Source: Ilumatobacter coccineus YM16-304 (lineage in GTDB: Bacteria > Actinomycetota > Acidimicrobiia > Acidimicrobiales > Ilumatobacteraceae). From it: DNA of 64,000 nt. A program made the position numbers and the translations under genes. The DNA is taken from the NCBI RefSeq assembly GCF_000348785.1, contig NC_020520.1:1426001-1490000 (forward strand). The letters are read 5' to 3'. The notes below the pieces were generated by a model. That model ran no database searches, was not told the origin of the DNA, and worked only from the letters and a program-made list of their open reading frames with translations. Below, one piece after another: positions 1 through 64,000 of the stretch. Positions within the stretch are counted from its first letter, which is position 1. Each line of letters starts with the position of its first letter.

Positions 1-2
1 AC

Positions 3-47
3 GACGTCAAGACGTCGGCGCAGCACCCCAGCAACATGAAGGTCTGA
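3..47 (+). CDS. C-terminal end of an unidentified protein (partial)
   Basis: The frame beginning at base 3 reads DVKTSAQHPSNMKV and stops at a TGA at 45-47. It is enriched for G or C at third positions, like the real genes here. It would be the tail of a gene entering from the left edge. Too little is present to name a family. The other two forward frames also stop within 60 bases, so frame choice is a judgement. The next gene starts 23 bases downstream with its own -10 box. Confidence 0.3.
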   Translation, partial: DVKTSAQHPSNMKV

Positions 48-70
48 CTCGTCGCTGACAGACTCGGACG

Positions 71-952
71 ATGACGTCCAACATGCCAGCAGCGGAGGTC
101 GACACGTCGGCGTCGCTCGTGCGGGCGCTACTCGAATCCCAACATCCCGATCTCGCCTCGCTGCCGCTGCGCGAGGCGGCGAACGGTTGGGACAATGTGA
201 TCTTCCGGCTCGGCGACGCGCTGAGCATCCGGCTGCCGCGCCGCGCGATGGCGGCGCGTCTGGTCGAACACGAGCAGGCGGTGCTGCCCGCACTCGGTGC
301 ACGACTACCGATCGCGATCCCGGTGCCGGTGCGCATCGGCCGGCCCGAGTTCGACTACCCATGGTCGTGGAGCATCAATCCGTGGATCCCCGGCACCATC
401 GCGGCGGTCACCCCGTTCGCCGACCCGAGTCGAGAGGCGCAACGCCTCGGTGCGTTCATGGCGGCGCTGCATACCACCGCACCCGTCGACGCGCCGTCGA
501 ATCCCCACCGGGGCCACTTCGTCGGGCGGAACACCGACATCAACGTCGAACGCGCCGCGCAGCTCGACTGGGGCGACTCGATGCTGGAGCGATGGGGCGA
601 ACTCGTCGACGTGGAGCCGTGGCCGCACGAGCCGACGTGGATCCACGGAGACCTGCACGGGGCGAACCTGCTGGTCGACGACGGTGAGATCAGCGGTGTG
701 ATCGACTTCGGTGACGTGTGCGCCGGCGACCCGGCCACCGACCTGTCGATCGCCTGGTCGCTGTTCGGTGAGCGCGATCGCGACGTGTTCAGGGAGGCGG
801 CGAGCCGGGGCGAACACGCCGTCGACGACGCCACCTGGCAGCGGGCCGAGGCGTGGGCACTGCACTTCGCGGTGATCTACACGCTGCACTCAGCCGACAA
901 TCCCACCATGGGCGCCATCGGCGACCACCTCCGCCGCACACTGCTCGGCTGA
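71..952 (+). CDS. Aminoglycoside phosphotransferase-family kinase (APH)
   Basis: This 293-residue cytoplasmic protein has the APH/choline-kinase fold signature. The Brenner-type catalytic loop HGDLHGANLL lies at about residues 192-201, and the Mg-binding IDFGD at 211-215. The family transfers phosphate from ATP to a small-molecule hydroxyl. Environmental members often act on metabolites (macrolides, fructosamines, homoserine-like compounds) rather than clinical aminoglycosides, so the substrate is unknown. The start ATG is preceded by CAGACT (59-64) at 6 nt, which fits a leaderless transcript; no Shine-Dalgarno is visible. The next gene is an ABC exporter in the same direction, 79 bases away with its own weak -10. 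I infer a kinase, not a resistance phenotype. Confidence 0.8.
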   Translation: MTSNMPAAEVDTSASLVRALLESQHPDLASLPLREAANGWDNVIFRLGDALSIRLPRRAMAARLVEHEQAVLPALGARLPIAIPVPVRIGRPEFDYPWSWSINPWIPGTIAAVTPFADPSREAQRLGAFMAALHTTAPVDAPSNPHRGHFVGRNTDINVERAAQLDWGDSMLERWGELVDVEPWPHEPTWIHGDLHGANLLVDDGEISGVIDFGDVCAGDPATDLSIAWSLFGERDRDVFREAASRGEHAVDDATWQRAEAWALHFAVIYTLHSADNPTMGAIGDHLRRTLLG

Positions 953-1031
953 CGAGCGGAGTCGGCGACCGATCGCATTGACGCCGAAATCGAACCGTCG
1001 TCGGGCGGTCGTGCTGTGTGAAACTGCGACG

Positions 1032-1973
1032 ATGTCCGGTGCACCCCTCATCTCGGCGCGTTCGCTCGTCAAACGGTTCGGTTCGGGCCCCGAGGCGTTC
1101 ACGGCGGTCAACGGCATCGACATCGAGGTCGCACCGGGGGAGGCGTTCGGCTTCCTCGGCCCCAACGGCGCCGGCAAAACCTCCACGATGCGGATGATCG
1201 GGTGCGTGTCCCCGGTGAGCGACGGCGAGCTGCGGATCTTCGGCCTCGACGCCGCCACCGAGGGTCGCAAGATCCGTGCCCGCATGGGCGTCGTCCCGCA
1301 ACTCGACCAGCTCGACAACGAACTGACCGTGCTCGAGAACCTCGTCATCTACGGCCGGTACTTCGACCTGTCGCGCAAGGCAGCGGCGGCGAAGGCCCGC
1401 GACCTGCTCGAGTTCGTGCAGCTCACCGAGAAGTCCGACAGCAAGGTCGAGCCGCTCTCGGGCGGCCAGAAGCGGCGCGTGTCGATCGCCCGGTCGCTCA
1501 TCAACGATCCCGACCTGCTCCTGCTCGACGAGCCGACGACCGGGCTCGACCCGCAGGCCCGTCACGTCCTCTGGGACCGGCTCTATCAGCTCAAGGAACT
1601 CGGAGCCACGCAGGTCATCACCACGCACTTCATGGACGAGGCCGAGCAGTTGTGCGATCGCCTCGTGGTGATGGACGGCGGGGTGATCGTCGCCGAAGGA
1701 TCGCCGCAAGGGCTCATCGCCGAACACGTTCGACGCGAAGTGCTCGAAGTTCGTTTCGGGTACGGCCGCAACGAGGAGCAACTCCCTCGTCTCGACGGCG
1801 TCGGGGCCCGCATCGAGGTGCTGCCCGACCGCCTGCTGATCTACGACGACGACGGCGACGGTGCGCTCAACGAACTGCACCGTCGAGAAGTGGTGCCCGA
1901 GAGCGCACTCGTCCGGCGCAGCAGCCTCGAGGACGTGTTCCTGAAGCTCACGGGAAGGACGCTCGTCGAGTGA
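1032..1973 (+). CDS. ABC-2 type exporter, ATP-binding protein (DrrA/NodI-like)
   Basis: The 313-residue nucleotide-binding subunit shows Walker A GPNGAGKT at 43-50, signature LSGGQ at 142-146 and Walker B LLLLDEP at 162-168, followed by a switch histidine in 'VITTHFMDEAEQL'. A C-terminal domain of about 90 residues is typical of DrrA/NodI proteins. An in-frame ATG exists at 978, but MSGAPLISARSLVKRFG at 1032 matches the usual family N-terminus, and GAAACT sits 6 nt upstream as a weak -10. The stop overlaps the GTG of the first permease (GTGA), so the three subunits are translationally coupled. The exported substrate (lipid, drug or glycolipid) cannot be deduced. Confidence 0.92.
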   Translation: MSGAPLISARSLVKRFGSGPEAFTAVNGIDIEVAPGEAFGFLGPNGAGKTSTMRMIGCVSPVSDGELRIFGLDAATEGRKIRARMGVVPQLDQLDNELTVLENLVIYGRYFDLSRKAAAAKARDLLEFVQLTEKSDSKVEPLSGGQKRRVSIARSLINDPDLLLLDEPTTGLDPQARHVLWDRLYQLKELGATQVITTHFMDEAEQLCDRLVVMDGGVIVAEGSPQGLIAEHVRREVLEVRFGYGRNEEQLPRLDGVGARIEVLPDRLLIYDDDGDGALNELHRREVVPESALVRRSSLEDVFLKLTGRTLVE

Positions 1974-2752
1974 GCACGCCCGCGGCGATTCGCGTGTTCG
2001 CACGTGACTGGACCTACTTCAAGCGCATCTGGAAGTCGGTGCTGATCGGCTCCGTGCTGCAACCCATGATGTACCTGCTCGGCGTCGGGCTCGGCGTGGG
2101 CAGCCTCGTCGACCGTGGCGCCGATTCGGCCGAACTGCTGGGCGGTGTGTCGTACGCCGCCTTCTACGCCACGGCGGTCATCGCCACCACGGCGATGTTC
2201 GTGGCGGGACAGGAAGCGCTCTGGCCAACCATGGACGGATTCTCGTGGTCGTACGCCTACCGAGCGCAGACGTCCACGCCCATCGAACCCACCGATGTCG
2301 CGCTCGGCCTGATGCTGCACTACGGCCTCCGGTCGCTGCTGTCGACGGCGGGGGTGGTCGTGGTGTTGACCTTCTTCGCCGACACGAGAAACCCCGGTCT
2401 GCTCCTCACCCTGCCGGTGGGCGTGTTGACCGGTTGGGCCTTCGCGATGCCGTTCGCGGCGTGGACGGCGACGCGCGAGACCGACTCGTCGTTCCCGGCG
2501 ATCATGCGCTTCGGGATCATCCCGATGTTCCTCTTCGGCGGAGCGTTCTATCCGGTCGAGCAGTTGCCCGACTGGCTCGAACCGGTCGCCTGGATCACCC
2601 CGCTGTGGCACGGCATCGAACTGTGCCGCGGGGCGGTGCTCGGCGGGCTCGGCGGCGGCATGGCGGTCGTCCACCTCGCTGCGCTCATCGGCTTCGTCAC
2701 GGCCGGACTCGTCGCCGCCTCGGTGACCTTCACGAAACGGTTGCGCGTATGA
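1970..2752 (+). CDS. ABC-2 type exporter permease 1
   Basis: This 260-residue integral membrane protein has about six hydrophobic segments and the ABC-2 layout: N-terminal 'FKRIWKSVLIGSVLQPMMYLLGVG', the central core, and a late conserved 'FLFGGAFYPVEQLP...ITPLWHGIELCRG' motif typical of DrrB/NodJ permeases. The GTG start overlaps the ATPase stop in GTGA, and its own TGA overlaps the next ATG (ATGA at 2749-2752), so start choice is well supported. It probably forms a heterodimer with the next gene product. Confidence 0.88.
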   Translation: MSTPAAIRVFARDWTYFKRIWKSVLIGSVLQPMMYLLGVGLGVGSLVDRGADSAELLGGVSYAAFYATAVIATTAMFVAGQEALWPTMDGFSWSYAYRAQTSTPIEPTDVALGLMLHYGLRSLLSTAGVVVVLTFFADTRNPGLLLTLPVGVLTGWAFAMPFAAWTATRETDSSFPAIMRFGIIPMFLFGGAFYPVEQLPDWLEPVAWITPLWHGIELCRGAVLGGLGGGMAVVHLAALIGFVTAGLVAASVTFTKRLRV

Positions 2753-3564
2753 GCGTGCTCACCAATCCGGCGGCGGTCACCCGCATCGTTCCGGCGGTCG
2801 TGTTCGACGTCAAGCGCCCGCAGCGGATGATCGAGCGCAGCGCGTTCGTCTATCGCCGGTCGTGGATGATCCTGGTCAGCGGGTTCTTCGAGCCGCTGTT
2901 CTACCTGTTGTCGATCCGCATCGGTCTGTCGGCACTCATCGGCGACGTGGAGACGGGCGGGCGGCTCGTGCCCTACGACGAGTTCGTCGCCCCCGGCCTC
3001 ATGGCCGCCTCGGCGATGAACGGTGCGGTGTTCGACTCGACGATGAACGTCTTCTTCAAGATCAAGCATTCTCGGCTCTACGACGCCGTGTTGGCCACGC
3101 CGCTGTCGGCTGGCGATGTCGCCGTCGGCGAGATCACGTTCGCCGTGATCCGCGGCGCGCTCTACTCCACCGCGTTCATGCTCACGATGTGGGCGCTCGG
3201 CATGGTCAGCTCACCGTGGATCGTGCTCTCGGTGCCGGCGTGCGTGCTCATCGGCTTCGCCTTCGCCTCGCTCGGCATGGCGCTCACCACGTACATGCGC
3301 TCGTGGGAGGACTTCGAGTACGTCCCAGCGCTCACGCTGCCACTGTTCTTGTTCTCGGCGACGTTCTACCCGCTGTCGCAATACGGCGACTTCGCCTGGG
3401 CGGTGCAGTTCAGCCCGCTGTACCACGGCGTCGAACTCGTGCGTGCCGCGAACCTGGGGGAGTGGGACGTGTCGATCCTGGCGCACGCCGGCGTGCTCGT
3501 GGCGTTGACGATCGTCGGGACGGTGATCGCGGCGCGGCGTATCGAGCGGCTGCTCCTGACCTGA
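2749..3564 (+). CDS. ABC-2 type exporter permease 2
   Basis: This is the second membrane subunit, 271 residues. It is recognisable by 'GFFEPLFYLLSIRIGLSALIG' near the N-terminus, which resembles NodJ-type permeases, and by the C-terminal 'FSATFYPLSQYGD...FSPLYHGVELVR' motif shared with its neighbour. Two non-identical permeases with one ATPase imply a heterodimeric exporter. The start codon is fused to the preceding stop (ATGA). No substrate-binding protein or biosynthetic gene lies nearby to suggest cargo. Confidence 0.88.
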   Translation: MSVLTNPAAVTRIVPAVVFDVKRPQRMIERSAFVYRRSWMILVSGFFEPLFYLLSIRIGLSALIGDVETGGRLVPYDEFVAPGLMAASAMNGAVFDSTMNVFFKIKHSRLYDAVLATPLSAGDVAVGEITFAVIRGALYSTAFMLTMWALGMVSSPWIVLSVPACVLIGFAFASLGMALTTYMRSWEDFEYVPALTLPLFLFSATFYPLSQYGDFAWAVQFSPLYHGVELVRAANLGEWDVSILAHAGVLVALTIVGTVIAARRIERLLLT

Positions 3565-3582
3565 ACGGGTACCGTTGCCGAG

Positions 3583-5016
3583 GTGACGACGACCGAATCT
3601 TCAGCTGCCGATGTGATCCGCGAGCGGTGCGACGAGGTGTGGGACGGCATCGTCCCGGTCCTCCACGACTACATCGCCATCCCCAATGTGTCGGTCGTGT
3701 TCGACCCGCAGTGGCGTGAGCACGGCTACATGCAGCAAGCCGTCGACCTGATCGCCGGATGGTGCCGCGATCGGCCCATTCCCGGGCTCACCGTCGAGGT
3801 CGTCGAACTGCCCGGCCGCACGCCGGTGATCCTGATGGAGATCCCGGCGACCGACCCCGACGCGACCGGCGACGACACCGTCGTGCTGTACGGACACCTC
3901 GACAAACAGCCGGAGATGGAAGGCTGGCGCGACGATCTCGGGCCGTGGAAGCCGGTCCTCGAAGGTGACCGCCTGTACGGCCGAGGCGGCGCCGACGACG
4001 GCTATTCGGCGTTCGCCAGCCTCACCGCGATCGAGGCGGTGCACGCCGCCGGGCTCGCCCACGCTCGTTGCGTGGTGCTGATCGAAGCGAGCGAGGAATC
4101 GGGGTCGATCGACCTGCCGGCCTACGTCGAGGCACTGTCCGATCGCATCGGTACGCCGAACCTCGTGGTGTGCCTCGACTCGGGATGCATCGACTACGAC
4201 CGCATGTGGGTCACCACGTCGCTTCGCGGCGGCGTGTTCGGCACCCTCACGGTCGACATCGTCACCGAAGGGCTCCACTCGGGCGACGCATCTGGCATGG
4301 TGCCGTCGTCGTTCCGCATCGCCCGTCAACTCCTCGATCGCGTCGAAGATGCGGTCACGGGCGAGGCGTTGCTTCCAGAACTCGTCGTCGAGATCCCGGA
4401 AGGTCGACTCGCCGAGGCGTCGGCCACCGCAGCCGAGATCGGCGCGATCGCCGATCACTATCCCTTCGTCGACGGCGCCGGGCCGACCACCGCCGACCCG
4501 GCCGAGCAACTGCTGGCGCGCACGTGGAAGACCACGCTGAGCGTGGTGGGTGCCGACGGGCTCCCGCCGACCTCGCGGGCCGGCAACGTCCTGCGGCCGT
4601 CGACGTCGCTCAAGCTCTCGTTCCGCCTGCCGCCGACGGCCGACCCCGCAGCCGCGCACGCCGCCATCGCCGCTGCACTCGAGTCCGACCCGCCCTACGG
4701 GGCTCGCGTGTCGTTCCACGACGCCGACGCGGTTCCCGGCTGGAACGCACCGGCCACCGCACCGTGGCTCGACGAAGCGCTCGAGGCAGCGTCGTTGGCG
4801 TCGTTCGGTGCACCGGCGCGCACGTTCGGTGAAGGCGGCACGATCCCGTTCATGGGCATGCTCGGGGAGAAGTTCCCCGAGGCTCAGTTCGTCATCACCG
4901 GCGTGCTCGGACCCGACGCCAACGCGCACGGCCCGAACGAGTATCTCCACGTTCCGACCGCCCGTCGGCTGACGATGGCGATCGCTCACGTCCTCGACGC
5001 GCACGCTCGACGCTGA
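3583..5016 (+). CDS. M20-family metallopeptidase (dipeptidase-like)
   Basis: The 477-residue cytoplasmic zinc peptidase has the M20 metal motifs in order: YGHLDKQPE (metal His/Asp) near residue 104, GRGGADDGYS (bridging Asp), EASEESGS (catalytic Glu and metal Glu), and the C-terminal metal His in 'GPNEYLHVPT'. The central lid domain lies between. The 'GHLDKQPE' form resembles the carnosine/Xaa-dipeptidase branch rather than acetylornithine deacetylase. The GTG start is supported by TACCGT (3570-3575) 7 nt upstream, a leaderless promoter. It probably recycles dipeptides or N-acyl amino acids; the substrate is not determined. Confidence 0.88.
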   Translation: MTTTESSAADVIRERCDEVWDGIVPVLHDYIAIPNVSVVFDPQWREHGYMQQAVDLIAGWCRDRPIPGLTVEVVELPGRTPVILMEIPATDPDATGDDTVVLYGHLDKQPEMEGWRDDLGPWKPVLEGDRLYGRGGADDGYSAFASLTAIEAVHAAGLAHARCVVLIEASEESGSIDLPAYVEALSDRIGTPNLVVCLDSGCIDYDRMWVTTSLRGGVFGTLTVDIVTEGLHSGDASGMVPSSFRIARQLLDRVEDAVTGEALLPELVVEIPEGRLAEASATAAEIGAIADHYPFVDGAGPTTADPAEQLLARTWKTTLSVVGADGLPPTSRAGNVLRPSTSLKLSFRLPPTADPAAAHAAIAAALESDPPYGARVSFHDADAVPGWNAPATAPWLDEALEAASLASFGAPARTFGEGGTIPFMGMLGEKFPEAQFVITGVLGPDANAHGPNEYLHVPTARRLTMAIAHVLDAHARR

Positions 5017-5096
5017 CCGACACGGGCGGCGCCGGTGTCGCCGACTACGGTCGGATGTGTCAGAGGTGGTGCCTGTGCTCAGCAACGGAAGGCTGC

Positions 5097-5777
5097 ATGA
5101 TGACTCATGACGTGAGAGAACCGACGACCGAACGCCCCTCGCGCGGTCAGACGTGCGCCGGGGTCGAGGAATCGTCCTGCTCATGCGAAGGCGACGGCCG
5201 GATCAGGCGGCGTCTGCGCAACCGCAAGGCCATCCTCGACGCGCTCGGCAGCCTGCTGCAGCGGGGCGTGGCCAGTCCGTCGCTCGAGGAGGTCGCCGAC
5301 GAAGCGGGGGTGTCGACCCGCTCGGTGTACCGCCACTTCGGCACGGTGGAGGAAGCTCGCGAGGAGTGGGCGGTCGAGACGGAGCGCTACGTCGCCGGAC
5401 TCGTGTCGAACGCGTCGGGTCGCGTGCTCGATGGTGCGTCGCTCGAGGAGCGCTGTCTCAGTCTCGTCATGGCGCGACTGGCCCTCTACGACCAGGTCGG
5501 CGGCTTGGTTCGCGCCACGTCGGCGCGCCGAGCGTTCAGCGAGCGTGATGCGAAGAGCTACGAGTTCGGTCGTGCGGTCGTCGAGGCCCAGGTTCCCGAG
5601 CGGTTCGCTCCCGAACTCGACGCCATGGAGCCCGACGAGCGGGTGGTGCGCCTGGCGATGGTCAACACCCTCGTGTCCGATCTCGCGATCGACGATCTCA
5701 TGACCCGGTTCGGGGAGCGTCGCCAACAGCTCGTCCCGCTGCTGGTGAAGCAGCTGGTCACGGCGTTCACCTGCTGA
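5097..5777 (+). CDS. TetR-family transcriptional regulator with Cys-rich N-terminal tail
   Basis: The protein has about 226 residues with an N-terminal helix-turn-helix: 'RNRKAILDALGSLL' helix 1 and 'SLEEVADEAGVSTRSVYRHFG' recognition helix. This pattern is also seen in the two TetR genes at 27.7-29.0 kb. Before the HTH there is an unusual tail containing Cys-x6-Cys-x-Cys (CAGVEESSCSC). GGAAGG at 5087-5092 favours the ATG at 5097 or 5100; the frame stays open back to 5055, with more cysteines. The gene converges on the F420 protein gene 9 bases away. Target genes are unknown. Confidence 0.82.
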   Translation: MMTHDVREPTTERPSRGQTCAGVEESSCSCEGDGRIRRRLRNRKAILDALGSLLQRGVASPSLEEVADEAGVSTRSVYRHFGTVEEAREEWAVETERYVAGLVSNASGRVLDGASLEERCLSLVMARLALYDQVGGLVRATSARRAFSERDAKSYEFGRAVVEAQVPERFAPELDAMEPDERVVRLAMVNTLVSDLAIDDLMTRFGERRQQLVPLLVKQLVTAFTC

Positions 5778-5786
5778 GCGCGTCGG

Positions 5787-6230
5787 TCAGTCGATGCGAC
5801 GAGCGAGGAAGACCGGAATCTCGCGGTCGGTCTTCTCCTGGTACTCGGCATACGGCGGGTAGACGGCCACGCCGCGATCCCACCAGGTCTGACGCTCATC
5901 GCCGGTGATGATCTCGGTCGTGTAGTCGTGTGGCTCGGGACCGTCTTGGATCTCGACCATCGGCTCGGCGACGAGGTTGTTGTACCAACCGGGATGTTCC
6001 GGGGCGCCGCCCTTCGACGCGATGAGTGCGTACTCGCCGTCGTGCTCGACGCGCATCAGCGCGAACTTGCGGAGCTTGCCCGAGCTGGCGCCCAGGCAGG
6101 TGACGATGATGATCGGGATGCCGGTGTCGCGGAGGGTGTTGGCCTCGGCGCCTCCGGTTCGTTCATAGGTCTCGACCTGTTCGGCGACCCAGTCCCACGT
6201 GCTCGGTTCGTACTCTCCACTCAACGGCAT
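5787..6230 (-). CDS. Deazaflavin (F420)-dependent nitroreductase-family protein (Ddn-like)
   Basis: The 147-residue protein belongs to the split-barrel Ddn/FDOR-A group. 'PIIIVTCLGASSGKLRKFALMRVEHDGEYALIA' forms the core strands, followed by 'SKGGAPEHPGWYNNLVAEP', which in the family contacts F420. The end ('RIPVFLARRID'-like) is typical. Members reduce quinones or other electron acceptors with F420H2. The window also carries fbiC, so cofactor supply is plausible. TACGGT on the minus strand (6237-6242) lies 6 nt before the ATG. The specific substrate is unknown. Confidence 0.88.
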   Translation of the reverse strand: MPLSGEYEPSTWDWVAEQVETYERTGGAEANTLRDTGIPIIIVTCLGASSGKLRKFALMRVEHDGEYALIASKGGAPEHPGWYNNLVAEPMVEIQDGPEPHDYTTEIITGDERQTWWDRGVAVYPPYAEYQEKTDREIPVFLARRID

Positions 6231-6256
6231 GGTCGCACCGTACCGCAGGGTTTGCG

Positions 6257-6841
6257 TCAGCGGAGGTAGGCGGGACGGTTCGCTTCATACGAGTCGATCG
6301 CGGCGGCTTTGCCGAGGGTGATGCCGATGTCGTCGAGCCCGTTGAGGAAACGGTGTTGGACGTCGGACGGCATCGGGAACCCGGCATCGATCCCTGCTGC
6401 GGGAACCTCGACGGCGAGTCGCTCGACGTCGACGACGATCGACGTCTGCGGGTCGGCTTCGATGGCCGCCCAGATCGCTTCGACGGTCGTCTCGGGAAGC
6501 GTGACCGGCACCAGGCCGTTCTTCGTGCAGTTGTTGAAGAAGATGTCGGAGTAGCTCGGCGCGATGACGGCGTCGAAGCCGTACTGCTGGATCGCCCACA
6601 CGGCGTGCTCACGCGACGAGCCGACGCCGAACGCCGGGCCGGCCACGAGGATGTTGGCACCGGCGTAGCGCTCGTCGTTCAGGACGAAGTCCTGCTCGTC
6701 GCGCCAGGCCGAGAAGAGGCCCTTCTCGAAGCCGGTGCGCTCGACCTGCTTGAGCCAGACCGCCGGGATGATCTGGTCGGTGTCGACGTCGCTGCGCTTG
6801 AGCGGCACGCCGGTTCCGGTGATGACGTGGACTTCCTTCAT
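6257..6841 (-). CDS. leuD: 3-isopropylmalate dehydratase small subunit
   Basis: The 194-residue LeuD swivel domain starts '[27 protein letters not shown]' and contains the conserved '[11 protein letters not shown]' loop. With LeuC it isomerises 2- to 3-isopropylmalate; with a citramalate pathway it can also process citramalate. The frame is open further upstream, but the start at 6841 is decided by GGAGGT just upstream in the end of leuC and by an ATGA overlap with the leuC stop. It is translationally coupled, the last gene of leuCD, and ends 26 bases before the F420 protein start. Confidence 0.95.
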
Positions 6842-8262
6842 GACCGCACCTCCAGGTCGGCGGGTGTACAGAACGTGCCGTTGACCGCTGTGGCGGCGGC
6901 GATGGCCGGGGAGACGAGGTGGGTGCGCCCGCCGGGGCCCTGACGGCCTTCGAAGTTGCGGTTGGACGTGCTCGCCGCCCGCTCGCGGGGCTGGAGCTTG
7001 TCGGGGTTCATGGCGAGGCACATCGAGCAGCCGGGCTCGCGCCAGTCGGCGCCGGCGGCGATGAACACCTGGTCGAGTCCCTCTTCGAGCGCCTGCTGTT
7101 TCACGGCGTGACTGCCGGGCACGATCATCACGCGCGGCACGGTGACGGTGCGACCTTCCATGACCGCTGCGGCGGCCCGCAGGTCTTCGATGCGGCTGTT
7201 GGTGCACGAGCCGATGAAGACGGTGTCGACCGAGACGTCACGCATCGAGGTGCCGCCTTCGAGGCCCATGTACTCGAGCGCCCGTTCGACGGTTTCGCGC
7301 GTGGTCGGGTTGTCGAAGCTCGCCGGGTCGGGGATGAGCGAGTCGATCGAGATGACCTGGCCCGGGTTGGTGCCCCAACTGACGTGCGGCGCGATCGATG
7401 CCGCGTCGAGCACGACCTCCTTGTCCCACACGGCGCCCTCGTCGGTGTAGAGGGTCTTCCAGTCGGCGACGGCGGCGTCCCAGTCGGCGCCCTTCGGTGC
7501 TTGCTCGCGGCCTTCGAGGTAGTCGAACGTCGTCTGGTCGGGGGCGATGAGTCCGGCCTTGGCGCCGGCCTCGATCGACATGTTGCAGACCGTCATGCGG
7601 CCTTCCATCGACAGCGAGGTGATCGCCGAACCGCGGTACTCGATGACGTGGCCGATGCCGCCCGACGTGCCGATCTCGCCGAGGATCGCGAGGATCACGT
7701 CCTTGGCGGTGACACCGGGTTGCAGGTCACCGTCGACGGTGACCGACATCCACTTCGGGCGCTCTTGGGGGAGTGTCTGCGTGGCGAGCACGTGCTCGAC
7801 CTCGCTCGTGCCGATGCCGAATGCGAGCGCGCCGAACGCTCCGTGCGTGGCCGTGTGCGAGTCGCCGCAGACGATGGTCATGCCCGGCATGGTGCGACCC
7901 TGTTCGGGACCGATCACGTGGACGATGCCCTGATTGGGGTCGCCCATCGGGAAGTTGGTGATGCCGAACTCGGCGGTGTTGGCGCGCAGGGTGTCGACCT
8001 GCTTGGCCGAGATCGGGTCGGCGATCGGCTGGTCGATGTCGGCGGTCGGGACGTTGTGGTCTTCGGTGGCGATCGTCAGTTCGGGACGGCGCACGGAGCG
8101 GCCGCTGAGCCGCAGCCCGTCGAACGCCTGTGGGCTCGTCACTTCGTGGACGAGGTGCAGGTCGATGTAGAGCAGATCGGGTTCGCCGTCGCCCGATTGC
8201 ACGAGGTGGCGCTCCCACACCTTCTCTGGCAGTGTCTTCGGTCGGCTCGGTGTCTCGCTCAT
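6838..8262 (-). CDS. leuC: 3-isopropylmalate dehydratase large subunit
   Basis: The 474-residue aconitase-superfamily enzyme has three [4Fe-4S] ligands at Cys353 (IGSCTNSR), Cys412 and Cys415 (PGCSMC). '[10 protein letters not shown]' and '[13 protein letters not shown]' carry substrate-binding residues. Length and N-terminus ('[11 protein letters not shown]') are normal for actinobacterial LeuC. The start ATG has AGGAG about 11 nt upstream. The gene is divergent from an IclR regulator, with a TCCCA-N5-TGGGA palindrome in the 56-bp gap, the organisation known for NdgR/LeuR control of leuCD in Streptomyces and relatives. Confidence 0.96.
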
Positions 8263-8279
8263 CAGCGCGGACGCTCCTG

Positions 8280-8309
8280 TTGTCTATGTCCCATACTTTG
8301 GGATACGAT
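8280..8309 (+). promoter_or_regulatory. Promoter of the ndgR-like gene
   Basis: TTGTCT (8280-8285) and TACGAT (8304-8309) are separated by 18 bp and form the most canonical pair in this intergenic region. Transcription would begin about 7 nt later, at or just before the ATG at 8319, leaving essentially no leader. The leuCD operator palindrome lies in the spacer, so the regulator would occlude its own promoter. Confidence 0.6.
8289..8303. promoter_or_regulatory. Candidate NdgR/LeuR operator
   Basis: TCCCATACTTTGGGA is a perfect inverted repeat (TCCCA-N5-TGGGA) in the leuC/IclR divergent region. It lies between the -35 and -10 of the regulator promoter and 27 bp upstream of the leuC start. Position and symmetry fit an IclR-type dimer site controlling both genes. 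Binding is inferred, not shown. Confidence 0.6.
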
Positions 8310-8318
8310 TCTCTGAAT

Positions 8319-8966
8319 ATGGACATCGTAACGGGTGTGGGCGTGCTCGACAAGGCGATGACGGTGTTGCGCTCCGTCGCGGTCGAAGCTCGGTCGCTCA
8401 ACGAGCTGCAGGAGTCGACCGGCCTCCCGAGAGCGACGGCGCATCGGTTGGCGGCGGCGCTCGAAGCGCATGCGATCCTGCGCCGCGACGGCGACGGCCG
8501 CTTCGAACTCGGTCATGCGCTGATCTCGCTGGGTCAGGCGGCGGACGAACGCTTCCCGCTCGACGATCTCGCGCGTCCGATCCTGTCGACGTTGCGTGAC
8601 GAGACCGGTGAGAGCACGCAATTGTTCGTGCAGGAGGGTAGTCATCGCCGCTGCGTCGTGTCGCTCGAGACGCCGCACGGACTCCGCTGGATCGTGCCGG
8701 AAGGGTCGGTGTTTCCGCTCGAAGCCGGCTCTGCCGGACGGGTGCTCACGGGCGAGACCTCCGACACCGGCTGGATCGAGAGTGTCGGCGAGCGCGAAGC
8801 CGGCGTGGCCTCGGTCAGCGCCAAGGTGGCGGCGCCCGACGGGACGATCATCGCCGCGCTCTCGGTGAGCGGCCCGATCGAACGACTCACCGAGCAGCCG
8901 GGCGCTCGATTCGGCACCGCCGTCCTCGCGGCCGCGGCCGACCTGGCACGCGTCGTCGCTCGCTGA
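8319..8966 (+). CDS. ndgR: IclR-family regulator of leuCD (NdgR-like)
   Basis: The 215-residue protein starts 'MDIVTGVGVLDKAMTVL', very like NdgR/AreB proteins. The winged HTH is 'SLNELQESTGLPRATAHRLAAALEAHAILRR' (about residues 20-52), and the C-terminal IclR effector domain runs from about residue 70. In Streptomyces and Corynebacterium, homologues sit divergent from leuCD and respond to amino-acid status. Here the same layout and an intergenic palindrome support the assignment. The frame is open upstream to 8130, but that would run through leuC and the promoter; ATG 8319 is the sensible start. Confidence 0.88.
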   Translation: MDIVTGVGVLDKAMTVLRSVAVEARSLNELQESTGLPRATAHRLAAALEAHAILRRDGDGRFELGHALISLGQAADERFPLDDLARPILSTLRDETGESTQLFVQEGSHRRCVVSLETPHGLRWIVPEGSVFPLEAGSAGRVLTGETSDTGWIESVGEREAGVASVSAKVAAPDGTIIAALSVSGPIERLTEQPGARFGTAVLAAAADLARVVAR

Positions 8967-9020
8967 CGCGGCCGACCGTCGGCTCCCGGCGGGGAACTAC
9001 CGACTTGTAGGTTCGGTGCG

Positions 9021-9962
9021 ATGAAGATCGGTCTCAACGCAACCACGCTGCTCGGTCGAGCCTCCGTCGCCGACATGGCGGCGCATGCCGCCGCAGCAGA
9101 ATCGGCAGGCTTCTCGGGCTGGTGGCTCGCTGAGCTGCCGACCGGCGGGTTCGACGCGCTGACGGCGCTCGCGGTCATCGGTCAGTCGGTCGAACAGATG
9201 GAGATCGGTACCGCGGTCGTGCCGACGTTCCCCCGGCATCCGGTGATGCTCGCCGGCCAGGCACTCACCGTGCAGGGCTCGATCCGCTCGAAGCTGTCAC
9301 TCGGCATCGGGCTGTCGCACCAGGTGATGATGGCCGAACTCGGTCTCGCCGACGACAAGCCGATCCGCCACCTTCGTGAGTACCTCGAGGTGCTGATGCC
9401 GCTGGTCACCGACGGGCGTGTCGACGCCGACGGCGAAACCCTCACCGGCCGAGCGGCGGCGATCTATCCGGTGACCGAACCGGTCGAGGTCGTCGTGGCC
9501 GCACTCGGCCCGCAGGCGCTGCGCGTCGCCGGTCGGCTGGCGTCGGGAACGAACCTGGCGTGGGTCGGGCCGTTGACGATCCGCGACCACATCGTCCCGA
9601 CGATCACCGACGCAGCCGAACAGGCCGACCGGCCGTCCCCTCGCGTGATCGCCACGCTGCCCGTCGGCGTCACCGACGATCCGGCGGCCGCTCGCGAGGT
9701 GCTGACCGCCAACACACAGATGTACATGGAGCTTCCGTCGTATCAGGCGATGTTCGAACGCGAAGGCGTGTCGTCGACCGGTGAGCTCGGACTCTTCGGC
9801 TCGGCCGACGAGGTGACCGAACGGATCGCGCACCTCGCCGAGTGCGGCGTCACCGACTTCGCCGCATCCGAGTTCGGCCTCGACGCCGACGCCCGCGCCC
9901 AGACCCGCGAACTGCTCACGAACCTCGCCGCCCAGCACAACGCGCCGAACAACGCCAGCTGA
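9021..9962 (+). CDS. F420-dependent LLM-class oxidoreductase
   Basis: The 313-residue TIM-barrel protein of the bacterial-luciferase/LLM superfamily starts 'MKIGLNATTLLGRASVADMAAHAAAAESAGFSGWW'. The absence of FMN-monooxygenase hallmarks and the 'IGTAVVPTFPRHPVMLAGQALTVQ' strand match the F420-dependent TIGR03564-like subgroup known from mycobacteria. The substrate is unknown. The -10 TAGGTT (9008-9013) lies exactly 7 nt before the ATG, so the mRNA should be leaderless. Downstream is a convergent gap with a long inverted repeat. Confidence 0.85.
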   Translation: MKIGLNATTLLGRASVADMAAHAAAAESAGFSGWWLAELPTGGFDALTALAVIGQSVEQMEIGTAVVPTFPRHPVMLAGQALTVQGSIRSKLSLGIGLSHQVMMAELGLADDKPIRHLREYLEVLMPLVTDGRVDADGETLTGRAAAIYPVTEPVEVVVAALGPQALRVAGRLASGTNLAWVGPLTIRDHIVPTITDAAEQADRPSPRVIATLPVGVTDDPAAAREVLTANTQMYMELPSYQAMFEREGVSSTGELGLFGSADEVTERIAHLAECGVTDFAASEFGLDADARAQTRELLTNLAAQHNAPNNAS

Positions 9963-10006
9963 TCGCCACGCGCTCGGCAACAGGGCCCGATGGCCTGATC
10001 CACGTA

Positions 10007-10051
10007 GTTGACAACTTGGGTTGTCGACCCGACAACCCAGGTTGTCAATTC
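10007..10051. repeat. Tandem palindrome / long inverted repeat in convergent gap
   Basis: Left arm TTGACAACTTGGGTTGT (10009-10025) pairs with right arm ACAACCCAGGTTGTCAA (10033-10049) with one mismatch. Two further pairs at the inner end give a 19-bp stem around a 3-nt loop. Each half is itself a palindrome, GACAAC-N4-GTTGTC (10011-10026 and 10032-10047), with centres 21 bp apart. No T-run follows on either strand. It lies between the LLM oxidoreductase (+) and DoxX (-) 3' ends. It could be a bidirectional terminator, or a double operator with two-turn spacing. Confidence 0.7.
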
Positions 10052-10128
10052 CGGTCACAGCGGTCCCATGGTCGGGTCGGTTGCAGAAGGGGTGACCTCG
10101 CCGACGCCGTCGTCGCCGAGACGTTCTG

Positions 10129-10575
10129 TCAGGCGGTCGAGTCGTTCGACACCTTCGACCCGGAGCGTGGATCGGCGGTCTTGGCCACGCGCCACATCCA
10201 CCAGATCAGCGGGAGCTGCAACGGGAGGCGAACCCAGTTGGCGATGCGGGCCGGGCCCGCGGCAGTGCCGACCGAGCGCGTCATCCTGCCGTCGTCGCCG
10301 GGCTTGATCTGGACGTCGTTGAGCGCCGAATCGACGTTGGCCGGGAAGACGCCGATCAGCAGCGCGATCAGCCCGAGCGCCGACAACTTGCGCGTCCGAG
10401 GCGACAGCAGCCCCACGCCCAGCACGACCTCGACGGCACCGCTGCCGAGGTTCGCGAGCTTCTTGTCGGGAAACCAGTCGGGCACCACCGACTCGAAGAA
10501 GTCGGGACGCACGAAGTGCATCGTTCCGGCCCCCGTGAAGAACGCTGCGGCGGCGAGTGTCGATCGGCGAGCCAT
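10129..10575 (-). CDS. DoxX-family integral membrane protein
   Basis: The 148-residue membrane protein has about four hydrophobic helices: 'LAAAAFFTGAGTMHF', 'GSGAVEVVLGVGLL', 'LSALGLIALLIGVFPANVD', and a C-terminal Trp-rich 'PLQLPLIWWMWRVAKTAD'. The 'AGTMHFVRPDFFE' and 'FPANVDSAL' motifs are common in DoxX-like proteins. A TTG start 12 bases upstream is possible, but ATG at 10575 gives the usual N-terminus. It lies 18 bases downstream of the large surface-protein gene on the same strand. Its function is not known; DoxX proteins are linked to thiol or oxidative stress in some actinobacteria. Confidence 0.75.
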   Translation of the reverse strand: MARRSTLAAAAFFTGAGTMHFVRPDFFESVVPDWFPDKKLANLGSGAVEVVLGVGLLSPRTRKLSALGLIALLIGVFPANVDSALNDVQIKPGDDGRMTRSVGTAAGPARIANWVRLPLQLPLIWWMWRVAKTADPRSGSKVSNDSTA

Positions 10576-10593
10576 CGGCCCAGTCAAGCAGAA

Positions 10594-13500
10594 TCAGCCC
10601 AGGAAGTAGCCGGACGTGTCGACGACGAGGTGCGTGCCCGACTGCGAGTAGAACGAGATGTCGTCGCCCGTTCCGATCGGCAGGATCGCCGCATTCGGGC
10701 GGACGTCGCCGGCGCCGGCGAGGTTGAGTGTGGCACTCAACGGTCGCTCGGTCCCGGCCGGGTAGCCGGTGACGAAGCCCTTCCCGGCGGCAGCGACGCC
10801 GGCGACGTTGAGCACGGCGCCACTCGCCGTCGACGGGATACCGACCTCGATCCCGAGCCCGCCGTCGATCGAGGAGTCGGCGGCCACGAACCCCTTCGGT
10901 CCCGCCGAGTCGGTCTCGGACGGGCGGGTGTCGAACGCCCGAGTCGGATCGAGCGGCACGAACAGGCCGAGCGTTCCGGCACCCGCTGAGCTGTCGGTGA
11001 CGTAGGCCGTCACGTCGCCCGACAGGTGGGTGCCGCCGCTGGAGTACAGGCTGACCTTGCCATCGGCGCCGACGGGGAGCATGACGAGGTTGGAGTTGGT
11101 CTCGCCGGCCGCGTTGAGGTTGAGCACGGCGGCGAGCGGACGGTCATCACCGGCGGGGAATGCCGTGACGAAGCCCTTGCCGGTGGCGTTGATGCCGGCG
11201 AGGTTCATCACGACGGCCGACACGCCGGTCGGCGGCACACCCGCCACGCCGGTCACCTGCACGTCGATCGTGTCGCCGGCGCCGAGCACGCCCTTCGGGC
11301 CCGGCGACTCGGTCTCGGTCGGTCGGGTGTCGAACAATCGGGCCGGCTGGACCGACACGACGCGACCAGCGGAGGTCGCGACGTCGACGTCGTCGTAGTA
11401 CCCGGCCACGTCACCCGCGAAGTGAGCTCCGCGCTGGGTGTAGATCGAGACCTTGCCGCCGGCACCGATCGGCACCGTCACGAGGTTCGGTCTCGTCTGG
11501 CCCGGGGCGGTGAGATTGTGTGTGGCCGCGAGCGGCTGCGGCTGTCCGGTCGCCCAGATCGTCACGAAGCCGCCGTTGGTGGCGTTGATCGCCGCGACGT
11601 TCATCACGACGGCGACCGCGTCGTTCGGCACGCCGCCGACGCCGGTGATCTGAACATCGATCGACGAGTCGGGAGCGACGAGACCCTTCGGACCAGCCGC
11701 AGGCTCGTCGTCGCGGGTGTCGAACAAGCGGACCGGTGCCACGGGGACGAACCGCGCCGCGTCGTCGAGTTGACCGGCGGGATCCGGGTCGGGGTCTGGG
11801 TCTGGGTCGGCCGGCACGCCGATCTCCAGCGCTCCTGGCTCGCAGCCAGCGCCGCCCGGTCGCAGATTCGCCCATTGATCGGTGGTGACGACGTCGAGGC
11901 GGAACCCCGAGATGCACGTCGCTACGGGGATGAGGCCGTCGAGGAGGCCGTCGACCGTGGGAACGCGGCCGACCCCGTCGGGATCGAGGCCGGGATCGAC
12001 GATCGGCGACGGACCGGCGGAGATCGGGTCGAGACCGAGGTCGGCCTGGTCGACGAGATCGGTCGCCGCGTCGAACCCGCACGAGTCGCCGTCTTCGACG
12101 TTGTAGCCGCCCGACTGGGTGAAGAACTGTCGAGGTGCCGTCGACGGCGCACAGTTGCCCCCGACGTTGTCGCCGATGACGCTGGCCGTGATGAAGTCGA
12201 AGCCGGCGAGCCCCGTGCCGGTCCACTCCAGCGCGTGCGTTCCGACGTTGTCGGTGACCGTCGTCAGCGTCAGCGTCATGTTGTTCGCCGCGATCGCACT
12301 GCCGGTCGACACGCTGTCGGGCCCGTCGCCGATCCGGTTGCGGACGAAGGTCGAGTTGGTCACGTCGACCGCTCGATTCGCGTTGTTGTTGTTGAACACG
12401 GCGCCGCCGCGGCCGGCAGCGTTGCGCACATCACCCGAACCGACACCTCCGCTTCCGCTCCCGTTGTCGTCGAACACCGAGTCGACGATCGTCATCGTGA
12501 CCGTGCTCCCCGAGGCGCCGGCGAAGGCGCCGCCGTCGCCGCCGAGACCACCGCTGGTGCCCGTACCGCCGATGCCTGCCTCGTTCGACTCGAAGTACGA
12601 ACCCGACGACGCGATGCTCACCTGGGCGGCGACGGCACCGCCATCGCCCCCATTGCCGCCGTTGGCGGTCGGTGAGGCAGGAGCGTTGTAGCCGCCGTCT
12701 CCCGCGAAGCTCCCCTCGATCTCGGAGTCGGTCACCGACACCGAGACCGCGAAGATCCCACCGCCGTCGCCGCCTTCGCCCCCTTGGTCGCTGGTGCTGG
12801 TTCCACCAAAACCCGCGTACCCCTCGGTGATGAACGACGCGTCGAGGTCGACATGGGGTGCGCTGATCGCGCCACCGTTGCCACCGGGCCCGCCGACGCC
12901 CTGTGACCCGGGGGTGACCGCTCCACCGTCGGCGTTGCCGGTTCCGCCGTATCCGGCGAGCACCGTGTTGAAGCTCGTGCGGGTCGCCGAGACGGAAGTC
13001 TCGGCGCGAACGGCACCGCCGCCACCGCCGTCGCCGCCACGGTTGTCGTCGGAGTCGCCGCCCGTTCCCGCCCGTTCCAAGTAGAACGACACGCCGTCCA
13101 GCATCACGATGTTGCCGTGGATGGCCCCACCGGGTCCTCCGTGCGCGGCCGGTAGGTCGTCGGAGTTGCCGCCGTTGCCCGCTTGGTTGCCCGAGAACGA
13201 CGTGTCGGTCACGGTCAGCGTGCCGACGGGAGCGTGGATCGCCCCACCACTGCCGCCGTGAGTTGCCGCAATGCTCGCGTCGCCGTCTCCGCCGCGTCCG
13301 GCGACGTTGTCGATGAACTCGGAGTCGGAGACGGTGATGTCACCCTCGGCGTGGATCGCACCGCCGCTGCCAGGTGTCTGCGCGCTGCCGAAGCCGGAGA
13401 TGGAGGCGTCCGCCGACCCGGCAGCGCTGTTCTGGAACAGCGAGTCGACGATGTCGAGCGAACCGCCGACGCTGCGCACACTGCCACCGGAGTAGTCGGC

Positions 13501-13938
13501 CGGGTCGGCGCCCGACCCGATCGGAACCGAGGGAATCGTCCCTTCCATGCGAAGGTGCTCGAGCGTCAACGTGCCGCTCCCGTGGTGGTCGATCACACGA
13601 TCGGCACAGTTCTGGATGAGGTACGAGCGGTCGGACGCCGTGCCGCGGATCGTGAGGTCTTGGGAGCCGGTGAAGTCGAGGTCGCCACTGGCGTTGGCAT
13701 CGTCGAGGTCGATACCGAACGGCGGGTCGTTGCAGACATCGCCGCCGGCACCGAGGACGACATTGGTCGCGGTGACCTCGATGAGGTCGACGGTCGAATC
13801 GGAGTTGGCCTGGTCGATCGCGGCGCGCAACCCGGCGCCGTTCGATGCCGTCAAGGTGGTCGCCTGCGCCGGGGACGACGTGGAGACCACGGTGATCGAG
13901 GTGGCGGCGAGCATCAGAGCGAGCATGCGTGCAGACAT
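10594..13938 (-). CDS. Secreted Gly-rich beta-helix protein with three C-terminal LFDTR repeats
   Basis: The 1114-residue protein has a Sec signal peptide (hydrophobic '[16 protein letters not shown]', cleavage near SPAQA-TT). After it comes a beta-helix domain starting '[16 protein letters not shown]'. From about residue 150 to 560 there are irregular Gly/Asp-rich units of the form 'GGxGGDGGA...VxVTDSxFxxNxAG', reminiscent of polymorphic outer-membrane or PE_PGRS-like proteins. A DPDPDPDP linker near 710 leads to three copies of a repeat of about 115 residues ('RLFDTR...GPKG...GFVT...LN...DVxGYY') that ends the protein. The same repeat family occurs in the metalloprotease at 57.6-60.2 kb. 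A -10 GACGAT lies 6 nt before the ATG. It is likely a cell-surface or adhesive protein; no enzymatic motif is seen. Confidence 0.85.
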
Positions 13939-13973
13939 GGCTCGATCGTCTCAAGAGAGCGCCACTCGGCGCA

Positions 13974-13990
13974 TGAGTAACAACTACTCA
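13974..13990. promoter_or_regulatory. Palindrome between the beta-helix gene and nadA
   Basis: TGAGTA-ACAAC-TACTCA is a perfect 6-bp inverted repeat with a 5-bp spacer. It lies in the 97-bp divergent region, upstream of the nadA -10 (TACGCT, 14024-14029) and next to the -35 zone of the beta-helix gene. It is a candidate operator; I cannot name the regulator. Confidence 0.45.
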
Positions 13991-14035
13991 GATCGTGCGT
14001 GGGTGGCTCAGGGTGCACCGGTCTACGCTGCCTCC

Positions 14036-15028
14036 ATGGCTGATCCGGTCGACATCGACGTGCTCCCCTCCGACTGGCGCGAGCAGGTCCTCCAGCTCGC
14101 CGAGGAGAAGGACGCGGTCATCCTGGCGCACAACTACCAGCTCCCCGAAATCCAAGACATCGCGCACCACACCGGCGATTCGCTCGGTCTGTCGCGTGTC
14201 GCTGCCGAGGTCGACGCCTCGACGATCGTGTTCTGCGGCGTGCACTTCATGGCCGAGTCGGCCAAGATCCTCAGCTACGACAAGACGATCCTGATCCCCG
14301 ACGAGCGGGCCGGATGCTCGCTCGCCGAAACGATCACGGCCGACCAGCTCCGAGCGTGGAAGGCCGAACACCCGGGCGCCGCGGTCGTGTCGTACGTCAA
14401 CACCACCGCCGCGGTCAAGGCCGAGACCGACATCTGTTGCACCTCGTCGAACGCGGTCGAGGTGGTGCAGTCGATCCCGGCCGACCAGGAGATCCTGTTC
14501 TGCCCCGACCAGTTCCTCGGTGCGCACGTGCAGCGCCTCACCGGTCGCGAGAACATGCACATCTGGATGGGGGAGTGTCACGTCCACGCCGGGATCAACG
14601 GCGCCGACCTCAAAGATCGTGTCGAGGCCGAACCCGACGCCGAGCTGTTCGTCCACCCCGAGTGCGGCTGTGCCACGAGTGCCCTCTACCTCGTCGGTGC
14701 CGGTGTGGTTCCCGAGGCCCGCACCAAGATCCTCTCCACCGGCGGCATGATCGCCGCGGCACGGGAGACGTCGGCGAGCACCGTGCTGGTGGCGACCGAG
14801 ACCGGCATGATCCACCAGCTCGAGAAAGCCGCACCCGAGGTCAACTTCGAACCGGTCAACCGGGCGGCGGTGTGCAAGTACATGAAGATGATCACCCCGT
14901 CGAAGCTGCTTCGCTCGCTGAAGACCGGCACCGACGAGGTGACGCTCGATCGCGACATCGCCGACGCTGCTCGTCAGTCGGTCGAGCGGATGGTCGCCAT
15001 CGGCACCCCGTCGGCGACCGCCGAGTGA
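14036..15028 (+). CDS. nadA: Quinolinate synthase A
   Basis: This 330-residue [4Fe-4S] enzyme condenses iminoaspartate with dihydroxyacetone phosphate to quinolinate in de novo NAD synthesis. Conserved blocks are '[22 protein letters not shown]', '[14 protein letters not shown]' and 'HPECGC'. Candidate cluster cysteines lie at 134/135, 210/212 and 280 (AVCKYMKMI). The frame runs open upstream, but TACGCT at 14024-14029 sits 6 nt before ATG 14036 and the N-terminus matches the family. First gene of nadABC. Confidence 0.96.
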
Positions 15029-15047
15029 CCCGGACGGTTCGCAGCTG

Positions 15048-16736
15048 ATGTCGCTCCCTCGCCGTCTCCGCGCTCCCGCACCGACCTGGGAGCGCGACGT
15101 CGACGTCGTGGTGCTCGGATCGGGTGCCGCCGGGCTCTCGGCAGCACTCGCGCTGCGCCCGGTGCGCAGCGTGCTCGTCGTGACCAAGGACGTGCTCGAA
15201 GCCGGATCGACGCAGTGGGCGCAAGGCGGCCTGGCCGGCGTGCTCGACCCTGCCGACTCGGCCGAGAACCACGTTCGCGACACGCTCGCCGCCGGTGCCG
15301 GGCTCTGCGACGAAGCCGTGGTGCGTGAGTTGGTCGACGAAGCGCCGAAGTCGATCCGCTACCTGATGCGTCTCGGCGCGGCGTTCGACCCGAGTCACGA
15401 CCCCGAACCGCGGCCGGGGTTCGACCTCGACATCGCCCTCACTCGCGAAGGCGGGCACAGCCACGACCGCATCGTCCACTCCGGCGGCGACCGTTCGGGT
15501 GCCGAGGTGCAGCGCACCCTCGACGAATCGGCGCTGGGGGCGGGCGTCGACGTGATGAACCACACGTTCGCCCTCGACCTCGTCATGGGCGTGGGCGTCG
15601 ACGGCGCCGAACAGTGCGCCGGGGTGAGCGTGGCGCGCACCGATCGCAACGGCGTGGTCCAGTCGGTCGGCACCGTCAACGCTCGCGCCGTGGTCATCGC
15701 GTGTGGCGGCTACGGCCAGGTGTTCGCCTCCACCTCCAATCCGCCGGCCGTCACCGGCGACGGCATCGCGATGGCACTGCGTGCCGGACTGCCGGTGCGT
15801 GACATGGAGTTCGTGCAGTTCCACCCCACCGTGATGTGGCGTGGCCCCGACGCCCGAGGTCAGCAGGCGCTCGTGTCGGAAGCGGTGCGCGGCGAAGGCG
15901 CCAAGCTCTACGACGCCGCCGGTGAACGGATCATGCTGGGCGTGCACCCGCAGGAGGACCTCGCACCGCGCGACGTCGTGTCGGCTGCCGTGAGCCGTCG
16001 CATGGCCGAAGCGCCGGGCGGCGTCGACGACCACGTGTACCTCGATGCGACGCATCTGGGCGAGCGCTTCTACGAACGGTTCCCGTCGATCACGGCCGCC
16101 TGCCGAGAGATCGGACTCGACCCGGCCACCGAGCGCATCCCCGTCGCACCCGCAGCGCACTACTCGTGTGGCGGGATCACCGCAGCGCTCGACGGATCGA
16201 CCGCGCTGCGCGGTCTGTACGCCGTCGGTGAGGTCAGTTCGACCGGCGTGCACGGCGCCAACCGTCTCGCCTCGAACAGCCTGACGGAGTCGATCGTCGC
16301 CGGGACGCGCGTCGGGCGCGACCTCGCGTGGGAGTTGCCCGGCCCGGCCCGGGTCGTCGTCGACCCGACCGACGACCCGCTCGCACCGCCACTGTTCGAC
16401 CCCGTACGCCTGCGCGAGGTGAAGGCCGCGATGTCACGCCACGTCGGCGTGGTGCGGTCGGCGTCGTCGCTCAGTTCGGCGCTCGGCGCACTCGGTTCGC
16501 TCGCTCGCCACATGCAGCAGCGGACCGACGGTGGCGTCGAGCCGAGTCGGCGTTCGTGGGAGGCGACCAACCTGCTCACGATCGCGTCGGCGGTCGTGTC
16601 GTCGGCGCTCGCTCGCACCGAGAGCCGAGGGGCGCATCGACGCTCCGATCACCCCGAGCAGGACGACGCGTGGGTGCGCCACCTCGAAACCGTGCTCGAC
16701 GCCGTCGGCGCCATCGACGTGCGACCCGAACGATGA
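15048..16736 (+). CDS. nadB: L-aspartate oxidase
   Basis: The 562-residue flavoprotein has an N-terminal FAD dinucleotide motif GSGAAG at residues 24-29. It also carries the succinate-dehydrogenase-like active-site blocks 'GSTQWAQGGLAGVL', 'HSGGDRSGAEVQ' and 'MEFVQFHPT', with 'YSCGGI' and 'SLTESIV' near the C-terminal flavin contacts. It oxidises L-aspartate to iminoaspartate for NadA. It starts 19 bases after the nadA stop. The 33-base gap to nadC contains a separate -10, so nadC may also be transcribed on its own. Confidence 0.96.
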   Translation: MSLPRRLRAPAPTWERDVDVVVLGSGAAGLSAALALRPVRSVLVVTKDVLEAGSTQWAQGGLAGVLDPADSAENHVRDTLAAGAGLCDEAVVRELVDEAPKSIRYLMRLGAAFDPSHDPEPRPGFDLDIALTREGGHSHDRIVHSGGDRSGAEVQRTLDESALGAGVDVMNHTFALDLVMGVGVDGAEQCAGVSVARTDRNGVVQSVGTVNARAVVIACGGYGQVFASTSNPPAVTGDGIAMALRAGLPVRDMEFVQFHPTVMWRGPDARGQQALVSEAVRGEGAKLYDAAGERIMLGVHPQEDLAPRDVVSAAVSRRMAEAPGGVDDHVYLDATHLGERFYERFPSITAACREIGLDPATERIPVAPAAHYSCGGITAALDGSTALRGLYAVGEVSSTGVHGANRLASNSLTESIVAGTRVGRDLAWELPGPARVVVDPTDDPLAPPLFDPVRLREVKAAMSRHVGVVRSASSLSSALGALGSLARHMQQRTDGGVEPSRRSWEATNLLTIASAVVSSALARTESRGAHRRSDHPEQDDAWVRHLETVLDAVGAIDVRPER

Positions 16737-16768
16737 TCCACGGCGCACCCGCCTCGTAGGCTCGACGC

Positions 16769-17686
16769 ATGTTCGTGTTCCACCCGCTCTCGACGGCCAC
16801 ACGCGATCGACTGATCGGTGCGGGCCTCGACCCCGATGCGCTTTCGGCGCTCGTGCGCCATGCGGTGCAAGAAGACCTCATGGGTGGCATCGACGTCACC
16901 TCGACCGCCACCATCCCGGCCGATCAGCGCAGCGTCGCCACATTCGGAGCGCGCGAGCAGGGCGTGGTGGCCGGGCTGCCGATCGTCGCCGCCGTCATCG
17001 ACACCGTGTGCGGTGGCGCGGCGAGCGAGTTCGAGTACCTCGTCGCCGACGGGTCGCGCGTCGAGCCCGGAACCGACGTCGCCCGCGTCACCGCGCCGAC
17101 GCGGCTCCTGCTCACCGCCGAACGCACAGGGCTCAACCTGCTCTGCCATCTGTCGGGTGTGGCGTCGCTCACTCGGCGTTGGGCAGACGCGCTCGACGGA
17201 ACACCGGCGACGGTGCGCGACACCCGCAAGACCACGCCCGGTCTGCGGGCGGTCGAGAAGTACGCCGTGCGCTGCGGCGGGGGAGCCAACCACCGGATGG
17301 GCCTCTCCGACATGGCGCTCGTCAAAGACAACCACGTCGCTGCGGCAGGTGGCGTCGCCGAGGCCTACGAGCGTGTGCGTGCGCTCGCCGCCACCATCCC
17401 CGTCGAGATCGAAGTCGACACGCTCGACGGTCTGCGAGCCGCGATCACCGCCGGCGCCGACGAGGTGCTGATCGACAACTTCGCTCCCGACCAGATGCGC
17501 GAGGCGGTCGCCATCCGCAACGAGATGAACCCTGCTGTGCGCCTGGAGGCGAGCGGCGGGCTCACACTCGACACCGCCCGCGCCGTCGGTGAGACCGGGG
17601 TCGACCTGATCGCCGTCGGCGAACTGACCCACTCGGCGCGGGTGCTCGACCTCGGCCTCGATCTGCGCGAAGTACTCGACGGCTGA
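16769..17686 (+). CDS. nadC: Nicotinate-nucleotide pyrophosphorylase (quinolinate phosphoribosyltransferase)
   Basis: The 305-residue enzyme converts quinolinate and PRPP to nicotinate mononucleotide. Family blocks present are 'EDLMGGIDVTSTATIP', 'NLLCHLSGVASLT', 'DTRKTTPGLRAVEKYAV', 'GGGANHRMGLSDMALVKDNHV' and the late 'EASGGLTLDTARAVGETGVDLIAVGELTHS'. The -10 TAGGCT (16757-16762) is 6 nt before the ATG. It ends the nad cluster, and its stop codon lies inside a palindrome shared with the convergent FKBP gene. Confidence 0.96.
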   Translation: MFVFHPLSTATRDRLIGAGLDPDALSALVRHAVQEDLMGGIDVTSTATIPADQRSVATFGAREQGVVAGLPIVAAVIDTVCGGAASEFEYLVADGSRVEPGTDVARVTAPTRLLLTAERTGLNLLCHLSGVASLTRRWADALDGTPATVRDTRKTTPGLRAVEKYAVRCGGGANHRMGLSDMALVKDNHVAAAGGVAEAYERVRALAATIPVEIEVDTLDGLRAAITAGADEVLIDNFAPDQMREAVAIRNEMNPAVRLEASGGLTLDTARAVGETGVDLIAVGELTHSARVLDLGLDLREVLDG

Positions 17687-17701
17687 CGCCGCCGGCGTCA
17701 G
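17683..17701. terminator. Bidirectional terminator hairpin built from two stop codons
   Basis: CTGACGCC-GCC-GGCGTCAG is a perfect 8-bp stem with a 3-nt loop. The nadC TGA (17684-17686) and the FKBP TGA on the other strand (17698-17700) are mirror parts of the stem. No U-tract follows, as is common in high-GC actinobacteria. Confidence 0.6.
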
Positions 17702-18654
17702 TAGGCGCCGAGCAGTTCGATGACGAAGATCATGTCGGTGCCGGCCGGCAGCCCACCCTGCGGGTTGCCGTCGGGACCGAAGCCGTCGTCCGGCGGGATC
17801 GTGATCGCACGCCGACCGCCGATGTTCATGCCCTCCATGCCGAGGAACAGGCCGGGGAAGAGCTGATCGGCGCTGTACGGAATCTGCAGCGGATCGGCCG
17901 TCCAGTTCGACTCGATGGCGACCCCGTTGTCGCCACGGAAGTTGACGTAGCGGATGAGTGCGGTCATGCCGGGTTCGAGCGGATCACCCTCACCCACGAC
18001 GAGGTCGTCGAACGTGGTGGCCTCGGCACCTTCCGACAGCGGCACGCCGGGCTCGGTGGGGGCATCGGCCGGGTCGGCGGCGGTGACGAGCGCGAGCACG
18101 TCGATCACGAACGTGAGGTCTTCGTTCTCGCGGATGACCTCGGAGCGTGCGGCCTCCCCGTAGCCGAGTTCGCTGGGGATGTCGAGCTGCACACGCTCGC
18201 CCTGCTTGGTGCCGAGCAGGCCGTCTTCCCAGCCCTGGATGACGCTGCCGGCGCCGAGGGTGATCGGGAACGGCTCACGGTCGTAGCTGTTGTCGAACTC
18301 GACGCCGTCGACGGTGCGGACGCCGACGTAGTCGACGATCAGCGTGTCGCCGACGACGGCCGGCTCGCCGGTGCCCTCGTCGAGCACGGTGCGGACGAGT
18401 TCGGTCGGGGCCTCGTCGGGAATCTCGACGACGGGCTTGTCGGGGTTGGTCGGCGTGGTGTCGACGTCGGCCGGTTCGTCGGTCGTCGCGTCGTCGGCCG
18501 GGTCGGTGCTCGTGGTCTCGTCGGTCGTGTCGGCGTCGGCCTCGGTGGTGACCGGGTCGGTCGAGGGTGACTCGGCGGTGTCGCCGGAGCTTCCGCTGCC
18601 ACAGGCGCTGAGCACGAGAAGTCCGGCGGTGGTGATCATTGCTGTCCGACGCAT
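17698..18654 (-). CDS. Lipoprotein with two FKBP-type peptidyl-prolyl isomerase domains
   Basis: The 318-residue protein has an N-terminal lipoprotein signal 'MITTAGLLVLSACGSGS' (lipobox LSAC). A Thr/Asp/Glu-rich linker of about 60 residues follows, then two FKBP domains. The first (about 95-190) is well preserved: 'VDGVEFDNSYDREPFPITLGAGSVIQGWEDGLLGTKQGERVQLDIPSELGYG'. The second (about 215-318) keeps the fold motifs 'LFLGMEGMNIGGRRAITIPPDDGFG' and 'IFVIELL', but the active-site loops are altered. It probably acts as an extracytoplasmic foldase or chaperone. The start is set by the lipobox and by TAGCGT (minus strand, 18662-18667) 7 nt upstream. Confidence 0.88.
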   Translation of the reverse strand: MRRTAMITTAGLLVLSACGSGSSGDTAESPSTDPVTTEADADTTDETTSTDPADDATTDEPADVDTTPTNPDKPVVEIPDEAPTELVRTVLDEGTGEPAVVGDTLIVDYVGVRTVDGVEFDNSYDREPFPITLGAGSVIQGWEDGLLGTKQGERVQLDIPSELGYGEAARSEVIRENEDLTFVIDVLALVTAADPADAPTEPGVPLSEGAEATTFDDLVVGEGDPLEPGMTALIRYVNFRGDNGVAIESNWTADPLQIPYSADQLFPGLFLGMEGMNIGGRRAITIPPDDGFGPDGNPQGGLPAGTDMIFVIELLGAY

Positions 18655-18691
18655 TGCTCCGACGCTACAGCGGGCCTCGCGGCGTGCGGCG

Positions 18692-20170
18692 TCAGTCGGC
18701 GACGGAAACGGGGCGTGACGCGAGCCACTCCGCTTCGGCGCGGCCGAGCTCGGTGCTGGGTGGTCCGTCGATCCACGTCCAGAGTTCGGAGGCGATGCGG
18801 CGATAGTTGCCGGTCGCACCGAGCTCGCCGAGCAGCGCGTAGAGCCCGAGGTTGATCCGCTGGATGAACACGAACGCTCGGGGAACGGTCGCGTACTGGC
18901 TGATCGGGCTCGACCGGTCGAACGTGTGGCGCACCACCGAGTTGGCGTACTCGCGTGTCCAGGTCATCTCGGCGTCGGTGCGGACCGTGTCGTAGAAGAG
19001 CGAGAAGTACTCGCCGACCTCGTCGGTGTCGACCGGCGCGCCGGGTTGCAGCATGCCGATCTGCTCGAGGATGCGACGGAACTCGGGAGCGTCGTGATCG
19101 ACGGCGGCCGCCTTGACCATCGACCCGAACGTGTCGAGTTCGTCGTCGGTGAAGTGCTTCACCAGTCCGAAGTCGAGGAACGTGACGGTGCCGTCGTCGT
19201 GGAAGAGATAGTTGCCCGGATGCGGATCGCCGTTGAACGCGCCGAAGCGGTACAGCGACCGGAACACGAACCGGAAGATGATCTCGCCGACCCGATCGCG
19301 TGCAGCCTGATCCCACTGCAACATGTCGGCCCAGCGGTGCCCGTGCGCCAGTTCGGTGGTGAGCACGCGCTTGGTCGAGTAGTGGGGGACAACCTCGGGG
19401 ATGCGGATGAAGGGATGATCGCGATAGAAGTCGGCGAACAGTTGCTGGTTGGTGGCCTCGAGTTCGTAGTCGACCTCGTCGGCGAGGCGGATCTTGATCT
19501 CGTCGACCATCTCCGACGGGTCGAGCCCGCCGAAGCTCTGTTTGAGCAGCACACCGAGCATGTCGGCGTTGCGCAGATCGGAGGCGATCGCGTCACCCAC
19601 GCCGGGGTACTGGACCTTGACCGCCACGGCCCGCTCGACCGCGTCGCCGTCGGCGTCACGGCTGCGGATGATCGCCCGGTGCACCTGGCCGATCGATGCG
19701 GCGGCGATCGGCTCGTCGTCGAACTCGACGAACAGTTCGTCGATCGGCCTGCCCAGTTCGGCTTCGACCGTGGCACGGGCGAGGTCGGTCGACATCGGGG
19801 GTGCGTCGGACTGCAACTGTGCGAGTGCGAGACGCAACGGTTCGGGCAGTCCGTCGTCGAGGTAGCTGGCCATCTGGCCGAGCTTCATCAGCGCGCCCTT
19901 CATCTGGCCGAGCTCGGCGGCGACCTGCTCGGCGGTGCGGAACTCGCGCTCGCGGTCGAGTTCGTCACGCCGCTCCGCCGACGCGAACGTCTTGCGGGCC
20001 GCGGTGGAGGCGTAGGTGCCGCCGACCCTTGCGCCCATCCGTGCCAGCTTGGCGCTGCGCGCGAACCACGTGCGTTGCACCTGCTCCGAGGTGGCGAGCC
20101 GACGGGCCACCAGACCGGCACCGATCGCCACGCCGCCGACGATCAAGGTCTTCGTCATCGCGCCGCGCAT
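18692..20170 (-). CDS. ABC1/UbiB-family atypical kinase
   Basis: The protein has about 492 residues. It shows the family's KxGQ motif ('LMKLGQMASYLDDGLPEPLR', near residues 95-115), the Ala-rich nucleotide loop 'AAASIGQVHRA', catalytic Lys in 'AVAVKVQYPGV', and 'GDPHPGNYLF...FLDFGLVKHF'. UbiB/ADCK proteins are ATPases/kinases that support quinone or lipid metabolism. There is an N-terminal hydrophobic stretch. The ATG at 20170 overlaps the preceding hydrolase stop (TGATG), implying coupling; MTKTLIVGG at 20158 is an alternative start. The target lipid is unknown. Confidence 0.9.
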   Translation of the reverse strand: MRGAMTKTLIVGGVAIGAGLVARRLATSEQVQRTWFARSAKLARMGARVGGTYASTAARKTFASAERRDELDREREFRTAEQVAAELGQMKGALMKLGQMASYLDDGLPEPLRLALAQLQSDAPPMSTDLARATVEAELGRPIDELFVEFDDEPIAAASIGQVHRAIIRSRDADGDAVERAVAVKVQYPGVGDAIASDLRNADMLGVLLKQSFGGLDPSEMVDEIKIRLADEVDYELEATNQQLFADFYRDHPFIRIPEVVPHYSTKRVLTTELAHGHRWADMLQWDQAARDRVGEIIFRFVFRSLYRFGAFNGDPHPGNYLFHDDGTVTFLDFGLVKHFTDDELDTFGSMVKAAAVDHDAPEFRRILEQIGMLQPGAPVDTDEVGEYFSLFYDTVRTDAEMTWTREYANSVVRHTFDRSSPISQYATVPRAFVFIQRINLGLYALLGELGATGNYRRIASELWTWIDGPPSTELGRAEAEWLASRPVSVAD

Positions 20171-20943
20171 CACGAGAGTCTCGCCCGAACCGACTGCAAC
20201 GAGCGCAGGAGTGACGGAACGAACTGGTCGGCTTCGGCGACACAGGCGTCGTGGTCGCCGTCGATGCGGTACACGTCGGCATCGGAGATCAGCTCGAACA
20301 GGCGGGTCTGGCGCCGACGGCTCACGACCCGGTCGTGCATGGTGACGACGAGCGATGCCGGCACGTCGAGCGAACCGATCCAGTCTTCGGACGTGAAACT
20401 GCCGATCGCCTTGCCCGCTTCGAGCAGCATCCGCCAGTCGTGGCGGGAGGCCTCACGGATCGCCCACGGCTCCCACTGATCGGCCTTGCGGTTCAGGTAC
20501 AGCTGGTCGGTGAGCCACGAACGGGCCTGCTCGGGGGTGACGCGAGCGAGCGCGGCGAGCCCGGTGAGCCCGGCGAACCCCCAGCGCTCGACGCGTTCAC
20601 CGTTGAACACGGGAGCGGTGGCGCACAGCACGAGCCCGTCGACGCGCTCGGGATGGCGTCGCCAGGTGAGCTGGGCGATCGGGCCGCCCATCGAGTACCC
20701 GACGGCGATGAACCGCTCGACGCCGAGCGCATCGGCGACCAGCACCGCATCGTCGGCGCAGTCCTCGAGCCGGAACCGCTTCTTCGTGCGCAGGCCGCCA
20801 CCGTGCCCCCGGTGGTCGTACGCGATGACCCGATAGTGCTCGGCGAGCGCGTCGTAGCACTTGAACCAGTTGAGGTCGGCGGTGGCGGTCCACCCGTGGA
20901 GGAGGATGACGACCGGGCCGTCTCGACGACCGAAGTCGCGCAC
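20170..20943 (-). CDS. Alpha/beta hydrolase
   Basis: The protein has at least 257 residues. 'VVILLHGWTATADLNW' provides the oxyanion region, the nucleophile elbow is GYSMGG (Ser), and the catalytic His is in 'RIDGDHDACVAE'. It probably acts on an ester or lipid. The GTG at 20943 is the first canonical start, but the same frame continues upstream without a stop. That extension reads as an acidic leader followed by 'LPLGQLVEIGDLGTIGVRD', a typical first strand for this subfamily, back to a CTG that overlaps the greA stop codon at 21076-21078. The real N-terminus is therefore probably longer. It overlaps the ABC1 kinase gene downstream. Confidence 0.85.
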   Translation of the reverse strand: MRDFGRRDGPVVILLHGWTATADLNWFKCYDALAEHYRVIAYDHRGHGGGLRTKKRFRLEDCADDAVLVADALGVERFIAVGYSMGGPIAQLTWRRHPERVDGLVLCATAPVFNGERVERWGFAGLTGLAALARVTPEQARSWLTDQLYLNRKADQWEPWAIREASRHDWRMLLEAGKAIGSFTSEDWIGSLDVPASLVVTMHDRVVSRRRQTRLFELISDADVYRIDGDHDACVAEADQFVPSLLRSLQSVRARLS

Positions 20944-21074
20944 GCCGATCGTGCCGAGGTCGCCGATCTCGACCAGTTGCCCGAGCGGGAGGTCGGGGGT
21001 GACGACCTCGTCGTCGGGCGTGACCGGATCGTCGAGGTCGGAATCGGCCGTGCCGGCGTCGTCGACGTGTGCGT

Positions 21075-21524
21075 TCAGTGTGTTTCGACCTTCAGGACCT
21101 TGACGGTGAGCGATCCGTTGGGTGCGTCGTAGGTGACGACATCACCTTCGGATGCGCCGTCGAGTGCGGCGCCGAGCGGCGAGGTCGAGCTGATGACGTC
21201 GGCGTCGGGAGCGTCTTCCTCCATGTTGCCGATCATGTAGCGCTCGGCCATGTCGTCGGAATCGCCGTCGTACACGATGGTGTAGATCAGGCTGGCCTCG
21301 ACGATCTCGGCGTTCTCGAGCAGGTGCTCGAGTTGCCGGATGCGACCTTCCATGTGGCCCTGCTCGTCTTTCGCCGCGTGATAGCCGGCGTTCTCCTTGA
21401 GGTCGCCTTCTTCTCGGGCGACTTCGATCTTGTTGGCCACTTCGATGCGGCCACGGGTCGTGAGGTCGGTGAACTCGGCCTGCAATTTGTCGTAGGCCGA
21501 CTGGGAGAGCTGCGGGTTCGCCAT
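21075..21524 (-). CDS. greA: Transcription elongation factor GreA
   Basis: The 149-residue Gre factor has an N-terminal coiled coil with 'QAEFTDLTTRGRIEVANKIEVAREEGDLKENAGYHAAKDEQG', whose acidic tip (Glu/Asp before LKENAGYH) promotes RNA cleavage in backtracked polymerase. The C-terminal FKBP-like domain ends 'VKVLKVETH'. The insert 'NMEEDAPDADVISSTSPLG' matches actinobacterial GreA. TATCCT (minus strand, 21533-21538) lies 8 nt before the ATG. The stop overlaps a possible CTG start of the hydrolase gene. Confidence 0.95.
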   Translation of the reverse strand: MANPQLSQSAYDKLQAEFTDLTTRGRIEVANKIEVAREEGDLKENAGYHAAKDEQGHMEGRIRQLEHLLENAEIVEASLIYTIVYDGDSDDMAERYMIGNMEEDAPDADVISSTSPLGAALDGASEGDVVTYDAPNGSLTVKVLKVETH

Positions 21525-21603
21525 GAGTCGGGAGGATACTCAACAGTCATCGGGACCCGTCGGATGAGCCGAGGGTGCGTCGACCGACTTCTAGGCTGGT
21601 GTC

Positions 21604-23490
21604 GTGAACGATGCGGGTGAAGTCGGCGGTTCCGCGTCGTCGACCAACGGTTGGGAGCCTCCCACCGGCGACCCGATCGACGGCCCCGAACTCGCCGCGA
21701 CGCCCACTCGCGGTCGGCTCCTGGCCGGCATCGGCGTCGCGACCGCTGCCGCCGTGCTGGTCGGTGTGGCGGCGTACGGCTTGCTCGGGCTGGGCGACGA
21801 GTCGACCGCACCTGATGCGGCCACCTCGGCGGCGATCACCACCAGCACCACCGCCGAGACCGAGACGGAGACGTCGGTGCTGTCGCCGGTCGTGGCCACG
21901 TCCACGAGCACGTCGACGACCCGTCCGACCACCACCGAGGTGATCGACGAATCGGCGGCCGCCGACGAGATCGCCGACGTGGCCGACGACGACGGCTCCG
22001 AGGCCGCAGCGCCCGAACAGAGCGACGCCGACCCGGCTGTCGTGGCACGCCCCGTGCCGGTCGAGCCGCCCGACCCGCCGCCGGAAGCGCCGCCACCCCC
22101 GTGGGCGGCGACGCGTACGACCACGGTCGGCGGGCACGTGTCGACCGACGTCGGGTGCGCCACCGACACGTCGGCGGCAGCGATCGACGCGTTCCTCGCT
22201 CAGCGGGTGGGGCCCGTGCTGGGCTGGGACTACCAGCACGTGTACGACCTCGGCGGCGGTCGTCAACTCTGGCTGTTCCAAGACACCTTCGTCGACCAGT
22301 CGGGCACGGCACAGACGCTCGACAAGGCCAGCTTCGTGCACAACTCGGCCATGGTGCAGGACGGCGCCTGCTTCCGGCTGCTCCACCGCGGCACCCCGAG
22401 TCGGCCGACCCCGTTCGAGTTGGGCACGGGGACCACGACGTTGCAGACGTGGTTCTGGCCGATGGGCGGCGAGATGCACAACGGGCAGCTGTACGTCTTC
22501 TGGGCCGAGATGGTCAAAGACGTCGTCGACCCGCTCCCGCCCGACGGACTGGGTTGGCATCCGGTCGCGACACACATCGCCACGTACGACCCGGTCACCC
22601 TCGCCCGTCTCGACTTCCGCCGCGCGCCCAACTCGGGAGCCACGCCCATCTACGGCTACGCCGTGGCGAGCGACGACACCCACACCTACCTGTTCGGCAA
22701 CACGTTCGAGCAGAACATGACGCGCGAAGGCGGCTGGTTCAACGGCCCACACAGCGCCACGTTGATGTTCCTGGCGCGGGTGCCACGCGGACAGCTGTTC
22801 AGCGCTCCCGAGTACTGGCGCGTCGAAGGGTGGGATCGCAACCCCGCCGGAGCCCAACCGTTCCTCAAACGGCACTGGGCCGAGTTCCCGATGCAGCCGC
22901 GGTACATCGGCGGACAGTGGGCGGCGACGACGGCGGTCAACGGGTACTGGGGAGAGGAGTACGAAGTCGACGTCGCGCCCGCGCCATGGGGCCCCTGGAC
23001 CACCGTCGAGCGGCGAGCGCTGCTCCCGCGCGGTTTCGACCCGAAGATGAACACATATCACGCCCACTTGCACCCGTCGCTCGACGAGTTCGGCAACTTC
23101 GTCGTGTCGGTGTCGAACAACGCCCGCGACATGTTGCGCGACGCGTGGCCCAACCCGGCGCGCTACCGGCCCGTCGTCTTCACCTCGCTGTTCCAGACAC
23201 CGCCGCCGCCGACCACGACCACCACCACGACCACTACGACGACGACCACGACCACGTCGACCACGACGCTGCCGCCGACCACGACCCGTCCGTCGACGAC
23301 CACGACGACCAGCACGACCACGACGGTGCCGCCGACGACCGCGGCACCGACGACCGTGGCTGCGACGACGACCGTCGCGCCCACCACCACGACGGCGACC
23401 AGCACGACCAGTACGACCAGTACCGTGGCGCCGACCACCGTCGCTCCGAGCACCACGGCGGCGCCGCTCGACGCGGTCGACGACCCCTGA
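21604..23490 (+). CDS. Membrane-anchored exported protein with DUF4185-like beta-propeller and Thr-rich tail
   Basis: The protein has 628 residues. One transmembrane segment (about residues 36-60, 'LLAGIGVATAAAVLVGVAAYGLLGLG') follows a short cytoplasmic N-terminus. A Thr/Ser/Pro-rich spacer leads to a globular domain (about 175-520) with 'DYQHVYDLGGGRQLWLFQDTFVD', 'HNSAMVQDGACF' and a late 'MNTYHAHLHPSLDEFGNFVVSVSNN'. That resembles the DUF4185/GH43-like five-bladed propeller. The last 100 residues are almost only Thr/Pro/Ser/Ala. The GTG start has TAGGCT (21592-21597) 6 nt upstream. Possible glycan-binding or hydrolase role; no catalytic residue is assigned. Confidence 0.72.
   Translation: MNDAGEVGGSASSTNGWEPPTGDPIDGPELAATPTRGRLLAGIGVATAAAVLVGVAAYGLLGLGDESTAPDAATSAAITTSTTAETETETSVLSPVVATSTSTSTTRPTTTEVIDESAAADEIADVADDDGSEAAAPEQSDADPAVVARPVPVEPPDPPPEAPPPPWAATRTTTVGGHVSTDVGCATDTSAAAIDAFLAQRVGPVLGWDYQHVYDLGGGRQLWLFQDTFVDQSGTAQTLDKASFVHNSAMVQDGACFRLLHRGTPSRPTPFELGTGTTTLQTWFWPMGGEMHNGQLYVFWAEMVKDVVDPLPPDGLGWHPVATHIATYDPVTLARLDFRRAPNSGATPIYGYAVASDDTHTYLFGNTFEQNMTREGGWFNGPHSATLMFLARVPRGQLFSAPEYWRVEGWDRNPAGAQPFLKRHWAEFPMQPRYIGGQWAATTAVNGYWGEEYEVDVAPAPWGPWTTVERRALLPRGFDPKMNTYHAHLHPSLDEFGNFVVSVSNNARDMLRDAWPNPARYRPVVFTSLFQTPPPPTTTTTTTTTTTTTTTSTTTLPPTTTRPSTTTTTSTTTTVPPTTAAPTTVAATTTVAPTTTTATSTTSTTSTVAPTTVAPSTTAAPLDAVDDP
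23205..23475 (+). repeat. Low-complexity ACC/ACG tract encoding a Thr-rich tail
   Basis: Tandem ACC/ACG (Thr) codons, with interspersed CCG and GTC, cover the 3' end of the DUF4185-like gene. The tract is a candidate for replication slippage and for length variation between strains. Related tracts lie at about 54765-54860 and 58660-58735 in two other secreted-protein genes. Confidence 0.8.
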
Positions 23491-23539
23491 CCCGACGCAC
23501 TTCGTCGCGGCCGACTGCGCTCCCTAGGCTGTCGAACCT

Positions 23540-24532
23540 ATGGCGCACAACATTGCAGTGATCGGTGGCGACGGAATCGGCCCCGACGTGACAGCGGAAG
23601 CAATCAAGGTCATCGAGGCCGCCGGAGTCGAGATCTCGACGACCGACTTCGACCTCGGCGGACAGCGGTACCTCCGCGACGGTGAGATCCTCTCCGACGA
23701 GACACTCGATCAGCTCCGTGCGTTCGACTGCATCCTCCTCGGCGCCGTCGGCACGCCCGACGTGCCACCCGGCGTGATCGAGCGCGGCCTGCTGCTCAAG
23801 ATGCGCTTCGACCTCGACCTCTACATCAACCAGCGGCCCTTCGTCGGCACGGCCCCCGGTGGTTCCGAGCCCCACGACTTCGTCGTGATCCGCGAGAACA
23901 CCGAGGGTCCGTACGTGGGCGAAGGCGGGTCGTTGCGCACCGGCACGCCGCACGAGGTCGCCACGCAGGGATCGTTCAACACCCGTCACGGCGTCGAGCG
24001 GTGCATCCGCTACGCGTTCGAACTGGCGCAGAGCCGCCCCCGCAAGCACCTCACGCTCGTGCACAAGACCAACGTCCTGCAGTTCGCCGGGAGCCTGTGG
24101 GAGCGCACCTTCAACGAGGTCGCCGCCGAGTTCCCCGACGTCGACACCGCCTACAACCACGTCGACGCAGCCTGCATCTTCTTCGTCACCGACCCGCATC
24201 GCTACGACGTCATCGTCACCGACAACCTGTTCGGCGACATCCTCACCGACCTCGGCGGTGCCGTGTCGGGCGGGATCGGCTTGGCGTCGTCGGCCAACCT
24301 CAACCCCGACCGCACCGCGCCGTCGATGTTCGAACCGGTCCACGGCTCGGCCCCCGACATCGCCGGGCAGAACAAGGCCAACCCGACCGCAGCCATCCTG
24401 TCGGCAGCGCTGATGCTCGACTTCCTCGGCGAGACCGACGCCGCCGCCCGCATTCGCGCGGCGTGCGCCGAACCTGTCACTGGCAGCACCACAGACGTTG
24501 GTGACGCCATCGCTGCCCGCGTGCGAGGATAG
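23540..24532 (+). CDS. leuB: 3-isopropylmalate dehydrogenase
   Basis: This 330-residue beta-decarboxylating dehydrogenase starts '[13 protein letters not shown]'. It carries the substrate-binding '[18 protein letters not shown]', the metal/active-site block '[21 protein letters not shown]', and the NAD loop '[21 protein letters not shown]'. The [11 protein letters not shown] loop points to NAD use. It oxidises 3-isopropylmalate in leucine synthesis and could also act on 3-methylmalate in the citramalate route. TAGGCT lies 9 nt before the ATG. It is followed 4 bases later by ilvE. Confidence 0.93.
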
Positions 24533-24536
24533 ATCC

Positions 24537-25454
24537 ATGCCCATCACACCCACCGACAAGATCTGGATGAACGGCGAGCTCGTCGACTGGGACAAGGCGC
24601 AGGTCCACGTCCTCACGCACGGCCTGCACTACGGCAGTGGCGTCTTCGAAGGCATCCGTGCCTACGAGACCGCCGAGGGGCCGGCGATCTTCCGGCTCAC
24701 CGAACACATCGAACGGCTCTTCAACTCGGCGAAGATCCTCGGCATGGAGATCCCGTACACGGTGCAGGAACTCATCGACGCGACCAAGGAAGTCGTGGCC
24801 GTCAACGGACTGCCGTCGTGCTACATCCGGCCGCTCGCCTATCTCGGATACGGCGAGATGGGGCTCAACACGCTGCCGTGCAAGGTCGACGTGTCGATCG
24901 CCTGCTGGCCGTGGGGCGCCTACCTCGGCGACGACGCCGTCACCAAGGGCGTGCGAATGAAGATCTCGTCGTGGACGCGCCACGACCACAACACGATGCC
25001 GCCCGCTGCCAAGACCACCGGCAACTACGTCAACTCGTCGCTCGCCAAGGTCGAAGCGCTCAAGGCCGGCTACGACGAGGCGATCATGCTCGCGCCGAAC
25101 GGCCTCATCGCCGAGTGCTCGGGTGAGAACATCTTCGTGGCTCGCAAGGGTCAACTCATCACGCCGCCGCTGTCGGCCGGTGCGCTCGAAGGCATCACCC
25201 AGAACACCGTGATGACGATCGCGAAGGATCTCGGTTTCGAAGCCGTCGTCGACAACATCGCGCGCAGCGACCTGTACATCGCCGAGGAGGCCTTCGTGTG
25301 TGGCACCGCGGCCGAGGTGAGTTCGGTCAATTCGGTCGACGACCGCTCGATCCCGTGCCCCGGTCCGATGACCAAGGCCATCGCCGAGACGTACATGAAC
25401 ACCGTCACCGGCAAGGACGATCGCTACAAGCACTGGAACGAACTGGCCGTCTGA
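24537..25454 (+). CDS. ilvE: Branched-chain amino-acid aminotransferase
   Basis: The 305-residue fold-type IV PLP enzyme has the early motif 'HYGSGVFEGIRAY', the Schiff-base Lys in 'AKTTGNYVNSSLAKVEA', and phosphate-binding 'LIAECSGENIFVA' and 'ITQNTVMTIA'. It performs the last transamination for Leu, Ile and Val. The ATG at 24537 lies 4 bases after the leuB stop, with GAGG from the leuB 3' end as a ribosome site, so the two are coupled. A 13-residue longer reading from 24498 is unlikely. A long hairpin follows 8 bases after the stop. Confidence 0.95.
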   Translation: MPITPTDKIWMNGELVDWDKAQVHVLTHGLHYGSGVFEGIRAYETAEGPAIFRLTEHIERLFNSAKILGMEIPYTVQELIDATKEVVAVNGLPSCYIRPLAYLGYGEMGLNTLPCKVDVSIACWPWGAYLGDDAVTKGVRMKISSWTRHDHNTMPPAAKTTGNYVNSSLAKVEALKAGYDEAIMLAPNGLIAECSGENIFVARKGQLITPPLSAGALEGITQNTVMTIAKDLGFEAVVDNIARSDLYIAEEAFVCGTAAEVSSVNSVDDRSIPCPGPMTKAIAETYMNTVTGKDDRYKHWNELAV

Positions 25455-25461
25455 AAACGAG

Positions 25462-25515
25462 GAGAGCCCCGGCGGCGCTGCCAGACCGAGGTCGGCGCAC
25501 CATTCCGGGGCTCTC
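25462..25515 (+). terminator. Long hairpin after ilvE
   Basis: GAGAGCCCCGG (25462-25472) and CCGGGGCTCTC (25505-25515) form a perfect 11-bp stem around a 32-nt loop that can fold further. It begins 8 bases after the ilvE stop and has no U-tract. A factor-independent terminator or mRNA-stabilising hairpin is likely. Confidence 0.6.
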
Positions 25516-26013
25516 AGGTGGGACGTATCCACCATCGATCGTTCTTCGGGCGTTAGCCTTCATCTCGACCTGTTCACATCGCCCGTCTCGCTTCCCCAAG
25601 GGGTCGCGCGGCGGGCGATGTCCGTTTGTCGGCACTGGTTCACGCTGACCCGGTTGCCCGTGTCGTTGCTCCTGGCGCCGACCCGAAACGTCGCTTCGTC
25701 AGCCAGTTGGGGTGGCATCGGTTGCTTCGTTTCTGGCTTCTTCGTCCCTGCTCCGACTCCGCTGCGGCTGGCGAACCAGCCGTGCGCTCTTCGGAACAAG
25801 AACCAGTCAACTCCCCACAAAAGCCCAGGTCAAGAGGTATCTCGCAAGACACAGGGTTCTCCACAGAACTTTTTGGTTCTCCCCAGGAGTACACCTGTCG
25901 TCCACCGACTGTCCACCACGTCGAGCCCACTGCACACAGGGTCGTGCACATCTTGCAAGCGTGTGATTAGCGCCGGCGGGCGTTTCGACGGTTCGGAACG
26001 GGGTCGTTTCGGG
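25516..26013. other. Non-coding gap with DnaA-box-like cluster
   Basis: I find no convincing gene in this ~500 bp: reading frames on both strands lack the third-position GC bias of the neighbours and resemble no family I know. Notable content lies at 25857-25917. TTCTCCACA (25857-25865) is one mismatch from TTATCCACA; TTCTCCCCA (25877-25885) and CTGTCCACC (25909-25917) are two-mismatch forms; AT-rich AACTTTTTGG lies between them. GTTCT-CCAC-AGAAC followed by five T is also a small terminator-like hairpin. No tmRNA, RNase P or SRP consensus was recognised. Confidence 0.5.
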
Positions 26014-26026
26014 CAGACTTGACGTC

Positions 26027-27631
26027 ATGCGACTCGTCGAAGTGTTCGACACGACCCTCCGCGACGGCCTGCAGGTCGAAGGCGTGACCGCCACGGTCGA
26101 CGACAAGCTGCGGATCGCCGAGCAGCTCGACCACCTCGGTGTGCACTACATCGAAGGTGGTTGGCCCGGAGCGAATCCGAAAGACATCGAGTTCTTCGCC
26201 CGAGCGCAGACCGAGCTGTCGCTCTCGACGTCGACGTTGGTGGCCTTCGGTTCGACCCGCCGGCCACGGGGCAAGACCGACGACGACGCCACGCTTCGCA
26301 ACCTGCTCGAGGCCAACACCTCGGCGGTCTGCATCGTGGCGAAGAGCGCCGAGTACCACGTGGTCGAAGCGTTGCAGACCACCCTCGACGAAGGCGCGGC
26401 GATGATCGCCGACTCCGTCGAGTTCCTCCGATCGGCCGGACGCACGGTGCTGGTCGACATGGAGCACTTCTTCGACGGCTACAAGCAGAATCCCGAGTTC
26501 TCGCTGCGGGCGATCGAGGCCGCCGTCGTCCAGGGCGCGAGTCACCTCGTGCTGTGCGACACCAACGGTGGCACGCTCCCGCACGAGGTCGCCCGGATCG
26601 TGGCCGACGTCAAGTCGCACGTGGGCGACGACGCGATCATCGGCATCCACTGTCACGACGACACCGGGTGCGCCGTGGCCAACTCGATCGCCGCGGTCGA
26701 GGCCGGGGCCGGTCACATCCAGGGCACCCTCAACGGGTTGGGTGAGCGCACCGGCAACACGAACCTCACCACCGTCATCCCGAACCTGCAGCTCAAGATG
26801 GGCTACACGTGCCTGCCCGATGGTCGCATCGAGCGGCTCACCGCCGTGAGCCATCACGTCGCCGAGACGCTCAATCGAGCGGTCGACCCGCAGGCCCCGT
26901 ACGTCGGGTCGTCGGCGTTCGCCCACAAGGCGGGGCTGCACGTGTCGGCGATCGCCCGGGCCAAAGACGCCTACGAGCACGTCGCGCCCGAGGCGGTCGG
27001 CAACGGCACCCGGTTCGTGGTGTCGGAGATGGCCGGCCGAGCGACCATCCAGATGAAGGCCGACGAGATCGGCATCGACATCGACGGACAGCAGATCAAC
27101 CAGGTCATCGACGACCTCAAGCGACTCGAACACGAGGGCTACCAGTTCGAAGCCGCCGACGCGTCGCTCGAGTTGCTCATGCGGCGAGCGGTCGGCTCGG
27201 TGCCCGAGTTCTTCCGCGTCGAGTCGATGCGGGTCATCACCGACGAACTGCCCGGAGGTATCGCTGGGGGAGCGTTCAGCACCGAGGCCACGGTCAAGGT
27301 GTGGGTCGGCCCCAACGGTCCCGACGGCGACGACGCCGAGCGGCACGTGTCGATCGCCGAGGGCAACGGTCCGGTCAACGCGATCGACGGTGCGCTGCGC
27401 AAGGCCATCGAGCGGGCGGTCCCGCGGGTCGCCGGTATCCACCTCACCGACTACAAGGTCCGGATCCTCGACGGCGGGAGCGCCACCGGTGCCACCACAC
27501 GCGTGCTGCTGTCGGCGACCGACGGCACCCGTGACTGGACCACCATCGGCGTGAGCCCGAACATCATCGAAGCCTCGTGGCGAGCGCTCGAAGACAGCCT
27601 CGTCTACGGATTGTTGCCTCGCGAGTCCTGA
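26027..27631 (+). CDS. cimA: (R)-citramalate synthase
   Basis: The 534-residue DRE-TIM metallolyase has the N-terminal 'FDTTLRDGLQVEGV' (catalytic Arg-Asp), 'YIEGGWPGANPKDIEFF', and metal ligands in 'GIHCHDDTGCAVANSIAAVEAGAGHIQGTLNGLGERTGN'. A LeuA-type C-terminal regulatory domain follows from about residue 390. The 'GGWPGANPKD' signature and length separate CimA from LeuA. It condenses pyruvate and acetyl-CoA to citramalate, giving threonine-independent 2-oxobutyrate for isoleucine. CAGACT (26014-26019) lies 7 nt before the ATG. Confidence 0.9.
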   Translation: MRLVEVFDTTLRDGLQVEGVTATVDDKLRIAEQLDHLGVHYIEGGWPGANPKDIEFFARAQTELSLSTSTLVAFGSTRRPRGKTDDDATLRNLLEANTSAVCIVAKSAEYHVVEALQTTLDEGAAMIADSVEFLRSAGRTVLVDMEHFFDGYKQNPEFSLRAIEAAVVQGASHLVLCDTNGGTLPHEVARIVADVKSHVGDDAIIGIHCHDDTGCAVANSIAAVEAGAGHIQGTLNGLGERTGNTNLTTVIPNLQLKMGYTCLPDGRIERLTAVSHHVAETLNRAVDPQAPYVGSSAFAHKAGLHVSAIARAKDAYEHVAPEAVGNGTRFVVSEMAGRATIQMKADEIGIDIDGQQINQVIDDLKRLEHEGYQFEAADASLELLMRRAVGSVPEFFRVESMRVITDELPGGIAGGAFSTEATVKVWVGPNGPDGDDAERHVSIAEGNGPVNAIDGALRKAIERAVPRVAGIHLTDYKVRILDGGSATGATTRVLLSATDGTRDWTTIGVSPNIIEASWRALEDSLVYGLLPRES

Positions 27632-27724
27632 TCCGTCGGAGCCGCGCCCCTGGTTGTGGCGGTACTCCCGACTTTTTCTTCGTGAGGAGCCTTTTCGACC
27701 CCTCAGAAGTGTAAGGATGTTCTG

Positions 27725-28348
27725 ATGGGAGCGATGGCAGGACACAATCAGACCGACGGGCGCACGATGCGCCGTACGCGAAATCGAGAGGCGGTCCTCG
27801 ATGCCGTGCTGGCGATTTTCGACGAGGGGACCCTCGACCCGTCGATCGACGACGTCGCGATGCGCGCCGGCGTCTCGAACCGGTCGATCTATCGGTACTT
27901 CACCGATCGAGACCACCTGATCCGTACGGCGATGAGCCATTCCATGGCGCGGCTCGGCCCCGATCTGATGCTCGAGGTCAACACCAGCGACTCGTTCGAC
28001 GAGCGGGTTCGCCGGTTCGTCGACCATCGGTTGTCGATCTACGACCGCACGGCATCGATCACGCGAGCGGCCAAACTGGCATCGGCGACCGAACCGCTGA
28101 TCGCCGAGCAGTTCGAGATGGCGCGTTTGATGCTGCGACAGCAGTTCCTCAACCATTTCGGCCCCGAACTCGGGCCGCTTGCGCCGAACGAGCAGACCGC
28201 GGCCGTGATCGCAGCCGAGTTGCCGTTCCAGTTCGAGTCGTTCGAGTTCCTCGCCGCCTCGACCAACGGTGTCCGCGAGGAGATGCGCAATCTCCTGATC
28301 GACCAGCTCACGCTCAGCATCGGGCGCTTCCGTACGACCGTGTCGTGA
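27725..28348 (+). CDS. TetR-family regulator (tandem paralogue 1)
   Basis: The 207-residue protein has its HTH at about residues 15-65 ('RTRNREAVLDAVLAIF', 'SIDDVAMRAGVSNRSIYRYF'). The ligand domain carries 'RFVDHRLSIYD', 'MARLMLRQQFLNHFGPELG', 'QFESFEFLAAS' and 'LLIDQLTLSIGRF', all mirrored in the next gene. AAGGAT (27713-27718) lies 6 nt before the ATG, so the transcript is probably leaderless. The stop overlaps the GTG of the second regulator (GTGA). Together they look like a duplicated, co-translated pair that might heterodimerise. The regulon is unknown; fatty-acid genes lie just downstream. Confidence 0.85.
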   Translation: MGAMAGHNQTDGRTMRRTRNREAVLDAVLAIFDEGTLDPSIDDVAMRAGVSNRSIYRYFTDRDHLIRTAMSHSMARLGPDLMLEVNTSDSFDERVRRFVDHRLSIYDRTASITRAAKLASATEPLIAEQFEMARLMLRQQFLNHFGPELGPLAPNEQTAAVIAAELPFQFESFEFLAASTNGVREEMRNLLIDQLTLSIGRFRTTVS

Positions 28349-28968
28349 ACGCGACGCCTGCGGCCGCTTCCGACGGGCGGTCGCAGCGACGCGTCCGCAA
28401 CCGTGACGCGGCGCTCGATTCGCTGATCGATCTCTTCGCGGCCGGGGCCGGCGTGCCGACCGTCGACGAGGTGGCCGCGCATGCCGGTCTGTCGGTTCGC
28501 TCGATCTATCGATACTTCGAGGATCGAGACGCGCTCATCCGAGCGGGCATCACCCGACTCATCGAGCACGCGGCACCACTCCTCGAGTTCACCACGCTCG
28601 GTATCGGCCCGTTCGCCGAGCGTGTCGAACGGTTCGTCGACCACCGCCTCGCCCTCTACGAGGAGTTCGGTTCGGTGGCGCTCACGGCGGCGCGCGGTGC
28701 CGCCTCCGACCCGGTCGTCGCCGAACTCTTCGAGATCGGTTCGATGATGTTGCGCCAGCAGTTCGTCGATCACTTCGACGCCGAGCTGGGTGACCTCTCG
28801 CCACTCGATCGGACCCGAGCGACCACGATCGCGACGCTCGCGTTCCAGTTCGAGGCCTTCGAGTTCCTGCACACGTCGCTGCACGGTCGCCACGATGACG
28901 TTCGTGCGGTGTTGATCGATCAGCTCACGCTCAATCTCGGTCGTTTTCGCGCTCGCTCGGCTGACTGA
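28345..28968 (+). CDS. TetR-family regulator (tandem paralogue 2)
   Basis: This 207-residue product is the same length as its upstream paralogue. The HTH is 'RVRNRDAALDSLIDLF...TVDEVAAHAGLSVRSIYRYFEDRDALIRAG'. The C-terminal domain repeats 'RFVDHRLALYEEF', 'MMLRQQFVDHFDAELGDL', 'QFEAFEFLH' and 'VLIDQLTLNLGRF'. The GTG start is fixed by the GTGA overlap. Recognition-helix residues (NRSIYRYF versus VRSIYRYF) are nearly identical, so the two may bind similar DNA. Confidence 0.85.
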   Translation: MNATPAAASDGRSQRRVRNRDAALDSLIDLFAAGAGVPTVDEVAAHAGLSVRSIYRYFEDRDALIRAGITRLIEHAAPLLEFTTLGIGPFAERVERFVDHRLALYEEFGSVALTAARGAASDPVVAELFEIGSMMLRQQFVDHFDAELGDLSPLDRTRATTIATLAFQFEAFEFLHTSLHGRHDDVRAVLIDQLTLNLGRFRARSAD

Positions 28969-28992
28969 GCTGCAGGTCAGTAGGCTCCCGCC

Positions 28993-29517
28993 ATGGCCGC
29001 GCCGAAGTTCAGTCCTGTCGCCCCTCGCGACGCGATTCGCTACTACGAGTCTCCCGATCACGTGCCCGACGCCTGGGTGCCGACCCGACCCGGTGACATC
29101 ACCGGATTCCAGCCCAAGGGCGATCGCCTCGGCGCGCCGGGCCCCGATCAGGGGTTCGCCATCAAGATCGCCAACTCGCTGCGTCCGAAGCTGCACCTGC
29201 AGGCGGGCGAGAACGCCGACGACGTCGTTCGCGGGTGCCTCGGGGTGGCGCTGCGACGCGCTTCGATGTTCTCCCGTGCGCCCGTGGTGCACGACCTGAC
29301 GATCGCGTTCACCGTGTGGGGTTTCTACGACGAGGCGCCCGCCGACGAACTGGTCGCGATTCGTTCGGCGATGTTCGAAGGACTGCGTCACGTCGGCCAT
29401 CACTACACCGAGTCGCGCCAGGTGGTCGACGCCGTGCCGGCCTCGACGCTCGAGATGACCCCGGCTGCCGTCGAGCAGGCCTACCGCGCCGACTGGCGCT
29501 CGTTGCTCGCCGTCTGA
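28993..29517 (+). CDS. Conserved hypothetical protein
   Basis: I do not recognise a family for this 174-residue protein. It has no signal peptide or transmembrane helix, is rich in Ala, Pro, Arg and Asp, and carries 'YYESPDHVPDAWVPTRPGDITGFQPKG' near the N-terminus and 'RRASMFSRAPVVHDLTIAFTVWGFYDEAP' in the middle. Codon use matches core genes. A strong -10 TAGGCT (28981-28986) lies 6 nt before the ATG. It sits between the TetR pair and an acyl-CoA dehydrogenase in the same direction, which may link it to lipid metabolism. That is inference only. Confidence 0.75.
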   Translation: MAAPKFSPVAPRDAIRYYESPDHVPDAWVPTRPGDITGFQPKGDRLGAPGPDQGFAIKIANSLRPKLHLQAGENADDVVRGCLGVALRRASMFSRAPVVHDLTIAFTVWGFYDEAPADELVAIRSAMFEGLRHVGHHYTESRQVVDAVPASTLEMTPAAVEQAYRADWRSLLAV

Positions 29518-29582
29518 ACACCTGCGTGGCGTGCCACGCGACCCAGACTCGCCCCAAACGTCGAGCGGTAACCTTGACGGCG

Positions 29583-31361
29583 ATGAGTGACTACACACCG
29601 CCCGTGGACGACATTCGATTCGTGATGAACGAGGTGGCCGACCTCGGCGACCTGCTCGCGACCGAGCGCTTCGGGCACGTCGACGCCGACACGATCCACG
29701 ACATCGTCGCCGAGGTCGGGCGGTTCATGGTCGACGTCGTCGCTCCCACCAACGTCGACGGCGACCGGATCGGCGCGCAGTGGCACGACGACGGGTCGGT
29801 CACGATGCCCGAGAGCTTCCACACCGCGTTCCAGGGCTGGGTCGCCTCGGGCTTCGGTGCGATGCCGTTCGACAGCGAGTTCGGCGGCGCCGACTTCCCG
29901 TGGATCTCGGCGATCGCAGTGCAAGAGCTGTTCACCACGTCGAACATGGCGCTGTCGCTGTGCCCGCTGCTGACCCAGGGGGCCATCGACGCCATCCACG
30001 CACACGGCTCCGACGAGCAGCGGGCCACGTACCTGCCGAAGATGCTCACGTCCGAGTGGACCGGGACCATGAACCTGACCGAGCCGCACGCCGGCTCCGA
30101 CGTCGGCGCGGTCACCACCAAGGCCGAGCCCAACGGTGACGGCTCGTGGAAGATCACCGGCTCCAAGATCTTCATCACCTTCGGTGAGCACGATCTGGCC
30201 GAGCAGATCATCCACCTCGTCCTCGCCCGCACCCCGGGGTCGCCTCCCGGCACCAAGGGCATCTCGATGTTCCTCGTGCCGAAGTTCGTGCTCGACGCCG
30301 ACGGCAACCCTGGCGAGCGCAACGCGGCGACCTGTTCGTCGATCGAGCACAAGCTCGGCATTCACGGCTCGCCCACGTGTGTGATGCAGTTCGAGGAGGC
30401 CACCGGGTGGCTCGTCGGCAACGAACACGACGGCATGCGCAACATGTTCACGATGATGAACAACGCACGCCTCAGCGTCGGACTGCAAGGCCTGTCCGTG
30501 AGCGATCGGGCGTATCAGCGCTCGCTCCAGTACGCGCAGGATCGTGAGCAGGGTTCGGCGATCGGTGCACCGAAGGGCACGTCGAGCCCGATCATCGAGC
30601 ATCCCGACGTCCGGCGCATGCTCATGACGCAGCGGGCCTGGATCGACGCGATGCGGTGTCTCGTCTACACCAACGCCGCGGCCCTCGACCGCTCCGATGC
30701 CGCCGCCGACGCCGACGAGAGTCGTGCCTGGCGCGAGCTGGCAGACCTGATGATCCCGCTGTCGAAGGGCATCTGCACCGACGTGTGCAACGAGATGACC
30801 TCGCTGGCACTGCAGATCCACGGTGGCATGGGGTTCGTCGAAGAGACGGGTGCGGCACAGCACTACCGCGATGCTCGCATCGCGGCGATCTACGAGGGAA
30901 CCAACGGCATTCAGGCCGCCGACCTCGTCGGTCGCAAGCTGGCGATGCGCAACGGCGCTGTGCTCACCGAATTGCTCGACACCTTCGACCAGCGGGCTGC
31001 AACGCTCGCCGACATCGACGGGCTCGGCGGCTTCTCGACGCAGCTCAGCGCAGCGGTTGCCACCGCTCGCACGGCCACCGAGCATCTGCTCTCGATCGCC
31101 GGCACCGATCCGCGGTCGCTGCTCGGATCCTCGACCCCGTACCTGCGCCTGATCGGCACGACCGTGTGCGCCGGGCTCCTCGCCAAGGCGGCGATCGCCA
31201 CGACCGACGCCGAGGGCTACGACGCCGGCTTCCTCGCGGCGAAGCGCGAGAGCGCCGCGTTCTTCGGCGAGCAGATCCTGCCGACGGTCAACGGGTTGCT
31301 CCCGGCAGTGCTCTCCACCAGCGATCGGCTGTACGCGCTCGACGCGACGCAGTTGCTCTGA
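29583..31361 (+). CDS. Long acyl-CoA dehydrogenase (FadE5/AcdA-like)
   Basis: This 592-residue flavoenzyme is longer than standard ~380-residue acyl-CoA dehydrogenases. It has the usual N-terminal helical and beta domains ('MNLTEPHAGSDVGAVTTKA', 'GSKIFITFGEHDL'), an FAD-binding helical domain and a C-terminal extra domain of ~130 residues, as in mycobacterial FadE5. The catalytic Glu is probably within 'YEGTNGIQAADLVGRKL'. It oxidises acyl-CoA to enoyl-CoA in beta-oxidation. TAACCT is 8 nt before the ATG; the frame is open upstream into the hypothetical gene, but the family N-terminus supports 29583. Confidence 0.9.
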   Translation: MSDYTPPVDDIRFVMNEVADLGDLLATERFGHVDADTIHDIVAEVGRFMVDVVAPTNVDGDRIGAQWHDDGSVTMPESFHTAFQGWVASGFGAMPFDSEFGGADFPWISAIAVQELFTTSNMALSLCPLLTQGAIDAIHAHGSDEQRATYLPKMLTSEWTGTMNLTEPHAGSDVGAVTTKAEPNGDGSWKITGSKIFITFGEHDLAEQIIHLVLARTPGSPPGTKGISMFLVPKFVLDADGNPGERNAATCSSIEHKLGIHGSPTCVMQFEEATGWLVGNEHDGMRNMFTMMNNARLSVGLQGLSVSDRAYQRSLQYAQDREQGSAIGAPKGTSSPIIEHPDVRRMLMTQRAWIDAMRCLVYTNAAALDRSDAAADADESRAWRELADLMIPLSKGICTDVCNEMTSLALQIHGGMGFVEETGAAQHYRDARIAAIYEGTNGIQAADLVGRKLAMRNGAVLTELLDTFDQRAATLADIDGLGGFSTQLSAAVATARTATEHLLSIAGTDPRSLLGSSTPYLRLIGTTVCAGLLAKAAIATTDAEGYDAGFLAAKRESAAFFGEQILPTVNGLLPAVLSTSDRLYALDATQLL

Positions 31362-31379
31362 GGGGTGTGCGTCGCCGCG

Positions 31380-32465
31380 TCAGCGGGGCGTGACGCCGCT
31401 GGCGTCGAGCGCGGCGAGCAATCGGTCGTTGCCGGCGGTGTCGGAGATGGTGACGCGGACGCCGACGTCGGGGAACGCTCGCGTCACCACGCCCTGACGT
31501 TCGAGGGCCACGCCGAGTTCGGCGGCTGCGTCGGTCACCGGGAGCCACACGAAGTTCGCCTGCGGGTCGGGCGTGGTCCAACCGCGAGTGCGGAGTGCGT
31601 CGCGGACGCGGGCGCGTTCGGCGACGACCGTGGCCACTCGCTCGCGCATCTCGTCGACCGCGGCCAGCGACGCGACCGCCGCCCGCTGGGCGAGAGCGTT
31701 GACCGCGAACGGGACGAGGGTGCGATCGATCATCGAGATGACGTCGGGATGGCCGACCGCGTAGCCCACGCGGAGTCCGGCGAGCCCGTGCGCCTTGCTG
31801 AACGTGCGGGTGATGACCAGGTTGGAGTGGTCGTCGAGCAGGCGGGTCGAGTCGGTGACGCGAGGGTCGTCGACGAACTCGTTGTAGGCCTCGTCGAGGA
31901 CGACGAGACAGGTCGACGGCACGGCATCGAGGAAGGCGACGATCTCGTCGGTGCCGACGACCGTGCCGGTCGGGTTGTTGGGGTTGGTGACGAAGGCGAC
32001 CTTCGTCGCAGGCGTGATCGCGGCGGCGAGGGCCGAGAGGTCGAAGGTCTCGTCGCGGAGCGGCACGCGGATCTGCTCGGCTTCGACGAGCAGGGCGAAC
32101 ACCGGATAGGCCTCGAACGAGGGCCAGCACATCGCGATCTCGTCGCCGGGTGAGCAGTACGACAGGCAGATCTGCTGCAGGATGCCCGCCGAACCGGCGC
32201 CGACGGTGACCTGCGCGACGTCGACGTCGAGGAACCGAGCGAGGTCGCTGCGCAGTTGTCCGGCGCCGTGGTCGGCGTAGAGGTGGATCTGTTCGATGCC
32301 GCTGCTGATGGCTCCGGCAACGGTCGGCAGCGGGCCGAACGGAAGCTCGTTGGAGGCGAGTTTGATGGCGTCGCGGATGCCGTGGTCGGCTTCGGCGGCG
32401 GCGGCGGAGCGCCCGGGCTTGTAGGCGGGGAGATCGGTGATTGCGGGTCGGGGCCTTCCGGTCAT
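31380..32465 (-). CDS. hisC: Histidinol-phosphate / aromatic aminotransferase
   Basis: The 361-residue class I PLP aminotransferase carries 'LASNELPFGPLPTV', 'VTVGAGSAGILQQICLSY', 'FVTNPNNPTGTVV', 'VVLDEAYNEFV', and the PLP-Lys in 'RTFSKAHGLAGLRVGYAV'. It belongs to the HisC/Pat group; no other his genes are here, so an aromatic aminotransferase role (as for mycobacterial Pat) is equally possible. The start is fixed by CAGACT on the minus strand (32472-32477) 6 nt upstream of the ATG. The gene is divergent, 26 bp away, from the acetoacetyl-CoA synthetase. Confidence 0.88.
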   Translation of the reverse strand: MTGRPRPAITDLPAYKPGRSAAAAEADHGIRDAIKLASNELPFGPLPTVAGAISSGIEQIHLYADHGAGQLRSDLARFLDVDVAQVTVGAGSAGILQQICLSYCSPGDEIAMCWPSFEAYPVFALLVEAEQIRVPLRDETFDLSALAAAITPATKVAFVTNPNNPTGTVVGTDEIVAFLDAVPSTCLVVLDEAYNEFVDDPRVTDSTRLLDDHSNLVITRTFSKAHGLAGLRVGYAVGHPDVISMIDRTLVPFAVNALAQRAAVASLAAVDEMRERVATVVAERARVRDALRTRGWTTPDPQANFVWLPVTDAAAELGVALERQGVVTRAFPDVGVRVTISDTAGNDRLLAALDASGVTPR

Positions 32466-32471
32466 GTTCGG

Positions 32472-32484
32472 AGTCTGGCACCAT
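32472..32484. promoter_or_regulatory. Back-to-back -10 boxes of two divergent leaderless genes
   Basis: CAGACT on the minus strand (32472-32477) is 6 nt from the hisC ATG, and CACCAT on the plus strand (32479-32484) is 7 nt from the synthetase GTG. Only one base pair separates the two hexamers. Each gene's -35 would lie inside the other's coding sequence. The two promoters probably exclude each other. Confidence 0.55.
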
Positions 32485-32491
32485 TGCCGCG

Positions 32492-34471
32492 GTGAACGAC
32501 GCAGCGAACGCCGAGGTGGCACGGATCATCTGGGAGCCGCCCGCCGACGCGTGGCAGGCCAGTCGGCTCGCCGACTTCGCCGCACACGTCGAGGCTGCTG
32601 GGGCGGGTCCGAGCTGTGGTGACTACGAGTCGTTGCTCGCCTGGTCACTCGACGAACCCGCCGCCTTCTGGGGCGGTGTTGCCGACTGGCTCGACATCGC
32701 GTGGCACACGCCGCCGACGAGCGTGCTGGCGTCGCGGTCGATGCCGGGGGCGCGCTGGTTTCCCGACGGCACGCTCAATCATGCCGAGGCGGCACTGCGG
32801 CAGGCGACGCTCACCCCCGAGGCGGTGGCGCTGGTCGGCGTCTCGCAGACCCGTGACCGGATCGAACTGACGTGGGCCGAGTTGCGCGACCAGGTCGCCC
32901 GTTGCCGCTCAGGTCTGATCGAACGCGGTGTCGGGCGGGGCGACCGAGTGGTGGCGTTCCTGCCGAACATCCCCGAGACGATCGTTGCGTTCCTCGCCAC
33001 GGCGAGCCTCGGTGCGATCTGGTCGTCGTGCGCGCCGGAGTTCGGCGTTCGCGCCGTGACCGACCGGTGGCAGCAGATCGAACCCAGCGTGCTGCTCACG
33101 GTCGACGGCTACGTGTACGGCGACAAGGCGATCAGCCGGAGCGGCCACGTCGACGAGATCATCGCCGCGCTGCCGACGCTGCAGCACGTGGTCCGGCTGC
33201 CGTACCTCGATCCGGCGGGGGAGGACGGATGGTCGGCGCTGCTGGCGGCCCCCGAGCGCGACCTCGAGTTCGAGTCGATTCCCTTCGACCACCCGCTCTA
33301 CGTGCTGTTCTCGTCGGGTACCACCGGGCTCCCGAAGCCGATCGTCCATGGCCACGGCGGCATCACGCTCGAGCACGGCAAGGCGCTCGCGTTGCACTAC
33401 GACCTGCGGCCGGGTGATCGCTTCAGTTGGTTCACCACCACCGGCTGGATGATGTGGAACTTCCTCGCGTCGGCGACGTTGGTGGGAGCGACCGCCGTGT
33501 TGTTCGACGGTGATCCGGGTGCACCCGACCTGTCGACACTGTGGCGACTCGCCGCCGACGAAGACGTCGATGTGTTCGGGGTGAGCGCGCCGTTCGTCAT
33601 GGCCTGCCGCAAGGCGGGGCTTCGGCCGGCTGACGATCTCGACTTGTCGCGCCTGCGCCATCTCGGGTCGACGGGGGCGCCCCTGCCGCCCGAGGGCTTC
33701 GAGTGGATCCACGCCGCCGTCGGCGAGCACGTCCAGATCGGCTCGATGAGCGGTGGCACCGACGTGTGCAGCGCGTTCGTCGGCACCGCTCCGACCCTGC
33801 CGACGCGCACGGGCGAGATCTCGTCGTGCATGCTGGGCTGCGACGTGCAGGCCGTCCGCCCCGACGGGTCGCGTTGCGATCCGGGCGAGACCGGCGAACT
33901 GGTCATCGTGCAGCCGATGCCGTCGATGCCGGTGGGCTTCTGGGGCGACGACGGATCGCGATACCGCGATGCGTACTTCGCCGAGTTCCCGGGGGTGTGG
34001 CATCACGGCGACTGGATCACGTTCGACGAGCGCGGCAGTTGCGTGATCACCGGTCGCTCCGACGCCACGCTCAACCGCGGGGGAGTGCGGCTCGGAACGA
34101 GTGACTTCTACACGGTGGTCGAGGGGTTCGCCGAGGTGGCCGACTCGCTCGTCGTGCATCTCGACGACGACGAGGGCGGGCCGGGGGAGCTGATCCTGCT
34201 GCTCCAGTTGGCGGCTGCGGCGACGTTCGACGACGATCTGCGCGCGGCCATCGAGCGGTCGCTGCGTACCGAGCTGAGCCCGCGCCACGTGCCCGACGTG
34301 ATCGACGTCGTGCCCGCGGTGCCGCGCACGCTGTCGGGCAAGAAGCTGGAAGTGCCCGTGAAGCGGATGCTCTCGGGCGTGGCAGCCGACGACGCCGCGA
34401 GTCGAGACTCGCTCGCCGACCCGTCGAGCCTCGACGGCGTCGCCGCTTGGATCGCTCAGCGCCGCAGCTGA
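32492..34471 (+). CDS. aacS: Acetoacetyl-CoA synthetase (AMP-forming)
   Basis: The 659-residue ANL-superfamily ligase has the P-loop 'VLFSSGTTGLPKPIVHGHGG', the A5-type 'GSMSGGTDVC', A7-like 'WHHGDWITFDERGSCVITGRSD', and a C-terminal Lys in 'RTLSGKKLEVPVKRML'. The N-terminal block 'DYESLLAWSLDEPAAFWGGVADWLDI' and the KKLEVPVK ending are typical of AacS rather than acetyl-CoA synthetase. It activates acetoacetate, feeding ketone-body or PHB-derived carbon. The GTG at 32492 is preferred over the longer frame from 32441, which would run into hisC. Confidence 0.85.
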   Translation: MNDAANAEVARIIWEPPADAWQASRLADFAAHVEAAGAGPSCGDYESLLAWSLDEPAAFWGGVADWLDIAWHTPPTSVLASRSMPGARWFPDGTLNHAEAALRQATLTPEAVALVGVSQTRDRIELTWAELRDQVARCRSGLIERGVGRGDRVVAFLPNIPETIVAFLATASLGAIWSSCAPEFGVRAVTDRWQQIEPSVLLTVDGYVYGDKAISRSGHVDEIIAALPTLQHVVRLPYLDPAGEDGWSALLAAPERDLEFESIPFDHPLYVLFSSGTTGLPKPIVHGHGGITLEHGKALALHYDLRPGDRFSWFTTTGWMMWNFLASATLVGATAVLFDGDPGAPDLSTLWRLAADEDVDVFGVSAPFVMACRKAGLRPADDLDLSRLRHLGSTGAPLPPEGFEWIHAAVGEHVQIGSMSGGTDVCSAFVGTAPTLPTRTGEISSCMLGCDVQAVRPDGSRCDPGETGELVIVQPMPSMPVGFWGDDGSRYRDAYFAEFPGVWHHGDWITFDERGSCVITGRSDATLNRGGVRLGTSDFYTVVEGFAEVADSLVVHLDDDEGGPGELILLLQLAAAATFDDDLRAAIERSLRTELSPRHVPDVIDVVPAVPRTLSGKKLEVPVKRMLSGVAADDAASRDSLADPSSLDGVAAWIAQRRS

Positions 34472-34510
34472 GCTCTTGCGCATCCGGTGCGCGACTGCGA
34501 ACATGTGTTC

Positions 34511-35725
34511 GTGACGAGCGTGGGGAGCAGGGCTGTGGTGGGGGAGGCGACGATCCTCCATGCCGACCTCGACTCGTTCTATGCGTCGGTCGAGGTGCGC
34601 GACGACCCGTCGCTCCGCGGCCGGCCGGTGGTGGCCGGGATGGGCGTCGTGCTCGCGGCGACCTACGAAGCGAAGCGCTTCGGCGTGCGGACGGCGATGC
34701 CCGAGGCGATGGCGCGACGCCTGTGTCCCGATCTCGTCGTCGTTCCAGCGCGGTTCGGTGAGTACAGCGCGGCCAGCAAGGCGGTGTTCGAGATCTTCCA
34801 CGACGTGTCGCCGATCGTCGAGGGCATCTCGATCGACGAGGCGTTCATCGACGTGTCGGGCCTGCGTCGCATCGCCGGGTCGCCCACCGAGATCGCCGTG
34901 GCGCTGCGCGCCCGGGTGCGCGACGAGGTCGGCCTGCCGATCACCGTGGGGGTCGCCCGCACCAAGTTCCTCGCCAAGGTCGCGAGCGGAGTCGGCAAGC
35001 CCGACGGATTGCTCGTGGTGGCGCCCGATCGAGAACTCGAGTTTCTGCATCCGCTCGCGGTCGACAGGTTGTGGGGTGTGGGGCGGGTCACCGCCGCCAA
35101 GCTCGAAGCGCGTGGCATCTTCACCGTGGGCGATGTCGCCGGGCTCGACGCGGCGGCGCTCACGGCGATCGTCGGGAAGGCCGGTGGCCGGCAGTTGCAT
35201 GCGCTGGCGCACAACGTCGACGTGCGTCGTGTCGAGGTCGGCAAGCGGCGCGGGTCGATCGGCTCGCAGCAGGCGATGCGACGTCAGCGCCGCACTCGGG
35301 CGGATCTCGATGTGATCCTGCGCGGTCTCGTCGACCGAGTGACGCGGCGCATGCGTGCGGCCGACCGCGTGGGCCGCACCGTGACGCTTCGTTTCCGCTT
35401 CGACGACTTCACGCGCGCCACCAGGTCGGCCTCGCTGCCGTCGCCGACCGCCGCCACCGCGCCGCTGTACGCGACCGGCTCGGCGCTGCTCGACGCGAAC
35501 TGGGGGATGCTCGACGAGAAGGGGTTGACCCTGCTCGGGCTGTCGATCGGCAACCTCGACGGTGTCGACGCGGTGCAGTTGGCGTTGCCGTTCGAACGGG
35601 CCGAGGCCGATCAGCTCGACGACGCACTCGACGCGGTGCGCGACCGCTTCGGCGCCGCCAGCCTGACGCGGGCGGTGACGCTGGGCCACGACGCCGATTT
35701 CGGGGTGCCGATGCTCCCCGACTGA
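34511..35725 (+). CDS. dinB: DNA polymerase IV (Y-family)
   Basis: The protein has about 404 residues. Catalytic carboxylates are in 'HADLDSFYASVE' and 'GISIDEAFIDVSG', with 'YEAKRFGVRTAMP' and 'GVARTKFLAKVASGVGKPDGL' in the palm/fingers. The thumb HhH 'LWGVGRVTAAKLEARGIFTVGDVA' and the little-finger domain follow. It performs error-prone translesion synthesis. No obvious beta-clamp QLxLF is seen, but 'VQLALPFERA' near 365 is a good candidate for clamp binding. GTG 34511 has GAACAT 6 nt upstream; a GTG at 34487 is also in frame. Confidence 0.92.
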   Translation: MTSVGSRAVVGEATILHADLDSFYASVEVRDDPSLRGRPVVAGMGVVLAATYEAKRFGVRTAMPEAMARRLCPDLVVVPARFGEYSAASKAVFEIFHDVSPIVEGISIDEAFIDVSGLRRIAGSPTEIAVALRARVRDEVGLPITVGVARTKFLAKVASGVGKPDGLLVVAPDRELEFLHPLAVDRLWGVGRVTAAKLEARGIFTVGDVAGLDAAALTAIVGKAGGRQLHALAHNVDVRRVEVGKRRGSIGSQQAMRRQRRTRADLDVILRGLVDRVTRRMRAADRVGRTVTLRFRFDDFTRATRSASLPSPTAATAPLYATGSALLDANWGMLDEKGLTLLGLSIGNLDGVDAVQLALPFERAEADQLDDALDAVRDRFGAASLTRAVTLGHDADFGVPMLPD

Positions 35726-35738
35726 GCGCTCGTCGCCG

Positions 35739-36488
35739 CTAGACGACCTCGCCGAGCCAGGTGCCGATGAGCCAGGTGGCCGTGCATGCGGCCACCGCCC
35801 AACCGACCTGGCGGGCGGCGGTGCGGACCTTCGAACGCTCGGTGAAGGTGGCCAGTGCGATGCCGACGCCCGTTGCCGCGACGAGGCCCAGCAGGGCGGA
35901 GGCGATGACGGCTCCGTTGCCCTCGGCGAAGAACCACGGGAACAGGGGGATCAGCGCGCCGACCGCGAAGGCGATGAACGAGCTGATCGCCGCGGCGGTC
36001 GGGTTGCCGGTCTCGTCGGGGTCGACGCCGAGTTCTTCGCGGGCGTGGACCTCGAGTGCGACCTCCGGGTCTTCCATGACGGCTTCGGCCATCGTGTGTG
36101 CCTGGTCGGCATCGAGGCCGCGGTGCTGGTAGATCGCAGCGAGTTCGTTCGTTTCGGCGGCCGGTTGCTGCTCGAGTGAGATGCGCTCGATCTTGAGTTC
36201 GCGCTCGATGAGTTCGGCCTGGGCCTTCATCGATACGTACTCGCCCGCTGCCATGGATGCGGCGCCCGCGAGGAGACCCGCTGCCCCGGCCACGAGCACG
36301 CTCTCGCGCTCGGCTGCTGCGGCGGCGACGCCCAGGATCAGCGCCACGTTCGACACGAGGCCGTCGCTGACGCCGAAGACCGCAGCGCGGGCCGTGCCGC
36401 CGGTGACGTCGCGGTGGCGGTGCACCATGTACGGCTGGCGGTGGGAGTGGCTGTGGTCGTGATCGTGCTCGATCGCCCCGTCGGACAT
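35739..36488 (-). CDS. VIT1/CCC1-family metal transporter
   Basis: This 249-residue membrane protein begins with a His/Asp-rich tail (EHDHDHSHSHRQPYMVHRHRD), a likely metal-binding region. Then come 'AAVFGVSDGLVSNVALILG' (helix 1 with the conserved Asp), 'GAAGLLAGAASMAAGEYVSMKAQAEL', a cytosolic helical domain with 'EELGVDP', and two or three C-terminal helices. Family members move Fe2+ or Mn2+ out of the cytoplasm. ATG 36488 is supported by TACCGT on the minus strand 7 nt upstream; a GTG three codons earlier is less likely. Confidence 0.88.
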   Translation of the reverse strand: MSDGAIEHDHDHSHSHRQPYMVHRHRDVTGGTARAAVFGVSDGLVSNVALILGVAAAAAERESVLVAGAAGLLAGAASMAAGEYVSMKAQAELIERELKIERISLEQQPAAETNELAAIYQHRGLDADQAHTMAEAVMEDPEVALEVHAREELGVDPDETGNPTAAAISSFIAFAVGALIPLFPWFFAEGNGAVIASALLGLVAATGVGIALATFTERSKVRTAARQVGWAVAACTATWLIGTWLGEVV

Positions 36489-36553
36489 GGCCGACACGGT
36501 ACAGCCCGCCGTGTGATGAGCCCTGGGGGAGTCGGTTCGTTTTTCTCACCGAC

Positions 36554-36582
36554 TTGGTTCTGATTCCGAACTCACCTATGGT
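36554..36582 (+). promoter_or_regulatory. Sigma-70-type promoter of the HxlR gene
   Basis: TTGGTT (36554-36559), a 17-bp spacer and TATGGT (36577-36582) make the clearest -35/-10 pair in the window. The -10 ends 7 nt before the GTG at 36590, so transcription should begin at the start codon. It may also drive fbiC-ribA, which follow in the same direction. Confidence 0.7.
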
Positions 36583-36589
36583 GGTGGCC

Positions 36590-37063
36590 GTGAGCGACGC
36601 CATCGAGACCAGCGACGAGGCCCAGGCGGCCCCGACCTGCTCGATCCAGGCGAGCCTCGACATCCTCGGTGATCGGTGGACGATCCTGATCCTGCGAGAC
36701 GCGTTCCGAGGGGTTCGGCGATTCGACGACTTCCGCAAGGATCTCGACATCGCCCGCCCGGTGCTCACCGATCGGCTCAAGCGGTTGGTCGAGCGCGGTG
36801 TGCTCGCCCGGCATCTCTACTGCGAGCGCCCGCCGCGCTACGAGTACCGCCTCACCGAGATGGGCATGGCGCTGTCGCCGGCGCTCGTGGCGCTGATGCG
36901 CTGGGGCGATCAGTGGCTGTCGGCCGACGGCGCACCGACCGTGCTCGTCCACGACACCTGCGGACAACCGATCGACCAGCAGTTCGTCTGCTGGCACTGC
37001 GACGAGACCTTCACGCCACACGACATCGCCAGCCGACCCGGCCCTGGCGCGATCGCACACTGA
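36590..37063 (+). CDS. HxlR-family winged-helix regulator
   Basis: The 157-residue protein has the HxlR core 'ASLDILGDRWTILILRDAFRGVRRFDDFRKDLDIARPVLTDRLKRLVERGVLAR' and the wing 'PPRYEYRLTEMGMAL'. The C-terminal tail carries Cys/His ('HDTCGQPIDQQFVCWHCDETF'), a possible zinc ribbon, as in several actinobacterial HxlR proteins. Its promoter positions the start at GTG 36590 rather than the upstream ATG. It lies 29 bases before fbiC, so it may control the F420/riboflavin genes. That is inference from position. Confidence 0.85.
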   Translation: MSDAIETSDEAQAAPTCSIQASLDILGDRWTILILRDAFRGVRRFDDFRKDLDIARPVLTDRLKRLVERGVLARHLYCERPPRYEYRLTEMGMALSPALVALMRWGDQWLSADGAPTVLVHDTCGQPIDQQFVCWHCDETFTPHDIASRPGPGAIAH

Positions 37064-37092
37064 ATCCAACTTCGAGCGCACGGGGAGCACTC

Positions 37093-39468
37093 ATGACCAC
37101 CGACCACACACCTGACCATCCGCTGCTCGGCGAGTCGCTCGCCGACCTGATGGCGCTCGCAACGGCTCGCCGTGACGAGACCTTCGGAACTCGCATCACG
37201 TACAGCCCGAAGGTCTTCATCCCGTTGACGTTCCTGTGCAACGACTCGTGCGGCTACTGCACCTTCGCGCAGCCGCCGGCGCGGGTCGAGAAGCCGTACC
37301 TCGACCCCGAAGACGTGCTCAAGATCGCCAAGCAGGGCGCTCGCAACGGGTGCCACGAAGCGTTGTTCACGCTCGGCGAGCGGCCCGAAGACCGCTACGA
37401 GGTGGCTCGCGAGTGGCTGCGCGAGCGGGGCTACGACTCGACGGTGCACTACGTCGCCGCCATGGCCGAACTGGTGCTGCGCGAGACCGGTCTGCTGCCG
37501 CACGCCAACGCCGGGGCGCTGTCGCTCGACGAGTTGGCGCAACTCCGGCCGGTCAGCCCGAGCCAGGGGATGATGATCGAGTCGATCGCTCCCGACCTCG
37601 AAGCGCATCGGGGCGCGCCCGACAAGGTGCCGGCTCGTCGCCTCGCCACCCTCGACGCCGCCGGTGAGCTGCAGATCCCGTTCACCACGGGGATCCTGAT
37701 CGGCATCGGTGACACACGGGCCGACCAGTTGGCGGGCCTCGAAGCCATCGCCGCCAGTCACCAGCAGCACGGCCATGTGCAGGAAGTGATCGTGCAGAAC
37801 TTCCTGCCGAAGCTGCGCACCGCCATGAAGGGCGTGCGCGCCTGCCCGAGCGACGACTACCTGTGGATCCTGGCGGCTGCTCGCCTGATCCTGCCGCCCG
37901 AGGTCCACCTCCAGGCGCCGCCGAATCTGTCCGACGATTTCGGTGCGCTGCTCGATGCAGGCATCGACGACTGGGGCGGCGTCTCGCCGGTCACGGCCGA
38001 TCACGTCAACCCCGAACGCCCGTGGCCCGACCTCGATCGGTTGCGCGAGGTGACCGAGGCACGTGGGCACACGTTGGCGCCCCGCCTCACCGTGTACCCG
38101 GAGTTCGTCCGCGATCGTGAGCGCTGGCTCGACCCGGCGCTGCACTTCCCGGTGATCGACCGCGCCGACTCCGAATGGTTGGGCCGCGACGACCCGGGCC
38201 AGATCTGGCCCGAGAAGACCACGGCCGCCGACACCGTCGCCGACGGCGCCGAGTTCGTGCTCGTGGGCCATCGCTCGACCACCTGGTACTCCGGTGCCGA
38301 CAGCGCTCCGCCCACCCTCGTTCCCGCCGAACCGAAGCCGATCCGCGGAGCCGTGGCCGAAGTGCTCGATGGCATCGCCGACGGGCAAGAACCCGACGTC
38401 GACCAGATCGAGACGCTGTTCCACGCTCGCGGCCCCGAAGTGGTGGCCGTGGCTGCGGCAGCCGACGAGATGCGCCGCGAGTTGGTCGGCGACACGTTGA
38501 CCTGGGTCAACAACCGCAACATCAACTACACCAACGTGTGCACGTTCAAGTGCAAGTTCTGCGGCTTCTCCAAGGGCCCGCTGTCGCTCAACCTGCGTGG
38601 CACGCCGTACCTGCTGACCCTCGACGACATCGCCCAGCGGGCGAAGGAAGGGTGGGACCTCGGCGCCACCGAGGTCACGCTGCAGGGCGGGATCCATCCC
38701 GACTTCGACGGCGACTACTACATCGACGTCACACGGGCCGTGAAGGACGCGGTCCCCGACATGCACGTTCACGGCTTCACCGCGCTCGAGGTGACCGAGG
38801 GTGCCAAGCGGCTCGGCGAAGACCTGCAGACCTACCTCCTGCGGCTGAAGGAAGCCGGTCTCGCCTCGCTGCCCGGCACCGCCGCCGAGATCCTCGACGA
38901 CGAGGTCCGCGCCATCCTCTGCCCCGACAAGGTCAACACCGAAGAGTGGCTCGAAGCGCACCGGGCTGCTCATGCGGTCGGGCTGCACTCCAACGTCACG
39001 ATGATGTACGGCGCCGTCGAAGAGCCGATCCACTGGGCGCGGCACCTCGTCAAGACGCGCGATCTGCAGAAGGAGAACGTGAAGCTCGGCCAGGTCGGGT
39101 TCACCGAGTTCGTCGGTCTGCCGTTCGTGCACATGGCGTCGCCGATCTACCTGCAGCGTCGAGCCCGCCGTGGCCCGACGTTCCGCGAGAACCTGATGAT
39201 CCACTCGATCGCCCGCCTCGCCTATGGCGAGTTGATCCCGAACATCCAGGCCAGCTGGGTGAAGGTCGGCCTCGTCGGCACGTCGCAGATGATCAACGCC
39301 GGTTGCAACGACCTCGGCGGCACGCTGATGGACGAGAATATCTCGCGGGCCGCCGGCGCCAGCCACGGCCAGTCGATGACGATCCAGAGCTTCCACGACT
39401 TCGCCGAGTCGGTCGGTCGCCCGATCGAGCAGCGCACCACCAGCTACGGCCGGGTGGAGGCGGTGTGA
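37093..39468 (+). CDS. fbiC: FO synthase (CofG-CofH fusion)
   Basis: The 791-residue fused radical-SAM enzyme carries both FO synthase halves. N-terminal CofG has the cluster CxxxCxxC at Cys49, Cys53 and Cys56 (CNDSCGYC). C-terminal CofH has Cys483, Cys487 and Cys490 (CTFKCKFC). It combines tyrosine with 5-amino-6-ribitylaminouracil to make FO, the deazaflavin chromophore of F420. The ATG at 37093 starts 'MTTDHTPDHPLLGESLADL'; AGCACTC precedes it without a good ribosome site, so readthrough from the HxlR transcript is likely. The stop overlaps the ribA GTG (GTGA). Confidence 0.96.
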   Translation: MTTDHTPDHPLLGESLADLMALATARRDETFGTRITYSPKVFIPLTFLCNDSCGYCTFAQPPARVEKPYLDPEDVLKIAKQGARNGCHEALFTLGERPEDRYEVAREWLRERGYDSTVHYVAAMAELVLRETGLLPHANAGALSLDELAQLRPVSPSQGMMIESIAPDLEAHRGAPDKVPARRLATLDAAGELQIPFTTGILIGIGDTRADQLAGLEAIAASHQQHGHVQEVIVQNFLPKLRTAMKGVRACPSDDYLWILAAARLILPPEVHLQAPPNLSDDFGALLDAGIDDWGGVSPVTADHVNPERPWPDLDRLREVTEARGHTLAPRLTVYPEFVRDRERWLDPALHFPVIDRADSEWLGRDDPGQIWPEKTTAADTVADGAEFVLVGHRSTTWYSGADSAPPTLVPAEPKPIRGAVAEVLDGIADGQEPDVDQIETLFHARGPEVVAVAAAADEMRRELVGDTLTWVNNRNINYTNVCTFKCKFCGFSKGPLSLNLRGTPYLLTLDDIAQRAKEGWDLGATEVTLQGGIHPDFDGDYYIDVTRAVKDAVPDMHVHGFTALEVTEGAKRLGEDLQTYLLRLKEAGLASLPGTAAEILDDEVRAILCPDKVNTEEWLEAHRAAHAVGLHSNVTMMYGAVEEPIHWARHLVKTRDLQKENVKLGQVGFTEFVGLPFVHMASPIYLQRRARRGPTFRENLMIHSIARLAYGELIPNIQASWVKVGLVGTSQMINAGCNDLGGTLMDENISRAAGASHGQSMTIQSFHDFAESVGRPIEQRTTSYGRVEAV

Positions 39469-40064
39469 CCGCCACCTCCACGCCGCTCGTCGAACGCGTC
39501 GGCGATGCTCGGCTGCCGACGGCACATGGCGACTTCCGAATCGTGTCGTATCGGGCCGTCGACGGTCACGAGCACGTGGCCATCGTCGAAGGTGATCCCG
39601 CCGGGCGCGGCGTGCTCGGCAGGCTGCACAGCGAGTGTCTCACCGGCGATGTGCTCGGCTCGCGCAAGTGCGACTGCGGCGATCAACTCGCACATGCGCT
39701 CGACGAGATCAGCAACGCGGGTCGTGGCGTGGTCGTGTACTTGCGGGGCCACGAAGGTCGCGGCATCGGCTTGGCCAACAAGATCAAGGCGTACGAACTC
39801 CAAGACGCCGGGCTCGACACGGTCGACGCCAACACCGCACAGGGGCTGCCCGTCGACGCTCGCCAGTACGACGTGGCGGCGGCGATCCTCGTCGACCTCG
39901 GCGTCGAATCGGTGCGGCTCATGTCGAACAACCCCGCCAAGGCGGCGGGACTCGTCGAGCACGGCGTGGCCGTCGACGAGTTGGTGCCGGTGATCGTGCC
40001 GCTCCACCCCGAGAGCGAGGCGTACCTGCGCACCAAGGGCGAGCGGCTCGGCCACGTTCTCTGA
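39465..40064 (+). CDS. ribA: GTP cyclohydrolase II
   Basis: This 199-residue stand-alone RibA has the zinc site Cys58, Cys69, Cys71 (C-x10-C-x-C, with 'GSRKCDCGDQL'), the catalytic 'YLRGHEGRGIGLANKI' with its Arg nucleophile, and 'LMSNNPAKAAGL'. It opens GTP to the first riboflavin intermediate. No DHBP synthase (RibB) domain is fused, unlike many actinobacterial RibBA. The GTG start is embedded in the fbiC stop. Its product leads, via RibD, to the FO synthase substrate, so the overlap makes pathway sense. Confidence 0.93.
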   Translation: MTATSTPLVERVGDARLPTAHGDFRIVSYRAVDGHEHVAIVEGDPAGRGVLGRLHSECLTGDVLGSRKCDCGDQLAHALDEISNAGRGVVVYLRGHEGRGIGLANKIKAYELQDAGLDTVDANTAQGLPVDARQYDVAAAILVDLGVESVRLMSNNPAKAAGLVEHGVAVDELVPVIVPLHPESEAYLRTKGERLGHVL

Positions 40065-40077
40065 ACGGGCGGCGCTG

Positions 40078-41058
40078 TCAGTCGAGGACGATGTCGAGGC
40101 GGACGTCGCGGCCCACCTGGCGGACGCCGACGAAGCGCCCGCGACGCAGATCAGCCATCGTCGGCGCTCCCGATCCGACGAACACCGGATGCCCGTCGTC
40201 GCCGCCGAACATCGCCGGTGCGACGTAGATCGCGAACTGGTCGATGAGCCCCTCGGCGTAGAACTGGGCGATCGTGCTCGATCCGCCTTCGACCATCAAC
40301 TGCAGCACCCCTTCGCCACCCAGGTGGTCGAGGAGGTCGCCGAGCTCACCACGCCACTCGAGGCACGGATGAACCTTCGCGCCGACCGGAGCCGAGCCCA
40401 GCACGACGCGCTGCGGGCTCGGGCCCTCGACGAAGCGAGTCGTGAGCGACGGATCGTCGGCGCGAATCGTGCCCGCCCCCACCAGGATCGCCTGGCTCTC
40501 GGCGCGCAACGTGTGTGAATCGGTGCGAGCCGGCTCGTCGGTGATCCACTGACTCGACAGATCGGGCGCCGCCGTACGACCGTCGGCCGTCATGGCGATC
40601 TTGACCAGCACGTACGGGCGACCCGTCCGGCGGTGGTGCAGATACGGGGCGAGCTGCGCAGTGATCTCGTCGGCGCAGACCCCGACCTCCACGTCGATGC
40701 CCGCGTCGCGCAACCGCTGGATTCCGCACCCTGCGACCTGCTCGTCAGGGTCCTGGATGCCGACGAGCACTCGACGGATCCCCGCCTCGATGATCGCTTC
40801 GGCGCACGGGCCTGTTCGGCCGGTGTGGTTGCACGGCTCCAACGTCGTGGCCAGAACGGCACCGCGCACGTCGCCGGCCGCCGCGATCGCGTTGACCTCG
40901 GCATGCGGCCCACCCGGAGGGCTCGTGGCGCCCGTGTGCACCTCGCCGTCGGGCGTGAGCACGGCAGCGCCGACCCAGGGGTTGGGCGCGGTCGACGCGC
41001 GAACGGCCGCCGCGGCCCCGATTGCGTGGTGCATCAACTCGACGTCGGTGGTGGACAC
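40078..41058 (-). CDS. ribD: Bifunctional riboflavin deaminase/reductase
   Basis: The 326-residue protein has an N-terminal cytidine-deaminase-like domain with zinc motifs 'PHAEVNAI' and 'PCNHTGRTGPC' (residues ~45-85). The C-terminal reductase domain has 'GRPYVLVKIAMTADGRTA', 'ILVGAGTIRADDPSL', and a late 'MVEGGSSTIAQFYAEGLIDQF'. It converts the pyrimidine from GTP cyclohydrolase II to 5-amino-6-ribitylaminouracil phosphate. GTG 41058 is favoured by CATCAT on the minus strand 6 nt upstream; ATG 41076 is in frame six codons earlier. It converges on ribA. Confidence 0.92.
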   Translation of the reverse strand: MSTTDVELMHHAIGAAAAVRASTAPNPWVGAAVLTPDGEVHTGATSPPGGPHAEVNAIAAAGDVRGAVLATTLEPCNHTGRTGPCAEAIIEAGIRRVLVGIQDPDEQVAGCGIQRLRDAGIDVEVGVCADEITAQLAPYLHHRRTGRPYVLVKIAMTADGRTAAPDLSSQWITDEPARTDSHTLRAESQAILVGAGTIRADDPSLTTRFVEGPSPQRVVLGSAPVGAKVHPCLEWRGELGDLLDHLGGEGVLQLMVEGGSSTIAQFYAEGLIDQFAIYVAPAMFGGDDGHPVFVGSGAPTMADLRRGRFVGVRQVGRDVRLDIVLD

Positions 41059-41102
41059 CCCCTCATGATGGCCCATCCGCCGCGATCGGCAAAGATGAAC
41101 GC

Positions 41103-42239
41103 ATGTCCAACGACTCCACCGCTGTCCCCTCGACCACCAGAGAGCTTCGATCCACCGTGACCGACGACGGTGCTGTCACGCTCGCCGTCTCCGAAGCCGA
41201 GGTCGCCGCACCCGGCCCCGACGAGGTCGTCGTGCGCATTCAGGCCGCACCGATCAACCCGTCCGACCTCGGCATGCTGTTCGCCGGCGCCGACATGTCG
41301 ACGGCAACCGCATCCGGAACGGCCGAGCTTCCGGCCGTCACCGCCACGATTCCGAGCGGCACCGCCGGCCTCGGCGGTCGCGTCGGCATCCCGATGCCGA
41401 CCGGCAACGAGGGTGGCGGCACCGTCGTCGCCGCCGGTGAGTCCGAGGCGGCGCAGGCGCTGCTCGGCAAGGTCGTCGGCTTCATCTCGGGCAGCTCGTA
41501 CGCCGAGTACCGCACCCTCAACGTCGCCAGTTGCCTGCCGATGCACGACGGCACCGACCCCGAAGACGCCGCCGCCTGCTTCGTCAACCCGCTCACCGCA
41601 CTCGGCATGGTCGAGACGATGCGCGCCGAAGGCCACACCGGGCTCGTCCACACCGTCGGCGCCTCCAACCTCGGCCAGATGCTCAACCGGATCTGCCTCG
41701 CCGACGACGTCCCGCTCGTCAACATCGTCCGCAAAGCCGCCCACGTCGAACTGTTGACGGGCCAGGGAGCAAAGCACGTCGTCGACTCCAGTGCCGACAG
41801 CTTCAACGACGACCTCGTCGACGCGCTCCGCGCCACCGGCGCCACCATCGCCTTCGACGCGATCGGCGGCGGCGAACTCGCCGGGACGATCCTCGCCGCG
41901 ATGGAGAAGGTCGCCAGCGAAGGAGACGAGTTCAGCCGCTACGGATCCGACACCCACAAGCAGGTCTACATCTACGGCGGGCTCGACCGCAGCCCCACCA
42001 CGCTCAACCGCAACTTCGGCATGTCGTGGTCTATCGGCGGCTGGCTGCTCACCCCGTTCCTCATGAAGGCCGGCCAGGCCAAGTCCGACGAACTCCGCAC
42101 GCGCGTCGCCGACGAGATCACCACCACCTTCGCCAGCCAGTACGGCATGCGCCTCACCCTCGACGACGCCGTCGACCCCGAACAAGCCAAGCGCTACGCC
42201 AAGATGGCCACCGGCGACAAAGCCCTCATCACGCCGTAA
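41103..42239 (+). CDS. Zinc-independent MDR/quinone-reductase-like oxidoreductase
   Basis: The 378-residue medium-chain reductase has an N-terminal GroES-like fold ('AAPGPDEVVVRIQAAPINPSDLGMLF') and a central nucleotide-binding domain. The usual GxGxxG is replaced by 'VHTVGASNLGQML', followed by 'AFDAIGGGELAGTILAAMEK'. No structural-zinc Cys cluster is visible, consistent with quinone/enoyl reductases. AAAGAT (41091-41096) lies 6 nt before the ATG. It is divergent from ribD with a 44-bp gap. The substrate is unknown. Codons near the 3' end favour C at third positions more strongly than in the neighbours. Confidence 0.82.
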   Translation: MSNDSTAVPSTTRELRSTVTDDGAVTLAVSEAEVAAPGPDEVVVRIQAAPINPSDLGMLFAGADMSTATASGTAELPAVTATIPSGTAGLGGRVGIPMPTGNEGGGTVVAAGESEAAQALLGKVVGFISGSSYAEYRTLNVASCLPMHDGTDPEDAAACFVNPLTALGMVETMRAEGHTGLVHTVGASNLGQMLNRICLADDVPLVNIVRKAAHVELLTGQGAKHVVDSSADSFNDDLVDALRATGATIAFDAIGGGELAGTILAAMEKVASEGDEFSRYGSDTHKQVYIYGGLDRSPTTLNRNFGMSWSIGGWLLTPFLMKAGQAKSDELRTRVADEITTTFASQYGMRLTLDDAVDPEQAKRYAKMATGDKALITP

Positions 42240-42417
42240 CGCTTTTCGACGCCCGCTGGCACGTGCGACTGCGATCGGGAGGTGCGAGCGTCGAGCCATG
42301 CTTGGTCGCTGGCGCTCCCGGCGCGGGCGTTCGGGGCGGTCGTGTGGTGCGAGGGACGGGGAGTGTTCGGCTCTGCGGATTGGTGAGTGGGGGAGGCCAT
42401 TCGCAAGACTCGTCGAC

Positions 42418-43068
42418 ATGAACGTCACCGAAGCTGTCAACCGTCGTAAGTCGATCCGAGCGTTCACCGACGAACCCGTCAGCGACGACACGCTGCGCAC
42501 CCTGCTCAGCACGGCGTCACGCTCACCGTCGGGCGGCAACGTGCAGCCATGGCGCATCTACGTGGTCAACGGCGAGTCGATGACCCGGTTCCGCGACTTC
42601 ATCTCCCAACGTCAGCCCGGCGCGCCCGCGTACGACATCTACCCACCGAGCCTGCACGAGCCGTACCGGTCGTCCCGGTTCAAGATCGGCGAGCAGATGT
42701 ACGCGTCCATCGGCATCGAGCGCGACGACAAGGCCGGCCGCCTCGGCCAGTTCGCGAAGAACCTCGACTTCTTCGGAGCTCCCGCCGCGTTCTTCTGTTT
42801 CATCGACCGCAAGATGGGCCCGCCGCAGTGGTCCGACCTCGGCATGTTCCTGCAGACGTTCATGCTGCTCGCCCAGGAAGCCGGACTCGACACCTGTGCC
42901 CAGGAAGCGTGGGCTGTTCACGAAGAAGCGGTGAGCGAGTTCGTCGGCGCGCCGGACGAAGAGCGGATCTTCTGCGGCATGGCGATCGGCAAGGCCGACA
43001 CCGACCATCCCATCAACAGCGTCGAGTCCGAGCGCGAACCGCTCGACGTGTTCGCCAAGTTCGTCTAG
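42418..43068 (+). CDS. Nitroreductase-family flavoprotein
   Basis: The 216-residue FMN-dependent nitroreductase fold has the classic 'NRRKSIRAFTDEPVSDDTL' (FMN phosphate Arg), 'SPSGGNVQPWRIYVV', a mid-region 'DLGMFLQTFMLLAQEAGLDTCAQE', and the C-terminal 'IFCGMAIGKADTDHPIN'. It probably reduces nitro or enone compounds, or fragments flavins. AAGACT (42405-42410) lies 7 nt before the ATG; the 178 bp upstream shows no other gene. A glutamine-amidotransferase gene begins 12 bases after the stop and may be co-transcribed. Confidence 0.85.
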   Translation: MNVTEAVNRRKSIRAFTDEPVSDDTLRTLLSTASRSPSGGNVQPWRIYVVNGESMTRFRDFISQRQPGAPAYDIYPPSLHEPYRSSRFKIGEQMYASIGIERDDKAGRLGQFAKNLDFFGAPAAFFCFIDRKMGPPQWSDLGMFLQTFMLLAQEAGLDTCAQEAWAVHEEAVSEFVGAPDEERIFCGMAIGKADTDHPINSVESEREPLDVFAKFV

Positions 43069-43080
43069 AACTGCTGCTAC

Positions 43081-43764
43081 ATGATCGTCTTCGTCGACTA
43101 CGAGCACGCCGAGGGCCATGCCAGCTCGTGGGGCGAGAAGATGCTCGCTGCACGCGCCCGCATCACGTACCGGCTCGAAGACCTGTCGGGCGACAACTGC
43201 ATGCTCGTCCGCTACGACCACGTCACCCCCGAGCTCCTCGATCGCCTCGATGCTCGAGCGGTGTTCATCAGCGGCAACGGCACCGACCCGTCGCGCTACG
43301 ACCCGGCGAGCCTCGAACCGCTCGCCGAGATCGTCCGCAGTGGTCGGCGTCCGATCTTCGGGTTCTGTGGCGGCTTCCAGTTTCTCGCCGATGCGCTCGG
43401 TGCCGAAGTGTCGCCGCTCGACGTCGCCGCCGACTCGCCCGACGCCGAGCGGTTGCGCCCGTTTCCCGACGGCCGTCTCGGCGAGATCGGTTACGGGCCG
43501 GTCGAGCTCCTCGCCGACCATCCGCTGCTCGCCGGTCTCGACGCCGAGCCGATCATGCGCCACGCTCACTACCTCGAGGTGAAACAGCCGCCGGCCGGCT
43601 TCGATCTCCTCGCGTCCACGTCGATCACGAAGGTGCAGATGGCGGTGAACGAGCAGCGACGAATCGTCGGCACCCAGTTCCACCCCGAGTACTGGACTGA
43701 CGAGCACCCCGACGGCGAGCAACTGATCCGCAACTTCCTCACCTGGGCCGACCTCACCCGCTGA
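43081..43764 (+). CDS. Stand-alone class I glutamine amidotransferase
   Basis: This 227-residue GATase domain has its nucleophile Cys in 'FGFCGGFQFL' (about residues 97-106) and a His-x-Glu pair in 'GTQFHPEYW' near the C-terminus, so the catalytic triad is intact. It resembles TrpG/PabA-like domains but is not fused to a synthase. A partner enzyme is not in view. It sits directly after a nitroreductase gene. It could supply ammonia, or hydrolyse gamma-glutamyl compounds like PuuD-type hydrolases. Confidence 0.82.
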   Translation: MIVFVDYEHAEGHASSWGEKMLAARARITYRLEDLSGDNCMLVRYDHVTPELLDRLDARAVFISGNGTDPSRYDPASLEPLAEIVRSGRRPIFGFCGGFQFLADALGAEVSPLDVAADSPDAERLRPFPDGRLGEIGYGPVELLADHPLLAGLDAEPIMRHAHYLEVKQPPAGFDLLASTSITKVQMAVNEQRRIVGTQFHPEYWTDEHPDGEQLIRNFLTWADLTR

Positions 43765-43827
43765 CGGTCGACGTCACGCCGGTCTGAGGCGGGCCCGGGA
43801 TGGATTGAGCGAACTCGTCGCCTCAAG

Positions 43828-43855
43828 CTCACGGTGAGAAGGCGAATGATATGTT
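43828..43855 (+). promoter_or_regulatory. Promoter and candidate operator of the DUF433/DUF5615 module
   Basis: CTCAC-G-GTGAG (43828-43838) is a perfect small palindrome at the expected -35 position of a TATGTT -10 (43850-43855), which ends 6 nt before the GTG at 43862. Autoregulation by the antitoxin at this site would be typical of toxin-antitoxin pairs. Confidence 0.45.
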
Positions 43856-43861
43856 TCGGGT

Positions 43862-44095
43862 GTGAGCTTGTTGGAACGGATCACCGTCGACCCTGACGTC
43901 TGTCATGGCGCTCCGACAGTTCGCGGTTTGCGTTACCCGGTCGAGATGCTCGTTGGGCTGTTGGCGTCGGGGATGAGCGTCGATGAGGTGCTTGCTGACT
44001 ACGCCGATCTCGAGCGCAACGACGTCCTCGCTGCGTTGGAGTACGCGGCGCTTGTCACCCGCACACGGTCATCGGTTCCGATCTCGGCTGCGTGA
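43862..44095 (+). CDS. DUF433 antitoxin
   Basis: The 77-residue DUF433 protein 'MSLLERITVDPDVCHGAPTVRGLRYPVEMLVGLLASGMSVDEVLADYADL' has a predicted helix-turn-helix in its second half. DUF433 proteins are usually the DNA-binding antitoxin next to a DUF5615 PIN-like protein, as here. The gene uses GTG, with -10 TATGTT 6 nt upstream. The stop overlaps the toxin GTG (GTGA). Third-position GC is visibly lower than in the flanking genes, suggesting acquisition. Confidence 0.85.
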   Translation: MSLLERITVDPDVCHGAPTVRGLRYPVEMLVGLLASGMSVDEVLADYADLERNDVLAALEYAALVTRTRSSVPISAA

Positions 44096-44442
44096 AGCTC
44101 CTCGTCGACGCACAATTGCCGGTTCGTCTCGCTGAGTTGCTCGGCGACATGGGCCACGACGTCATCCACACTTCCTCGTTGCCGCTCGGCAACCGGACGC
44201 CTGATTCCGTGATTTCGTCGTTCGCTGATGGCGAGAGACGGATCGTGATCACCAAGGACCAGGACTTCGTCGACGGGCATCTGCTCGCCGAGTCGCCAGC
44301 GAAGCTTCTGCTGGTTTCAACCGGGAACATTCAGAATGATGACTTGCTCGCTCTGTTCGTGGTGACGGAACAGTCGATAGCGAAAGCGTTCGAGCAGGCC
44401 GACTTCGTCGAGATCAACCGTGACACGATCACGACTCACTGA
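44092..44442 (+). CDS. DUF5615 PIN-like toxin
   Basis: The 116-residue protein begins 'MKLLVDAQLPVRLAELLGDMGHDVIHTSSL', with the first acidic residue of the PIN-like fold, and has a second acidic patch in 'IVITKDQDFVDGHLL'. DUF5615 members are putative ribonuclease toxins. The GTG start is locked to the DUF433 stop. Base composition matches the DUF433 gene rather than the genome average. RNase activity is inferred from the family. Confidence 0.85.
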   Translation: MKLLVDAQLPVRLAELLGDMGHDVIHTSSLPLGNRTPDSVISSFADGERRIVITKDQDFVDGHLLAESPAKLLLVSTGNIQNDDLLALFVVTEQSIAKAFEQADFVEINRDTITTH

Positions 44443-44544
44443 GCGACGAACCAGGCGGCCACGAGTATCGGTTACCTCAACAACCGCCACTACGACCCGG
44501 CTGTCGGAGATCTGAATCTCTGGCGGGCGGCGGGGTTCTCGTAA
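44443..44544 (+). pseudogene. RHS/YD-repeat relic
   Basis: The frame immediately after the toxin stop reads 'ATSIGYLNNRHYDPAVGDLNLW' and ends at TAA 44542-44544. 'YLNNRHYDPAVG' is the core motif of RHS-repeat proteins (Y-L-x-x-R-x-Y-D-P-x-x-G), which normally precedes a variable toxin tip. No start codon, upstream repeats or tip domain remain, so this is a short remnant, probably left by recombination. It lies between a toxin-antitoxin pair and an HNH gene. Confidence 0.6.
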
Positions 44545-44575
44545 CTGTGTAGCACCCCTTCGTCATGATGGGGGC

Positions 44576-45946
44576 ATGACTCTGATCGAGGCGTGGGGTG
44601 GTCCGGTGGATGTGCCGGTCGACGCTTCGGGGAGCCCTGCGCCCGAGTTGGTCGAGTCATGGTTGCCTGATGATCCGTTCGAGTTGCTGGCGCTCGGCCA
44701 TGCCGTCATCGACAAGCTGAACGCGGTCGGCTTGTCGTCGGTCCCCGAGCCGGCGGCGATGCCGCTGGTCTCGTCGGTCGACGAGCTCGCACGGCGCGCC
44801 GCTGCGCTCGATGTCGATGCAGCAGCACTGGTCGACGGGCGCGGTCACGAGCGGGCCGCCGGGTTCTTCTCCACGCGGTCGTGCATCAAGCATCGGTTGC
44901 AGTTGTCCGGTCCGACGGCGCTCGCCCGCACGCAGACCATGCGGATGTTCGCACTGCTGCCAAGCTGGGCCACCGCAGCCCGAGCGGGCCGAGTGGGGAG
45001 CGATCAGACGCTGTTGATGGCGCGGGTCGCCGCCAACCCACGGATCGCGCTCGACCTGATCGCGAACATCGACGCCCTCCTCCACGACGCGATTCGGCTG
45101 CCCTTCGACGAGTTCGAGCGTCTGCTCCGCAACTTCGAGCGGGCAGCCGACCCCGCCGACGCCCGAGCATCGGCCGAGGCGGCGAACGAGCGTCGTGACG
45201 CCACCATGAAGATCCAGATCGACGGGTCGTGGCGGCTCGCGGCGCGATTTGGCTCGCTCGAAGGTGCGCGACTCAACGAGATCTTCGCCCACTTCATCGA
45301 GGCCGAGTGGCAGTCCGATCTCGCCGAAGCCCGTGAGCGCGCTGCCGCCGAAGGTGGCGGCGAGCCGGGTACCCGTGATCTTCGCCGATCCGAATCGCAG
45401 CGCCGTGCCGATGCACTGTCGGCTGCGCTGCAAGCCGCTGCTGCTGCGCCCGGGCCAGGCAAGCCGCCGCTCCCCTCGCTCAACGTCCTCATCGACGAGT
45501 CGACACTGCGAGGTGCAATTCTCGGCCACGATCCCGATCCGGCCGCATACGCCAGCATGGTGTGTCGGACGCAGGCCGGCGATCCGGTCGACATCACCGA
45601 GGCGGCGGCCATGGCGCTGTGGGCCGACGTCCGGCGGGTGGTGCACGATGGTGCCGGCGTCGTCATCGATCTCGGGCGCCGCCGACGGTTGTTCACCGGC
45701 TCAGCGCGAGAAGCGGCACTGTTGCTCTCGATGCGTTGCCTGTGGCCAGGGTGCGATCGGCCGAGCCGCAACTGCGAAGTCGACCACGCGGTCACCTGGC
45801 GACAGCACGGGGCGACCGACCCGGGCAACGGCGGGCCGATGTGCAAACGGCACAATCTGCTCAAGGAGAACGCCCGATTCTCCACCCACCGAGACGCCGC
45901 CGGCGACTGGGTCGTCCTCGATGCCGACGGTCACCCCGTCGGGTGA
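44576..45946 (+). CDS. DUF222-HNH endonuclease domain protein (13E12-like)
   Basis: The 456-residue protein has an N-terminal DUF222 region (about residues 30-330, helical, Ala/Arg-rich). A C-terminal HNH nuclease follows: 'RCLWPGCDRPSRNCEVDHAVTWRQHGATDPGNGGPMCKRHNLLK', containing two CxxC-like zinc pairs and the catalytic His. The family is abundant and repeated in actinobacterial genomes, including the Mycobacterium 13E12 repeat, and is often mobile or intein-associated. CATGAT (44564-44569) lies 6 nt before the ATG. Its biological role is not established. Confidence 0.88.
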   Translation: MTLIEAWGGPVDVPVDASGSPAPELVESWLPDDPFELLALGHAVIDKLNAVGLSSVPEPAAMPLVSSVDELARRAAALDVDAAALVDGRGHERAAGFFSTRSCIKHRLQLSGPTALARTQTMRMFALLPSWATAARAGRVGSDQTLLMARVAANPRIALDLIANIDALLHDAIRLPFDEFERLLRNFERAADPADARASAEAANERRDATMKIQIDGSWRLAARFGSLEGARLNEIFAHFIEAEWQSDLAEARERAAAEGGGEPGTRDLRRSESQRRADALSAALQAAAAAPGPGKPPLPSLNVLIDESTLRGAILGHDPDPAAYASMVCRTQAGDPVDITEAAAMALWADVRRVVHDGAGVVIDLGRRRRLFTGSAREAALLLSMRCLWPGCDRPSRNCEVDHAVTWRQHGATDPGNGGPMCKRHNLLKENARFSTHRDAAGDWVVLDADGHPVG

Positions 45947-45962
45947 TGCCCCGTGCGCTGAT

Positions 45963-47321
45963 TCAGGCTGCTGCGACTTCCTCACGGGCGTCGAGGCGGT
46001 CGAAGAGGCGATCGAACACGTTGGCGCGGTCGAACTGCATCGCGTAGTCGCGTGCAGCGGCGCCCCAGCGGGTGCGTTCGCCCGGCGACAGGCCGAGGAC
46101 GATCTCGTTGAGCGCGTTGGCGATCGCATACGGATACGACGTCGGCACGATCTTCGCGTGGGGTCCCACCGCTTCGCTGATACCGCCGGTGTCACACGTG
46201 ATGATCGGGCCGCCCCCGGCGAGCATCTTCTCGACCAGCGCGATGCCGAACGTCTCGACGAACTCCGGACGAGGTTTGCTCGGCAGCGCGTAGGCGGCAG
46301 AGCCCGCCATCAGGTGTGGCTTCACGGCGTCGTCGATGTCGTCGAAGAACACGATCCGATCGGCGCACGGCGTCGACGCCGCGAGCGCCCGGAGATTGCG
46401 AGCCTCGGGTCCGTTGCCGCAGATCACCAGCTTCGTGCGCGCCGACGCGGCGCTCATCGTGAAGCCGTTGATCAGATCGTCGACACCCTTCGCCTTCGTG
46501 AGCCGCGACAGGAACATCACGTACCCGTCGCGTTCCAGCCCGCGGTCGGCGAGTACCTGATCGGTCACCGCCGGGTCGAGCGTCGTGTAGGTCGAGGCGT
46601 CGATCGCCGGGTAGGAGATCTTCACCCGGTCGCGACACGCCGGGGCGAACGACGTGCCCCACCGCTCGTCGACTTCGCTTGCCGCATCGACGATCAGCTT
46701 CTTGGTGTAGTCCGACACGGCGACGCAGAGGTCGTTGCCGAGATACGTCGACAGCACCTGCGCAGCGGCGCCGAACCGACCCTCGTCGACGGCGGTGCGG
46801 ACCACGTTCGTGATGTCGGAACCCACGGCCTCGGCGATCGTCGTCAACGGGGCACACATCCCGGTCGAGCGGGCGATCGTCGCCGCCGTCGCGATCGCGG
46901 TGTCGTGCGGAGTGAGATACAGCGACATGGCCGTGGTCGGAACGCCTTCGGTGAACAGTTCGACGAGACGGCCGACGATGCCGGAGAGGTCGCGGCCGTC
47001 GGGCACCTTGTAGTCGCCGACCGGCTCCGGGCGCTCGACGGTGATGCCAGGGGAGTAGGGCAGCACCGAGTCGAGCGGCTTGAGTGGGAGGCCGGCCGCC
47101 TGCAGCGTCGGAATGGTCCAGGTGACGATGCGGACGTCGTCGTAGCCGCGAGTGAGTGCCGCCTCGGCGAGGTTGCGGGCCTCTCCCGAGTGACCGCAGA
47201 TCACCGGATCGGCGCGGACCACGATGACGAGCCGCTTCGTGGGATTGCTCGGCGGCGGCTCCGACTCGAGCGACGGGTGCCCCGGCTCGGTCGTTTCGAT
47301 GTGCTCGTACAGCATGGTCAT
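45963..47321 (-). CDS. GT4-like glycosyltransferase
   Basis: The 452-residue GT-B enzyme has the N-terminal lobe 'RLVIVVRADPVICGHSGEARNLAEAAL', the linker 'GYVMFLSRLTKAKGVDDLINGF' (donor domain start), and the EX7E-type motif in 'EFVETFGIALVEKML' followed by 'GGPIITCDTGGISEAVG'. It is a retaining sugar transferase, probably nucleotide-sugar dependent. The ATG at 47321 overlaps the stop of the upstream GH92 gene (ATGA), so the two are coupled. Acceptor and donor are unknown. No membrane segment is seen. Confidence 0.85.
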   Translation of the reverse strand: MTMLYEHIETTEPGHPSLESEPPPSNPTKRLVIVVRADPVICGHSGEARNLAEAALTRGYDDVRIVTWTIPTLQAAGLPLKPLDSVLPYSPGITVERPEPVGDYKVPDGRDLSGIVGRLVELFTEGVPTTAMSLYLTPHDTAIATAATIARSTGMCAPLTTIAEAVGSDITNVVRTAVDEGRFGAAAQVLSTYLGNDLCVAVSDYTKKLIVDAASEVDERWGTSFAPACRDRVKISYPAIDASTYTTLDPAVTDQVLADRGLERDGYVMFLSRLTKAKGVDDLINGFTMSAASARTKLVICGNGPEARNLRALAASTPCADRIVFFDDIDDAVKPHLMAGSAAYALPSKPRPEFVETFGIALVEKMLAGGGPIITCDTGGISEAVGPHAKIVPTSYPYAIANALNEIVLGLSPGERTRWGAAARDYAMQFDRANVFDRLFDRLDAREEVAAA

Positions 47322-49591
47322 GGTGTGTGCTCCGGCTCTGGGTGGGACGGGGGTCGGTGAACGGTCGCAGTGGCCCAGGCCGATGGTTCGGGCCCGAGGT
47401 CGATCGTGATCCGAGAACTCGTGACGAGGTCGGCCATCGGCATCCACGACCGGTCGAGCGGACGGCCGTCGACCGTCACGCCTTGGACGTACTGGGCCGG
47501 TGCGTCGGCAGACGGCTCGACGAAGCCGGTGGTGTCGATGACGAGGTGGCGGTCGCCGAGGCGCAGCCGCGAGCGTGCGAACGACGGTGCGTTGAGCAGC
47601 ACGATCTGCTGCCCGGCGACGGGGAACAGGCCGAGCGATGCCCAGACGTACCACGAGCTGATCCCGCCCGAGTCGTCGTTGCCGGGCAGGCCGCCCGGTC
47701 CGGTGCCGAACTGGTTCATCACGATCGCGTGCACGATCTCGGCGGTGCGGTCGGGTCGGCCGACCCAGTGATACGACCACGGAGCTTCCATGTCGGGCTC
47801 GTTGTTGAGCCCTTCGAACCGATCGAGTTCGTACCCGGCGGCGATCTCACCGATCGAGGGTGACTCGCCGAGTTGTTTCACCGGGTCGGCGTCGACGCCG
47901 AAGAACCGGTCGAGCAGAGCGATGTAGGCGTCGTCGCCGCCGGCGAGCGCGATCCGCCCGGCCATGTCGTGACCGAGGCGGAACGAGTAGTTCCACTTGC
48001 CGCCTTCGTAGAAGCTCGAATCGAGGATCAGGCCCGTGGCCGGGTCGTAGGCGTTGACCCAACGCGAGGCGAACCCGTCGAACTGGTCGGCGAGCGTGTC
48101 GTCGCCGACGTGGCGAGCCACGAGCGCTGTGCAGTGATAGCCGAATGCCAGGTCGAGCGTATGGGTGATCGGATGCGCCACGCCGTGCTCGACGAACTCC
48201 TCGCCGTACTGGCGCCGGAGGTCGGCGTCCATGTGGCACAGCGCCCAGTCCCAGTCGACGCCGGGCAGACCGAGTGCGCACACGTCGGCGAGGAACGTGT
48301 GCGCCAGCGCGCTGCCCTGGCGCGAGAACCGGTCGGCGCCACGCGCCATGCGGTAGCCGATCGGCAGGTTTCCTTCCTCCTCGGCGATGTGGAGCAGCGC
48401 GTTCGCCAACTCCACGGCACGATCGGGGAACAGGGCCGTGACCAGCGGAAGTTGCGTGCGATAGACGTCCCACATCGTGCACAGGTCGAAGACGAAGGGG
48501 CCGTCGATCGGCCAGAACGGGCTCTCGTCGGGAGCGAAGCACGGCTTGATCAGCGAGTGGTAGAGCGCCGTGGCGAACACCTGCTTGCGCTCCGAGTCGT
48601 CGGACTCGACGCGGATCGCGCCGACGTGGTCGGCCCAGGTCGATCGGGTGGCGCCCCGCCGCCGTTCGAACGCGTGCGTGGTCGGCGCCACGAGGCTGGC
48701 GATGGCGTCGTCGGCGAGCGACGAGACCGCGACGTCGTCGTGGAGATTGCGGCGGGCCTGCTCGGTACTGCGCAGCGAGAACCCGATGCGCACTTCGACG
48801 ACACCGCCCGTCTGGACCGGGCCCGCCCAGAGAAAGCCGAACGGGCGGAGGGTGGTCGGCCGGATCGAGTCGAAACGCAGCGTGCTGCCGCCTGCCATGA
48901 GGCGTCGGTCGTACCAGAGCATCTGGCGCCAGTCGGGGGTGTCGCACTCGACGTGGAAGCTGACCGGCACGCCCTCCATCACCACGTGGCCGGCGGCGAC
49001 ACCGGGAGCGATCGAGTCGAGCGACGCACGCAATGGCACGGTCTCACCTCGGTCGATTGCCAGCCCGCCGTGGGAGGCGTCGATGACGATGCGCGCGTCT
49101 CGATGCTCGGGGAACGTGTAGCGGTGCACGGCGCTCTTCGGGCCGACCGTGATCTCGCAGCGCACGCCGTTGCCCAGCGTGGCGGCGTAGTAGCCGGGCT
49201 CGGCGACCTCGTCGCTCAGGGTCCACGACTCGCCGAGGTCGTCGAGCGGCGACATCATCGGGGTCACCCGGAGGTAGTTGTAGTACTTCCGGATCGCGCC
49301 CGTGCCCGACTGCTGGAAGTGCGTGAAACCCGACGCTTGCAGGCGATCGAAGAGGGCGGTCGGCACCCCCTCGGTCGAGCGGTCGTAGACGCCGTACCCG
49401 GTCGGGTAGGCGCCCGAGAACGAGCACGCCGACACCATGCCGAACGGGTGGGTCGCCCCGGGATGGGTGTTGCCGATGGGCGGTTTCGGCCACCACCAGG
49501 TCGACGCGAGTCCTTCGGGCGGCGGCAGGTCGGCCGGCGCGCTGCCGATGAACGGATCGACCAGGTCGATCATCGTCGCGGTCGCCCCCAT
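47318..49591 (-). CDS. GH92-family alpha-mannosidase-like glycosidase
   Basis: The 757-residue protein starts 'MIDLVDPFIGSAPADLPPPEG...WWWPKPPIGNTHPGATHPFGMV', with GH92 core features: 'FTHFQQSGTGAIRKYYNYLRVTPMM' and a C-terminal (alpha/alpha) barrel with 'TMWDVYRTQLPLVTALFPD' and 'GNDDSGGISSWYVWASLGLFPV' (catalytic acid and base region). GH92 enzymes are Ca-dependent exo-alpha-mannosidases. No signal peptide is apparent, so it is probably cytoplasmic. It is paired with a glycosyltransferase and may form or turn over a mannosyl compound. Confidence 0.88.
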   Translation of the reverse strand: MGATATMIDLVDPFIGSAPADLPPPEGLASTWWWPKPPIGNTHPGATHPFGMVSACSFSGAYPTGYGVYDRSTEGVPTALFDRLQASGFTHFQQSGTGAIRKYYNYLRVTPMMSPLDDLGESWTLSDEVAEPGYYAATLGNGVRCEITVGPKSAVHRYTFPEHRDARIVIDASHGGLAIDRGETVPLRASLDSIAPGVAAGHVVMEGVPVSFHVECDTPDWRQMLWYDRRLMAGGSTLRFDSIRPTTLRPFGFLWAGPVQTGGVVEVRIGFSLRSTEQARRNLHDDVAVSSLADDAIASLVAPTTHAFERRRGATRSTWADHVGAIRVESDDSERKQVFATALYHSLIKPCFAPDESPFWPIDGPFVFDLCTMWDVYRTQLPLVTALFPDRAVELANALLHIAEEEGNLPIGYRMARGADRFSRQGSALAHTFLADVCALGLPGVDWDWALCHMDADLRRQYGEEFVEHGVAHPITHTLDLAFGYHCTALVARHVGDDTLADQFDGFASRWVNAYDPATGLILDSSFYEGGKWNYSFRLGHDMAGRIALAGGDDAYIALLDRFFGVDADPVKQLGESPSIGEIAAGYELDRFEGLNNEPDMEAPWSYHWVGRPDRTAEIVHAIVMNQFGTGPGGLPGNDDSGGISSWYVWASLGLFPVAGQQIVLLNAPSFARSRLRLGDRHLVIDTTGFVEPSADAPAQYVQGVTVDGRPLDRSWMPMADLVTSSRITIDLGPEPSAWATATVHRPPSHPEPEHTP

Positions 49592-49681
49592 CGAGGCCGG
49601 TTTCCCATGACCTCAAGGTAGAGATCACGTGTTTTCGCTGTGTTTCGGCGTGGTGAACGCTCTCGGTGATTGGAGCGTCGC

Positions 49682-50056
49682 TCAGGCGAGCGCGGCAGCG
49701 AGCGCGTCGGGGTCGGCGACGCTCACCCAGAGGCTCGAGTGAGGTCGGAAGCCGATGACCTTCGGGACCTTCTCGGCGAACTCGATGCACACCCCGCGTT
49801 CGTGGTTGGTGCCGAACGTGATGCCGTCGTCGGCGAAGCTGAGGCGCAGTCCCACCGCGGTCCACCAACGATGCGGTCCGGTCACCTCGGTGCCCACCAC
49901 GTTGGACCGCGGTGTCTCGACCTTCCAGCGTCCGAACGTGGCGCGGAACGTGTCGTCGGTGACGGTGACGCCGTCGTCGTCGCTCAGTCGCAGCACCGTG
50001 AACATCGGAGCCCAGCGTCGATCGCGCCGATACGGAAAGAACTGCTCGTCGCTCAC
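49682..50056 (-). CDS. Conserved hypothetical protein
   Basis: This 124-residue protein has no recognised domain: 'MFTVLRLSDDDGVTVTDDTFRATFGRWKVETPRSNVVGTEVTGPHRWW' suggests a small beta-rich fold, and 'IEFAEKVPKVIGFRPHSSLWVSVADPDALAAAL' ends it. Related proteins occur in many actinobacteria without assigned function. The GTG start has TAGGTT on the minus strand (50063-50068) 6 nt upstream. It is divergent from guanine deaminase; the two -10 boxes overlap by two base pairs. Confidence 0.78.
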   Translation of the reverse strand: MSDEQFFPYRRDRRWAPMFTVLRLSDDDGVTVTDDTFRATFGRWKVETPRSNVVGTEVTGPHRWWTAVGLRLSFADDGITFGTNHERGVCIEFAEKVPKVIGFRPHSSLWVSVADPDALAAALA

Positions 50057-50062
50057 CTCGTC

Positions 50063-50072
50063 AACCTACTGT
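50063..50072. promoter_or_regulatory. Overlapping divergent -10 boxes
   Basis: TAGGTT on the minus strand (50063-50068) and TACTGT on the plus strand (50067-50072) share two base pairs. Each is 6 nt from a GTG (50056 and 50079). The start codons are only 22 bp apart, so a single symmetric element appears to fire leaderless transcripts both ways. Confidence 0.6.
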
Positions 50073-50078
50073 GCCGGG

Positions 50079-51386
50079 GTGACCACGATTCGTTGCACCG
50101 TCATGCAGACGCCGTCCCCCGACACCCTGGAGGTGCTGCGTGACGTCGTCATCACGATCGACGAGAGCGGCACGATCACTGCGATCGACGACGGCGACGC
50201 CGGCATCGCCGTCGACCGCGATCTCGGCTCGTCGGTGGTCGTGGTCCCGGGGCTCATCGATGCGCACATCCACGCGCCGCAATGGCCGCAGTTGGGCACG
50301 GGTCTCGACCTGCCGCTCGAACAGTGGCTGTTCGACAACACGTTCCCGCTCGAAGCGAAGCTGACCGACCCGGCCTTCGCCGCGGTCGTGTGGCCCGACA
50401 TGGTCGACACGTTGCTCCGCCACGGGACGACCACGGCCGTCTACTACGCGACGATCAGCGTCGAGACGACCACGATGCTCGCCGCGGTCTGCGCCGAACT
50501 CGGCCAGCGAGCCTTCGTCGGCCGCGTCGGCATGGACCATCCGGATGGAACACCCGAGTGGTATCGAGACGCGTCCGCGGTGGCGGGTGTCGATGCATCG
50601 ATGGCCTCGATCGAGCAGATCTCACAGCTCGGTTCGCCACTCGTCCGACCGATCGTGACCCCTCGCTTCGCCCCGGCGTGCACCGACGCGCTGCTCGAAG
50701 GCCTCGGCGAACTCGCACGCTCGACGTCGACGATCAGCCAGACCCACTGCTCGGAGAGCGACTGGGAGCACGGCTACGCGTTCGAGCGGTTCGGTCGCTC
50801 CGACACCGAGGCTCTCGACGGGTTCGGGCTGATCGCCGACCATTCGGTGCTGGCACACGGCGACCATCTCGGCGACGCCGACTTCGAGTTGATCACGCGG
50901 CGCGGTGCCGGCGTGGCGCACTGCCCGCTGTCGAACGCGTACTTCGCCAACGCCGTGTTCCCGGCCCGCCGAGCGCTCGATGCCGGGGTGCGGCTCGGGC
51001 TCGGCACCGACGTCGCCGGCGGGGCACGGCCCGGTGTGTTGAGCCAGTGCGGCGACGCCGTGACCATGTCGCGGATGCTCGACGAAGGTGTCGACGCTCG
51101 CGTCGAGCCGAGCGAGCGCGGCGTGACCGGTTCACGGATCTCGATCACCGAAGCGTTCTGGATGGCCACCCTCGGCGGTGCCGACCTGCTGGGCGTCCCG
51201 TGCGGCCTGCTCGAAGTCGGTCGGCAGTTCGACGCGGTGGCGGTCGATCTCGACGCGGGGACGTCGGGCTTGCGCCGATGGGAGGGCGTCGACGACGACG
51301 CCCGAACCTTCGAGAAGATCGTCCGACTCGCCGGACCGACCGACATCGCGGAGGTCTGGGTGCGCGGCAACACGGTGATCTCGTAG
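50079..51386 (+). CDS. guaD: Guanine deaminase
   Basis: The 435-residue amidohydrolase has zinc motif HxH in 'PGLIDAHIHAPQWPQLGTGLDLPLEQWLFDNTFPLEAKLTDPAFA', which closely matches GuaD, then 'THCSESDWE', 'LAHGDHLGDADFELI' and 'LGLGTDVAGGARPG' (metal Asp). It converts guanine to xanthine. The frame is open far upstream, but GTG 50079 with TACTGT 6 nt before it, and the family N-terminus, decide the start. A flavodoxin-fold reductase and an acyl-CoA dehydrogenase follow with gaps of 16 and 13 bases. Confidence 0.9.
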   Translation: MTTIRCTVMQTPSPDTLEVLRDVVITIDESGTITAIDDGDAGIAVDRDLGSSVVVVPGLIDAHIHAPQWPQLGTGLDLPLEQWLFDNTFPLEAKLTDPAFAAVVWPDMVDTLLRHGTTTAVYYATISVETTTMLAAVCAELGQRAFVGRVGMDHPDGTPEWYRDASAVAGVDASMASIEQISQLGSPLVRPIVTPRFAPACTDALLEGLGELARSTSTISQTHCSESDWEHGYAFERFGRSDTEALDGFGLIADHSVLAHGDHLGDADFELITRRGAGVAHCPLSNAYFANAVFPARRALDAGVRLGLGTDVAGGARPGVLSQCGDAVTMSRMLDEGVDARVEPSERGVTGSRISITEAFWMATLGGADLLGVPCGLLEVGRQFDAVAVDLDAGTSGLRRWEGVDDDARTFEKIVRLAGPTDIAEVWVRGNTVIS

Positions 51387-51402
51387 CCACTACGTTGCGG
51401 TC

Positions 51403-52122
51403 ATGGCTCAATTCTCAGGACTCACAGCCGTCATTCTCAACTGCTCGCTGCAGCACGAGGCGAAGGAATCGCACACGCGACTCCTGCTCAACCGCGTCGC
51501 GGGCATCATGCGCACCGAAGGCGTCGAGGTCGAGATCATCCACATGCTCGAGCATCGCGTCGGGTTCGGCATGGTCACCGACACGACGAGCCTCGGCGAC
51601 GAACGCGACGACTGGCCCGGCATCCACGCCAAGATCATGGACGCCGACATCCTCGTGATCGGCACGCCGATCTGGTTGGGCGTGAAGTCGAGCGTGGCAA
51701 CCCTCGCGATCGAGCGCCTCTACGCCTACAGCGGCGAGACCAACGAGCACGGCCAGTACCTCTACTACGGCAAGGTCGGTGGCTGTGTGGTGACCGGCAA
51801 CGAAGACGGGGTGAAGGCGTGCTCGATGGAGACGCTGTACGCCCTGAGCCACATCGGTTACACGATCCCGCCGCAGGCCGATTGTGGCTGGCTCGGCGAG
51901 ATCGGTCCGGGTCCGAGCTACGGCGACACGCCCGACGGGGCCGACGTGCCCGCCGGGTTCGACAGTGAGTTCACGAACAAGAACGCCACGATCATGACCT
52001 GGAACCTGATGCACACGGCGAAGATGCTCAAGGAGCAGGGCGGGTTCCCGGTCGGCGGCAACGTCGCCGAGACATGGCGCGACTACACCAACGCCGAAGA
52101 TCAAGACCCGCACGCCGACTGA
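51403..52122 (+). CDS. NAD(P)H-dependent FMN reductase / flavodoxin-fold protein
   Basis: The 239-residue protein starts 'AVILNCSLQHEAKESHTRLLLNRVAGIM', an FMN phosphate loop of the NADPH-FMN-reductase type, with 'MDADILVIGTPIWLGVKSSVATLAIERL' as the second flavin-binding loop and 'KVGGCVVTGNEDGVKACSMETL' in the third strand. It probably reduces quinones or supplies FMNH2. TACGTT (51391-51396) lies 6 nt before the ATG even though the gene is only 16 bases after guaD, so it can be transcribed independently. Confidence 0.82.
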   Translation: MAQFSGLTAVILNCSLQHEAKESHTRLLLNRVAGIMRTEGVEVEIIHMLEHRVGFGMVTDTTSLGDERDDWPGIHAKIMDADILVIGTPIWLGVKSSVATLAIERLYAYSGETNEHGQYLYYGKVGGCVVTGNEDGVKACSMETLYALSHIGYTIPPQADCGWLGEIGPGPSYGDTPDGADVPAGFDSEFTNKNATIMTWNLMHTAKMLKEQGGFPVGGNVAETWRDYTNAEDQDPHAD

Positions 52123-52135
52123 TGAAGTTCTGGGC

Positions 52136-53299
52136 GTGATGGAGTTCTCGGCGAACCCCGACCACGAGGCAATCGTCGAGGCTGTTGACGCCGTGTGCGC
52201 CCAGTTCGACGACAACTACTGGTTGGCCTGCGACCGCGAGCACCGGTTTCCGTGGGAGTTCTACGAAGAGATGGCCGCGGGTGGCTGGGTCGGCATCGCC
52301 ATCCCGGAGCAGTACGGCGGGGGAGGGCAGGGCATCACCGAAGCGGCGCTCGTCCTGAATCGCATCGCCGCGTCCGGCGCCGGGATGAACGGCTCGTCGG
52401 CAGTGCACCTCACCATGTTCGGACTCAACCCGGTCGTCAAGTTCGGCAGCGACCAGCTCAAGGATGCGTTTCTGCCCCGAGCAGCCGTCGGCGACCTGCA
52501 CGTCGCGTTCGGCGTGACCGAGCCCGATGCGGGCACCGACACGAGCCGCATCGCAACCCGCGCCGCCGACGATGGCCGCGGCGGCTTCGTCGTGACCGGT
52601 CGCAAGATCTGGACCACCAAGGCCCTCGAATCGGAGGTGTGCCTGCTGCTCGCTCGGACCGACGGTGAGCCCGGTTCGTTCGAGGGGCTGTCGCTCTTCC
52701 TCGTCGATCTCGACGAGCGTTACGTCGACATCGCGCCGATTCCGAAGGTCGGCCGGAACGCGGTCGCCTCGTGCGAGGTCGCCTACGACGGCCTCCCGGT
52801 CGAAGGCTGGCGCCTGGTCGGCGAACGCGGGAATGGCTTTCGCCACATCCTCCACGGTCTCAACCCCGAGCGCATCCTGCTCGCCGGTATGGCGTGTGGC
52901 CTCGGTGAAGTCGCGGTCGACCGAGCGGTTCGCTACGCGAAGGAGCGTGAGGTGTTCGGTCGCCCGATCGGCGCGAACCAGGCCATCGCGCACCCGTTGG
53001 CGCAGGCGCACATGGAGCTGGCGGCGGCGAAGACGATGATGATGCACGCGGCGTGGCGCTACGACAACGGCCTCGACTGCGCCGAGCAGGCGAACACCGC
53101 CAAGTACCTCGCAGCAGAGGCGAGCTTCCGAGCGGCCGACCAGGCGATGCAGACGCTCGGCGGCTTGGGCTACGCCGAGGAGTACCACGTCGAGCGGTAC
53201 TGGCGTGAGGCCAGGCTGCAGCGTCTCGCTCCCGTGAGCCAGGAGATGACCTGCAACTTCATCGCCCAGAAGGTGCTCGGCCTCCCGCGCAGTTACTGA
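52136..53299 (+). CDS. Acyl-CoA dehydrogenase
   Basis: The 387-residue, standard-length enzyme has 'IPEQYGGGGQGITEAALVLNRIAASG', the FAD/substrate motif 'FGVTEPDAGTDTSRIATRA' and 'TGRKIWTTKALES', and C-terminal helices with 'YAKEREVFGRPIGANQAIAHPLAQ' and 'QAMQTLGGLGYAEEYHVERYWREARL'. It oxidises an acyl-CoA or a related thioester; chain-length preference cannot be read. It starts GTG-ATG 13 bases after the FMN reductase, so ATG 52139 is an equal candidate. It ends shortly before a spermidine-synthase-like gene. Confidence 0.9.
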   Translation: MMEFSANPDHEAIVEAVDAVCAQFDDNYWLACDREHRFPWEFYEEMAAGGWVGIAIPEQYGGGGQGITEAALVLNRIAASGAGMNGSSAVHLTMFGLNPVVKFGSDQLKDAFLPRAAVGDLHVAFGVTEPDAGTDTSRIATRAADDGRGGFVVTGRKIWTTKALESEVCLLLARTDGEPGSFEGLSLFLVDLDERYVDIAPIPKVGRNAVASCEVAYDGLPVEGWRLVGERGNGFRHILHGLNPERILLAGMACGLGEVAVDRAVRYAKEREVFGRPIGANQAIAHPLAQAHMELAAAKTMMMHAAWRYDNGLDCAEQANTAKYLAAEASFRAADQAMQTLGGLGYAEEYHVERYWREARLQRLAPVSQEMTCNFIAQKVLGLPRSY

Positions 53300-53332
53300 C
53301 GCGCGCCGGGTCGGCGTAGTGTGCGTGGCCTG

Positions 53333-54046
53333 ATGAGCCGACTGTTCGAAGAACTCGACCGACAGGCGACGGCGATCGGCGAGATCAGTCTTCGCCGTCG
53401 GCTCGAACCGACGCTGCAGATCGATGTGTTCGAGGTGAAGATCGGCGAGGACGGACTCATGTCGAGCCTCATCACCGACGGCGAGGAGGCGGTGTCGACG
53501 CTGGGCCTGGCCGCCACGTCGAACGACGACCTCGATGTACTCGTCGGCGGTCTCGGCCTCGGCTACACCGCGCACACGGCGCTGCTCGACACCCGCGTGC
53601 GTTCGCTGCGCGTCGTCGACGCGCTGGCGCCGGTGATCGACTGGCACAACCGTCACCTCGCGCCGCTCAGCGAGTCGCTCGACACCGACGACCGGTGCGA
53701 GTTCGTGCTCGGTGACTTCTTCGATCTCGCCGCCCGAGGATTCCCGCTCGACGACGGAGCTCCGGCCACGTTCGATGCCGTGCTGCTCGACATCGACCAT
53801 TCGCCTCGGCATCTGCTCGACCCGAAGAACGCGGCGTTCTACGAACCGGCCGGCACTGAACTGCTGGTGCAGAGCATCAGGCCGGGCGGCGTGTACTCGC
53901 TCTGGTCGAACGACCCGCCCGACGACGAGTACCTCGCCGTGCTCACGTCGGCGTTCGACACGGCGGTCGCCGAGGTCGTGACGTTTCCCAACGTGCTGAC
54001 CGGCATCGACACCAGCAGCACGATCTACGTCGCCACTCGCGCCTGA
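53333..54046 (+). CDS. Spermidine-synthase-like methyltransferase-fold protein
   Basis: The 237-residue Rossmann-fold protein has the SAM-motif-like 'LDVLVGGLGLGYTAHTALLDTRVRSLRVVDALAPVIDWHN', a following acidic strand 'RCEFVLGDFFDLAARGF', and 'TFDAVLLDIDHSPRHLLDP'. It resembles the spermidine synthase superfamily but lacks the typical GG[DE]G and has no N-terminal beta domain. It may use SAM or decarboxylated SAM; the substrate is unknown. TAGTGT lies 10 nt before ATG 53333. It converges on the carboxypeptidase gene, with only 6 bases between. Confidence 0.78.
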   Translation: MSRLFEELDRQATAIGEISLRRRLEPTLQIDVFEVKIGEDGLMSSLITDGEEAVSTLGLAATSNDDLDVLVGGLGLGYTAHTALLDTRVRSLRVVDALAPVIDWHNRHLAPLSESLDTDDRCEFVLGDFFDLAARGFPLDDGAPATFDAVLLDIDHSPRHLLDPKNAAFYEPAGTELLVQSIRPGGVYSLWSNDPPDDEYLAVLTSAFDTAVAEVVTFPNVLTGIDTSSTIYVATRA

Positions 54047-54052
54047 CGGCGC

Positions 54053-55057
54053 TCAGCCTTCGGTGGCGATGGTCAGCACGGCGGTGCTGTGCTGCTCGAC
54101 CTGCTCGGGGGAGAGGTCACCACCGGGAAGCTCGACGATGAACGGCACGGCCTCCTGCTCGCTCAGCTCGACCCGTGCCCAGGTGGCAGCGATGCCGGTG
54201 AACACACCGCCACCCGAGCAGCACTCGGCGAGCGGCAGCCCGGTGAGCTCGGCGTAGCGACTGCGGATGCGACCCTGTCGACCGGTCGACGGAATGATCA
54301 GGTTGGCGTCTTGGTGATACCAGATCGCGATGTCGGGCGCGAGTTGCGAGATGAACGCGACCATCGCCTGGGTCTCGGGTTCGCTGGCGGGGCCGGTACC
54401 GGCGTACTGGCTCACGCCGGGCTGACCGATGGGTCCCCATTCGTGCGGGAAGTTGCGATTGAGATCGACCTGGTTCGCGTTCTGCCGGATCTGCGCCGCC
54501 TGGCCATCGGGGTTCATCGACTCCACCAGCCACAGTTCGACGTCGTCGGGGACGGTGCCGAGGATCGACCGGCGGCGGAGTTCGTCGATCACGGCCACGC
54601 CGGCGTCCTCGTTGCCGTGGATCACACCGATCACCAGCACTCGGCGCCCGCCGATGGTGCCGTGGCGCTCGGCGATGATCGGGCGCCCTTCGACCGACGT
54701 GCCGACCAGGACGTCGGTGGCGGTGAAGTCGAACGTCCCCGCCGCCGGACCGGGCTGCGGCGCGACCGTCGTGGTGGTGGTGGTCGTCGTCGGTGGGATC
54801 GTGGTCGTGGTCGTCGTGGTGGTGGTCGTCGTGGTGATGGTGGTGGTCGGTGGGACGGTCGTGGTGGTGGCCGGCGCGGGGAGGCTGGCGCGGCCTTCGC
54901 TCGGGGCGGGGGCGAAGACCTCGCCGGTCGTGGTTGCGGGCGTGGTGGCCGCCGACGACTCGACGGTCGGGGTGCTGATCGCGTCGCCGTCACCCGCTGA
55001 CGCGCACCCCGACACGAGCAGCGTCACCGTCATCAGTCCGAGGTGTCGTCGACGCAC
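54053..55057 (-). CDS. M14 zinc carboxypeptidase lipoprotein
   Basis: The 334-residue protein has a lipoprotein signal ('MTVTLLVSGCASAGD', Cys near residue 18). A Thr/Pro-rich linker includes runs of threonine to about residue 110, followed by an M14 carboxypeptidase-like domain. Metal ligands are His147 and Glu150 (VIHGNEDAG), 'NPDGQAAQIRQNANQVDLNRNFPHEW' holds the substrate-binding Arg/Asn region, a third His is in 'IWYHQDANL', and catalytic Glu is in 'PFIVELPGG'. It may trim murein peptides. GTG 55057 is supported by CAGACT on the minus strand 6 nt upstream. Confidence 0.87.
   Translation of the reverse strand: MRRRHLGLMTVTLLVSGCASAGDGDAISTPTVESSAATTPATTTGEVFAPAPSEGRASLPAPATTTTVPPTTTITTTTTTTTTTTTIPPTTTTTTTTVAPQPGPAAGTFDFTATDVLVGTSVEGRPIIAERHGTIGGRRVLVIGVIHGNEDAGVAVIDELRRRSILGTVPDDVELWLVESMNPDGQAAQIRQNANQVDLNRNFPHEWGPIGQPGVSQYAGTGPASEPETQAMVAFISQLAPDIAIWYHQDANLIIPSTGRQGRIRSRYAELTGLPLAECCSGGGVFTGIAATWARVELSEQEAVPFIVELPGGDLSPEQVEQHSTAVLTIATEG
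54765..54860 (-). repeat. Thr-codon low-complexity tract
   Basis: On the minus strand, ACC/ACG repeats encode two near-uninterrupted threonine runs in the linker of the carboxypeptidase lipoprotein. The motif resembles the tail of the gene at 21604-23490 and the linker at about 58660-58735. It may vary in length by slippage, and threonines in such stretches are often O-mannosylated in actinobacteria. Confidence 0.75.
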
Positions 55058-55127
55058 TCGGCCAGTCTGGCATCGCTCGGGGTGCGGGGGCTTCGTCTGA
55101 GCGCGACGGAATCTGAGAAAGTGGGGC

Positions 55128-56405
55128 ATGGCCATCGACTTCACCCTGTCTCCCGAACTCGAAGCGTTGCGGATGCGGATTCGCGCGTTCGTCGACGACG
55201 TGATCAAACCGGGCGAACGCGAGTTGGAAGGCGGGGGAGACGGTGAACCGCTTGCCGGTCGCGATCGGCTGCGTGCGCTCTTCGGAATGCGCAAGCAGGC
55301 GAAGGAGGCAGGGATCTGGTTGCCGCACATGCCCGAGGAGTGGGGCGGCATGGGCCTCGGTCACGTGGAGTTGGCGATGGTGCAGGCCGAGGCGGCCAAG
55401 TCGTACTACGGGCCGTGGGTCTTCAACTGCCAGGCGCCCGACGAGGGCAACATGCACACGCTGTTGCACTGGGGGACCGACGCGCAGAAGGAGAAGTACC
55501 TGAAGCCGCTGTGCGAAGGCAACACCCGCGGGTCGTGCTTCGCCATGACCGAGCCGGAGGTCGCCGGGTCCGATCCGACGCTCATCCAGACTCGCGCCTA
55601 CCAAGACGGTGATGAATGGGTGATCAACGGTCACAAGTGGTTCATCTCGGGCGCCCGGCGCGCCGAGTTCGCGATTCTCGTCTGCCGCACCGAGGACAAC
55701 CCCGACATTCCGCAGGCGGCGAACTCCGCGTTCATCATCGACCTGCCCTCGGAAGGGTGGAACGACGTGCGCGAGGTCGAGACGATGCACGGCGGCACCG
55801 GCCACTCCGAGATCCTGATCGAAGACCTCCGCGTGCACAACGACCAGATGCTCGGCGGCCGTGGACAGGGCCACCTGCTCGGCCAGTACCGGCTCGGACC
55901 CGCCCGACTGGCGCACTGCATGCGCTGGATCGCGCAGGCCGAGACGGCACTCGACATGATGGTCGACCGCTCGCTCAACCGGTTCTCGCACGGCTCACTC
56001 CTCGCCGAGAAGCAGGGTATCCAGTGGATGATCGCCGACTCGTCGATGGAGCTGTACCAGGCGAAGCTGATGGTGTTGCACGCGGCGTCGAAGATCGACG
56101 CCGCCCACAAGCAGGGTGACGACACCCCGGCCGACGAGAGGGTCGACTTCAAGGGCGAGGTGTCGATGGCGAAGCACTTCGTGGCGAACATGCTCGGACG
56201 CGTGATCGACCGGGCGATCCAAGTCCACGGAGCGCTCGGCTACTCGACCGACACGCCGCTCGCCCACATGTACCAGCACGCTCGCTGGGCTCGCTTCGCC
56301 GACGGCGCCGACGAGGTGCACCAGATGCGCATCGCGCAGCGCACGATCGCCGCGTACACCGACCACAAGTCGACTCGCCGCGCCACGGGCGACCTGCCGA
56401 TCTGA
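55128..56405 (+). CDS. Acyl-CoA dehydrogenase (FadE-like)
   Basis: The 425-residue enzyme has 'LPHMPEEWGGMGLGHVELAMVQAEAAKS', 'CFAMTEPEVAGSDPTLIQTRA', 'WVINGHKWFISGARRAEFAILVCRT', and the late 'MLGRVIDRAIQVHGALGYSTDTPLAHMYQHARWARFADGADEVHQMRIAQRTI'. The final block matches the actinobacterial FadE/aminoglycoside-type ACAD group, where the catalytic carboxylate sits near 'DGADEVHQ'. The stop overlaps the start of thuA (TGATG), an unusual partner. It is the third acyl-CoA dehydrogenase in the window. Confidence 0.9.
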   Translation: MAIDFTLSPELEALRMRIRAFVDDVIKPGERELEGGGDGEPLAGRDRLRALFGMRKQAKEAGIWLPHMPEEWGGMGLGHVELAMVQAEAAKSYYGPWVFNCQAPDEGNMHTLLHWGTDAQKEKYLKPLCEGNTRGSCFAMTEPEVAGSDPTLIQTRAYQDGDEWVINGHKWFISGARRAEFAILVCRTEDNPDIPQAANSAFIIDLPSEGWNDVREVETMHGGTGHSEILIEDLRVHNDQMLGGRGQGHLLGQYRLGPARLAHCMRWIAQAETALDMMVDRSLNRFSHGSLLAEKQGIQWMIADSSMELYQAKLMVLHAASKIDAAHKQGDDTPADERVDFKGEVSMAKHFVANMLGRVIDRAIQVHGALGYSTDTPLAHMYQHARWARFADGADEVHQMRIAQRTIAAYTDHKSTRRATGDLPI

Positions 56406-57187
56406 TGAGCGTCCTGGTGGTCACTGGCGGGCATCCGTTCCAGGCGGGCCCGTGGGTCGAACTGTGGGACGCGGTGGCGGCCGACGGGGGTTTCGACGTC
56501 GAGCACGTTCCGCAGCCCGACGCACTCGACCGGATCACGCCCGGCGCAGAGCACATCGATGCCGTCGTGTTCTACGACATGCCGGGGCTGACCTTCACCG
56601 GCGACCCGTCGGCGCCGCTCGAACTCACGGCGCCACCCGGCGGCTTTCTCGACGGTCTGCGCCAGATGTTGCGCGACGGCATCGGCATGGTGTTCATGCA
56701 CCACGCGGTGGCGAGTTGGCCGGCGAGCGAGGAGTTCGCCGAACTCGTGGGCGGACGGTTCCACTATCAGCCGGGCTCGCTGCGCGGCACGGCGTACCCC
56801 GACTCGGGCTACGCGTTCGACATCACCCACACCGTCGAGGTGCTCGACGCCGAGCATCCGATCTGTGCCGGTCTACCGGCGTCGTTCGAACTGACCGACG
56901 AGCTGTATCGCTTCCCGGTGTTCGACGACTCGGTCACGCCGCTCATGCGCACCACGTACGACGTCGACGGACCCGGCTTCTACTCCGCCGACCTGGCGAT
57001 CCGTGGTGAGCGCAACAGCGATCGCGGCTGGTCGCATCCGCCGGGCAGCGATCTCGTCGCGTGGACCCGCGACGTCGAGGGCGGCCGGTTGGCATATCTG
57101 CAGTTCGGCGACGGACCGGTCACCTATGCCGACCCGACCTTCCGCACCGTGCTCGGCAACGCGGTGGCGTGGGCCGTCAGCGGTTGA
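56405..57187 (+). CDS. ThuA-like protein (trehalose-utilisation family)
   Basis: The 260-residue protein has a class I glutamine-amidotransferase-like fold of the ThuA family: 'VLVVTGGHPFQAGPWVELWDAV', 'MLRDGIGMVFMHHAVASWPASEEFAELVGGRFHYQPG' and 'FELTDELYRFPVFDDSVTPL', ending with 'FRTVLGNAVAWAV'. The nucleophilic Cys of GATases is absent, as in other ThuA proteins, which relate to sugar-keto metabolism. Its ATG shares a base with the upstream stop. Its 3' end overlaps the convergent DUF2237 gene by 11 bp. Confidence 0.83.
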   Translation: MSVLVVTGGHPFQAGPWVELWDAVAADGGFDVEHVPQPDALDRITPGAEHIDAVVFYDMPGLTFTGDPSAPLELTAPPGGFLDGLRQMLRDGIGMVFMHHAVASWPASEEFAELVGGRFHYQPGSLRGTAYPDSGYAFDITHTVEVLDAEHPICAGLPASFELTDELYRFPVFDDSVTPLMRTTYDVDGPGFYSADLAIRGERNSDRGWSHPPGSDLVAWTRDVEGGRLAYLQFGDGPVTYADPTFRTVLGNAVAWAVSG

Positions 57188-57542
57188 CGGCGTGACGGCG
57201 TAGGTCGGCGAGGTCGACGTACTCGAGCGTCGACACGTGCGTCGACTCGAGGATCACGTCGCACGCGTGGCCGGCGTCGAACGCTTCTTTCCAACGCATC
57301 GCACACAGGCACCACTGGTCGCCAGCCTGCAGCCCGGCGAATCCGTACTGCGGCATCGGCGTCGACAGGTCGTTGCCGTGCTCCTTCGAGAACGCCAGGA
57401 ACTCGTCGGTCACTCGACAACACACGGTGTGCATGCCGGGGTCGTCGCCACGGTTCTCGCAGCAACCGGTGCGGTAGTAGCCGGTCATCGGGTCGTACGA
57501 GCACGGCATGAGGTCTTCGCGGAGGACGTTCATCTGCTGCAT
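57177..57542 (-). CDS. DUF2237-family protein
   Basis: The 121-residue protein matches DUF2237: 'NVLREDLMPCSYDPMTGYYRTGCCENRGDDPGMHTVCCRVTDEFLAFSKEHGNDLSTPMPQYGFAGLQAGDQWCLCAMRWKEA' (motifs, not continuous identity). Cysteines at PCSYD, GCCEN, VCC and WCLC suggest a metal site. Family members are small, cytoplasmic and of unknown function. It lies convergent to ThuA with coding overlap. It ends before the big metalloprotease on the same strand. Confidence 0.85.
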   Translation of the reverse strand: MQQMNVLREDLMPCSYDPMTGYYRTGCCENRGDDPGMHTVCCRVTDEFLAFSKEHGNDLSTPMPQYGFAGLQAGDQWCLCAMRWKEAFDAGHACDVILESTHVSTLEYVDLADLRRHAVNR

Positions 57543-57558
57543 GGCGTCATGATGCCAC

Positions 57559-60153
57559 TCAGACCCACCAACCGTTGAGGTCGACGACGAGGTTGCCGCC
57601 CGCCTGGTGGAAGAGGCACGAGCGTTGGCCCGGGTTGAGCGGTGCGAGCGCTCCGTTCGCCGTGACCTGCCCGGCGACCGGGTTGAGTGCCGAACTCGTG
57701 CTCAGCGATCCGCAGTTCCACGACGTGATGAAGCCACTTCGGGGGTGTCCGGCCGACGCGATGTTGATGCTCGCCGCGACCGGGGTGACCCCGTCGGCGG
57801 GGGTGGGTACTTCGAAGCTGGTGCTCGAACCAGGCGTGAGCGCGGCGGAGGCTCGCGTGTCGAGGAGGCGCACCGGCTCGGCCGGGAGGTAGGTGTACCC
57901 GTCGTCGCCGAACTCGCCGGTCAGGTCGATGATGACGTCGACAGCGGTGCTCGCCTGGACGCACAGGGTCTGGTCGGCGCCGAGTGCGAAGATCCCGTTG
58001 TTGCCGCGGGTCTCGCCGGTGGAGAAGTTCAGCGACGCTGTGACGTCGCGGGCTGCGCAGTTGTCGATGCTCAGGTAGCCACCGGTCGCCGGTCCGACGG
58101 CGGTGACGTTGACCGAGATCGCCGTGGTGTCGTGGGCGACGTCGCCATCGAGCGAGACGACGGCGATCTCACCGGCGTCGAGCCGACGTGGGATGTCGTC
58201 ACCGATGCGGGTGTCGACGATGCGCCGGACCGTGGTGTCGCTCAGCTCGGCTGCACCCGACGGCCCGATCGCTCCGGTCACGTCGAGCACCACGTGCGTC
58301 GACGCCGACGAGTAGATGCAGATGCTGCCGTCGTCCGACAGCGTCGCGATCGTCGAGTTGGCGATGTTGCTGCCGGCGACGTAGTTGAGCGACGAGGTCC
58401 GCTCGTCCACCGACACGTCGGTGCACGGGGTGACGCTGAGGTAGCCGTTGCCACTCGGGCGCACGGCGACGACGTTGACGACGGCGGCGCGAGTGTCGGA
58501 CGAGATGCCGTTCACGCCGGCGAGCGGAATGCGGATGTTCTCGCCCGCCTCGATGCGGTCGCTCACCGCGCCGGGCGAACGCGTGTCGAGCAGGCGGACC
58601 GGATCGATCGCCGCGAGCCGGTTGGCGTCGGCTTCGGCCGGCGGCGGGGGTGTCGTCGGCACCGTCGTCGTCGGAGCGACCGTCGTGGGGGTCGTCGTCG
58701 GGGTGGTGGTCGTCGGTGCGGTGGTGGTGGGGGTGACGGCCGGCACGTCGTCGGGTGCATCGACACTGAGCACGTACTGGCCCATCGAGCCGTAGGCCGG
58801 GAAGTCGTCGCCATCGACCGCGGGGTCGTCCCAGCCGATGCTGCGGACGTCGACGGTGTACGTCCCGGGGGCGAGTCCGTCGACGTGATGAGCCCACTCG
58901 GTCGGGTCGTCGGGGGTGACGAGCGTCGACGTGCCGGCGCCGACGTCGGTGACGACGAGCTCGGCGAGCAGGTTGCCCCACGCGTGTGTCTTCGAGAGGG
59001 CGACGTCGACGGGGCCTTCGGTGACCACGAGCTGGTACGAGTCGACCGCCCCGCCATCCGACAGCGTTGCCACCACGGTCGTGTCGCCGGGGCCGAGACT
59101 CGCCGACGAGGTGGTCGATCCGGTCCCGCGCCCGTGGAGGTGGGCATCGATGACGGCGATGTCGTCTTCGGGCTGGTTGGCGTTGGGGTAGTCACCCTTC
59201 GACCACTGGGTGATCGCCTTGTCGTAGCCGACGCCCATGATCGGAGCCCACTCGCTGTCGCGATGGCCGCCGAAGTACGGGGTGCCGTCGTTGGTGCTGT
59301 CGTGCGGGTCGGAGTCGTGCGCTCCGTCGTGACTGAGCCCCAGGTTGTGGCCGACCTCGTGGGACGCGGCTTCGGCGACGAGCTTCGGGGAGCCGCCGTA
59401 CACGAGGCCGGCGTACTCGGGCAGATTGTCGGAGAACACGAAGGCCGGCGAGTAGTAGCGCTGGCCGATGGTACCGATGTAGGCGACCCCGCCCGATCCG
59501 CCGTACCAGTCGCTGTCGTGGGTGATGACGACGTGGGCGCCGTATCGCGTGTCGACCGATCGGTCGACCGAGTAGAGGGCGGCGTCGCCGGGATCTTCGG
59601 TGGTGACGTCGACCGGCCAGGGAGCGAAGTCGTCGGCGACGCGCTGCCAGATCTCGAAGATCCCGTCGAGTTCGCGCTGGGTGAACCCGTCGATCTCGTG
59701 GCCGACGATCTCACGCGAGTACTCGCCGAGTACGAGGGTCGAGCCGGGCTCGTCGTTCCAGGCGGTGCCCTGGGCGACGTGACCGTCGAAGTCGAGGAAG
59801 ATGACCTTCTCGGCGCCCGGGTTGGAGTGGAGGCTGAAGGCGTGCTCTCGGTCGATCGTCGAGCCGGCGTCGCCGCGTGACGGTCCGTCGCCGATGTCGA
59901 TGTCGATGTCGGGGAGGAGGCGGGGTGCCGCCGGGGGCTCGCTGACGAGCACGGCACCCTTCACGAATTCGAAGTCGTCGTCCGACAGGAGGAGTTCGAT
60001 CTCGGCGTCGGTCGGGAGCAACGAGTCGACCCACGGGACGTCGATTTCGATCACGTTGGGTGGCGTGACGCTCGCCACAGTGGTCGAGACGGAGGTGAGG
60101 GTGGCGCAGGCTGTCGAGAAGCCAACGATCAGAGTGCGGAAGACGATGGCCAT
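57559..60153 (-). CDS. Secreted zinc metalloprotease with three LLDTR repeats
   Basis: The 864-residue protein has a signal peptide (about residues 1-30) and a metzincin-like catalytic domain with zinc motif HEVGHNLGLSH at 265-275 (HExxHxxGxxH). A pre/prodomain with 'IFLDFDGHVAQGTAWND' precedes it, and a Met-turn 'PIMGVGYDK' follows. A C-terminal beta-sandwich-like region and a Thr/Pro-rich linker then lead to three repeats of about 115 residues, each ending 'DVTGAIG', 'DLTGEFG' or 'DLNGWWV' and each holding paired Cys. It probably digests extracellular protein. It is divergent from gltX. Confidence 0.88.
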   Translation of the reverse strand: MAIVFRTLIVGFSTACATLTSVSTTVASVTPPNVIEIDVPWVDSLLPTDAEIELLLSDDDFEFVKGAVLVSEPPAAPRLLPDIDIDIGDGPSRGDAGSTIDREHAFSLHSNPGAEKVIFLDFDGHVAQGTAWNDEPGSTLVLGEYSREIVGHEIDGFTQRELDGIFEIWQRVADDFAPWPVDVTTEDPGDAALYSVDRSVDTRYGAHVVITHDSDWYGGSGGVAYIGTIGQRYYSPAFVFSDNLPEYAGLVYGGSPKLVAEAASHEVGHNLGLSHDGAHDSDPHDSTNDGTPYFGGHRDSEWAPIMGVGYDKAITQWSKGDYPNANQPEDDIAVIDAHLHGRGTGSTTSSASLGPGDTTVVATLSDGGAVDSYQLVVTEGPVDVALSKTHAWGNLLAELVVTDVGAGTSTLVTPDDPTEWAHHVDGLAPGTYTVDVRSIGWDDPAVDGDDFPAYGSMGQYVLSVDAPDDVPAVTPTTTAPTTTTPTTTPTTVAPTTTVPTTPPPPAEADANRLAAIDPVRLLDTRSPGAVSDRIEAGENIRIPLAGVNGISSDTRAAVVNVVAVRPSGNGYLSVTPCTDVSVDERTSSLNYVAGSNIANSTIATLSDDGSICIYSSASTHVVLDVTGAIGPSGAAELSDTTVRRIVDTRIGDDIPRRLDAGEIAVVSLDGDVAHDTTAISVNVTAVGPATGGYLSIDNCAARDVTASLNFSTGETRGNNGIFALGADQTLCVQASTAVDVIIDLTGEFGDDGYTYLPAEPVRLLDTRASAALTPGSSTSFEVPTPADGVTPVAASINIASAGHPRSGFITSWNCGSLSTSSALNPVAGQVTANGALAPLNPGQRSCLFHQAGGNLVVDLNGWWV
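58660..58735 (-). repeat. Thr/Pro-codon low-complexity linker
   Basis: On the minus strand this stretch encodes threonine/proline repeats such as 'PTTTAPTTTTPTTTPTT' between the catalytic region and the three LLDTR repeats of the metalloprotease. It is the third such tract among the exported proteins of the window. Confidence 0.72.
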
Positions 60154-60285
60154 AATCGGTACTCACACCGCATCGGTCCCGATTCGGAGGCGCTTGACCC
60201 ACAGGGAAAAGGTTGAAGGGTTCTTGAGGAAGTCCGCTGCGCTCCGCGGCCGTCGAGCCGGGCCGACGGATAGCGTCTGAGCACG

Positions 60286-61719
60286 ATGACTACTGGCCCG
60301 CGCTTCCGATTCGCCCCGTCACCCACCGGCATGTTCCACGTCGGCGGTGCCCGCTCGGCACTGCACAACTGGGCGCTGGCCCGCCAGAGCGGCGGCACGT
60401 TCGTCCTCCGGATCGAAGACACCGACGAAGCGCGGAACAACCCGGAGTGGACCCAGGGCATCATCGACGCGCTCGCCTGGCTCGGCATCTCGGCCGACGA
60501 TCCACACTTCGAAGGCCCTCACTTCCAGAGCGCCAACGCCGAGTTGCACGTCGCGGCCGCGCAGCGCCTGTACGAGTCGGGGGCCGCCTACTACTGCGAC
60601 CTCACCGGCCAGGAGGTCCAAGACCGGGCGAAGGAGCTCGGCATCACCGGCTACGACGGCTACTCGCGTGATCGCGGCCTCGAGCCCGCACCCGGGCGCG
60701 TGCTGCGATTCAGGGTTCCCGAGGGGTCGACCGTCGTCGACGACGCCGTCCGCGGACAGGTCACCTTCGACAACTCGACGATCGAGGACTTCGTGCTGCT
60801 GCGCGGCAACGGGTCGCCGATGTTCCTGCTCGCCAACGTCGTCGACGACATCGAGATGAAGATCACCAACGTCGTGCGCGGCGAGGAGCACCTTCCGAAC
60901 ACGCCCAAACAGCAGATGCTGTGGAATGCCCTCGGCGTCGACCCGCCGGTGTGGGCGCACATCCCGGTGCTGGTCAACGAACAGCGCAAGAAGCTGTCGA
61001 AGCGGCGTGACAAGGTCGCCCTCGAGCAGTACCGAGACGAAGGCATCCTGGCCGATGCGATGGTCAACTACCTGATGACGCTCGGTTGGACGATGCCGGG
61101 CTCGGAGGAGGCCGGGTCCGAGATCTTCCCGTGGAGCGAGATGGAGGCGGCGTTCCGGCTCGACGACGTGACGCTGTCGCCGGCGTTCTTCGACGTGAAG
61201 AAGCTGATCTCGTTCAACAAGAACTACATCAAGAACATGGGCGTCGACGCGTTCTGCGAGGCGGTCGACGCCGACCTGCCCGCCGACTGGGACCGGGCTC
61301 GATTCCGCCAGATCGCGCCGCACATCATGGAGCGCCTCGAACGTCTCGGCGACGCTCCTGGCGTCGTCGACTTCTTGTTCCTGGGCGACGGCGTCGATCC
61401 CGAACTCGACGCCGACTCGTGGGCCAAGGCGATGAAACCCGAGTGGGCGGCGGCGCTCTTGAGCGACGTGACCGAGGCGTACGACGCGCTCGACGAGTCG
61501 GACTGGACCACCGACGCGCTCAAGTCGACGATCGAGTCGATCATGGAGCGCTACGAGATCAAGCTTGGCAAGGCGCAGGCTCCGGTTCGTGTCGCCACGA
61601 CCGGGCGCTCGGTCGGGCCGCCGTTGTTCGAAGCGCTCGAGGTCCTGGGCAAGTCGGAGACGATTCGGAGAATGCGGGGCGCGGTGACACGCGCGGTCGC
61701 TCCACCCGAAGCAGAATGA
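60286..61719 (+). CDS. gltX: Glutamyl-tRNA synthetase
   Basis: This 477-residue class I synthetase has the HIGH motif as HVGG in '[21 protein letters not shown]', '[10 protein letters not shown]', and the KMSKS motif as 'KLSKRRDK' starting at Lys236. The C-terminal anticodon-binding domain matches the usual length. The K-L-S-K-R variant is the common bacterial GluRS form. It would charge tRNA-Glu and, if no GlnRS is present, tRNA-Gln for later transamidation; genes for both tRNAs lie within 1.2 kb downstream. TAGCGT lies 9 nt before the ATG. Confidence 0.95.
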
Positions 61720-61725
61720 TGAGCC

Positions 61726-62565
61726 ATGTCATCGCCGTCGGAATCGGGAGCGCAGCGCCGACCCGGTGATCGCGGTTCGGCCGAGCTCCACGACGAGGTC
61801 GAGTCGCATCGCACGATCGGCGAGGTGTCGACCGTCGATCCGACGCCGTCGCACCCACCCGGGATTCCCCACGAGGTGCTCGACGCCGATGCGCATCGTG
61901 GCGATGGTTCCTACGATCACACGCCGTCGGGTTCGCTCGCCGTGGTGCGACGGCGTGTGTGGCTGCGGGTGCTGCAGGCGGGCTTCGCCCTGTTCGCTCT
62001 GTCGGTCGTCTACTACCTGATCTCGCTGTACCAGGTGTGGTCGGTGGGCCGCGCCGATCAGCAGCAACCGGTCGACGCCATCGTGGTCATGGGGGCCGCG
62101 CAGTACGACGGTCGTCCGTCGCCGCAGTTGGCGGCGCGACTCGATCACGTGGTCGAGCTGTGGCCCGAGGGGCTCGCCCCGCTCGTCGTGGTGACCGGGG
62201 GCAACATTCCCGGCGACCGGTTCACCGAAGCGTCCGCGTCTGCGGCGTACCTGATCGAACGGGGCGTGCCCGACGCGTCGATCCTGCGTGAAGACGAGGG
62301 TTCGAACTCCTTCGAGTCACTGGAGGCGACCGCAGCGATGCTGGCCGAGCGAGGCCTCGACGAAGTGTTGATCGTGACCGACCCGTACCACGCACTGCGC
62401 AGCCGAGAGACCGCCGAGGAGCTGGGACTGACCGCACGGGTGTCGTCGACCGACACCTCGGTGGTGGGAGGCAGCGATGCGGTCGGACGGCATCTCGAGG
62501 AAGCGGCGGGCGTGGCGATCGGCCGGATCATCGGCTTCGAACGGCTCGCCGATCTCGTCGACTGA
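61726..62565 (+). CDS. DUF218 / YdcF-SanA-like membrane protein
   Basis: The 279-residue protein has a cytoplasmic N-terminus of about 80 residues and one transmembrane segment ('VLQAGFALFALSVVYYLISLY', about 84-105). An extracytoplasmic DUF218 domain follows with 'DAIVVMGAAQYDGRPSPQLAARLDHVVELW', 'VVVTGGNIPGDRFTEASASAAYLIERGV' and 'LIVTDPYHALRSRETAEELG'. Such proteins are linked to cell-envelope integrity, but the reaction is unknown. It starts 6 bases after gltX and ends with a strong hairpin. Confidence 0.85.
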   Translation: MSSPSESGAQRRPGDRGSAELHDEVESHRTIGEVSTVDPTPSHPPGIPHEVLDADAHRGDGSYDHTPSGSLAVVRRRVWLRVLQAGFALFALSVVYYLISLYQVWSVGRADQQQPVDAIVVMGAAQYDGRPSPQLAARLDHVVELWPEGLAPLVVVTGGNIPGDRFTEASASAAYLIERGVPDASILREDEGSNSFESLEATAAMLAERGLDEVLIVTDPYHALRSRETAEELGLTARVSSTDTSVVGGSDAVGRHLEEAAGVAIGRIIGFERLADLVD

Positions 62566-62572
62566 AAACCCA

Positions 62573-62598
62573 AACGGCCGACCCGGAGGTCGGCCGTT
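62573..62598. terminator. Hairpin between DUF218 gene and tRNA-Gln
   Basis: AACGGCCGACC (62573-62583), loop CGGA, GGTCGGCCGTT (62588-62598): an 11-bp perfect stem with a tetraloop. It is located 8 bases after the DUF218 stop and 3 bases before the end of the convergent tRNA gene, so it can serve both strands. Confidence 0.75.
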
Positions 62599-62601
62599 CG
62601 A

Positions 62602-62676
62602 TGGTTGGGGTGAAGGGAATCGAACCCCTAATAACAGAACCAGAAACTGTCGTGTTGCCAATTACACCACACCCCA
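62602..62676 (-). tRNA. tRNA-Gln (anticodon CUG)
   Basis: Folded on the minus strand: acceptor TGGGGTG / CACCCCA with discriminator A and encoded CCA; D arm 'GTGTAATTGGCAACAC'; anticodon loop TTCTGGT giving CTG (reads CAG); T arm 'AGGGGTTCGATTCCCTT'. The closing anticodon-stem pair would be U-U, a tolerated mismatch. The overall sequence resembles actinobacterial tRNA-Gln(CUG). Confidence 0.9.
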
Positions 62677-62817
62677 AGGTGCTGTGGACGCTGGTTCGCT
62701 CTCACGAACCGGTGACCGGTGCGACGCTCAATGTTACCGACCGCTGCTGCAGTAGCAACGTCGGATTCGGCGCGTGCGAACGTGTCGACCGGGCGATATC
62801 GTCGTTCCCCGCAGCAG

Positions 62818-62893
62818 GTCCCGTTCGTCTAGAGGCCTAGGACTCCACCCTCTCAAGGTGGCAGCACGGGTTCGAATCCCGTACGGGATGCCA
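62818..62893 (+). tRNA. tRNA-Glu (anticodon CUC)
   Basis: Acceptor GTCCCGT / ACGGGAT (first pair G-U), discriminator G and encoded CCA. The D arm is 'TCGTCTAGAGGCCTAGGA'. Anticodon stem CCACC / GGTGG encloses loop CTCTCAA, giving anticodon CTC. The T arm is 'CACGGGTTCGAATCCCGT'. A clear intrinsic terminator follows 8 bases downstream. Confidence 0.93.
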
Positions 62894-62900
62894 AGCAATC

Positions 62901-62940
62901 AGAGCCACTCTTCCGCTGGAAGAGTGGCTCTGCTGGTTTT
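62901..62940 (+). terminator. Intrinsic terminator of tRNA-Glu
   Basis: AGAGCCACTCTTCC (62901-62914) and GGAAGAGTGGCTCT (62918-62931) form a perfect 14-bp stem with a 3-nt loop, followed by GCTGG and TTTT (62937-62940). It is the only hairpin in the window with both a long stem and a T-run. Confidence 0.85.
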
Positions 62941-63004
62941 CGGGCCCGGCCGGTCCGCTCCTTCCGGGCCGCCCGCTCGGATGGCGTTCTGTCAGGATGT
63001 GGAA

Positions 63005-64000
63005 ATGACAGACACCGACATCGACGCCCGTCCGGAGCAGGGGCATGTTCCGTGGTACGTCGACGGGAACTTCGGGCCCGTCTTCGACGAGGTCACCGAC
63101 CTCGACCTGCGAGTCACGGGTTCGATCCCGCCATCGTTGTCGGGGCGTTACCTGCGCACCGGGTCCAACCCGCCCTCGGGGATGTCGAGCCACTGGTTCG
63201 CCGGCGACGGCATGGTGCACGGCGTGCGTATCGAGGCCGGCAAGGCCGTCTGGTATCGCAACCGGTACGTGCAGACCACCAAGCTCCAGCGGGGGTTGGA
63301 TGCGAGCGATCCGGAGGTGATGCTCGACCCGACAGCGAGTTCGGCGAACACGAGCGTGCAGGCGCATGCCGGACGGATCTGGGCGCTCGAAGAACTGCAC
63401 CTTCCGTACGAGTTGAGCCCCGAACTCGACACGATCGGCAGCGACGACTTCGGCGGCAAGCTCACCACGGCGTTCACCGCCCACCCCAAACTGTGTCCCG
63501 AGACCGGCGAGCTGCACTTCTTCGGCTACTCCCCGCTGCCGCCCTTCCTGACCTATCACGTGCTCGATGCCAACGGAGCGCTCGTGCATTCCACCGAGAT
63601 CGAGGTGCCGAAGGGCACGATGATGCACGACTTCATGATCACGCGCGACCACGCCATCTTCATGGATCTGCCGATCGTGTTCGATCTCACGAACATGGAG
63701 TCGCCGATCGGCTGGGACGACACCTACGGCGCGCGCATCGGCATCATGCCGCGCATGGGCACCAACGCCGACATCCGTTGGTTCGAGATCGACCCGTGCT
63801 ACGTGTTCCACCCGCTCAACGCCTACGTGGAGGACGATGTGGTCGTCTGCGATGTGGGTCGCCACGCGTCGATGTCGATGCAACCGGAGGTCTACACCCC
63901 TCCGGCACACCTGCACCGTTGGACGTTCGACCTGACGACGGGTGCCGTCAACGAACAGCGGCTCGACGAGTTGACGCACGCCTTCTCGCGTGTCGATGAC
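63005..64000 (+). CDS. Carotenoid oxygenase family protein (partial, runs off the right edge)
   Basis: The frame from ATG 63005 is open to the end (332 codons seen). It is a seven-bladed-propeller carotenoid/stilbene cleavage oxygenase: 'GSIPPSLSGRYLRTGSNPPSG', then iron-ligand histidines in 'TTAFTAHPKL', 'TMMHDFMITRDH' and 'CYVFHPLNAY'. A fourth His is expected beyond the edge. Members oxidatively cleave carotenoids or related polyenes. CAGGAT (62993-62998) lies 6 nt before the ATG, matching the leaderless pattern. It follows the tRNA-Glu terminator. Confidence 0.9.
   Translation, partial: MTDTDIDARPEQGHVPWYVDGNFGPVFDEVTDLDLRVTGSIPPSLSGRYLRTGSNPPSGMSSHWFAGDGMVHGVRIEAGKAVWYRNRYVQTTKLQRGLDASDPEVMLDPTASSANTSVQAHAGRIWALEELHLPYELSPELDTIGSDDFGGKLTTAFTAHPKLCPETGELHFFGYSPLPPFLTYHVLDANGALVHSTEIEVPKGTMMHDFMITRDHAIFMDLPIVFDLTNMESPIGWDDTYGARIGIMPRMGTNADIRWFEIDPCYVFHPLNAYVEDDVVVCDVGRHASMSMQPEVYTPPAHLHRWTFDLTTGAVNEQRLDELTHAFSRVDD

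Follow-up and report, generated by a model that had tools for sequence, protein, structure and literature searches.

In Ilumatobacter coccineus YM16-304, whose genome is a single contig of 4,830,181 bases, a gene for a 124-aa protein (49682..50056, minus strand) and a gene for a 435-aa guanine deaminase-like amidohydrolase (50079..51386, plus strand) are predicted to be transcribed in opposite directions from one ten-base-pair core, AACCTACTGT, of the form ANNNTANNNT (50063..50072, unstranded). Positions refer to the window, i.e., the whole 64,000-nucleotide stretch of DNA that was analysed. This core is quite probably a bidirectional promoter read with the housekeeping sigma factor; it would belong to the 23-bp class, in a form in which both transcripts would be leaderless. 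The both-leaderless 23-bp layout also recurs within the order Acidimicrobiales, which is a new observation.

Read directly, the plus strand from 50054 to 50081 is CAC CTCGTC AACCTACTGT GCCGGG GTG. The -10 hexamer of the minus-strand gene is TAGGTT (50063..50068, minus strand) and that of the plus-strand gene is TACTGT (50067..50072, plus strand). In each case the first T lies 12 nt before a GTG start codon (50056-50054 and 50079-50081 respectively), which leaves a gap of 6 nt between hexamer and GTG on each side and 22 bp between the two codons. The first-pass annotation had described these overlapping elements with their coordinates and the codon spacing, and its description is exact to the base. 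The two opposite-strand -10 elements have key positions in common, namely the TA at 50067-50068, which belongs to both hexamers and would be used by both directions, and the +1 positions predicted from the -10 elements and start codons are 23 bp apart. Two features speak against this reading: the base at -1 is G on both sides, a position occupied by C at 67% of the genome's leaderless-type starts, and TACTGT is rare, being found in 2 of 76 leaderless-type promoters of the genome, one of them the core's own plus hexamer.

Prokaryotic bidirectional promoters, as characterised by Warman, Grainger and co-workers, are defined by start sites 7-25 bp apart (PMC10268837), and in E. coli a spacing of 18 bp is the commonest, with 10 and 23 bp also common (PMC12825309). 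In the passages concerned of these two papers, such promoters have opposite-strand starts within this range and overlapping -10 elements, as the core described here would, and in its predicted geometry the core matches their 23-bp class. That symmetric -10 elements giving divergent transcription are known in bacteria, as the first pass had stated, is borne out by the 23-bp promoters of E. coli in the relevant passages (PMC12825309). The present case differs from the promoters described there (PMC12825309) in that a start codon coincides with each of the two predicted start sites. For leaderless genes of Actinobacteria, a TANNNT has been reported at a distance of about 12 bp upstream of the start codon (PMC3160421, PMC3898074), with no conserved -35 in M. 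tuberculosis (PMC3898074); the position of TANNNT is the same here, and a -35 preference is likewise not visible. Closely juxtaposed divergent promoters are called common in these accounts, and a divergent leaderless pair, prpD/Rv1129c, appears in a figure legend (PMC3160421, PMC3898074); two leaderless genes on one -10 element are not described in the passages concerned. Our literature search, conducted mostly by title among open-licence papers, found no description of both-leaderless pairs on one shared core.

Evidence for leaderless starts comes from a sample of 464 kb (400 kb of the genome plus the 64-kb window), in which a simple codon-usage caller identified 397 genes. TANNNT precedes candidate starts at a gap of 6 nt in 50 cases and of 7 nt in 26, compared with 10 at gap 8, 6 at gap 9, at most 8 at each other gap from 0 to 24, and 0-3 at each of gaps 0-5; the gap 6-7 signal is present in 76 of the 397 called genes. 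On both sides of the core the first T of a TANNNT stands 12 nt upstream of the start codon, a placement that is significant in this genome as judged from the sample. Judging from the gap-6 geometry, both genes likely have leaderless starts, so that the pair of leaderless genes with overlapping opposite-strand -10 elements proposed in the first pass stands as a prediction. By eye, no -35 preference is visible in the base frequencies of the leaderless-type promoters. An A four bases before TANNNT, which is required for the reverse promoter only, is rare (7 of the 76 leaderless-type promoters), so in this genome the forward promoter does not generally include it. Among 68 divergent pairs in the sample, the gap 6-7 signal occurs on both sides in 8 and on one side in 16, and the start-to-start distances of the 8 two-sided pairs are 23 (the 124-aa//deaminase pair), 66, 86, 102, 104, 118, 138, and 139 bp. 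Another divergent pair in the window (32465/32492), with starts 27 bp apart according to the gene caller, has no TANNNT at gaps 6-7; it carries CAGACT and CACCAT 6-7 nt before its starts, perhaps weaker -10 elements.

Counts of the whole layout in this genome depend strongly on the control used. A loose 28-base pattern occurs three times, and so does its reversed control, which by itself looks like chance. The reversed control is a poor yardstick because the genome is GC-rich. The strict pattern, CAY-N6-ANNSTASNNT-N6-RTG, has three genome sites against two control matches, where about 0.06 sites and about 0.7 control matches are expected from the real decamer frequency in the sample, or 0.72 and 2.2 by a cruder estimate that assumes word independence. 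Chance coincidence was rejected on this basis, since composition favours the control and the three observed sites exceed either expectation. The 464-kb sample contains 20 ANNNTANNNT decamers, and start codons lie 6-7 nt away on 10 of their 40 sides, with only 0-2 at each other distance between 0 and 15 nt. Two of the 20 decamers are two-sided (the 124-aa//deaminase core and one at genome position 200,536), compared with none of 182 control decamers. The second of these sites (G000:C1:200527-200554) has the same layout, and its decamer, ACAGTAGGTT, is the reverse complement of the 124-aa//deaminase core; the site separates a lipoprotein-like gene from a gene for a membrane protein, the latter with an uncertain start (GTG at the site or ATG 25 codons further on).

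At a third site in this genome, at 3,601,384, a gene faces a frame of just 18 codons, and such a one-sided site illustrates an alternative reading of the core, in which a genuine promoter exists in one direction only, while the second hexamer is a chance match to TANNNT and the gene behind it is transcribed from another place. The shared TA also reduces the number of extra bases that a second match requires, and orthologues lacking the signal exist for both genes. We collected 18 distinct orthologues of the 124-aa protein at ≥50% identity, own genome included, after dropping one more that is cut by a contig end; 7 of them carry TANNNT with a gap of 6-7 nt to an in-frame start, and 11 do not. 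For the deaminase the corresponding figures, again including the own genome, are 5 with and 5 without the signal among 10 orthologues, one of which (L029) has a start with a clear Shine-Dalgarno-like sequence. This alternative is nevertheless unlikely, given that TANNNT at gap 6 is far above background and that the signal is present at both genes in several relatives.

The 435-aa protein contains Pfam Amidohydro_1, and its best NCBIfam model is guanine deaminase TIGR02967 (347 bits, below the cut-off of 375.4 bits); its predicted leaderless GTG start rests on the TANNNT signal. The start predicted for the 124-aa protein, likewise a leaderless GTG, rests on the same signal and on orthologue conservation, which begins at FFPY (residues 6-9). 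This FFPY near the N-terminus and a GPHRW motif are invariant in ten aligned sequences. For the 124-aa protein, neither Pfam nor NCBIfam gave a match at E 0.001, and its confidently predicted fold (pLDDT 86.8) has no match in the PDB at E 0.001 or better; the top weak matches of the fold are histone chaperone chains at E 0.4 or worse, and it did not yield a function.

Nine of the ten genomes of the genus, own included, encode the 124-aa protein, and the deaminase was found at E 1e-40 in four of the nine other genus genomes. The two genes are head-to-head in two of these relatives, each with separate leaderless-type elements: TACGTT and TACCGT in G009, where the starts are 55 bp apart, and TAGTCT and TAGGTT in G008, where they are about 460 bp apart (both distances from coordinates). 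G006 carries the two genes on separate contigs, and the 124-aa gene of G004 is cut by a contig end. The shared -10 core of this pair was seen in the own genome only and in no relative examined. Deep conservation of the shared core was accordingly rejected for this pair, as the head-to-head relatives have separate promoters, and there is no sign that coupling has been under lasting selection at it. At this pair the layout probably arose by shrinkage of the intergenic region, a direction suggested by the two separate leaderless-type promoters that the sister species hold there.

From the sequence and geometry of the core, we infer its start sites and its use by polymerase as follows. RNA polymerase would bind the same ten base pairs in either of two orientations, with the shared T-A pair serving as -12/-11 in each, open the DNA, and begin transcription with the first G of the GTG lying on that side; the products would be two divergent leaderless mRNAs. 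The two orientations would exclude each other sterically, because two polymerases could not use the same TA at once; in E. coli, simultaneous polymerase binding at bidirectional promoters is indeed sterically prevented, according to the passages concerned of PMC12825309. The first-pass annotation concluded that the two genes must compete for one open complex, with no room for separate regulation, and neither statement finds support. Left of 50067, the -35 and activator side of the plus promoter extends into the minus gene; right of 50068, the corresponding side of the minus promoter extends into the plus gene. Each promoter therefore has its own upstream DNA within the coding sequence of the other gene, and separate regulation is possible. 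Direction-specific regulators are reported at bidirectional promoters of E. coli, e.g., acrA/acrR and soxS/soxR, in those same passages (PMC12825309). As to competition, basal firing at five E. coli bidirectional promoters was too low for it to be substantial, and activation of one direction could repress the other (passages of PMC12825309). Reasoning from E. coli, each gene would probably be independent at ordinary firing rates, with interference only if one direction were strongly activated.

The same facts bear on a reading that builds on the competition proposed in the first pass, that the overlap has been selected as a regulatory switch, in which mutual exclusion ties the expression of the two genes. 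Use of both promoters would entail steric exclusion, one-sided activation can lead to interference at bidirectional promoters of E. coli (PMC12825309, in part), and a core of this kind is retained between a HIT-domain gene and PgsA (see below). We regard the proposal as very unlikely for the 124-aa//deaminase pair, however, considering the small basal competition at the five E. coli promoters (same passages), the head-to-head relatives without overlap, and the gene families and relatives' gene order, in which we found no functional link between the 124-aa protein and the deaminase. A bidirectional promoter whose two sides fire largely independently remains the reading we prefer.

We searched 198 genomes of the class for the strict pattern and found it in 96. 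The same order is represented by 51 genomes, counting the own one, with 69 strict sites versus 20 reversed-control matches; another 105 class genomes contain 84 versus 52, and the remaining 42, all of one family (f37), contain 13 versus 42. The 23-bp both-leaderless sites are therefore in clear excess within the order and in weaker excess beyond it, and in f37 the controls outnumber them. By our own judgement, two genuine genes flank the site in 16 of 29 relatives' loci read, while at the other 13 either the frame on at least one side is short or doubtful, or the contig ends. As a yardstick, start codons at the same spacing regardless of any -10 element were taken from the own-genome sample, where coding frames lie on both sides in 14 of 585 pairs and on one side in 369, as judged by codon-usage scoring, a different criterion from the one used for the loci. 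Ten of the 16 pairs, picked because both flanking frames are long, were compared with Pfam, and all ten have Pfam families on both sides, including dUTPase//exonuclease, UvrD helicase//bacterial PH domain, and QueF-like//adenosine deaminase. By our own reading, two genuine genes are also present at 13 of 20 further sites, 8 of the 20 having been picked for apparent kinship.

The 18-bp spacing, the commonest in E. coli (PMC12825309, passages concerned), gives 20 sites versus 76 control matches in the same 51 order genomes, compared with 69 sites for the 23-bp pattern, the two patterns being of unequal stringency and their controls biased by composition. Composition, worked out for the own genome alone, predicts 0.09 sites and 1.8 control matches there. 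Enrichment of the 18-bp class is therefore also possible, yet it has fewer sites than the 23-bp class and was rejected as the main layout. In the 464-kb sample, none of nine TANNNTA sequences has a start codon 5-6 nt away. TA is scarce in a GC-rich genome, and the 23-bp layout needs one TA where the 18-bp layout needs two, which would explain a preference for 23 bp; with patterns of unequal stringency, this preference is suggestive only. If confirmed, it would bear on the influence of -10 sequence and GC content on two-way promoters.

A further-reaching reading is that the shared-TA, 23-bp, both-leaderless layout of the Acidimicrobiales is a selected class that ties gene pairs together, and that the HIT//PgsA decamer (mostly ATCGTAGGCT) has been held in 15 or more families because each direction has to fire from the same core, though never both together; we consider this rather unlikely. 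Were it true, leaderless starts would let bidirectional promoters, which have been recognised only recently and are normally found via transcript mapping, be read from genome sequence alone. Wherever both genes of a pair are leaderless, the start sites can be taken from the start codons, and the promoters and their evolution could be traced by sequence across many uncultured genomes. The HIT//PgsA core offers a directly testable case of long-term conservation.

Conservation was followed at two gene pairs. Deep conservation at nth//GNAT, hinted at by three loci (L070, L096, and L097), was rejected: of 30 nth loci, 28 show a match to GNAT on the side in question and 18 fall within range, and the decamer is present in 5 of these 18 pairs with 2.2 expected. 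The 6-7 nt layout occurs in 2 of the 28, one of which is the query's own locus. The HIT//PgsA pair first showed the layout in three genomes from two families. A search for HIT in 99 genomes of the order gave 44 matches at E 1e-20, and the loci considered are the best 30 of these 44 (L113-L142), in 29 of which PgsA is divergent from HIT. Among these best 30 of 44, a ANNNTANNNT decamer lies between the two genes in 21 of the 29 loci, compared with 1.8 in simple neighbour-preserving shuffles, and in 19 of 27 when the two loci that prompted the test are left out. The own-genome locus (L114) lacks the decamer. Within the same best 30 of 44, the 21 decamer-bearing loci span 15 families, with exact ATCGTAGGCT in nine loci from 8 families and ATCGTAGAGT in three. 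In-frame starts (TTG allowed) lie 4-11 nt away on both sides in 12 of the 29 loci, and 6-7 nt away on both sides in 6, again among the best 30 of 44. At other loci the HIT start is more distant, in some cases (e.g., L124, L128, and L141) behind a sequence that by eye is Shine-Dalgarno-like, so that at these loci the one core could perhaps serve one leaderless and one leadered gene.
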